Assembly (NCBI GenBank): GCA_026706445.1
Contig: JAPOYT010000085.1
Span: forward strand, 1-34,079
DNA: 34,079 nt
Reading direction: 5' to 3'
DNA from: Chloroflexota bacterium
Lineage (GTDB): Bacteria; Chloroflexota; Anaerolineae; Aggregatilineales; Phototrophicaceae
This document shows, in pieces, positions 1 to 34,079 of the stretch (its first letter is position 1; each line of letters opens with the position of its first letter). Under the pieces are notes generated by a model that was not told the DNA's origin, ran no database searches, and saw nothing but the letters and a program-made list of their open reading frames with translations. The position numbers were made by a program, and so were the translations under genes.

Positions 1-1
1 C

Positions 2-787
2 TGGAGCATGGACAAGATCGGTCCCATGTGCCGCTCAGTCGAGGATTGCGCCCTCGTATTCAGCGCCATCTACGGTCCCGATGGCCGCGACATGACGCTC
101 AGTCCCGAGCCGTTTGAATGGAATCCGGCGCTCGATCCGCATAGCTTGCGCATCGGTTATGTCGCGAGCGCCTTCGAAGCGGCTGATGCCGGCAAGACCG
201 ATGCCCATCATCGCCAGCAGGGCGCGGAGCTGCAGCGCGTCAACCAGGTCAACAGCGCCGCCGTGCTCGATGTGATGCGCGCGCAGGGCTTCGAGCTGAA
301 GCCGATTGAGTTGCCCGCTGCCGATTTGAGAGGACTCTGGATCATACTCGCGGCGGAAGCGGCGGCCGCCTTCGACCAAATCACGCGCGACGGCTCGGTC
401 GATGCCATGAAGCGCCAGGATAATGGCGCCTGGCCCAATGTCTTCCGCGCCGCCCGTCTCATCCCGGCTGTCGAGTACATCAACGCCAATCGCATTCGCA
501 CGCGGATCATGCAGGAGCTGGCGCGTGTCATGAGCGAGATCGATGTCTATATCTCGCCCAGCTACGGCGGCAATTCGCTGGGCATGACCAACCTCACCGG
601 GCATCCCGCCGTCGTCGTGCCCAACGGCTTCACCGACAAAGGCAGTCCCACCAGCATCACCTTCGTCGGCGGGCTGAACATGGAAGCGGAGGCGCTCGCC
701 GTCGCCAAAGCCTATCAAGACGCCACCGACTGGCACCGGCAGCATCCTGACCTTGACAAGGCGCTTGCTCAAAAGGAAGACGTGTAG
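2..787 (+). CDS. Amidase (amidase signature family), C-terminal part, cut by the left edge
   Basis: The reading frame is open to the left edge, so this is the 3' portion of a longer gene; the codons before the first ATG (Trp-Ser) already fit the family. The MDKIGPMCRSVEDCA stretch matches the segment that follows the catalytic core in GatA-like amidases. The C-terminal NLTGHPAVVVPNGF and the later SPTSITFVGG are typical of amidase-signature enzymes, which hydrolyse amide bonds with a Ser-cisSer-Lys triad. That triad lies upstream and is not visible here. The substrate cannot be told: it could be a general amidase or a GatA paralogue, though the C-terminus ending in a DATDWHRQHPDL-like segment looks more like a stand-alone amidase. 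The stop codon lies inside a hairpin repeat. The gene converges on queG. Confidence 0.85.
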   Translation, partial: WSMDKIGPMCRSVEDCALVFSAIYGPDGRDMTLSPEPFEWNPALDPHSLRIGYVASAFEAADAGKTDAHHRQQGAELQRVNQVNSAAVLDVMRAQGFELKPIELPAADLRGLWIILAAEAAAAFDQITRDGSVDAMKRQDNGAWPNVFRAARLIPAVEYINANRIRTRIMQELARVMSEIDVYISPSYGGNSLGMTNLTGHPAVVVPNGFTDKGSPTSITFVGGLNMEAEALAVAKAYQDATDWHRQHPDLDKALAQKEDV

Positions 788-808
788 GGGCGAGCCGGTG
801 GCTCGCCC
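783..808. repeat. Interspersed hairpin repeat, copy A
   Basis: The sequence begins TGTAGGGGCGAGCC and closes with GGCTCGCCC. The arms at 788-796 and 800-808 are a perfect 9-bp inverted repeat with a 3-base loop. A second, nearly identical copy lies 63 bases downstream. It sits between the convergent amidase and queG genes and contains the amidase stop codon. It could act as a two-way terminator-like hairpin, although no T-run follows. Confidence 0.8.
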
Positions 809-870
809 TCGATTAAAAATGGGTGATGTGCGGGCATCCCTCCAGGTCGCCCACAATTTCAAACGTAATG

Positions 871-897
871 TGTAGGGGCGAGCCTTGGCTCGCCCGC
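871..897. repeat. Interspersed hairpin repeat, copy B
   Basis: The sequence starts TGTAGGGGCGAGCC and ends GGCTCGCCCGC. The arms 876-884 and 887-895 pair perfectly over 9 bp around a 2-base loop. It differs from copy A only in the loop and the last bases. It lies just downstream of the queG stop codon. Confidence 0.8.
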
Positions 898-920
898 AAA
901 TGGGAGAATTCGCCCAATCG

Positions 921-2054
921 CTACCCCAACAGCGCTTCCACCTCGCCCCGCACCCGCGCATCGTCTTCGCGCCGGTGCAGATCCGTCAGGAGCTTGCTGC
1001 TATCCAGCTCCATCGTGCGCCAGAGCGCCCAAGCCGCATGCCCGCGAACCAGCGCGCTCTCGTCATAGAGCAGCTGAATCAGATGCGGGATGGCGCGTTC
1101 GCCCCGCCAGTTGCCAGCCGCGACGCAGGCGTTCCGCACCATCTGCGCCCGCTTGACGTGCTCGACCGGACTCCGCCGGAACAGCAGGCGATACGACTCC
1201 TCGGTCGACATCAGGATGTCGGTCAGTTGCGGCGCCACGCGCTCGATGTCGAAGGGCAGGAAGGCGACTTCCTGCGTCTCTTCGCTGAAGCGCTGAAAGG
1301 GGCAGACATCCATGCAGATGTCGCAGCCGAAGATCCAATTGCCGAAGCCCTCCCGCAGCTCGCGGTCGATCCAGCCCTTGTTCTCGATGGTGTGGTAGCT
1401 GATGCAGCGCCGCGCATCCAGCACATACGGCTTGGGGAAGGCATCGGTGGGGCAGGCGGCCAGGCAGCGCGTACAGGCGCCGCACATGGTCTCGCGATGC
1501 GGCTCATCGTAGTCATCGATTTCGAGCGTGGTGATGATCTCGCCGATGAAGAAGCTGCTGCCCCGCCGCGGGTGAATGAGCATGGTGTTCTTGCCGATGA
1601 AGCCCAAGCCCGCTTGCTGGGCGTGGCTGCGCTCGAGGATCGCGCCGGTATCGACATAGACCTTCTGCTGGATCGCGCGCCCGCCGGCATCCGCCAGCCA
1701 CTCGGCGAACTGCTCGAGGCGCAGCGCCAGCACTTTGTGGTAATCCAGCCCCCAGGCGTAGGAAGCGATGCGCCCGCGCGCCGGGTCGTTCAGCGTCTCT
1801 TCATCGGCGAAGCGCGCGTGGTAATCCAGGCCGACTACGATCAAGGACTTGGCGCCTGGCATGATTTCGCGCAGGTCCTGCCGCCGCCGCACGCGGTCTA
1901 TCCGCGCCATATAGCCCATCGTGCCCTGCATTCCACGCTCAATCCAGCGCAGGTAAGCGCGCAAGGTGGGCGACGGCTCAGCCGGCGCGACGCCGCAGAG
2001 GTTGAAACCCAAAGCGCTGGCGGCAGCCTTGATGCGCGTAGCCGTCAAGGGCAT
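921..2054 (-). CDS. queG: Epoxyqueuosine reductase QueG
   Basis: This 377-residue cobalamin- and iron-sulfur-dependent enzyme catalyses the last step of tRNA queuosine synthesis, reducing epoxyqueuosine in tRNA to queuosine. The family block DTGAILER with its catalytic-type Asp is near residue 135, followed by GFIGKNTMLIHP (151-162). Two [4Fe-4S] ligand sets are visible: CGACTRCLAACP (Cys 191, 194, 197, 201) and CDICMDVCP (Cys 244, 247, 251), with an additional Cys217 in CISYHTIENKG. The last 90 residues are HEAT-like helical repeats, as in full-length QueG. The ATG at 2054 gives the usual family N-terminus. The HMA-protein gene lies 63 bases upstream on the same strand. No other queuosine gene is in the window, so the enzyme may serve salvage or a dispersed pathway. 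Confidence 0.95.
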   Translation of the reverse strand: MPLTATRIKAAASALGFNLCGVAPAEPSPTLRAYLRWIERGMQGTMGYMARIDRVRRRQDLREIMPGAKSLIVVGLDYHARFADEETLNDPARGRIASYAWGLDYHKVLALRLEQFAEWLADAGGRAIQQKVYVDTGAILERSHAQQAGLGFIGKNTMLIHPRRGSSFFIGEIITTLEIDDYDEPHRETMCGACTRCLAACPTDAFPKPYVLDARRCISYHTIENKGWIDRELREGFGNWIFGCDICMDVCPFQRFSEETQEVAFLPFDIERVAPQLTDILMSTEESYRLLFRRSPVEHVKRAQMVRNACVAAGNWRGERAIPHLIQLLYDESALVRGHAAWALWRTMELDSSKLLTDLHRREDDARVRGEVEALLG

Positions 2055-2117
2055 AGTCTACTGGCTCGCGGCTTGAGAACGTGTTAGAAGCAATGCGCCA
2101 ATGCGAAAGGACGATTC

Positions 2118-2327
2118 CTAGCTCGCTGCCGGCGGATACTCGATCTCGGTCAACGCGGCGACGATGCCTTCCCAGGTAGCGGGCGCCTCAAAGTCAATGT
2201 CGATCGTTTGCTTGCGCGCATCCCCGTTTACGCTGGCGACGCCGTCAAGCTCGCGCAGTTCGTTTTTTATCGCCTGCACGCAGCCCATGCAGTGGATGTT
2301 GGGCACTTCAAATGTCTTGGTTGTCAT
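2118..2327 (-). CDS. Heavy-metal-associated (HMA) domain protein, CopZ-like
   Basis: This 69-residue single-domain protein has the HMA ferredoxin-like fold signature: the metal-binding loop HCMGC at residues 12-16 (Cys13, Cys16), a short helix, and a hydrophobic C-terminal strand. Such proteins bind Cu(I) or similar soft metals and pass them to P-type ATPases or regulators. No copper ATPase or CopY/CsoR regulator is next to it here, so the metal and partner are unknown. A TATAAT box lies on the minus strand at 2358-2363, about 30 bases upstream of the ATG, but a convincing -35 is missing. queG follows 63 bases downstream and could be co-transcribed. Confidence 0.9.
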   Translation of the reverse strand: MTTKTFEVPNIHCMGCVQAIKNELRELDGVASVNGDARKQTIDIDFEAPATWEGIVAALTEIEYPPAAS

Positions 2328-2390
2328 CAGGTCGTCTCGTCAATTCGGATGCTTGGCATTATATCCGATATTGCTCATCAGCGGCGCCAC

Positions 2391-3476
2391 CTACTTTGAG
2401 GATTTCTCCCGATTGCATTTCCGGCAGAGCATCTGGCAGTTTTCTTCGATTGTTTTGCCGCCATCCGACCAAGGCCTGATGTGGTCGGCTTCCATGTCGG
2501 AAATGTCAAATGAATTATCGCAAATCGCGCATTTGCCCGCTTGCATCTCGTAGACCTTCTGCTTCATTCCCGCCTTGAATGCGCGTATATTCAAGCGCTT
2601 TTCATCGCCAGTGAGAATATATGAGTAAATCCCTCTTTTATTTTCTACGTCATCGTCAAGGATGAGACGCGCGGTTTCCGCCTCAATCGCATCTGGATCA
2701 AGCGCGGCGTCTTTGTAGGTGTTATAGAGCAAGCCCCAATCCACGCCTTTCATGATATTCTTGCGCTTTTTCGTGAATGTCGATTCTACCCAATCGATTA
2801 CCTCTCGGAAATACTCCCACAACGGCGCGGCGCTTTTGTCGTGCTGATGTATTCCCATGTAGTCTTCAATGTCGTTGTCGCTAACCCACTTGATAACTGT
2901 TTCGAGGTAATCTTGGCGGATCGGGGAGCCGCTCATGTAATCGCCGCCCAATCCCGCAGCCGGGCAGCCCGACTTGCTGAAATACCGCTTGGCGTCCGAT
3001 ACCCATGACCCGGAGTAAACGGCGTTGCGGAGTTCCTGATCGTACAACTTCTCGCCTGCGATATTCACCGTCCTGAACCAATCCAACTTGTCTCTGTGAC
3101 TGCCAGTACAGACATAGACCATCAATTCGTAATTGAGTATAGATTCTTGTTCTTCGAGCGGCAAATTGTGGAAGTAGCGCCCGTCTACCGAGAAATCGCT
3201 TTTGAGATACTGCGCGATAGAGATAGTCCGCTGCTGACCGTCGATGATTTCGTAAGCGCCGTCGTCTCGAACTGACCAGTACATGACATTCAACGGGAAG
3301 CGCTTGATGATGGAAGTAATGACGGCTTCGCGCTGCTTGCCCTTGTAGATGAACTCGCGCTGGAAGGGCGGGCGGATATCAAGCGCCCCGCCATAGCCGA
3401 CCACGCCGCCTTCGCCGTCATCGTAGTAGCCAGCGACCAGATCGCGCACGCTGAGGTCCAGCAGTTCGATTTTCAT
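2391..3476 (-). CDS. DUF262 (GmrS-like/ParB-like) plus HNH endonuclease protein
   Basis: The preferred start is the ATG at 3476 (361 residues) because AGGAG lies 8 bases before it; an ATG 12 codons further upstream has no such site. Residues 1-100 are a DUF262 domain, with RPPFQREFIY near 35-44 and the hallmark DGQQRT at 79-84, a nucleotide-hydrolysing ParB/sulfiredoxin-like fold found in GmrSD type IV restriction enzymes and BrxU. The C-terminus (316-361) is a zinc-type HNH nuclease: CAIC, then ADHIRPWSDGG with the catalytic-type DH at 331-332, then CRKC. This is a plain HNH rather than the DUF1524 of GmrD. With the adenine methyltransferase 0.4 kb upstream it is the likely restriction subunit; that role is inferred from context. 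A hairpin repeat lies about 50 bases upstream of the start. Confidence 0.88.
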   Translation of the reverse strand: MKIELLDLSVRDLVAGYYDDGEGGVVGYGGALDIRPPFQREFIYKGKQREAVITSIIKRFPLNVMYWSVRDDGAYEIIDGQQRTISIAQYLKSDFSVDGRYFHNLPLEEQESILNYELMVYVCTGSHRDKLDWFRTVNIAGEKLYDQELRNAVYSGSWVSDAKRYFSKSGCPAAGLGGDYMSGSPIRQDYLETVIKWVSDNDIEDYMGIHQHDKSAAPLWEYFREVIDWVESTFTKKRKNIMKGVDWGLLYNTYKDAALDPDAIEAETARLILDDDVENKRGIYSYILTGDEKRLNIRAFKAGMKQKVYEMQAGKCAICDNSFDISDMEADHIRPWSDGGKTIEENCQMLCRKCNREKSSK

Positions 3477-3523
3477 TGTGGGCTCCTGACTGGAATTATT
3501 CGCGCCACGCAAAGCGTTAGCAC

Positions 3524-3574
3524 TGTAGGGGCGAGCGAAGGTTTGTGTCTACGCAACCCGTTGGGTCGCCCGCC
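3524..3574. repeat. Interspersed hairpin repeat, copy C (divergent/composite)
   Basis: The left end TGTAGGGGCGAGC matches copies A and B at 783-897. The right end carries a different hairpin, ACCC-GTT-GGGT, closing with TCGCCCGCC. The middle holds GTGTCTACGC, which recurs at 29818. It looks like a fusion of two variants of one repeat family. It lies between the DUF262-HNH gene and the small membrane protein. Confidence 0.65.
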
Positions 3575-3584
3575 GCAACTTAAC

Positions 3585-3612
3585 TTGAGAGCTTGGCATA
3601 AACTGCTATACT
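3585..3612 (+). promoter_or_regulatory. Predicted sigma70-type promoter of the small membrane protein
   Basis: The -35 TTGAGA (3585-3590) and -10 TATACT (3607-3612) are separated by 16 bases. The ATG of the downstream gene is 37 bases beyond the -10. This is one of the better consensus promoters in the window. Confidence 0.55.
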
Positions 3613-3649
3613 AGAGACAGCACAGATAACATATCACGAGAGACATCGT

Positions 3650-3856
3650 ATGGCGGCAAACGCAGAGACTCGGCTGACGCAGCTTGAAACGCGATCCGAA
3701 GAATACGTCAAGAAGAGCGATGTATCCGCTACTTTGGCGCGAATGGAAGGTGAAATCGGAAAACTGGCGACTGCGCTCAATTATCAGAAGTGGATCCTTG
3801 GGCTTCTCGTTCTTGGGCAACTCTTCACGCTTGGGCGTCTGTTTGAACTCATCTAG
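3650..3856 (+). CDS. Small coiled-coil protein with C-terminal membrane anchor
   Basis: This 68-residue protein has residues 5-42 that are charged and heptad-like (ETRLTQLETRSEEYVKK, then ATLARMEGEIGKL), followed by one membrane segment, about residues 46-67 (WILGLLVLGQLFTLGRLFEL). The architecture resembles XhlA-type or other small coiled-coil tail-anchored proteins; no specific family can be assigned. A good promoter lies 37 bases upstream; the ribosome site is weak (GAGAGA). It converges on the methyltransferase gene, leaving 32 bases between the stop codons, and sits inside the restriction-modification locus. It could be a locus component, for example a membrane effector or immunity protein, but this is speculation. 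A minus-strand frame covering the same DNA looks less protein-like. Confidence 0.65.
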   Translation: MAANAETRLTQLETRSEEYVKKSDVSATLARMEGEIGKLATALNYQKWILGLLVLGQLFTLGRLFELI

Positions 3857-3888
3857 GCGGTCTAAAGCCATTCGCAAGGTGTTGTCGG

Positions 3889-4917
3889 TCATGCCTGCAT
3901 CCTCTTGTTGCGGATGAAAATACGTTTGTATTTTCCTTGTCCGTCAATTACTGGGGCATCATATCTTGTATGGGGAAGTTTCATATCTTCCAGCATCCCA
4001 TCTCCTCCCCTATCTGTCGTCCATATAATCTCAAACTGGTCGGGGTTATGCTTATCGAGGAAGCTAATCGGCACGCCCATCGCGCCCGGCCAGTCGTATG
4101 GAATCTCCTTGGTCTTCGATACTTCAATCGCGTCGTAGTTGTCGTAGGTAGGATATTCCTCTGGGCTGTAGCGCTTGTACAGAATCAGTTCTTCATGGCG
4201 TTTTTTGTGGTAGAGGTTGGTGAACCACTTGGCATTTCTCATCTTGCTCTTGACCACCCCATCCACAATCACATAGGAACTGCCTTCGTTTCTGGTTGCA
4301 ACCATTTCATCTGCGAATTCTTTCGGAACATCAAATAGCATTGTTATTGCTTGTTGCGCATGACCAAGCCATATATTGTCCTCTTTAATCAGCGGGAAAA
4401 TCTCCTTGTAAGTAATCGCGTTCTGATGTCCGATAATCAGAAACTTCTTGTCGTATTCGACCAACTGCGCGACATACTCCCGGAACAGCGAAAAGGGCGG
4501 GTTCGTCACCACGATGTCCGCTTGCTTGAGCAGCTCGATGCACTCGGCGCTGCGAAAATCCCCATCGCCTGACAGGGGATGCACGCCGATTTCGTCAACC
4601 GATGGCACGCCGGTCGCGTTTCTTGTGCCATCGTATTCCAGATATATCGCGCGCTCGGTGTCGTGCTGGCTGAACAGGTGCATTTGCTGATTCTTGTAGC
4701 AAGTCGTTACCAGGCGTTTCAGCCCGAGCAAGTCAAAGTTGCGCGAGAAGTAGGTGAAAAAATTGCTCACATAAGGGTCGTCACAATTGCAATAGACGAC
4801 TTTGCCTTGAAAGTGATCGCGGTAATGACGAAGCTCATTTTCTATATCGGCTAGCTGGGTATAGAACTCGTCTTTTTTGTTGGACTTCGCTTTGTGCAGG
4901 TTGCGATTTTGCGACAT
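3889..4917 (-). CDS. Adenine-specific DNA methyltransferase, EcoRI-methylase family
   Basis: This 342-residue protein fits the EcoRI methylase family, which transfers methyl from S-adenosylmethionine to adenine N6 in DNA. KKDEFYTQL (residues 14-22) and VYCNCDDP (41-48) are family hallmarks. The catalytic motif IV is TNPPFSLF with NPPF at 139-142. The C-terminal half (YKRYSPEEYPTYDNYDAIEV region) is typical of the family and probably reads the target. The ATG at 4917 has only a distant purine-rich site (GGGAGG about 20 bases upstream). The gene is more AT-rich than the host genes around it, consistent with acquisition. Together with the DUF262-HNH protein and the XRE regulator it forms a putative restriction-modification system; no EcoRI-like endonuclease is present. 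Confidence 0.9.
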   Translation of the reverse strand: MSQNRNLHKAKSNKKDEFYTQLADIENELRHYRDHFQGKVVYCNCDDPYVSNFFTYFSRNFDLLGLKRLVTTCYKNQQMHLFSQHDTERAIYLEYDGTRNATGVPSVDEIGVHPLSGDGDFRSAECIELLKQADIVVTNPPFSLFREYVAQLVEYDKKFLIIGHQNAITYKEIFPLIKEDNIWLGHAQQAITMLFDVPKEFADEMVATRNEGSSYVIVDGVVKSKMRNAKWFTNLYHKKRHEELILYKRYSPEEYPTYDNYDAIEVSKTKEIPYDWPGAMGVPISFLDKHNPDQFEIIWTTDRGGDGMLEDMKLPHTRYDAPVIDGQGKYKRIFIRNKRMQA

Positions 4918-4982
4918 GCGCCCATGACATTCTCAGAGCCTCCCGCTTGAACAAAACAAAGCCGGCTGGTATAAAGCGATGA

Positions 4983-5108
4983 GAGAGCGACGCGGACCCA
5001 ATAGGGAAAAGGCCGCTCTCGCAGCGTCAATTTCTTGGGGCGGGCGGGAGCCTCCAACTCAGAACCCGCCCTAAGAAACCACTTGCGCAAACCCTCTAGG
5101 GTTCGCGC
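4983..5108. other. Cluster of strong inverted repeats, candidate structured RNA
   Basis: Three nested or adjacent stems lie in the methyltransferase-XRE gap. Stem 1 is GAGAGCG (4983-4989) with CGCTCTC (5014-5020). Stem 2 is TTTCTTGGGGCGGG (5031-5044) with CCCGCCCTAAGAAA (5065-5078); read as plus-strand RNA it is a 14-bp helix whose only irregular pair is G-U, while the minus strand would have A-C there. Stem 3 is GCGC-A-AACCC / GGGTT-C-GCGC (5085-5108) with a TCTA loop. GACGC (4989-4993) can also pair with GCGTC (5024-5028), crossing stem 1, and CTCCCG (4940-4945) can pair with CGGGAG (5045-5050) in the stem 2 loop, so pseudoknots are possible. A leader RNA, a small RNA or a mobile-element remnant would all fit. 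Confidence 0.45.
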
Positions 5109-5116
5109 CATTTTAG

Positions 5117-5146
5117 ATTACATGCCATTCACGGTCTTCCTACTAT
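5117..5146 (+). promoter_or_regulatory. Possible promoter of the XRE regulator
   Basis: ATTACA (5117-5122) and TACTAT (5141-5146) are separated by 18 bases. Each hexamer is a partial consensus match. The -10 lies inside the 10-bp palindrome at 5134-5157, which would suit an autorepressor. Confidence 0.35.
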
Positions 5147-5157
5147 CGTAGGAAGAC
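5134..5157. promoter_or_regulatory. Perfect palindrome upstream of the XRE gene, candidate operator
   Basis: GTCTTCCTAC (5134-5143) and GTAGGAAGAC (5148-5157) are perfect 10-base inverted arms around TATC. The site lies 55 bases before the XRE start codon. Controller proteins of restriction-modification systems bind such dyads, so it is the natural candidate binding site. Confidence 0.5.
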
Positions 5158-5211
5158 AGAAACCCGCAGAAAACCGACAATTTCCGCACCTTACAGTAGC
5201 GGAATCGGTAA

Positions 5212-5466
5212 ATGCGGGACCTCGACAAGTCTTTCGGAGATACGATTAGGCTGCGCCGAAAGGAATTAGGTCTTTCTCAAGAAGCCCTGAGTTTCAGAGC
5301 GGGGCTGCACCGGAATTACATCAGCGATATTGAAAGAGGCTTGAAGTCTCCGTCATTGCGCGTCATTGTCAAGCTGGCGGACGCGCTGGGCTTGACAGTG
5401 TCTACAATGATGCGGATGGCGGAAGAAAACGCATGCAAGCCAATGCCTTCCGTGAAAACAGAATAG
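5212..5466 (+). CDS. XRE-family helix-turn-helix regulator, possible R-M controller (C) protein
   Basis: This 84-residue protein is almost entirely one HTH_3 domain (residues about 8-70): FGDTIRLRRKELGLSQEALS forms the first helices, then HRNYISDIERG the recognition helix, and SPSLRVIVKLADALG the last helices. The size and composition match the controller proteins of restriction-modification systems, which delay endonuclease expression until DNA is methylated. It is divergent from the methyltransferase, and a perfect palindrome covers its likely -10 region. The ribosome site is weak (GGAA about 7 bases before the ATG). The assignment as controller is inferred from the neighbours; a generic XRE repressor is the alternative. 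Confidence 0.85.
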   Translation: MRDLDKSFGDTIRLRRKELGLSQEALSFRAGLHRNYISDIERGLKSPSLRVIVKLADALGLTVSTMMRMAEENACKPMPSVKTE

Positions 5467-5509
5467 CTGCTTTCCCCTACGGACGAGTGTCATCGTTTGA
5501 GGATCCAAC

Positions 5510-6703
5510 TCACATAAATGCCTGGATGCCCGTCTGCGCGCGTCCCAGGATGAGCGCGTGAATGTCGCTAGTGCCTTCGTAGGTATTCACCGCTTCCAGG
5601 TTCATCACGTGGCGGATGACATGGAATTCGTCGGCGATGCCGTTGCCGCCGTGCATATCGCGGGATACGCGGGCGATGTCTAGGGCGGCGGCGCAGGAGT
5701 TGCGCTTGACCAGAGAGATCATCTCGGGCGTCGCCCGGCCTTGATCGAGCAGGCGGCCCACGCGCAGGGCGCCTTGCAAGCCAAAACTGATGTCGCTCAT
5801 CATATTCGCCAGCTTGAACTGGATCAGCTGATTGGACGCGAGCGGCTTGCCAAACTGATGACGGTCCAATGTATATTGCCGAGCCGCATGCCAGCAAAAT
5901 TCGGCGGCGCCAAGCGCGCCCCAGGCGATGCCGTAACGCGCGCGATTCAGGCAGCCGAAGGGGCTCTTGAGACCGCCTGTGTCGGGCAGCAGGTTTTCAG
6001 CCGGCGCGAAGACCTCGTCCATCACAATTTCGCCCGTGCTGCTGGCGCGCAGGCTGAACTTGCCTTCGATCGGCGGCGTCGACAAGCCAACCATGCCTCG
6101 CTCCAGAATAAAGCCGCGGATCGTTCCGTCGCTTCCCTCCGGATCGCCGTAAGTCTTTGCCCAGACGATAAAGACATCGGCGATCGGCGAATTGGTGATC
6201 CACATTTTGCTGCCATGCAGGATCCAGCCGCCATCAACTTTGGTCGCGCGCGATTCCATGCTGCCGGGGTCGCTGCCGTGGTTCGGCTCGGTCAAGCCAA
6301 AACAGCCGACCCACTCGCCTCCAGCCAGTTTGGGCAAATAACGAAGCCGCTGCTCCTCAGTTCCGTAGGCGTAAATTGGGTACATGGTCAGCGCGCTCTG
6401 TACGCTCATAGCGCTGCGATAGCCGCTGTCGACGCGCTCGACTTCGCGGGCGATCAAGCCGTAACTGACGTAGTTCAGGCCGGCGCCGCCGTATTCTTCC
6501 GGCAAGGTCGCGCCCAACATGCCCAACTCGGCCATTTCAAAATAGATCTCTCGATCAAAGGACTCGCGTCGGTTGGCTTCGAGGATGCGCGGCATGAGCT
6601 TGCCTTGACAGTAATCGCGCGCGACATCGCGCACCATGCGCTCTTCGCCGTCGAGCTGCTCTTCGAGCAGGAAAGGATCGTTCCATTGAAATTGACTCGC
6701 CAT
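5510..6703 (-). CDS. gcdH: Glutaryl-CoA dehydrogenase (acyl-CoA dehydrogenase family)
   Basis: This FAD-dependent enzyme oxidises and decarboxylates glutaryl-CoA to crotonyl-CoA in lysine, tryptophan and aromatic compound breakdown. The ATG at 6703 (397 residues) is chosen because GGAG lies 5 bases before it and the N-terminus then matches the family; the frame could open 24 codons earlier. [15 protein letters not shown] and [18 protein letters not shown] are FAD/acyl-CoA binding segments. [13 protein letters not shown] followed by [17 protein letters not shown] carries the catalytic Glu (about residue 376) and the glutaryl-CoA dehydrogenase-type C-terminus [12 protein letters not shown]. It is divergent from uvrA and has a plausible promoter of its own. 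No electron-transfer flavoprotein genes are nearby. Confidence 0.93.
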
Positions 6704-6739
6704 GAATGCTCCGTCAGATCTCCGCAGTCTCCTGAAACT

Positions 6740-6768
6740 ATGATACCGATTTCGATCGACAATGAGAA
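6740..6768 (-). promoter_or_regulatory. Predicted promoter of gcdH
   Basis: On the minus strand, TTCTCA (6763-6768) and TATCAT (6740-6745) are separated by 17 bases. The gcdH start codon is 37 bases beyond the -10 box. Confidence 0.4.
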
Positions 6769-6811
6769 CAAGCAATCAGCGCGCCGACCGGTCGTCGCCT
6801 TGATTTGTCCG

Positions 6812-6840
6812 TTCTCGCTCCCATGACATACGGTTATAAT
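6812..6840 (+). promoter_or_regulatory. Predicted promoter of uvrA
   Basis: A perfect TATAAT lies at 6835-6840. The best -35 at 17-base spacing, TTCTCG (6812-6817), is weak. It leaves a leader of roughly 90 bases before the uvrA start. No clear LexA-type operator was recognised. Confidence 0.4.
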
Positions 6841-6938
6841 TGGAGATCGGATTTGCCATCATCAAACACATGCCGTTGGTACGAGGGACAGGCGAGTCTT
6901 GCGCTAGAACTTGGCGCCGATGAGTTTTGGAATATGGC

Positions 6939-9839
6939 ATGATGCAAGACAAGATTATCGTGCGCGGCGCGCGCGAACACAATCTGAAGAATATCGACGT
7001 CGAGATACCGCGCAATCAGTTGGTGGTCATCACTGGTTTGTCGGGCTCGGGCAAGTCGTCGCTCGCATTCGATACGATCTTCGCCGAGGGTCAACGGCGT
7101 TACGTCGAGAGCTTGAGCAGCTACGCCCGTCAGTTTCTCGGTCTTATGGAGAAGCCGGATGTCGACCAGATTGAAGGATTGAGCCCGGCGGTATCGATTG
7201 ATCAGAAGAGCGTGAGTCATAATCCGCGTTCGACCGTGGGCACGGTAACCGAAATCTACGATTACCTGCGTCTGCTGTATGCGCGGGTTGGGATCCCGCA
7301 TTGCCCCGAGTGCGGCGCGGAAGTTTCGGCGCAGAGCGCGCAGCAGATCGTCGATCAAATACAGAATATGCCGCCCGGCAGTCGTATTCAGGTATTGGCG
7401 CCGGTGATTCACCGCCAGAAGGGCAATCACGTCAAAGCCTTGCAAGATATTGGCAAGCAGGGTTTTGCGCGCGTTCGCGTCGATGGCGAAGTGCGCGACC
7501 TCGATGAAGAGATTGAGCTCGATCGCTATGTCATTCACGACATCGAAATCGTTGTTGATCGCCTGGTGGTCCGCCACTACGGTGATGAAGCCCATGAGGA
7601 TGCTACTGCATTTGAAACACGCCTGACGGACGCGGTGGAAACGTCGCTCGAGCTGGGCGACGGCCGGATGATCGTGCAGGATGTGACCGACCGTGATAAT
7701 CCGGTCGACCAGCTCTTCAGCGAGGATTTGGCTTGCCCCGAAGGGCATGGCAGCGTGCCTGAGCCGGAACCGCGTCTGTTCAGCTTCAATACGCCGAGCG
7801 GCGCCTGCCCGACTTGCCAGGGCTTGGGCTTCAGTTTGGAGATTGACCCGGACATGGTGGTGCCGGACAAGAACAAGTCGATCGCGGATGGGGCAATCAG
7901 CGCCAACGGCCATAGCGTGGAAGACAAGCGCGGCTGGAATTGGAATGTCTATTGCAGTCTGGCGCGCGCTTACGAATTCCGCCTGGATGCGCCCTGGAAA
8001 AAGCTGAAGCAGAAGCACAAGGACCTGATGCTCTACGGTTCGGGCGACCGACGCTTTGATGTGACTTACTATCATTCCAACGGAGCGGAACGTTCCTGGT
8101 CAACACGGTTTGAGGGCGTAATACCGAATCTGCAGCGCCGCTATCAGCAGACGGAGTCCGAGTTCATCCGCGGGAAGATTCAGGAGTATATGCGCGAGAT
8201 ACCCTGCCGCTCTTGTGGCGGGCAGCGTTTGCGCCCGGAAGCGCTTTCGGTGACCATCGGCGGCGCAACGATACACGACATCACGCATTTACCGATTGAT
8301 GAACTGGAAGTCTGGGTCGATTCGCTTCGGGGCGAGAGAGCGATTCTGTCCAGCCGTGAACAGCAGATCGCCCATCAGATACTGCGCGAATTGACTTCGC
8401 GCGTCGGATTCCTGAGCAACGTGGGGCTGAATTATTTGTCCCTGTCGCGCAGCGCGGCGACCTTAAGCGGCGGCGAATCACAGCGGATTCGCCTGGCGAC
8501 GCAGGTAGGCAGTCAGCTCACTGGCGTGCTTTATGTGTTGGACGAGCCGTCGATCGGGCTGCATCAGCGGGATAACAAACGACTGATACGCACATTGACC
8601 GGTCTGCGCGATATCGGCAATACGGTGCTGGTGGTCGAGCATGACGAGGACACGATGCGCTCGTCAGACTGGTTGATCGACCTGGGACCGGGCGCTGGCG
8701 AGCATGGGGGAGAGGTGGTGGCGGCCGGCACGCCGGAGCAGGTGACCTTTGTCGATGAAAGCTATACTGGCGCATTCCTCTCCGGGCGATTTCAGATTCC
8801 CACCCCCGAATGTCGACGGCCGGGTTCGGGCGAATATCTTTCTCTGCGAGGCGCGCGCGCAAATAATTTGAAAAGCATCGATATTGACTTTCCCTTGCGC
8901 AAGCTGATTTGTGTGACTGGCGTCAGCGGCAGCGGCAAGTCTTCGCTGGTGGTGGAGACGCTCTATCGGCGGCTGGCGCAGATGATCAATCGCAGCCGCG
9001 AGCGGGCCGGCGACCACGACGAAATCATCGGCGCCGACAGAATTGACAAGATCATCAATATCGATCAGAGCCCAATTGGGCGGACGCCGCGCAGCAATCC
9101 GGGCACTTATACCAAGATGTTTGACGATATCCGCAGCCTCTTCGCGGAATTGCCGGAGAGCAAGATCCGCGGCTACCGCGCCGGGCGCTTCAGCTTCAAT
9201 GTCAAAGGCGGGCGCTGCGAGAATTGCGAGGGGCAAGGGCTGATCAAAATCGAGATGCAGTTCTTGCCCGATGTCTATGTGCAGTGCGAGGTCTGCCGCG
9301 GCACACGTTACAATCGCGAGACGCTGCAAGTACATTACAAGGGCAAGTCAATTTCCGATGTGCTCAGCATGACCGTAAGCGAAGGCTTGGCGTTTTTCGA
9401 GAATTTGCCGCGAATTCGGCGCAAGCTGGACACGCTGGACGCGGTCGGCTTGGGATATATTCGCATCGGTCAGCCGGCGACGACCTTGAGCGGAGGCGAA
9501 GCGCAGCGCATCAAGCTGAGTCGTGAACTTTCGAAGCGCGCCACTGGGCAGACGCTCTATATATTGGATGAGCCATCTACCGGGCTGCATGCGGTCGACG
9601 TTGAGAAGTTGATTAACGTGCTGCAGCAGTTGGCGGACGCCGGCAACACCATCATCGTCATCGAGCACAATCTGGACATCATCAAAGTGGCTGATCATAT
9701 CATCGACTTGGGTCCTGAAGGCGGCGGCGGCGGCGGCGAAGTGATCGCGCAGGGCACGCCGGAAGAAGTGGCGGCGACCGCGGAAAGCTACACCGGGCAA
9801 TACCTGCAAGCCTATTTGAAGCTGCCCGAGCCGGTCTGA
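6939..9839 (+). CDS. uvrA: Excinuclease ABC subunit A (UvrA)
   Basis: This is the DNA-damage recognition ATPase of nucleotide excision repair, full length at about 966 residues. The first Walker A is [13 protein letters not shown] (about residues 33-45), the second [16 protein letters not shown] signatures are [12 protein letters not shown] and [12 protein letters not shown], each followed by a YxLDEPS Walker B. Zinc-finger cysteine pairs are visible in [21 protein letters not shown], and CENCEGQG with CEVCRG. The start could be TTG 6927, ATG 6939 or ATG 6942; GGAA at 6929-6932 favours 6939 by spacing, and 6942 gives the common [15 protein letters not shown] beginning. The glycosyltransferase gene follows 23 bases after the stop and may be co-transcribed. 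Confidence 0.97.
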
Positions 9840-9862
9840 GCGGGCGGGACTGGAAACGATTC

Positions 9863-11101
9863 GTGGCACGCTTCTGGTTCATATCGGCGCCGCTCTACAG
9901 TCACACGGATTGGGGCGGCTTCCTCAAGACGGCGCAATCACTGCAAGCGCAGGGACACGACATTCTATGGATTAGCGAAGCGCCGCTCGAGCGAGCTTTC
10001 GCGCAGAGCAATTTTCCGTTCCGCGCCATTCGCAAGACTGGCTGGCTTTGGCCCCCGCCGCCGCCACCCGACTTGAGTCAAATCGCGCCGCAGGACGCCG
10101 TCGCACTGCGCTATCGGCGGGCGCTCGACACTTGGCTCAGTGAGGAGTTGGTGGCTGACGCGGTCGAGGCGCTGCTGGATCTCGAAGATGAAATCGGCGC
10201 GCCGGATGCGATTGTTTCCGATCCCTTTCTCAGCGCATCGGCGCTCGTCGCCGAACTGCTGAATGTGCCGCTGATCATCTGTGGCTGGCCCGCGCAGGCG
10301 ACGCTGGACGAGCAGAGCCTCTTTCCGGTGCAGCGAGATTTGAGCAGCGACAGTCAACAGCGGATTCAGCGATTATGCAATCGCTTTGGAATTGAAGGCA
10401 AGAATTTCTCTAAAGGCGCGGCGCCATCCATCATCAGCGAATGGCTTCATGTCGTCTACTTCACGCCGGAATGGCATCAATCGGAGCTGTCGACCATCCT
10501 GCCGCAGACGCGCTTCGTCGGTGGCATCGCCGAGGCGCCAACCGATTCTGCGCCGGACTGGCTGCTGGATGTTCCGCTTGATAAGCCGCTTGGGCTGGTT
10601 ACCCTGGGCACGAGCTTCAATGGAGACTTGGGCTTTTACAGTTGGGCGGCGCAGGCGGTCGCGGGCGCAGGCATGATCCCGCTGGTGACGATCGGCTGGA
10701 ATCCTGTCACGGCTGAGCAGAAAGCCGAGTTGAAGCGCGCGCTTCCACGGGGAACGCGCCTGCTAAACTGGGCGCCCTACGATCATGTATTGCCGCGCTG
10801 CCGCATTGCGATCCATCATGGCGGCATCGGCACAACGCATAGCGCGGTGATTCATGGCGTGCCGCAGATCGTGGTGCCGCACGCGGCCGATCAGCGGATA
10901 CAGGGGCGGCGCGCGGCCGAGGCGAAAGTGGGCTTGCACTTGACGGCGCATGATGTGCGGCAGGGTCAGCTGCGCGAGGGCGTGCGGGCGATTATGGAAG
11001 CGGATTGGGTGCAGGAGAATGCGCGGCGGCTGGCGCGGGAAATGGCGGCGCTGGGTGGAGCTGAAAGGGCGGGGGCATTAGTGGCGGGGGTTGTGGGTTA
11101 A
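9863..11101 (+). CDS. Family 1 glycosyltransferase (macrolide/UDP-glycosyltransferase type)
   Basis: This 412-residue GT-B fold enzyme starts with GTG at 9863, with GGAA about 7 bases upstream. The N-terminal segment GFLKTAQSLQAQGHDILWIS fits the acceptor-side Rossmann domain of MGT/UGT enzymes. The donor-side signature is in the C-terminal half: LNWAPYDHVLPRCRIAIHHG, then GGIGTTHSAVIHGVPQIVVP and HAADQRIQGRRA. Such enzymes transfer a sugar from a nucleotide donor to a small hydrophobic acceptor or lipid. The acceptor is unknown; there is no biosynthetic cluster nearby. It closely follows uvrA and its stop codon overlaps the convergent rloB stop codon. Confidence 0.85.
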   Translation: MARFWFISAPLYSHTDWGGFLKTAQSLQAQGHDILWISEAPLERAFAQSNFPFRAIRKTGWLWPPPPPPDLSQIAPQDAVALRYRRALDTWLSEELVADAVEALLDLEDEIGAPDAIVSDPFLSASALVAELLNVPLIICGWPAQATLDEQSLFPVQRDLSSDSQQRIQRLCNRFGIEGKNFSKGAAPSIISEWLHVVYFTPEWHQSELSTILPQTRFVGGIAEAPTDSAPDWLLDVPLDKPLGLVTLGTSFNGDLGFYSWAAQAVAGAGMIPLVTIGWNPVTAEQKAELKRALPRGTRLLNWAPYDHVLPRCRIAIHHGGIGTTHSAVIHGVPQIVVPHAADQRIQGRRAAEAKVGLHLTAHDVRQGQLREGVRAIMEADWVQENARRLAREMAALGGAERAGALVAGVVG

Positions 11102-11724
11102 GTGGAGGAGTTTCGTATCGACTCTATCAATTTGTAAACTCGAGTGCCAAAGCCTCTGAGCGGATGGTTGGTCTCCTTTCTGTCAAGATTCTTGGCCTTG
11201 GAAATCGCCTCAATAGTCTTTGTTTCATCAAAGTAGCCCTTGTTTGTCACTTTTCCCTTCTGATAAGGTGGATCTTTACTCTTGAGAACGTCCATAACGG
11301 GCTTGCATTTGCCACCTGATGTCTTGCCTTCAAGCCCACGCAGTTCATTCAGTTGCTTAAAGTGCAGCAAGAGCCATAGTTCAAAGCACGGATAGCTTTC
11401 AGCCAAGCAATATTTTTTCTGGCGTACTTGCTTTGCAGCGCTTTCAAGATCCCATTGATCTTTATCAACTACAGCCCAATACTCATCTTCTTCATTTGGG
11501 TCGTATTTCTCTGCTATTCTTTCTTTAGCTTTGTCAAGAGCGCGGATGACGCTATCCGGATCAGAATCACCGCCACCCTGCTTTGCGAATGAAACGTTGC
11601 TGTATCTGTCCTTGCCGATAAGTTTCTTGATGTAATCTCTTTCTGTAGGACCTTCAGTGGCAACAACGATGCGCCTGTTGACTTCTCTCCGACTGGCACG
11701 ACGCTTCCTCATGTGTCGAGCCAT
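11098..11724 (-). CDS. rloB: RloB-like protein, TOPRIM-type partner of the RloA ATPase
   Basis: This 208-residue RloB-family protein has TEGPTERDYIK near residues 23-33, with the first acidic position at Glu24, a second acidic pair VVDKD (Asp87, Asp89), and the family hallmark SYPCFELWLLLHF (110-122). The pattern is TOPRIM-like and suggests a metal-dependent nuclease. The N-terminus is strongly basic. It starts 2 bases after the stop codon of the upstream ATPase gene, so the two are translated together. Known relatives act with RloA/AbiL-type ATPases in abortive infection, and the arrangement resembles PARIS (AriA/AriB). The function is inferred from the family; the phage trigger is unknown. 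Confidence 0.85.
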   Translation of the reverse strand: MARHMRKRRASRREVNRRIVVATEGPTERDYIKKLIGKDRYSNVSFAKQGGGDSDPDSVIRALDKAKERIAEKYDPNEEDEYWAVVDKDQWDLESAAKQVRQKKYCLAESYPCFELWLLLHFKQLNELRGLEGKTSGGKCKPVMDVLKSKDPPYQKGKVTNKGYFDETKTIEAISKAKNLDRKETNHPLRGFGTRVYKLIESIRNSST

Positions 11725-11726
11725 AA

Positions 11727-13232
11727 TTATTCTGCCGTCATATGTTCGTGAAGGATTGATAAAATCGGTATTGCTCCGAAACGTCCCCCTAAGTATCCCT
11801 TTTGGATATTCATGTTGTCAGGGAGCTTAAACTCTTCAAGCGAAAACAATGTCGAAGAGCTGTTGCGGTCTTTTTCAATAAACCAAATCTCGTCACGCCT
11901 CAATAAATCAAAGTCAAGCAGACCTGTGTCATGAGTCGTAACTACCAATTGGCTACGACTCTGTCCGCTGCTAGTGAGGAACTGATCCAAGACATTGTAA
12001 GTTAGATGAGTATGCAAACTTCGATCAAGTTCGTCTATTACGAAAACATGATCCGATTGACCACTATGCAAACGGAACAGCGCTGGCAAAAGCATGAGCA
12101 AACGCCTGGTACCATCAGATTCTGCCATAAGATCTAACGGAACTGGATGCTCGTCGTTAGGACGATTATGTAGTGTTACTAGCTTGTAGGCTGAGAAATT
12201 GCTCGCCGCGTCAACTGTGAGGTACTGTTCGTTGCCGTAACGTCCAAATACGGCCCTCTGATCGGTATCATTGGGGATTTGCTTTATGACATCCTGTATA
12301 TGCTGCGCGAAATCTTCCGGCAAGTCTCTTTCTGCATTGAAATCGATCGGTTGCAGATCAAACCCATCTATCCCAAGATCGAAAACGTCAATTAGCTCCT
12401 TTAGTCTGCGCTCCAAATCTTCACCTTTAATCATTCCGAGCCCAATGCCTTGAGTGGGAATCGAATCGGGAAACACAAGAACCAGCGTTCGATCGAACCA
12501 GTCGTAGATGATATCGAGAAAAGCGATCCTGGGCTCCGGACGCTTGGGGCTTGCTGAAGTCGCGACTAGATCTAACGTAGTGCCAGGTGTGCGTTCGATA
12601 AAAAGTCTGGCGTCTCGTCCATTAAGATTTTCACCCATTCTGTCATGTTGATCGTCGTCTACATTGATTCCGGTGTTCCCTTCTGTATTGACTGCTGTCA
12701 AGAAAAGCTCGTTCGGGCCGAATTTCCTGATAAAATCGAAATGGTCTTCTTCGTTCGTGACCAAGACATTTACTTCGCCAATCTTTACATTTGTATGACC
12801 CTGCGAGTCGGTTTCGCGTTCAAAAATCATTGCGGTTCTTTCTGCGAGAATCTCGTATAAGGTCTCCCTATGCACTCGCTGCCGATCTACCGAAAAGTAG
12901 TATTGGAAACACTGCGCTATACCGCATTGAATCTCAAACATGAACTCCGACGGCTTCGAAGCGCTTTTACTGTCTAGCAGAAACGGCGTTAATGTGAGGT
13001 TATCGGTCTCAAAAGACCCGCTAGTAATGAAGTTCTGCGCGAAACTTATCGCCTTAATGAGATTGGTCTTTCCCGACGCGTTTGCACCGAAAATCACGCC
13101 CGTCTTTAGAATTCGCATATCACGAACTTTGTGGATGTGATCAGAATGTTCATCAGACTCGCCGGCCACCATCGAAAACTCGACTTCGTCTTTGAACGAG
13201 AGGAAGTTTTCGACAAAGAATCGAATCAACAT
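11727..13232 (-). CDS. rloA: AAA/ABC-type ATPase, RloA/AbiL-like defence protein
   Basis: This 501-residue SMC/OLD-like ATPase has the N-terminal FFVENFLSFKD, Walker A GANASGKT (49-56), LMAESDGTRRLLMLLPAL as the signature-region equivalent, Walker B FVIDELD (397-403) and the H-loop TTHDTGLLD with His434. This is the AAA_15/AAA_21 architecture of RloA, AbiL and PARIS AriA proteins, which sense infection and control a TOPRIM partner. The ATG at 13232 has an almost complete Shine-Dalgarno sequence, GGAGGTGAT, with good spacing. The gene is visibly more AT-rich than its host neighbours, suggesting transfer. It forms a two-gene operon with rloB, starting divergently from the beta-propeller gene. 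Confidence 0.88.
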   Translation of the reverse strand: MLIRFFVENFLSFKDEVEFSMVAGESDEHSDHIHKVRDMRILKTGVIFGANASGKTNLIKAISFAQNFITSGSFETDNLTLTPFLLDSKSASKPSEFMFEIQCGIAQCFQYYFSVDRQRVHRETLYEILAERTAMIFERETDSQGHTNVKIGEVNVLVTNEEDHFDFIRKFGPNELFLTAVNTEGNTGINVDDDQHDRMGENLNGRDARLFIERTPGTTLDLVATSASPKRPEPRIAFLDIIYDWFDRTLVLVFPDSIPTQGIGLGMIKGEDLERRLKELIDVFDLGIDGFDLQPIDFNAERDLPEDFAQHIQDVIKQIPNDTDQRAVFGRYGNEQYLTVDAASNFSAYKLVTLHNRPNDEHPVPLDLMAESDGTRRLLMLLPALFRLHSGQSDHVFVIDELDRSLHTHLTYNVLDQFLTSSGQSRSQLVVTTHDTGLLDFDLLRRDEIWFIEKDRNSSSTLFSLEEFKLPDNMNIQKGYLGGRFGAIPILSILHEHMTAE

Positions 13233-13250
13233 GATTTATCACCTCCGTTC

Positions 13251-13275
13251 TGAAAGTGTGAATTATCACGCTTCA
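13251..13275. repeat. Imperfect inverted repeat upstream of rloA
   Basis: TGAAAGTGTGA (13251-13261) and TCACGCTTCA (13266-13275) are inverted arms with one bulge and one mismatch around ATTA. It begins 19 bases upstream of the rloA start codon, next to the ribosome site. It could be an operator or a 5' RNA hairpin; no regulator gene is adjacent. Confidence 0.35.
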
Positions 13276-13388
13276 GACATTGTCCGCGAATAGTACGGGA
13301 AATGCAATAGAAGCAAGATTAGCGCTACAGTCTGCGCCTAAGCTACAATACCTCCCACTGACCGCCCACCAACGAAAGCCCAAAACCC

Positions 13389-16300
13389 ATGAACCTCCCC
13401 CTCGACAACATCGGACGCTGGCGCTGCATCGGTCCCTTCCGCGGCGGACGCGTCGTCACCGTCGCCGGCGACCCGCGCGATATCGGCACGTTCTATTTCG
13501 GCGCTTGCGCAGGCGGCGTTTGGAAGACGGATGACGCCGGGCAATATTGGCGCAATATCTCCGACGGTTTCTTCAATACCGCCTCTGTCGGCGCGCTGGC
13601 GGTATCGGAAGCCGACCCCAATGTAATCTACGCCGGCACAGGAGAAGCGACCATTCGCATTGATGTCTCGCACGGCGATGGCGTTTACAAGTCGGCAGAT
13701 GCGGGGCGCAGTTGGAAGCACATCGGTTTGGAGGACACGCGTCATATCGGGAAGGTTCGCATTCATCCACAGGATCCGGATACGGTCTTCGTGGCGGCGC
13801 TGGGGCATGCCTTCGGAAGGAATCAGCAGCGGGGCGTCTTCCGCTCGACCGACGGCGGCGAGAATTGGGAGCAAGTTCTCTTCGTCAGCGACAAGGCGGG
13901 CGCGGGCGATTTGAGCATTGATGGCAACAATCCGCGCATCATCTACGCTTCGATTTGGGAAGCCTACCGCAACTTCCACATGATCAGCAGCGGCGGCGAA
14001 GACAGCGGCATCTGGCGTTCAATGGACGGCGGCGACACCTGGGAGAACATCTCATCGAAGAAAGGCTTGCCGAGAGGTATCTTGGGGAAGATCGGTATCG
14101 CGGCATCGCCGGCGCAATCGGGACGTGTATACGCCTTGATTGAGCACGAAGAGGGCGGCATGTACCGCTCGGATGATTATGGCGACAGTTGGCGCTTTGT
14201 AGCGCGCAACAACGACATCATCTCGCGCGCCTGGTATTACATGCACCTGACGCCAGATCCGCAAGACCCGGATACGGTATACGTCAACAATTTGCGCTTT
14301 TGGAAGTCGGTTGACGGTGGCAAAACATACTCAGCGATTGGCACGCCGCATGGAGACAATCACGATCTGTGGATCGATCCACAGAATCCAAAGCGCATGG
14401 TGCAGGGCAACGACGGCGGCGCCTGCGTCTCGCTGAATGGAGGCGCCACCTGGTCGAGCATTTTCAACCAGCCGACGGCGCAGTTCTATCATGTGGCGGC
14501 CGATAATCGCGATCCGTATTTCGTTTACGGTACGCAGCAAGACAATAGCAGCATCGCCGTGCCAAGTCGCAATGAGAAGTCCTCGCTGATGTGGATGGAT
14601 GGCTTCATCGCCGGCTCGGGCGAGAGCGGCTATATCGCGGTCAAGCCCGATGATGACAACATCATTTACGTCGGCGCGATTGGCAGTTCGCCCGGCGGCG
14701 GCAACTGCCTGCAACGTTATGATCATCGAAGCAAGCAATTGCGGCTGGTGACGACCTGGCCCGAAATGACATCAGGAGAGGCGGCCGCCGATCTCGAATA
14801 TCGTTTCGCCTGGACCTATCCGATTCTTTTCTCGCCGCATGATGCCAACACGATCTATGTCGGTGGCAATCGGATCATGAAATCCACCGACGAAGGGCAA
14901 AGTTGGCAGGCGATCAGCCCGGACTTGACGCGCGCGGATCCGACCACGCTGCAGATTACCGGCGGTCCAATCAATCGCGACGGCGCGGGCGCTGAGGTAT
15001 ACGCGACGGTATTTGCTTTGGCGGAATCACCGCATCGGCCGGGCGTCATTTGGGCTGGCTCGGATGATGGTCTGGCGCATATCAGCCGGGACAACGGCGA
15101 AACTTGGGATGATATTACGCCGGCGGAGCTGCCTGAATGGTCGATGGTCAGTATGCTGGAGCTTTCGCCGCATGATCCGGCGACTTGCTATCTGGCGGCG
15201 ATTCGTTACAAGTTGGATGACTATTCGCCCTATCTGTTCAAAACGACGGACTATGGGGCGACCTGGACGCGCATCAACGACGGCATTCGCGAGGACGACT
15301 TCACGCGGGTGATTCGCTGCGATCCGGCGCGCCGCGGTCTGCTATACGCCGGTACCGAAACGGGCGTCTACATCTCCTTTGATGATGGCGCCAACTGGCA
15401 GCCATTTCAGTTGAATCTGCCGGTGTCGCCGATCCACGATTTGCTGGTGAAGAATGGCGATTTGATCGCCGCCACGCATGGACGTTCATTTTGGATTCTC
15501 GACGACCTGACGCGAATTCATCAACTGCCCGACGACTTTGACAGTGCAGGCGCGCTTCTGCTCAAACCGCGCGATACGCAGCGACTCCTGGAAAGCATTG
15601 ACGCGCGCAGGCTGGTCGATCAGCCGGGCAAGACTTACCAAAGCTCAACCGGTGTCGTGGCGGCTTATACGCATTCGGTCACGCCCGAGAGTGTGGTCGA
15701 GCGTGAGTTTCTTGATTCGGGAGAGAATCTGCCTCGCGGCGTCTTGATTAGCTATTTCTTGCGCGAAGCGCCGGCGGGCAAGATCACGCTGAAAGTTTCG
15801 AACGCGAATGGCGCCCAATTATGCGAATTCAGCAGCATGGATGAGGCCGAACGGCAGAAACAGAAAAATAAGCCTGACAAGTCGATTGTGTACATCACGG
15901 CGAAACCGGGCTGGAATCGATTCGTCTGGGATATGCGCCTGCCGACTTCGCCCGCGATCGAAGGCAAAGATCCGCAATTCGAGCGGATGCCGGGCCCGAC
16001 CGTAACGCCAGGCAGGTATCAGCTTTGCCTGCAGGTTGACGGCGAAGAATTGACTCAGTCATTCGACTTGCTCAGGGATGTCGCATCGTCCGCTTCCGAT
16101 GACGACCTGCGGAAGCAGTTTGATCTGTTGATGGATATCTTCCAGTTGTATGCGGACGCCGCCAGGACAATTAATGCCATGCGGCGACAACGGGAGCAGC
16201 TGAAGAAACTTGCCGAGCGGCTGACCGACAGCGACGAATATGACGGTCTTGCCAACACTTTGACTAGTCTGAAGTACCAGATTCTCGAAATAGAGAAGGG

Positions 16301-16556
16301 CATCTTCATTCCCGATCTGCGTGAAGGCTGGGCGGGGCGGCTGAATCAGGGAACCGATCCATTACGGCGGTTAAGCGCCTTGCCGTCGGTGGTGGGCTTG
16401 GGCGAGTTTCCGCCGACCGAGCAAGCCTATGCCGTTTACGAAAAACTGGCAGGAATTATCAAGGGTCGTATGCGCCAATTTGAAGAGTTGAGCGACGGGG
16501 ATATCGCCGCGTTAAATCGTAGACTGACCGAGAAGGGAATTGGACTCGTCGGATAA
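13389..16556 (+). CDS. Very large Asp-box (BNR/sortilin-like) beta-propeller protein
   Basis: This 1055-residue protein carries at least ten Asp-box motifs of the form S/T-x-D-x-G-x-x-W, for example KTDDAGQYW, KSADAGRSW, RSTDGGENW, RSMDGGDTW, RSDDYGDSW, KSTDEGQSW, RDNGETW, KTTDYGATW and FDDGANW. They cover roughly residues 40-680 and imply two beta-propellers. The last 350 residues hold a beta-rich domain and a helical, coiled-coil-prone segment. Relatives are annotated as glycosyl hydrolases or VPS10/sortilin-like proteins, with no proven reaction for most. No signal peptide or membrane segment follows the ATG at 13389, and the upstream frame is closed, so the protein appears cytoplasmic. 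No good ribosome site is visible. Confidence 0.9.
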   Translation: MNLPLDNIGRWRCIGPFRGGRVVTVAGDPRDIGTFYFGACAGGVWKTDDAGQYWRNISDGFFNTASVGALAVSEADPNVIYAGTGEATIRIDVSHGDGVYKSADAGRSWKHIGLEDTRHIGKVRIHPQDPDTVFVAALGHAFGRNQQRGVFRSTDGGENWEQVLFVSDKAGAGDLSIDGNNPRIIYASIWEAYRNFHMISSGGEDSGIWRSMDGGDTWENISSKKGLPRGILGKIGIAASPAQSGRVYALIEHEEGGMYRSDDYGDSWRFVARNNDIISRAWYYMHLTPDPQDPDTVYVNNLRFWKSVDGGKTYSAIGTPHGDNHDLWIDPQNPKRMVQGNDGGACVSLNGGATWSSIFNQPTAQFYHVAADNRDPYFVYGTQQDNSSIAVPSRNEKSSLMWMDGFIAGSGESGYIAVKPDDDNIIYVGAIGSSPGGGNCLQRYDHRSKQLRLVTTWPEMTSGEAAADLEYRFAWTYPILFSPHDANTIYVGGNRIMKSTDEGQSWQAISPDLTRADPTTLQITGGPINRDGAGAEVYATVFALAESPHRPGVIWAGSDDGLAHISRDNGETWDDITPAELPEWSMVSMLELSPHDPATCYLAAIRYKLDDYSPYLFKTTDYGATWTRINDGIREDDFTRVIRCDPARRGLLYAGTETGVYISFDDGANWQPFQLNLPVSPIHDLLVKNGDLIAATHGRSFWILDDLTRIHQLPDDFDSAGALLLKPRDTQRLLESIDARRLVDQPGKTYQSSTGVVAAYTHSVTPESVVEREFLDSGENLPRGVLISYFLREAPAGKITLKVSNANGAQLCEFSSMDEAERQKQKNKPDKSIVYITAKPGWNRFVWDMRLPTSPAIEGKDPQFERMPGPTVTPGRYQLCLQVDGEELTQSFDLLRDVASSASDDDLRKQFDLLMDIFQLYADAARTINAMRRQREQLKKLAERLTDSDEYDGLANTLTSLKYQILEIEKGIFIPDLREGWAGRLNQGTDPLRRLSALPSVVGLGEFPPTEQAYAVYEKLAGIIKGRMRQFEELSDGDIAALNRRLTEKGIGLVG

Positions 16557-16640
16557 AGCCTTGCGCGGCGCCGCTTGACAAGAAGGACTACAGCGCCAGC
16601 CTTCAAGCAGGCGCGAGGAAGCCTGCAGCCAAAGGCTTTG

Positions 16641-18062
16641 CTAATGGAGATCGTCTATCGCGCGAATCATTGCTTTTCCAATTGTGAGCATCGCTTGTGG
16701 ATCATCCCTGTCTTCCAGCAGGATGACGAAGGAGATTGGCGACTTGTCGGGCGACTGGTAAAAGCCATTCAGCCAAATCTGCTTGCTTTCTCCTGATTGC
16801 GACAGGGCGACTTGCGCGCCGACAGCCCCAGGGACAGATTTGAATTCGCCCAGCAACTTGTGCCAGGCCCGGCGCAATATCAGCCGCAATTCCTGAGCCA
16901 CATCGGCGCTCATGATCGGCACGACTGTCGAGTCGCGCATTGTCTTTTGCCACTGGTCTTCATTTGGAGGTCGCGTTGCCGAAAGGATCTGTGGCGCAGG
17001 GGCGCCGCCATCGGTAGCGATTGCCGCCATGATGGCGGCCAGGTGCAGAGGTGTGGTGGTCAAGTCGCCTTGGCCCAGCGCCGACCGCAGCGCTAGCGTA
17101 TCGGGGTCCAGTGTGCCCTCGGCTAGAGATGACCGGAGGTCTGTCAGTTCGGGCTCGGCAAAACCGCCCAGCGCCTTCGGATTATCAAAAGCGTAAGGCG
17201 CCAGGATACTGTCCAAGTCGATTGCGGCATCGGCGAGATAATATGATTGGAAAGGTGCTGGGCAGCCGTGGGCATAAGCATCGGCGAGCGAAAGTTCAGC
17301 TTGTATCGATTTTATGACGCACGCTAGTGTCATGCCGTCTTGAAACTCAATTGGCGCGGAAGCCTGGGGAAAACGCTGCGACAGATCGAAATCGGAGGCG
17401 GCCGCATGCGCCAGCAAGACGGTGTACATCGCGCCGCCAAGTTGATACCGGCCTTGGAGCGCGCGGTTGAAAAATGGTTGCCCGTCGGCTTCAATCAGGT
17501 ATTCCCAATCGTCTTCAAGCGTATTGGGGTCATAAGTTGGCTGGCTGATCAGAGCCAGGACTCGGCCGGATTGCGCCTCAAGGACAACCGCCGCGGCGCG
17601 CGCGTCGCCAATAGCGTTGACCAGCGCCGTTTGCAAGCGCGCGTCGATCGCGAGCCTAATATCGGAGCCAACCTGAGGCCGGTTCAGCAGCCCCCGGTTG
17701 ACATAATCTTGCAGCGTCTGTATCTCGCTTGAGCCGGAAAGGAGCGCGTCAAATGCTGATTCGGCGCCGCTTACCCCGTAACGCAGGCTGTAATAGCCAG
17801 TGGCGCTATAAGTAGCGGGTCGGAGATAGCGGCGCGTCAATGCGCCATCCTGAACTATGGATTCAGCAAGAAGCTGTTGGTTGCGGTCAAATATGCTCCC
17901 GCGTTGAATGGCGGCCAGCGCTTCGATCAGTCTGGGATTGTCGGCGCGCAAGAGAAGCGAGTCGCGGCCCGCAACCGCCCAGTATGTTGCCGACAGTCCT
18001 ATCAGCAGCAGACAGGCTAGCGATCCGAGAAGCAGATGACGAATTCCGCGTGAGAATGCCAT
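16641..18062 (-). CDS. pbpA: PbpA-like class B penicillin-binding protein with degenerate active site
   Basis: This 473-residue protein has an N-terminal membrane anchor (residues 9-31), a short dimerisation-type region with RGSIFDRN (54-61), and a transpeptidase-like domain from about 135. The fold landmarks of PbpA/FtsI survive: EAQSGRVLALISQPTYDPN, then FFNRALQGRY, then the late RSALGQGDLTTTPLHLAAI. All three catalytic motifs are altered: the SxxK segment (PGSTFK in active enzymes) reads LGGAMY at 208-213, SxN reads GCP at 266-268, and KTG reads SQSG at 421-424. The frame is intact, so it looks like a maintained pseudo-enzyme. Its start follows the rodA stop codon immediately (TAGATG). It may act as a structural activator of RodA. 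Its stop lies 84 bases from the convergent propeller gene. Confidence 0.85.
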   Translation of the reverse strand: MAFSRGIRHLLLGSLACLLLIGLSATYWAVAGRDSLLLRADNPRLIEALAAIQRGSIFDRNQQLLAESIVQDGALTRRYLRPATYSATGYYSLRYGVSGAESAFDALLSGSSEIQTLQDYVNRGLLNRPQVGSDIRLAIDARLQTALVNAIGDARAAAVVLEAQSGRVLALISQPTYDPNTLEDDWEYLIEADGQPFFNRALQGRYQLGGAMYTVLLAHAAASDFDLSQRFPQASAPIEFQDGMTLACVIKSIQAELSLADAYAHGCPAPFQSYYLADAAIDLDSILAPYAFDNPKALGGFAEPELTDLRSSLAEGTLDPDTLALRSALGQGDLTTTPLHLAAIMAAIATDGGAPAPQILSATRPPNEDQWQKTMRDSTVVPIMSADVAQELRLILRRAWHKLLGEFKSVPGAVGAQVALSQSGESKQIWLNGFYQSPDKSPISFVILLEDRDDPQAMLTIGKAMIRAIDDLH

Positions 18063-19370
18063 CTAAGTCCCTTCTGCCTGGCGCGCAGGCTCTGCCATGG
18101 CAGAAAGGCGGAGCAATAAGCCTGTCATGGTGAAGCAGACAAGCAGAGAACTTCCACCGTAGCTGACGAAGGGCAGCGTGACGCCGGTCAGCGGCAGCAG
18201 TTTTAGGACACCGGCCATGATCATTAGCGCTTGAACGACCAGCATCATGGTCAAACCAATTGCCAGCAGTTTATGAAAGGCGCGTCCAGAAGGCGCAAGA
18301 CCGATTGTGAGTCCGCGGAATGCAAGCGCAGCGAAACAACTCAAGACGCAGATTACGCCGAGCAAACCCCATTCTTCCGCCAGCGCCGCGAAGACAAAGT
18401 CGGAATGAGCCACGGGAATATAACCCGGCGAGCCAAGGCCGACACCCGTGCCGAATATGCTGCCGGCGCCAAAAGCCATCAGGCTTTGCACGATTTGGTA
18501 GGCGCGCCCATCGGACTCGGGCCAGGGATTCAACCAGATGTCCACGCGCAGCCTTACCACATCAAATAGGTGATACGCAACTATCGCGGCGATGATGATC
18601 AATAGGGCGCCGCCGAGCAGGATACGGGCGTCGTCGCTTGTCAAATAAAGGAGCAAGAGGAAGACAACGAAGAATAGCGTAGCCGCGCCGAGGTCACGCT
18701 GCCAGATTAGAATCACCAGCGAAAGCAGCCACATGATCAGCATGGGTCCGATGAGCCGCGGCGAAAACGCGCGTGTCCTGCCGCCATCACGGGCGTCCGC
18801 GCGGATTGCCGTGCTCTGTTCGCCGAGATAACTGGCCACGAAGGCAACGAGTATGATCTTCATGAATTCTGATGGTTGAATGTAAAATGCGCCCAGGCTG
18901 AGCCATAGGCGAGGCGCGAATGCGAAGCCCGAGGGATTGCGGCCGAAAACGATGGTGGCGAGAAGCAAGAGAAGCGCGAGAGCCAAAACAACGTAACGAT
19001 AAATGCGCAGCCAGCGCAAGATATGAGGGGCGAGCGCCACGGCGAGCAGCGCGGCTACGCTGATGACTAGCCAAAGCGCCTGTCGCTCGGCGAAAGACGG
19101 CGCGAGTCGATATATGGCGACCAGCCCCCAGCCGCTCAACAACATCGCCAGCGGGAAGAGCAAGCGATCGTGCGCGGGAAGATAACGGTTCAGCAACGCG
19201 GCGCCAGCTAGCGCGCAGGCGATCCATACGGCGAATGCAGTCCAGACATCGGAGCCTGACGGTCGCGTCAATGACATGGATGCCATGCCAGCGAAAACGA
19301 ATATGCTGGCGGCGACGAGCAGCATGCTATGCAGTTGTCGAGAATACGGTAATTCTACGCTAGGCCTCAT
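18063..19370 (-). CDS. rodA: SEDS peptidoglycan polymerase, RodA/FtsW family
   Basis: This 435-residue polytopic membrane protein has about ten hydrophobic segments. SEDS enzymes polymerise lipid II into glycan strands and are activated by a partner class B PBP. The conserved LGAFYIQPSEFMKI is at 159-172. The catalytic-type Asp lies in WQRDLGAATL (Asp226). WPESDGRAYQIVQSLMA, then VAHSDFVFAALAEEWGLLG and GVTLPFVSYGGSSLL are the family signatures of the second half. All look intact, unlike those of the downstream PBP partner. The start ATG at 19370 is 9 bases after the mtnP stop codon, and pbpA begins right after the rodA stop, so the three are one transcription unit. Confidence 0.93.
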   Translation of the reverse strand: MRPSVELPYSRQLHSMLLVAASIFVFAGMASMSLTRPSGSDVWTAFAVWIACALAGAALLNRYLPAHDRLLFPLAMLLSGWGLVAIYRLAPSFAERQALWLVISVAALLAVALAPHILRWLRIYRYVVLALALLLLLATIVFGRNPSGFAFAPRLWLSLGAFYIQPSEFMKIILVAFVASYLGEQSTAIRADARDGGRTRAFSPRLIGPMLIMWLLSLVILIWQRDLGAATLFFVVFLLLLYLTSDDARILLGGALLIIIAAIVAYHLFDVVRLRVDIWLNPWPESDGRAYQIVQSLMAFGAGSIFGTGVGLGSPGYIPVAHSDFVFAALAEEWGLLGVICVLSCFAALAFRGLTIGLAPSGRAFHKLLAIGLTMMLVVQALMIMAGVLKLLPLTGVTLPFVSYGGSSLLVCFTMTGLLLRLSAMAEPARQAEGT

Positions 19371-19379
19371 CGTCCCGCG

Positions 19380-20258
19380 CTAGTTGGCTTCAAGCCCGAG
19401 CGCGCGCGCGAGGATTGGACGCAGCCGCGCGATTATCGTCGGATCCATTGCTTCGCGCGAGGTCGCTATGGCGGTATCGAGGGCGGTGTGCGCTGGCGTC
19501 TGTCTGTCTTCATCTAGTTGCGCGATTGCCTCGACCAGCGCCTTCTCTACGGTTTCGACATTCTTGCTCAGCGTTTGAATCACCATATCCGAGGTGACCG
19601 CTTCTTCTTCGGCGTGCCAACTGTCGTAGTCGGTGACGTGCGCCAGCGAGGCGTAGTCGATTTCCGCTTCGCGCGCCAAGAATGCTTCAGGCGCAGCCGT
19701 CATGCCGATCAGGTCACAGCCCCAGGCGCGGAACAAATGGCTCTCGGCGCGGGTGGCGAAGCGCGGCCCGTCTTCGATCAGAAAGGTCCCGCGGCGATGG
19801 ACAAGGCCGCCGACCGCTTCGACGGCATCGGCAATGAGGCTGCGCAAGTAATCGCTCATTGGGTCGGCGACGGATACGTGCGCCACCACGCCATCTTCAA
19901 AGAAAGAACGCGCTCGTGTATGAATCGTGTAGTCGACGATTTGATCGGGCGTGATTATGTGTCCTGGCGCGTACTCTTCTCGCAGCGAGCCGACGGCATT
20001 GACGGCGATGATGAAGCGGACGCCCAAAGTTTTCAGCGCAAAGATGTTGGCGCGATAGGGCAGAGTCGACGGCGCCAATACATGCCCTTCGCCGTGGCGG
20101 GGCAGAAAAGCTACCCGCTTTTCGCTGAGGCTGCCCACGCGGATTGTGCCGCTCGGCTTGCCAAAGGGCGTATCGACCTCTACCGTTTCGATATCAGAAA
20201 TCTGATCCATGTTGTAAAGGCCCGATCCGCCGATTACAGCAATCTTTGTCGCTTCCAT
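19380..20258 (-). CDS. mtnP: S-methyl-5'-thioadenosine phosphorylase
   Basis: This 292-residue purine nucleoside phosphorylase family enzyme cleaves methylthioadenosine with phosphate to adenine and methylthioribose-1-phosphate (methionine salvage). The phosphate/nucleoside site motifs are GGSGLY (10-15), PRHGEGH (53-59) and NAVGSLRE (87-94). DGPRFATRAES and DLIGMTAAPEAFLAREAEI, then VTDYDSWH form the family's purine-binding half. A strong ribosome site, GGGAGG, lies just before the ATG. It sits inside an FHA / RodA / PbpA operon, 61 bases after fhaB and 9 bases before rodA, which is not an obvious functional match. A related inosine/MTIP phosphorylase activity cannot be excluded. Confidence 0.93.
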   Translation of the reverse strand: MEATKIAVIGGSGLYNMDQISDIETVEVDTPFGKPSGTIRVGSLSEKRVAFLPRHGEGHVLAPSTLPYRANIFALKTLGVRFIIAVNAVGSLREEYAPGHIITPDQIVDYTIHTRARSFFEDGVVAHVSVADPMSDYLRSLIADAVEAVGGLVHRRGTFLIEDGPRFATRAESHLFRAWGCDLIGMTAAPEAFLAREAEIDYASLAHVTDYDSWHAEEEAVTSDMVIQTLSKNVETVEKALVEAIAQLDEDRQTPAHTALDTAIATSREAMDPTIIARLRPILARALGLEAN

Positions 20259-20319
20259 CTTCGCCTCCCTAAACTCTGTAATGTCTCACTTCCATACCTT
20301 TCCAGGCTCGTATGTGGAA

Positions 20320-20778
20320 TCAGTTCGCCGATGCGTCAATTTGGGCTTCCAGCGTAAGTTGATAAGTGAGCTCGCCGATTCCGATCAGGTCGCCGTTTGC
20401 GAGTATGGTTCGCTGGTCGATGGCCGCGTCGTTTAGGCGCGTGCCGTTTTTGCTGCGCCGGTCTTCAAGCCACCACTGCCCGTCTTCCAGCACGATGCGC
20501 GCGTGCTCGGCGCTGGCGAAGTCGTCGTTGACAATGATCGAATTGCTGGCTGACCGGCCCAAGGTGGTAATCGCGCTCAATTCGTATGATTCTGCGGCCA
20601 TTTCCGAAGAATCAAGCCGTCGGCATATCAGGTATCCGTATTTTGCGCGCGACGCTTGTAGCTGGCGGTCGAGTTGACGCATACTGCGCCAGACAATTGC
20701 AAACAGGATAATGAGAAAAGCGAGCAGACTCAAACCCGCCAGCAATCGCAAGATTAGGACGGCGACTTCAATGCTCAC
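20320..20778 (-). CDS. fhaB: Membrane-anchored FHA domain protein, FhaB-like
   Basis: This 152-residue protein has one N-terminal membrane segment (5-29), a short basic linker, then an FHA phosphothreonine-binding domain: LGRSASNSIIV with Gly-Arg-Ser at 74-76, SAEHARI (89-95) and RRSKNGTRLN (107-116). It starts with GTG at 20778, 9 bases after the fhaA stop. FhaB/FipA in actinobacteria has the same layout and links Ser/Thr kinase signalling to RodA- and FtsZ-based wall growth. Here no kinase gene is in the window, so the phospho-ligand is unknown. The position upstream of rodA supports a role in cell-wall regulation. Confidence 0.88.
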   Translation of the reverse strand: MSIEVAVLILRLLAGLSLLAFLIILFAIVWRSMRQLDRQLQASRAKYGYLICRRLDSSEMAAESYELSAITTLGRSASNSIIVNDDFASAEHARIVLEDGQWWLEDRRSKNGTRLNDAAIDQRTILANGDLIGIGELTYQLTLEAQIDASAN

Positions 20779-20787
20779 CTTGTCGAC

Positions 20788-21561
20788 CTATTCCTGGCGG
20801 AGGGTCCGCGTTGTTCTGTCTCTTATGCCTTGCCGATAGTCATCGGCGTAAACGAAATCGCTGTGACCGATGCGGATCACATCGCCGTTTTGCAGTCGGC
20901 GTTTGCTAAGGGCGGTGTCGTTAACAAGCGTGCCGCCACGGCTGTTTACATCGTAGAGCGTATATTTGCCGAGGCATCTTCGCTGCTGTACGTGATGACG
21001 CGACACGAAGGCATCGCTGATGATTACATCGTTACTGCTCTCGCGCCCGATATTGATCACGGACTTGATGAGTGGCGCGGCGCCTTGATTGATGAGGTGG
21101 AGATGGGGCCTTTGCTCCGGCTGCCGCTGAACGTCGACCGCTGAAACTGCCGCCATCTTAGCTGTTTTGGCAGTCGAAATCGCGCTATGCGCCGCGCTGA
21201 CCCGCGCCTGATGCGGCGCATAGCCAGGATCGGCGAGACTGGAAACTCCAGGCGCGGCGCGAAGCTGATAACCCGATTCGCTGCTGAGTTCGGCAATGAG
21301 AAGAGCCAGGCGCGCCGAAAACTCCGGAATGCGCGCAATAAACTGCTTGACGCTCTCTGAATGCAAGAAGACTTCGTAGGCATCTGGGGCGACGGGTTGA
21401 TCGCCGCGCATGCCCGAATGGCAAACATTATCTTCCATCGCGCGGAACAATAATATGCCGTTATCGGGCGCGCCGGTTGCGCGCGGGAAGAGGCGGGCAA
21501 AGGCGCCTTCAATCAGGTCCTGCAGTTGACGTTCCAGCTTGTCAATTGGCTTCGCATTCAT
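20788..21561 (-). CDS. fhaA: DUF3662-FHA protein, FhaA-like
   Basis: This 257-residue protein combines an N-terminal DUF3662 domain (about 5-102; LERQLQDLIEGAFARLF opening) with an Ala/Gln-rich linker and a C-terminal FHA domain (about 165-240: INIGRESSNDVIISD, VSRHHVQQRR, then NSRGGTLVND). This is the FhaA organisation known from actinobacteria, where the FHA domain binds a phosphorylated wall regulator (MviN). The start is fixed by the family N-terminus. A TATAAT box ends only 6 bases before the ATG, so the transcript probably begins at the start codon and has no leader. It is the first gene of the fhaA-fhaB-mtnP-rodA-pbpA run. Confidence 0.88.
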   Translation of the reverse strand: MNAKPIDKLERQLQDLIEGAFARLFPRATGAPDNGILLFRAMEDNVCHSGMRGDQPVAPDAYEVFLHSESVKQFIARIPEFSARLALLIAELSSESGYQLRAAPGVSSLADPGYAPHQARVSAAHSAISTAKTAKMAAVSAVDVQRQPEQRPHLHLINQGAAPLIKSVINIGRESSNDVIISDAFVSRHHVQQRRCLGKYTLYDVNSRGGTLVNDTALSKRRLQNGDVIRIGHSDFVYADDYRQGIRDRTTRTLRQE

Positions 21562-21567
21562 GTCTGC

Positions 21568-21595
21568 ATTATAGACGAGACGTGAATTGCGGCAA
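21568..21595 (-). promoter_or_regulatory. Predicted promoter of the fhaA operon giving a leaderless message
   Basis: On the minus strand, TTGCCG (21590-21595) and a perfect TATAAT (21568-21573) are separated by 16 bases. The A of the fhaA ATG is the seventh base after the -10 box, the usual start point of transcription. There is no Shine-Dalgarno site. Confidence 0.55.
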
Positions 21596-21697
21596 ACAGA
21601 TTTGATTGGCGCTTGCTTGGAGCGCGCCGGCTGAAAGGCGAAGACTGATGGCGCGCGCTGCTAAAATTGCGCGAAATGCAAAATGGTCAGCCGGCGA

Positions 21698-23029
21698 TCA
21701 GCCGCGCGGGACGAAATCGAGCCAGGAATCGAAGACCTCGAAATTCTCACTGTATTTTTCGCGCAACGATTCGCTCAATTGCTCAAGTTCTTGCAGTTTG
21801 GCGCGGTTGCGCTGCTGCTCCACTTCGCTGCCTGCGCGTTCTTCTTTACTGCGCACCTGCAGAATGTGGAAGCCAAACTCGCTTTCGACCGGTCCGACGA
21901 GCGCTCCGATCTCGGCGCTTTCAATCGCCAGGCGGAACTCGCGCACATAATTGCCGACGAAGCCTAAGCCTAATTCGCCGCCGCGATTGCCACTGCCTGG
22001 ATCAGTCGAGATGGCGCGCGCCAAGGCGGCGAAAGACTCGCCCTGTTGCAAGGCTTCCAATGCCAGTTGCGCGGTCTCCTCATCGTCGACCAGGATATGC
22101 CGCAGGTCGGCATAGAGCAGGCTCTCATCGTCGGGTATGAGGTCATCGGCCAACAGGGATTCCAACGCGTTACGCTCGAAGAAGCCGTCTACCGTGTCAC
22201 TGGCGACGTCTGCGCGATCCAAGTATGCGCGAAAGTCACTTTCGTTCTGTTCAAAATTGTCGCGCGCTTCTTGGGCGCTAAGGGTCGGCTCGACAACCGT
22301 CGGCTGTGGCGTAACCGTCGGTTCGCTGGTCGCTTCCGCTGCGCTCGCGGCAGGATCGGGGGTACTGGTCGGCTCGGGACTGTTGGTAGGAGTCGGCGAG
22401 ACGAAGGGCGTCGGCGTGATGGTCGGCTCGAGGGTTGCGGTCGGCTCGACGCCGATCAGCGCGACCTGAGTGGGATCAAAGCCGAAGAACTCCTCCACAG
22501 CCTGGCGCAGGGCAAGGTCGTCGACAGCGATATTGCGCGTGGACGCTTCCATAGCGAGCAACCGGTCGTCAACCATATCATTGATCACACGCAGCCCGAG
22601 CTGGTCGGGCACGTTCACTTCACTGATCCAGGTTTTGTAGGGCTCCTGCTGCGCCAATTGCTGCAAGTCGAAGCCGGAAGACTGAAGCTGATTGATCTGC
22701 AGCCGCAGTCGATTGCGCTCAAGCAGAACCTGTTGGCGGAATTCGCGGACCGTGATATTAGATCCATTTACGACGGCGACCGCCTGATTGGGGATGATGA
22801 GTTGTTCAATGGCGAAGGTGACCGCTACCAGCAGAACTAGGACGACAGCGGCCGCGATGACGCCGCGAATCACCCACTTTTGCAGTTGTTCTTCTCTTTC
22901 GGCGCGGCTGACGTATGCTGAATCAGAACCGCCTAACTGGATATTCTCGCCCCCCTGTGTCGCCTCTGCCGCCACTGTTCTGCGCCGCCTGCGTTTCGGC
23001 GCGCCCGTCGTTTGAGCCTTCTTCGACAT
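21698..23029 (-). CDS. Membrane-anchored parvulin-type peptidyl-prolyl isomerase (PrsA/SurA-like)
   Basis: This 443-residue protein has a basic cytoplasmic N-terminus (PKRRRRR), one membrane segment (about 53-75), a SurA/PrsA-type helical chaperone region (81-190), a Pro/Thr/Glu-rich linker (196-250), a second helical portion (251-305) and a parvulin domain (307-395: LRHILVDDEETA, ISTDPGSGNRGGELG, FGFHILQV). It should help fold proteins outside the membrane. The PT-rich insert lies inside what is normally one continuous chaperone domain; such linkers are frequent in Chloroflexota surface proteins. AGGAG lies about 12 bases before the ATG. It follows rpsR by roughly 95 bases on the same strand. 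Confidence 0.9.
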   Translation of the reverse strand: MSKKAQTTGAPKRRRRRTVAAEATQGGENIQLGGSDSAYVSRAEREEQLQKWVIRGVIAAAVVLVLLVAVTFAIEQLIIPNQAVAVVNGSNITVREFRQQVLLERNRLRLQINQLQSSGFDLQQLAQQEPYKTWISEVNVPDQLGLRVINDMVDDRLLAMEASTRNIAVDDLALRQAVEEFFGFDPTQVALIGVEPTATLEPTITPTPFVSPTPTNSPEPTSTPDPAASAAEATSEPTVTPQPTVVEPTLSAQEARDNFEQNESDFRAYLDRADVASDTVDGFFERNALESLLADDLIPDDESLLYADLRHILVDDEETAQLALEALQQGESFAALARAISTDPGSGNRGGELGLGFVGNYVREFRLAIESAEIGALVGPVESEFGFHILQVRSKEERAGSEVEQQRNRAKLQELEQLSESLREKYSENFEVFDSWLDFVPRG

Positions 23030-23088
23030 GAATCGCTAAACTCCTCAGATGGTCTTCATTTGGCGCTGCCGCCTATTCTTTTATTCGA

Positions 23089-23122
23089 GCGCCAAGCTAT
23101 CCCGCCGTATTGCGCTTGGCGC
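23089..23122 (-). terminator. Hairpin immediately after rpsR, possible weak terminator
   Basis: GCGCCAAGC (23089-23097) and GCTTGGCGC (23114-23122) form a perfect 9-bp stem with a 16-base loop, starting 2 bases past the rpsR stop. No T-run follows on the minus strand, so it may attenuate or protect the 3' end rather than terminate. Confidence 0.35.
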
Positions 23123-23124
23123 CT

Positions 23125-23436
23125 CTAGTCGGCGACGACATAAGGCAGCAAAGCGAGGTGACGGGCGCGCTTGATTTCACGAGCCAGTTCACGCTGGCAG
23201 CGCGAGCAGTTGCCAGTTTGCCGCCGAGGCTTGATCTTGCCGCTCTCGTTGACATAGCGGGAGAGCATGTCCAGATCTTTGTAATCGAAGCAACGGCCTT
23301 TCGGGCAATAAGTGGTTTTCCCACGGCGCCGCCGCCCGCGTCTCCTTCTGTGGGGGCCACCGCGCCGGCCGGCTTCACGCTGCTGTGGCGGTCTGGATGC
23401 GCGCTCTGTTTTTCTCGGTTCCGTGTTTTCGCTCAC
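23125..23436 (-). CDS. rpsR: 30S ribosomal protein S18, zinc-binding form with long basic N-terminus
   Basis: This 103-residue protein starts with GTG at 23436. The S18 core is clear from [18 protein letters not shown] onwards and ends with [11 protein letters not shown]. Four cysteines, YCPKGRC (44, 49) and CSRC (77, 80), mark the zinc-containing form. The first 40 residues are unusually rich in Arg, Gly and Pro ([11 protein letters not shown] at 30-40), longer than in most bacteria. It pairs with S6 on the ribosome platform; rpsF lies just upstream. GGAG is about 10 bases before the GTG. Confidence 0.95.
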
Positions 23437-23523
23437 GAGTCAGATTCTCCATTGCTTACAGTTGAACTTGCGGGTACTGCGCTGGGCGCGCAGCTAATTC
23501 TTGATACAGATTGGCGAATATGC

Positions 23524-23838
23524 CTAGGCAGGCTGCTTGACTTCGCCTTCATCTCGCACGAGTAGATAACGCAGCACCGGATCAAATAGCTTGAGCTCAG
23601 TTTCCAGCTCGTGGATGTGATCAGGCTGAATGGCGGCTCTTATCAGTACGTAGTGTCCCTCGCGCTGGCCGCCGATTTGGTAAGCGAGGCGCCGCCGACC
23701 GAAGATTTTGCGGTCGACGCTTTTGACCACGCCATTGTCGCCCAATTCAATATAGCCGATGACTTGATCGATGGCTTGGTTGACTTCTTCGTCTGAGGGC
23801 AGTATGCGAACAATGAAGGTGAGTTCGTAGTCTCTCAT
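23524..23838 (-). CDS. rpsF: 30S ribosomal protein S6
   Basis: This 104-residue protein has the S6 signature MRDYELTFIV at the N-terminus, then DRKIFGRRRLAYQI and GHYVLIRAAI. The ATG at 23838 is preceded by AAAGGA at ideal spacing; the frame is open further upstream but that extension is not protein-like. It binds S18 in the small subunit. rpsR follows after 87 bases with no ssb gene between them, unlike the common rpsF-ssb-rpsR order. The upstream O-antigen ligase gene is 100 bases away. Confidence 0.95.
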   Translation of the reverse strand: MRDYELTFIVRILPSDEEVNQAIDQVIGYIELGDNGVVKSVDRKIFGRRRLAYQIGGQREGHYVLIRAAIQPDHIHELETELKLFDPVLRYLLVRDEGEVKQPA

Positions 23839-23938
23839 AGCGTCCTTTCCTCGGATAGTAGCCTCGCGTTGTGAGAGTTGGCGAAGCGGAAAGCTATCAT
23901 TCAGTTGTTGAATCGCCATGCTAATGCAAGCGCGTATC

Positions 23939-25411
23939 TTATGCAATAGCGCTTTTGGAGGCAGTCTCGCGGGAATCGTCCATTGCCAGCTTCGAACTGG
24001 CGACGCAAAGGGCGACGAGCAGCCAGAACCAGGTGATGGATGATTGAAAATCGAGGCGGAAAAAATACAGATCAGCGATGGCGTTGACCAAGCCCGTGAA
24101 TAGCGCCGCGTGAAGGCCAAGATGAATCGCCGCGAATTCGGGATTATCCCTGGCGGGGCGCCAAGCGCGATGACCATAAAGAAATACGCCCGCCATCGCA
24201 ATCAAGAATACGAGAACACCGGTCAAGCCGATCTGACTGGCCATCATCAGGTACATATTGGCGACATTGGCGTAGATGTCAATCTCGGGCGCGCCGGTGA
24301 ATCCCACGCCGAAAAGGGGATAGCGGCCGATGACCTCGAGCGAATCAGACCATTCGCCGATTCGCATCTGCGTCGCCAGGTCGGCGCCTTGAAAGGCTTG
24401 AATGAGCCGTTCGATGTACGCTTGCGTCTGCGGCAAGAGCAGAAAGAGGAGCCCGCTGAGGAAAAGCGCCGGGAGCAGGCGGCGGTATCGCAATAGCGCG
24501 ATAACAAGCAGGCCAGCGCCCAGGGCGAGGAAAGAAGCGCGCGAAAAGGTCAATAGCAGGGCGAGACCGACAAACGCAAAGCTGCCAAGCGTAAGCCAAC
24601 GCCAGGGCAGGACGGGGCGCTTGGCGATGACTTGCGGCACGATTATGATCGCCGCTGTCGCCAGGATGCCGCCCAAGGCGTTGGGGTCAACCCAGGTGCC
24701 GATCGCCCGTTCCGCCAAAGCCGGATTGGCTTCGATGTAGCGAATGACGCCGCCAGCTGGATAACCGATCCGCGACAAGCGAAGGAGGAGCGCCTCGGCC
24801 AAGGTATCGGGCGCGACATATAGCGCGACCGCTAACAGCGCCTGCGCGCCGACCGCCAATATGATGACCAGCGCGAGACGCCGCAGCATGGCTTGATCAC
24901 GCAAGAGATCGGTTAGAACAAAGACCATGCTAATGCTCAATATCGTTTCTGCGAATTGACGAATTATCGCGGATGTTGGGCTGGCGTGGCGCAAGCCGAG
25001 GGCAAAGGCGAAAACGAGCCACATCACATAGAGCGCGGTCAGCGCGTGCGTGGGCGCCAGGCGGAGGCCGCCGCGGCGTCCGGTCATCCATTGGAAGAGG
25101 TATACCAGCAGGAACGCGCCCAAAGCCAGGTCGAGCAAAGTGGGTGTGATGGCGATCTTCACCGGAAAGACGCCAAAGGGCAGCAGCAGCACGACAGCGA
25201 TGATGGCGTAGAGGGCAATGTTCACATCGGTGATGACATACAAGCCCGCGAGCAGACCGACAATAGCGGCGATTGCCAGCCAGGGACCGATCACAGCAAT
25301 TGTGAGACCGATAACCGCGCCGATTACGCCAATGCCAAAGCCGACTGCGAGCGCATAGTAGCGGCTGTCAAGCTGGCTAATCCAGATCTGCAATCCGATG
25401 GACCTGCGCAT
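23939..25411 (-). CDS. O-antigen ligase / polymerase-like membrane protein (WaaL/Wzy family)
   Basis: This 490-residue protein is almost wholly membrane-embedded, with about twelve hydrophobic stretches. The large extramembrane loop lies around residues 320-370, preceded by LLLTFSRASFLALGAGLL, the Wzy_C/WaaL-type motif region. Such proteins ligate or polymerise lipid-linked glycans on the outer side of the membrane. ATG 25411 has GGAG about 8 bases upstream and lies 3 bases after the YfhO-like gene stop, so they are one unit. Ligase cannot be told from polymerase by sequence alone; with two glycosyltransferases and GDP-rhamnose genes upstream it probably finishes a surface polysaccharide. Confidence 0.85.
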   Translation of the reverse strand: MRRSIGLQIWISQLDSRYYALAVGFGIGVIGAVIGLTIAVIGPWLAIAAIVGLLAGLYVITDVNIALYAIIAVVLLLPFGVFPVKIAITPTLLDLALGAFLLVYLFQWMTGRRGGLRLAPTHALTALYVMWLVFAFALGLRHASPTSAIIRQFAETILSISMVFVLTDLLRDQAMLRRLALVIILAVGAQALLAVALYVAPDTLAEALLLRLSRIGYPAGGVIRYIEANPALAERAIGTWVDPNALGGILATAAIIIVPQVIAKRPVLPWRWLTLGSFAFVGLALLLTFSRASFLALGAGLLVIALLRYRRLLPALFLSGLLFLLLPQTQAYIERLIQAFQGADLATQMRIGEWSDSLEVIGRYPLFGVGFTGAPEIDIYANVANMYLMMASQIGLTGVLVFLIAMAGVFLYGHRAWRPARDNPEFAAIHLGLHAALFTGLVNAIADLYFFRLDFQSSITWFWLLVALCVASSKLAMDDSRETASKSAIA

Positions 25412-25414
25412 TAC

Positions 25415-27649
25415 TTATCTCCGCCAAATCTTCAAGATGGCGAATAGCGCCAAGCCAAGCCAGGTTGCCAGGCTGACTAATGCGCCGATGGCGTAAGTTG
25501 GCGGCGCGAAAACGAGGGCGAGCCGGTGCTGCCCAGCGGGGATTTCCACGGCGGACAGCCCGGCATAGGCGCGGATGATCTCGCTGGGTTTGCCGTTCAC
25601 TTGCGCTTCCCATCCAGGATAATGTGGCAGTGACAGGGAGAGAATCGCGTTCGCCGGCGCGTCAATTGCGAGGACAATTTCTTCAGGCGCAAATGACGTT
25701 ACGGCAACGCTTCCGCCGGTGGCAAGGCCGGGCAGGTCCAGTTTCGGCGGCTGATGGATCACGATTTTCTCTCGTTCATGGTAGCGTATATCGCCCATTA
25801 ATTCCAAAGCCCATTTGTCACTGTCGACCACGTCCGCTTCGTAATACAGGCGCGCAAAGGGGCGCGGATCTTCGAGACGATGCAACCATACCGTTCCAAG
25901 CAGGTCGTCGCCAACGGCGATGACACGCGAGGGCACAGAAAGCCTGTCCTTGCCGCTGAAGACGTATTTGACCGCGAATAGCTCCCAAGCAAGCGGATTG
26001 TCGGTGTAGTCAGCGTAGACCAGTATCTCGGGACCATGGAGCCAGAGCGGACTGATGCCGCGCATGTCCATCAGGCCGTAGAGGCTGCCGTAATTATCGC
26101 GCAATCCGCGGAAGCCATCGACGCGAAAAGGCTGCGCTTCGTCGTCATCAAGCGCCGCTTGAACTAGCGCTGGCGGCCTCAGGGAAAGCTGCTCGTGGAA
26201 TGGAATAGAATCGTAGTTGGCGGGATGATCGATATTCGTTGAGAACAGCTCGAAAGCGATCACCGCGATCAATGCGACTTGAGGGGCAAGCCGTCGAGGC
26301 TCACGCAAGAAATAACGCAAGGCGCCATAAGTTGCTACGGCGAACACCGCGCTCCTCGCAGCTATCTCGAACAGGTCTTGCCAGGCGCTTTGGTCTGCGC
26401 TCCAAGCTAGAAACAGGCCGATGGCGATAATCACGAGAATGGCTGAGAAGCGGCGCCAGAAGCCGAGCGCTCGCTTCCGAGGCGCGTGGTTCGACCAGGC
26501 GGCGAATGCGGTGATGCCGAGCGCGGCCGAGATGGCCAGGCTGACGGCGACGAGCATGGCGGCGCGTTCTTGGCCGCGGAAAAAGCGCAAGCCGGGGATC
26601 AGGTTGTAGCTGGCATAATAAAAGGCGCTGTTTTCGCCCAGGCTGTGCAGCAAGGCGACGAGAGCCACAAGCAGCCAGAAGCGGCTTTCCGGCGCGCGGC
26701 CGACGAGCGCGACGGCGACGAAAAAGAGCGCCGGAATGCCGATGTAAAGCGGCGACCATTGGCTAACTGAACCGGGAAAGACGAACTGGGCGATGTCGCG
26801 GAAGGGAAATCCGTTTCCTTTGGCGGCGAAACCAAGTCCTTCTCGCGTAGTCTGCGATAGATATTCGATGCCGGGGAATAAGGTTACGGCAGTTGCGCCA
26901 ATCGCAATAAGCCCTAACAGCGCCAGCGCGGCGACAACAGCTATCCAGCCCACGCGCGCAGCGTGACAGCGATAAGCCAGATAGGCCGCCGCCAGGTAGG
27001 ATGCGAACCAACTCGTCTGCGGATGACCGGCAAGCCAGGACAGACCCAATGCGAAGCCGGCCAGCGCGATGAAGCCCGGCGCTAGTTTACGCCCGCGTGT
27101 GCCCTCGAGGATGCCCAGAAGCGAGAGCGGAAGCCAGGCCGCCGCCTCCAGCACCGCCAACTGCAGCGGCGGATAGCCGGTTGTATAGCCGCCGTAACCG
27201 ATGATCACCGCAGCCGTCAGCGCCGCCAAGTGACTCAACTCGCTTCGTAGCGTCAGACGCCGGACGAAGGCATACATGAGCAGGGTGTAGAGCAGCACAT
27301 GAGCGGTCATTTCCATTTGCAAGGAATTGTAGGTCCAGCCGCCGCCCAGCGCGCTGAGCGCGACGGTAATCCAGCGTGGGGGATAAAAGACGGCCGCCTG
27401 CGTGTCGGCGATAAAGGGCAAACCGCCATTGTTGTAGGGATTCCATAAGGGGATCTCGCCTTGCGACAGCCGCTCGTATTGATAAGCGCCAAACGCGAAG
27501 AATTGGCCCGAGAAATCGCCTTTGGTTAATGAAGCTTGGTCGGCCGCGATCGGCGTGAAGAGCCGCCAAAAGAAGAGCAGCCACAGAATGACGAGCGCTG
27601 CTATGGCGCCGATATCCTTGTTTTGAGCCAGTCGATAGAGTCGCGTCAA
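25415..27649 (-). CDS. YfhO-like multi-pass membrane protein (GT-C type)
   Basis: This 744-residue protein has about twelve membrane segments, then a soluble C-terminal portion (about 480-715) and a final membrane helix (720-740). The early loop GEIPLWNPYNNGGLPFIADT (63-82) with its aspartate and the later FFRGQERAAMLVAVSLAISA are typical of YfhO/GT-C proteins, which move sugars from lipid carriers to lipids or teichoic acids (YfhO of Bacillus is involved in lipoteichoic acid glycosylation). The beta-rich C-terminus ends with PHYPGWEAQVNGK, a family mark. It starts with TTG at 27649 since no ATG is in frame before a stop. It follows the GT4 gene by 12 bases. Confidence 0.85.
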   Translation of the reverse strand: MTRLYRLAQNKDIGAIAALVILWLLFFWRLFTPIAADQASLTKGDFSGQFFAFGAYQYERLSQGEIPLWNPYNNGGLPFIADTQAAVFYPPRWITVALSALGGGWTYNSLQMEMTAHVLLYTLLMYAFVRRLTLRSELSHLAALTAAVIIGYGGYTTGYPPLQLAVLEAAAWLPLSLLGILEGTRGRKLAPGFIALAGFALGLSWLAGHPQTSWFASYLAAAYLAYRCHAARVGWIAVVAALALLGLIAIGATAVTLFPGIEYLSQTTREGLGFAAKGNGFPFRDIAQFVFPGSVSQWSPLYIGIPALFFVAVALVGRAPESRFWLLVALVALLHSLGENSAFYYASYNLIPGLRFFRGQERAAMLVAVSLAISAALGITAFAAWSNHAPRKRALGFWRRFSAILVIIAIGLFLAWSADQSAWQDLFEIAARSAVFAVATYGALRYFLREPRRLAPQVALIAVIAFELFSTNIDHPANYDSIPFHEQLSLRPPALVQAALDDDEAQPFRVDGFRGLRDNYGSLYGLMDMRGISPLWLHGPEILVYADYTDNPLAWELFAVKYVFSGKDRLSVPSRVIAVGDDLLGTVWLHRLEDPRPFARLYYEADVVDSDKWALELMGDIRYHEREKIVIHQPPKLDLPGLATGGSVAVTSFAPEEIVLAIDAPANAILSLSLPHYPGWEAQVNGKPSEIIRAYAGLSAVEIPAGQHRLALVFAPPTYAIGALVSLATWLGLALFAILKIWRR

Positions 27650-27661
27650 CGGTTTGCCCCA

Positions 27662-28786
27662 TCAAATGAAAGTTTGGAAGAAAGCGATTGTCTCACGCGC
27701 GATTTGATCCCAGTCAAAATACGCGCTCAACGCAGCGGCGCCCGTCCGCAGCCGATCCAATTGCGGGCGATCGCGCATCAATGCCAGGATTGCCTCTTGC
27801 AGCGCGGCGGCTGAACGCGGAGGTACCAGCCACATGTTTTCCCCGTGGACAAAAGCGCCAATTGGCGCGCTTGGTTCTGTCGTAAGGATGGCGCAGCGGC
27901 AATGGATCGCCGCGATCAAGCTGCTGCGGCGATAAGAGGCGCCGTCGGTGAAGGGCAACACCATCAGATCGACCGCGCCGAAGCAAGCGGCCACTTCCTC
28001 GTCGGGCAAATAGCCAGTTCTTGTGACCGCGTCCTTTAGACCATGGCGCATTATGCGGTCGTCCAAAGCCGCCAGATAGTCATCGTCTTCTCTCGTATCG
28101 ACTGAGTTGCGCCACCCGCCTATGAAGACCAGCCGCAGATCATGCCCGTCAGCGCGCAGACGAGCCATTGCTCCCAGCAAGTAGTCGATCCCTTTGATCG
28201 CCTTGACGAATCCGAAGTGGCCCAGGACAAAGGACTCGGCATCGCGTTGCGCTCGCCATCGCGTTGCGGGGATGTTGTCGTCGCCGCCGTTCAAATGGCG
28301 GATACTGCTTCCGATCGGAATAATGCAGCGATTGGGCAGATCCCGCAGCCGCAGATCATCCTCTTGATTCGTCGTTATGACGCCGGCTGATGAACGCGCG
28401 AGCCGCATAACGATCCAGTCGCGGAGGGCGCCGGCCTTGGGGAAGAGATAAGGATGGCGCAAATCGTGAAAGGTAGTAATAAGGGGTACGTCGATAAGGC
28501 CGGGCAGGAAATGAATAAAGGGCGACATGTCGTAGGCAGCCGTTTGATACTGCAGGTTGACGATGGAAATGCCAAGACGCTGGACCCAGCGCCGTATCGC
28601 TGGCAGGCATCCGAGTCCCCATCCGTTGACGGCGCCGACATTCAGGTTGGCGCTGTAAGATCCGGGCCGGCTTAGGATATGGACATCATGCCCAGCTGCG
28701 CGGATCTGTTCCGCCAAGCCCCGTGAAAAGTCACCAACGCCGCCGGGCATAGGGGGAAACTCGCCTGTAATGATTCCTATCTTCAT
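27662..28786 (-). CDS. Glycosyltransferase family 4
   Basis: This 374-residue GT-B enzyme has the N-terminal GEFPPMPGGVGDFSRGLAEQ, the standard opening of retaining GT4 sugar transferases. The C-terminal donor domain includes SFVLGHFGFVKAIKGIDYLL, then GYLPDEEVAACFGAVDLMVL and PFTDGASYRRSSLIAAIHCR; the family Glu positions are near the last segment. The ATG overlaps the stop codon of the GT2 gene (ATGA), so they are translationally coupled. It probably adds a mannose- or rhamnose-type sugar to the surface polysaccharide; the donor is not determinable. Confidence 0.9.
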   Translation of the reverse strand: MKIGIITGEFPPMPGGVGDFSRGLAEQIRAAGHDVHILSRPGSYSANLNVGAVNGWGLGCLPAIRRWVQRLGISIVNLQYQTAAYDMSPFIHFLPGLIDVPLITTFHDLRHPYLFPKAGALRDWIVMRLARSSAGVITTNQEDDLRLRDLPNRCIIPIGSSIRHLNGGDDNIPATRWRAQRDAESFVLGHFGFVKAIKGIDYLLGAMARLRADGHDLRLVFIGGWRNSVDTREDDDYLAALDDRIMRHGLKDAVTRTGYLPDEEVAACFGAVDLMVLPFTDGASYRRSSLIAAIHCRCAILTTEPSAPIGAFVHGENMWLVPPRSAAALQEAILALMRDRPQLDRLRTGAAALSAYFDWDQIARETIAFFQTFI

Positions 28787-29763
28787 ACTTGGGCTTTCAG
28801 ACCATTGCGGAGCACCTGCCAGTAGATGCGGATGCGCCGCGCGCGGAGATCGCGTTTGTGGCCCAGCGCGCCCTTAACGCTCTCCAGACAGAGTTGCCAA
28901 CTGAACTGAAGCAGCAGTATGGCGCGCAGAATGAGGTAGTGTCCGTAACCGTGATGCTTGCGAAAATAGCGCAGTTTACTGGACTGAAAGTGAATCTGCT
29001 TTAATGCCCCCGCTTGCTCACTGCTTTTGCCGCCATGATGCGTAATGTAGGCGCCTCCGTGGTAGGTGACACCCCAACCGGCGGACTTGGCGCGCCGGCA
29101 ATAGTCGAGCTCTTCCGAATACATGGTGAAGCCCTCGTCGAGCCCGCCGATTCCATCGTAGACCTCGCGCCGCAGCAGCAGCGCAGATCCCTGCACCCAA
29201 TCGGCCTGGAGGATATCATCGTCCCGTGTGTCCAGCATGCGATACGTCCGCTCTACAGCAGCGGGCGCCCAAGCGGAAAGCCAGGTGCTTTCAAAGATGC
29301 CGGTCAGCAGCGTGGGGAAGCGGCGGCGCGTTGACTGATGGCTGTCGTCGCTGTTGAGCGTATGCGGACCGAGGATGCCAGTGCGCGGATGCCTATTCAT
29401 GTAATCAAGCATTGTTGCGAGCGCATCGGGGCTGACTTCCGTATCAGGATTGAGCAACAACAGGTAAGCGCCTCGCGCCTGCGCTAAGCCGATATTGTTT
29501 CCACGCGTGAAGCCGACATTTTCCTTTTGAGGCAGCAACACAACTGTCGAGTGACGCTCGCGTACAAGCTCGGCGCTGCCATCTTCGCTCGCCGAATCCA
29601 CCACGATGATTTCAAAGCTGAATTCGTCTTGGCTTCCGGGGCGGGTCGCGCGCCGTGTCTTATGCAAGCTGGCCAGGCATCTGTCCAGCAATTCACCCAC
29701 ATTCCAACTGACAATGATGATGGAGAGGTCAAGCAAACTGCCGTCCCCATAGCTTCTTAACAT
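28783..29763 (-). CDS. Glycosyltransferase family 2, rhamnosyltransferase-like (WbbL type)
   Basis: This 326-residue GT-A enzyme has LDLSIIIVSWNVGELLDRC at the start of the fold, VVDSASEDGSAELV as the nucleotide-binding loop, NVGFTRGNNIGLAQARG and LLLLNPDTEV with the DxD-like NPDT, and FTMYSEELDYCRRAKSAGW with the catalytic-type ED. These match WbbL-like rhamnosyltransferases. The ATG at 29763 is preferred; the frame also runs 16 codons upstream to a GTG, but that part is encoded by a short tandem repeat. No clear ribosome site is seen. With rmd and gmd upstream in the run, a D-rhamnosyl donor is plausible. Confidence 0.88.
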   Translation of the reverse strand: MLRSYGDGSLLDLSIIIVSWNVGELLDRCLASLHKTRRATRPGSQDEFSFEIIVVDSASEDGSAELVRERHSTVVLLPQKENVGFTRGNNIGLAQARGAYLLLLNPDTEVSPDALATMLDYMNRHPRTGILGPHTLNSDDSHQSTRRRFPTLLTGIFESTWLSAWAPAAVERTYRMLDTRDDDILQADWVQGSALLLRREVYDGIGGLDEGFTMYSEELDYCRRAKSAGWGVTYHGGAYITHHGGKSSEQAGALKQIHFQSSKLRYFRKHHGYGHYLILRAILLLQFSWQLCLESVKGALGHKRDLRARRIRIYWQVLRNGLKAQV

Positions 29764-29791
29764 CAGGCAGTTTAACAGCGTTGACGGGGCT

Positions 29792-29839
29792 GTGTCACCG
29801 GTCAGTGTCACCGGTCAGTGTCTACGCGACCTACGCGAC
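29792..29839. repeat. Short tandem repeats between tatD and the GT2 gene
   Basis: GTGTCACCGGTCA occurs twice in tandem (29792-29804, 29805-29817), then GTGTCTACGC starts at 29818, and CTACGCGAC is doubled (29822-29830, 29831-29839). The GTGTCTACGC word also occurs in repeat copy C at 3545. The block spans the region just upstream of the GT2 coding start. Confidence 0.7.
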
Positions 29840-29876
29840 CCTTGCCGCTTTCGAGAGCGCATGTCGCTGAAATGGA

Positions 29877-30670
29877 TCAACCGCCGTGCCAGGAGAATAG
29901 CCTTTCGGCGTTGCAAGTCGTCTGCCGCGCCATTTCCGCCGGGGTCACACAATGCAGCTCAGCCAGCTTCTGGTTGATATAGTGAAGATAAGCCGGTTCG
30001 TTGCGTTTGCCGCGCCGCTGTTGGGGCGCCAGGAAGGGACCATCGGTCTCGATAAGGATGCGATTGATTGGCGAACGTCGGGCAATTTCGCGTAGTTCAT
30101 CCGCCTTCTTGTAGGTTACCGGTCCAGTGAAGCCGAGGCAGAATCCCAGCGCAAGCGCCCGCTCGGCGATTTCGCCGGATGCGGAAAACGAATGCAATAC
30201 ACCAAGGCGTCCATGCAGGCTCGCCGCCGCGCCAGGCGCCCAGTTTTCCAGCATCGCCATCAGATCATCGCTCGCCTCACGGTTATGGATAATCACGGGC
30301 AGCTCAAGCTCAGAAGCTAGCCTTAGCTGTGATTCAAAGGCGCGCCATTGCGTGGGCTTCGGACTCTTGTCCCAGTGGTAGTCGAGGCCGATTTCGCCGA
30401 TCGCTACCACTTTGGCATTGCTCGCAAGCTGGCGCAAGGGCTTGAGAGTCGAATCGGCGAATCCGCCGCTGCAATTGGGATGAATGCCAACTGAGGCGAA
30501 AATGTCTTCATAAGAAGCGGCCAGCTTGAGCGCCTGCCGGCAACTGTCCAAATCGATCGCCGGGACAATTATGCGAACAATGTCGGCGGCGCGGGCGCGC
30601 TGCAGCGCCTGCGCGCGATCAGAGTCATAGTTGCGAAAGTTAAGATGGCAGTGCGTATCGACCAGCTCCA

Positions 30671-30671
<1 letters not shown>
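29877..30671 (-). CDS. tatD: TatD-family metal-dependent nuclease
   Basis: This 264-residue TIM-barrel metal hydrolase has the metal-ligand motif DTHCHLNF with His7 and His9, GEIGLDYHW with its Glu, then PVIIHNREA, LHSFSASG, and the late LIETDGPFLAPQQRRGKRNEP with its Asp. TatD enzymes are 3'-5' exonucleases or deoxyribonucleases acting on damaged DNA, or related hydrolases. The start ATG overlaps the gmd stop codon by one base (TAATG). Lying inside a polysaccharide operon, it is probably a hitch-hiking housekeeping gene. Confidence 0.92.
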
Positions 30672-31663
<992 letters not shown>

Positions 31664-32617
31664 TCAATGCTTGTTCAGGCGCTGACGCCAGTCCGCCAAC
31701 ACATCTTGCAGCGTCTGTTCAAAGGTTAGCGCGGGCTGCCAGCCCGTATGGCGGTGGAGCTTGCTGGAATCGCCGCGTATTTCCGGCACATCAACTGGAC
31801 GCAGGCGGGCGCGGTCGACGCGAATTTCAATTTTTGTCTCGGTCAATCCAAGCAACGCATCGAGCAGATGACGAATGCTGTGCGCCACGCCGGACGCGAT
31901 GTTGTAGGCTTCGCCTGGCTTTCCCTTCTCCACGATTATGTGGTAGGCGCGGACGATATCGCGGACATCAGTAAAGTCGCGCTTGGACTCAAGGTTGCCG
32001 ACATATATAACCGCCTCAGTTTGACCTTGCTCAATGGACGCAATCTGTCGGGCCATGGCTGGCGCCACAAATCGCTCGTTTTGGCCGGGACCGATATGAT
32101 TAAAGGGACGGGCGCGCATTATTGGAAGGTTGTGGCTTAGAAAGTATTGCATGCCTAACATATCCTGCGCGACTTTGCTGACGCTATAGGGATTGGTCGG
32201 GCGGATCGCCGTGTCTTCGTTCAGCGGAAGCTGTTCCGGTTCGCTGGCGCCATAGATTTCAGCGGAACTGACGATCAAAATTCTTGGACGAATATCGAGT
32301 TCAAGGCATGCTTGTATAAGGTTGAGCTGGGCGCGGATATTGTTTTCCAGAGTCTCCCAGGGGTCTTCAAAAGAACGCGGCACGAATGCCTGAGCAGCCA
32401 AATGATATATGGCGTCGGGACGGCAATTGGCCAGCAGTTGGCGAACGTTGCTGTAGTCCTTAAGGTCTATCCGATAAACGTCGTTCACCGACTCGTGGAC
32501 GGTTTCGCCAGACATTAACGTGGCGCCAGTCAGGCGCGCGCGCGGCTGCGCGCTGCCGATGTGCGCCGACAAATGGCGGCCGACAAAGCCGCCCGCGCCT
32601 GTGATCAGAATGCGCAA
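31664..32617 (-). CDS. rmd: GDP-6-deoxy-D-lyxo-4-hexulose reductase (GDP-D-rhamnose synthase)
   Basis: This 317-residue SDR enzyme has GAGGFVGRHL at 7-16, SSAEIYG (116-122) and YSVSK (Tyr143, Lys147). RARPFNHIGPGQNERFVAP is the characteristic Rmd segment, and GNLESKRDFTDVRDIVRAY follows. The product is GDP-D-rhamnose, using the Gmd product. The start is TTG at 32617, with AAGGGG about 8 bases upstream. It is the first gene of the operon, about 110 bases after a good promoter. A plain GDP-mannose or dTDP-sugar epimerase/reductase is less likely because gmd follows directly. Confidence 0.88.
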   Translation of the reverse strand: MRILITGAGGFVGRHLSAHIGSAQPRARLTGATLMSGETVHESVNDVYRIDLKDYSNVRQLLANCRPDAIYHLAAQAFVPRSFEDPWETLENNIRAQLNLIQACLELDIRPRILIVSSAEIYGASEPEQLPLNEDTAIRPTNPYSVSKVAQDMLGMQYFLSHNLPIMRARPFNHIGPGQNERFVAPAMARQIASIEQGQTEAVIYVGNLESKRDFTDVRDIVRAYHIIVEKGKPGEAYNIASGVAHSIRHLLDALLGLTETKIEIRVDRARLRPVDVPEIRGDSSKLHRHTGWQPALTFEQTLQDVLADWRQRLNKH

Positions 32618-32733
32618 CGCAGGCGCCCCTTCGAGGTGGCAGATTGTGATATAGCTGCCCGAAAACGGAATGTGCGATCGGCGATCATAGCGCTCAGTAT
32701 TCGTCCAGACTGCGCGAGCATGTTGACCGCAGT

Positions 32734-32762
32734 ATTATAGACTATCGGATTTGCCTTGCCAG
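32734..32762 (-). promoter_or_regulatory. Predicted promoter of the rmd-gmd polysaccharide operon
   Basis: On the minus strand, CTGGCA (32757-32762) and a perfect TATAAT (32734-32739) are separated by exactly 17 bases. It leaves a leader of about 110 bases before the TTG start of rmd. Confidence 0.55.
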
Positions 32763-32811
32763 ACCAAAGCGAGCCTAATGCTGAAGACGGCGAAGGGCCG
32801 CGCGGCGTCCC

Positions 32812-34079
32812 TCAGCGGGCCGGGTTGCCCGCATTGTCATGCGCGGGCAGCAAGCTTAATACATAGGCTCGATCATAAATCCGACCGCGCAACAGCAGCG
32901 CCACATAATGGGCGGAAACCCAGCCATCCCGTTCCGCGTAGCGGGCTTTGACCCATTCCGCATTCTCGGTGACGCCGCTGAGCGCCACCCAGGTCCTCGC
33001 GGGAATCAGCGCGATTGATTCGGATTCGGCGTCCGGGTGCCGCCGCAGATGGAGCATGGCGCCGGGATCAAGCGCGACCTCGCCGACGACGCCTTTCATC
33101 ATGTCGTCGGAAGGCGGAAGCGGCGTCGGTTCTCCGTCTTCAATTCGTCGAATGCTGCCCCGGATGTGGCTGGCGATCTTTGGCGCCACGGAGCTATCGA
33201 GGGCGCGCAGCGTGTTGGGTGGAACTGGCATGCCGTTCAATAGCAGCTGCACATAAGCGGCGCTGACCCAGCCTCTATAGATCTCGCCGCTGTCGGCCGC
33301 GTAGTCCACAAAAATCCACTCATCCGTCTCGTCGAGCCCGACCAGAATCAGATCGGTGTCAGGCGCCAGCTGCATCATTACTTCGCTTTCCGGGTCGTTC
33401 GCCATGCGCATGTTGAGGAGGGCGGCCGCATCCAGGCGGTGAACACGGGCGGTCACATAGTCAGCGAGATCGGGCGGCCGCACATCGGTGTTGAAGGTGC
33501 TGCCGGCCCGGTTCTGCCGAACCGTTGGCAAGCTCGCCAAACGCTGCTGATGCCCTGACTCATCATAGACATTCAGGAAAAAGGCGTTCACCCAGCCAAG
33601 AAGCGCGCCGCCGTCATCTGTCTGATAAATGACGAAGAGCCATGTGTCGGCTTTTGGCAGGTCTTGCGCCGGGTAGAGCGCCGCGGCCGGATCGGTTATG
33701 TAATCGCTGAAATCTATAGGCAGGTCGGAGATTTCGCCGGGATAGAATTTGGTCAGTCCACGCCGTCCGAGCACGATGAGCTCGGTTTGGCCTGGCAATA
33801 GACCAAGCGACAGCGCGTCGGTCGATGGGTATTGTCGCAGTTGTAATCTCGCGCTCGGGTCCAGATTGACGATGGCATAAGGTCCCAGGACAAGCGATGG
33901 ACCTAATTCGGCCGGCGCGTCGGCCGCGCCTGACGGTTCGGGTTCAATTCCTGGGGCGGCATCGGCGGAGGTGTCTGGTTCGGCTTTGTTTTCCGTTTCG
34001 ATGGTCGCTTCAGGTTCGGGTTCCGCCTCGGTCGGCTCGGTGGCCTCGATTGCTTCGGTTTCGGCGCTGGTTTCCTCAG
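32812..34079 (-). CDS. SH3-like repeat (bacterial SH3b) surface protein, N-terminus beyond the right edge
   Basis: The reading frame is open to the right edge, so the N-terminus is missing (at least 422 residues here). The first 65 visible residues are rich in Glu, Pro, Thr and Ala, a flexible linker with many acidic residues. At least three SH3b-type repeats follow: SARLQLRQYPS to TELIVLG, then LLNMRMANDPES to EWIFVDY, then MLHLRRHPDAES to EWVKARYAERDGW. Each has the LR/MR-x-x-P/D-x-S and terminal W or Y-x-V pattern of SH3_3 domains, which bind cell wall or surface polymers. It is probably secreted or anchored; no signal peptide is visible because of the truncation. Confidence 0.8.
   Translation of the reverse strand, partial: EETSAETEAIEATEPTEAEPEPEATIETENKAEPDTSADAAPGIEPEPSGAADAPAELGPSLVLGPYAIVNLDPSARLQLRQYPSTDALSLGLLPGQTELIVLGRRGLTKFYPGEISDLPIDFSDYITDPAAALYPAQDLPKADTWLFVIYQTDDGGALLGWVNAFFLNVYDESGHQQRLASLPTVRQNRAGSTFNTDVRPPDLADYVTARVHRLDAAALLNMRMANDPESEVMMQLAPDTDLILVGLDETDEWIFVDYAADSGEIYRGWVSAAYVQLLLNGMPVPPNTLRALDSSVAPKIASHIRGSIRRIEDGEPTPLPPSDDMMKGVVGEVALDPGAMLHLRRHPDAESESIALIPARTWVALSGVTENAEWVKARYAERDGWVSAHYVALLLRGRIYDRAYVLSLLPAHDNAGNPAR

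Follow-up and report, generated by a model that had tools for sequence, protein, structure and literature searches.

A penicillin-binding protein without transpeptidase motifs adjoins an intact RodA in Anaerolineae and is probably its non-catalytic partner

The window, by which we mean the whole stretch of 34,079 nucleotides analysed here, comes from an Anaerolineae genome (a 4.26 Mb draft) of the phylum Chloroflexota, and carries on its reverse strand a gene for a class B penicillin-binding protein (PBP) of the PbpA type adjoining a gene for the SEDS glycosyltransferase RodA (Table 1). The MTAP-like gene upstream of RodA recurs at 47 of the 65 loci with a catalytically dead PBP that were examined, and this gene, the FHA-domain genes beyond it, or both, are found again in many relatives. 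On the other side, a gene encoding Sortilin-Vps10/BNR repeats is convergent with the PBP gene and ends 84 bases away. The TAG stop codon of RodA abuts the ATG of the PBP with zero spacing and in the same frame (18060-18065), an arrangement common to most members of the genus. Since the stop codon varies among them (TAG, TAA or TGA), readthrough that would join RodA and PBP into one chain in this genus is disfavoured, and termination-reinitiation appears the likelier event at this junction.

Table 1. Genes, domains and motif positions at the RodA-PBP locus and the FtsI-like PBP of the same genome
Feature	Position	Strand	Remarks
Sortilin-Vps10/BNR repeat protein	13389..16556	+	1055 aa
PbpA-type class B PBP, catalytically dead as judged from its motifs	16641..18062	-	473 aa, ATG start
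Domains of this PBP			Membrane anchor ~2-30; DNPR and pedestal 41-130; transpeptidase fold 131-473
KTG position, Gln417-Val418-Ala419 (not SQSG 421-424)	16806..16814	-	From alignments
SxN position, Gly266-Cys267-Pro268	17259..17267	-	From alignments
SxxK position, Gly210-Ala-Met-Tyr213	17424..17435	-	From alignments; helix begins at residue 209 in the model
RodA (SEDS glycosyltransferase)	18063..19370	-	435 aa; PF01098, 250 bits
RodA Asp324 (HSDF)	18399..18401	-	Counterpart of the proposed SEDS catalytic Asp
RodA Asp226 (QRDLG)	18693..18695	-	Conserved; counterpart of E. coli RodA D159
Phosphorylase-superfamily (MTAP-like) gene	19380..20258	-	Directly upstream of RodA
FHA-domain protein (FhaB-like)	20320..20778	-	
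FhaA_N and FHA-domain protein (FhaA-like)	20788..21561	-	
FtsI-like PBP	L001:1411-3168		Window genome, contig C210, same contig as FtsW

The PBP has the architecture of its family, with the N-terminal anchor, the PBP_dimer_2 pedestal and the transpeptidase fold all present. Both Pfam domains score above their curated cut-offs (Transpeptidase 51.7 bits against 22.1, PBP_dimer_2 39.9 bits against 27), and an AlphaFold2 model built on an alignment of 49 homologues reached a mean pLDDT of 91.0 and a pTM of 0.88. Its top match among solved structures was PbpA of Mycobacterium tuberculosis (3LO7; Z 39.7, 390 residues aligned at 2.7 A), and a near-relative Anaerolineae genome encodes a PBP 76% identical to the window protein. 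The full-length frame and class B fold that a preliminary description had read from the letters were thereby confirmed. What is absent are the motifs that define the family as enzymes, as SxxK, SxN and KTG are replaced by GxxY, GCP and QVA. Alignment bore out Gly210 and Tyr213 at SxxK and GCP at SxN as originally proposed, and the loss of KTG likewise stands, but its placement at SQSG was off by several residues. Across the whole protein the single S..K lies at residue 437 (SPDK) in a remote loop near the C-terminus and was rejected as an alternative active site, and neither SxN nor K[TS]G occurs anywhere; the claim of lost catalysis thus survives the objection that a suitable Ser-xx-Lys might lie elsewhere in the domain. 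With all three motifs gone and no substitute for them, the protein should be unable to perform the usual transpeptidase chemistry and, by its residues, is related to PbpA by descent without belonging functionally to the enzyme family.

The adjoining RodA has its active-site residues intact, as had been claimed. The Asp226 named in that claim is, however, the aspartate of the QPDLG motif and not the residue proposed to be catalytic in SEDS proteins; the latter belongs to the HTD motif (E. coli FtsW D297, RodA D262; PMC8765783, PMC10449877), and its counterpart here is Asp324. We also considered that RodA had lost its catalytic Asp, the 'DP' residue of loop 4 being Glu285 here, and rejected this because the residue in question is that of the HTD motif, which is intact (PMC8765783, PMC10449877). 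All 119 readable RodA partners of dead PBPs have Asp324, and Asp226, Trp156, Gln165 and the YGG motif show little or no variation among them.

To place the loss in time, homologues were collected from class, family and phylum searches and from fetched loci. In the Anaerolineae alignment 123 loci lack all three motifs and 13 retain every one of them, counts that describe the fetched loci, picked by similarity and mostly from draft genomes, and not prevalence. The dead copies span 19 families, and intact copies within the class come from families f12, f38, f42, f51, f52, f54 and f55. The Ser of SxxK survives in some dead copies, Ser and Lys together in none, and the residues of this first motif vary freely. 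Of 40 loci sampled beyond the class, 39 have intact motifs; the remaining one (L166) is a dead RodA-PBP fusion. In a tree built on RodA together with PBP residues 30-203, the dead copies from the class cluster together (SH-aLRT 98), and family f12, represented by an intact copy (L019) and an eroded one (L094), falls in the same cluster. The dead or intact label changes three times on this tree, compared with a mean of 30.8 times when labels are shuffled. The simplest history would be one old loss with separate losses in L094 and L166. Because the same positions are lost in more than a hundred related loci, chance is excluded as the cause, and a loss unique to the window genome is likewise rejected. 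From its distribution the motif loss is old and conserved in Anaerolineae, and it is kept across these families together with the membrane anchor and pedestal, the regions expected to contact RodA.

Purifying selection seems to act on both genes, with approximate NG86 dN/dS over ten pairs in the genus at 0.24-0.36 in the PBP and at 0.09-0.21 in RodA; values, again approximate, were lower in the N-terminal than in the C-terminal half of the PBP in eight of the ten pairs. The open frame, these ratios and the confidently predicted fold give no sign of gene decay in the window PBP. Conservation among dead homologues is higher in the pedestal and the opening part of the transpeptidase domain than in the remainder, averaging 0.54-0.60 at residues 43-205 and 0.39 at 223-320 and 371-473; in intact PBPs conservation over the same regions is flat at 0.67-0.75, and since the intact proteins are fewer and more alike, only the gradients and not the levels should be compared. 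A few C-terminal positions nonetheless stay conserved in the dead proteins (P338, L339, G352, W371, W430, G433 and E450).

The forms in which the dead PBP occurs are graded. A full-length protein adjoining RodA is found in the window and in most of family f1, and natural RodA-PBP fusions were seen in 39 usable ORFs. Of the fused rows on the tree 42 of 43 are dead, with too few independent contrasts to separate this from shared ancestry, and one fusion outside Anaerolineae (L171) has intact motifs. The window's own genus includes a true fusion of 910 aa (L048), modelled with a pLDDT of 91.4 and a pTM of 0.85; the natural fusions and this model suggest that RodA and the PBP may form a physical complex. 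In several families some dead PBPs are without the SxN region, and the two such examples scanned (L146, L149) gave only partial Pfam Transpeptidase matches. Further along, all three genomes of genus g8 (L270, L271, L272) carry beside RodA a separate remnant of 56-59 aa, comprising the anchor and DNPR and ending just past the latter. In L271, which was read base by base, the overlap of the remnant (3444-3620) with the RodA stop reads ATGA. In genus g190 (L273:2116-3429, L274) nothing further than a PBP-like anchor helix is left, fused to the RodA C-terminus, the proteins ending in YWAVLW and YWAVLWG, respectively. It should be noted that the g8 and g190 remnants are taken as homologous from their position and from the W and DNPR residues they share, and not from a scored match. 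Judged from these sequences, the stretch lost last is the one predicted to contact RodA. The RodA of g8 (L270, L271 2239-3447, L272) keeps HSDF and has lost the W and QPSE motifs of ECL2, and for this reason the SEDS protein itself may be inactive there. Finally, both the PBP and its cognate RodA are missing in seven family genomes (five of the window's genus and two others), so the pair is not indispensable.

The rest of the genome provides for crosslinking. It encodes three SEDS proteins, namely FtsW (L067), a conventional RodA (L068) and the window RodA, and the search for another class B PBP with an intact SxxK found three in which KTG is intact as well (L002, L003, L004); two class A PBPs (L005, L006) are also present. 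By these intact PBPs, crosslinking capacity is predicted to be present in the cell. The pair under study is a third one beside FtsW-FtsI and RodA-PBP2, and as it is lost in some relatives, the designation 'core cell-wall operon' given to it earlier is a little strong.

A second and unexpected case of motif loss was seen in the FtsI-like PBP that shares a contig with FtsW. When relatives of this protein were compared (L191-L219, L250-L269), 25 members of the window's genus (the window genome and L191-L214) had SxxQ or TxxQ, in one instance SxxL, in place of SxxK, and KPG, KAG or MPG in place of KTG. The protein is intact in G351 (L268) of the same genus, in 16 family representatives of other genera and in five of the order, and the loss recurs in one genome each of g8 (L263) and g6 (L269). 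The PBP2-type protein L004 is intact in 30 of 30 loci examined. With the motifs lost in both the pseudo-PBP and the FtsI-like protein, two of the three SEDS partners in the window genome probably cannot crosslink.

We consider it likely that the window PBP is a non-catalytic structural partner of the adjoining RodA, most plausibly its activator or stabiliser. For the RodA-PBP2 complex it has been reported that the anchor is needed for complex formation and the contact between pedestal and ECL4 for stimulation (PMC8078798), and catalytically dead PBP2b and SpoVD are able to support their SEDS partners in vivo (PMC12713402). By analogy, the anchor of the pseudo-PBP would pack on RodA and its pedestal would hold extracellular loop 4 in the active state, in the manner described for RodA-PBP2 and FtsW-FtsI, with RodA making glycan strands that other, intact PBPs of the cell would crosslink. 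The loss of motifs from a kept fold, Asp324 in RodA, the low dN/dS, the N-terminal conservation, the fusions and the anchor remnants together match a pattern in which catalysis is dispensable and contact is not, and so favour such a partner. The activator reading first put forward in the preliminary description is in this sense supported, by these patterns and by the published work on SEDS-bPBP pairs. Two observations speak against it: the absence of the pair from seven family genomes and the g8 RodA without its ECL2 motifs, which fit decay, and the full transpeptidase fold of most members, which a role needing only anchor and pedestal would not by itself explain.

The first of these leads to the alternative that a redundant third SEDS-PBP pair is slowly decaying, two other pairs sufficing and the remnant having no dedicated role. 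The erosion is indeed graded across members, the whole pair has gone from some genomes, the C-terminal half of the PBP is under the weaker constraint and the RodA of g8 is degenerate. Slow decay would, however, have to accommodate the long retention of an intact RodA and a folded partner across 19 families, dN/dS far below 1 and the survival, for longest, of exactly the expected RodA contact, and we therefore regard it as unlikely. The second observation, the full fold kept in most members, could instead mean that the dead transpeptidase domain binds, for example, lipid II, the stem peptide or another envelope component and so regulates or inhibits RodA. The few conserved C-terminal positions would agree with this, and the upstream FHA genes suggest phospho-dependent regulation of the locus, as is known for actinobacterial RodA-PbpA loci. 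We identified no conserved pocket in the domain, however; several families lack the SxN region, and g8 and g190 lack the domain altogether, so that a sensing or inhibiting role, which could apply to full-length members only, seems to us quite improbable. To a different, unrecognised catalysis in the old active site, suggested by the Cys267 conserved in the former SxN motif of full-length homologues, we give hardly any credence, as a Cys at this place is simply the middle residue of the SCN seen in intact relatives, the active-site helix has no Ser/Lys pair, the sole S..K sits far away, the first motif varies freely among dead copies, and several families do without the SxN region.

Among the nearest known systems is the FhaA-FhaB-RodA-PbpA locus of actinobacteria, which shares with the window the fold, the PBP_dimer_2 and Transpeptidase domains and the RodA and FHA neighbours. 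M. tuberculosis PbpA (3LO7, 3UN7) is, however, an active, beta-lactam-binding transpeptidase of which acyl-enzyme structures exist, whereas the window protein is without all three motifs. RodA-PBP2 and FtsW-FtsI likewise join a SEDS polymerase to a class B PBP, with anchor and pedestal as expected contacts, but there both partners are enzymes on separate chains, while in the Anaerolineae pair the PBP is dead and often fused to RodA. SEDS function or division supported without transpeptidase activity has been described for catalytic-dead B. subtilis PBP2b and for C. difficile SpoVD S311A and PBP3 S299A (PMC12713402); these are laboratory point mutants of active enzymes, in contrast to a loss that is natural, complete and old. 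A search of an open-access subset of the literature brought up no account of naturally inactive SEDS-partner PBPs or of natural RodA-PBP fusions in Chloroflexota.

Whether class B PBPs serve SEDS polymerases as enzymes or as allosteric partners has so far been studied with laboratory mutants. In Anaerolineae evolution appears to have separated the two roles, leaving a series that runs from intact enzyme through dead full-length protein, fusion and shortened domain to a bare anchor. The natural fusions may serve as single-chain objects for structural work, and the remnants of 56-59 aa and of a lone helix invite one to ask what minimum of a PBP a SEDS protein requires. With a dead partner one must also ask which enzymes crosslink the strands, as polymerisation uncoupled from crosslinking is a reported futile cycle in E. 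coli. As a more tentative and rather doubtful extension, Anaerolineae might dedicate one SEDS polymerase to a purely activator PBP, making glycan that is never crosslinked by its own partner or a polymer that needs no crosslinks. FtsI of the window's genus might then have gone the same way, leaving crosslinking to the RodA-PBP2-type and class A PBPs, and in the most extreme members the activator would have been reduced to a mere anchor.
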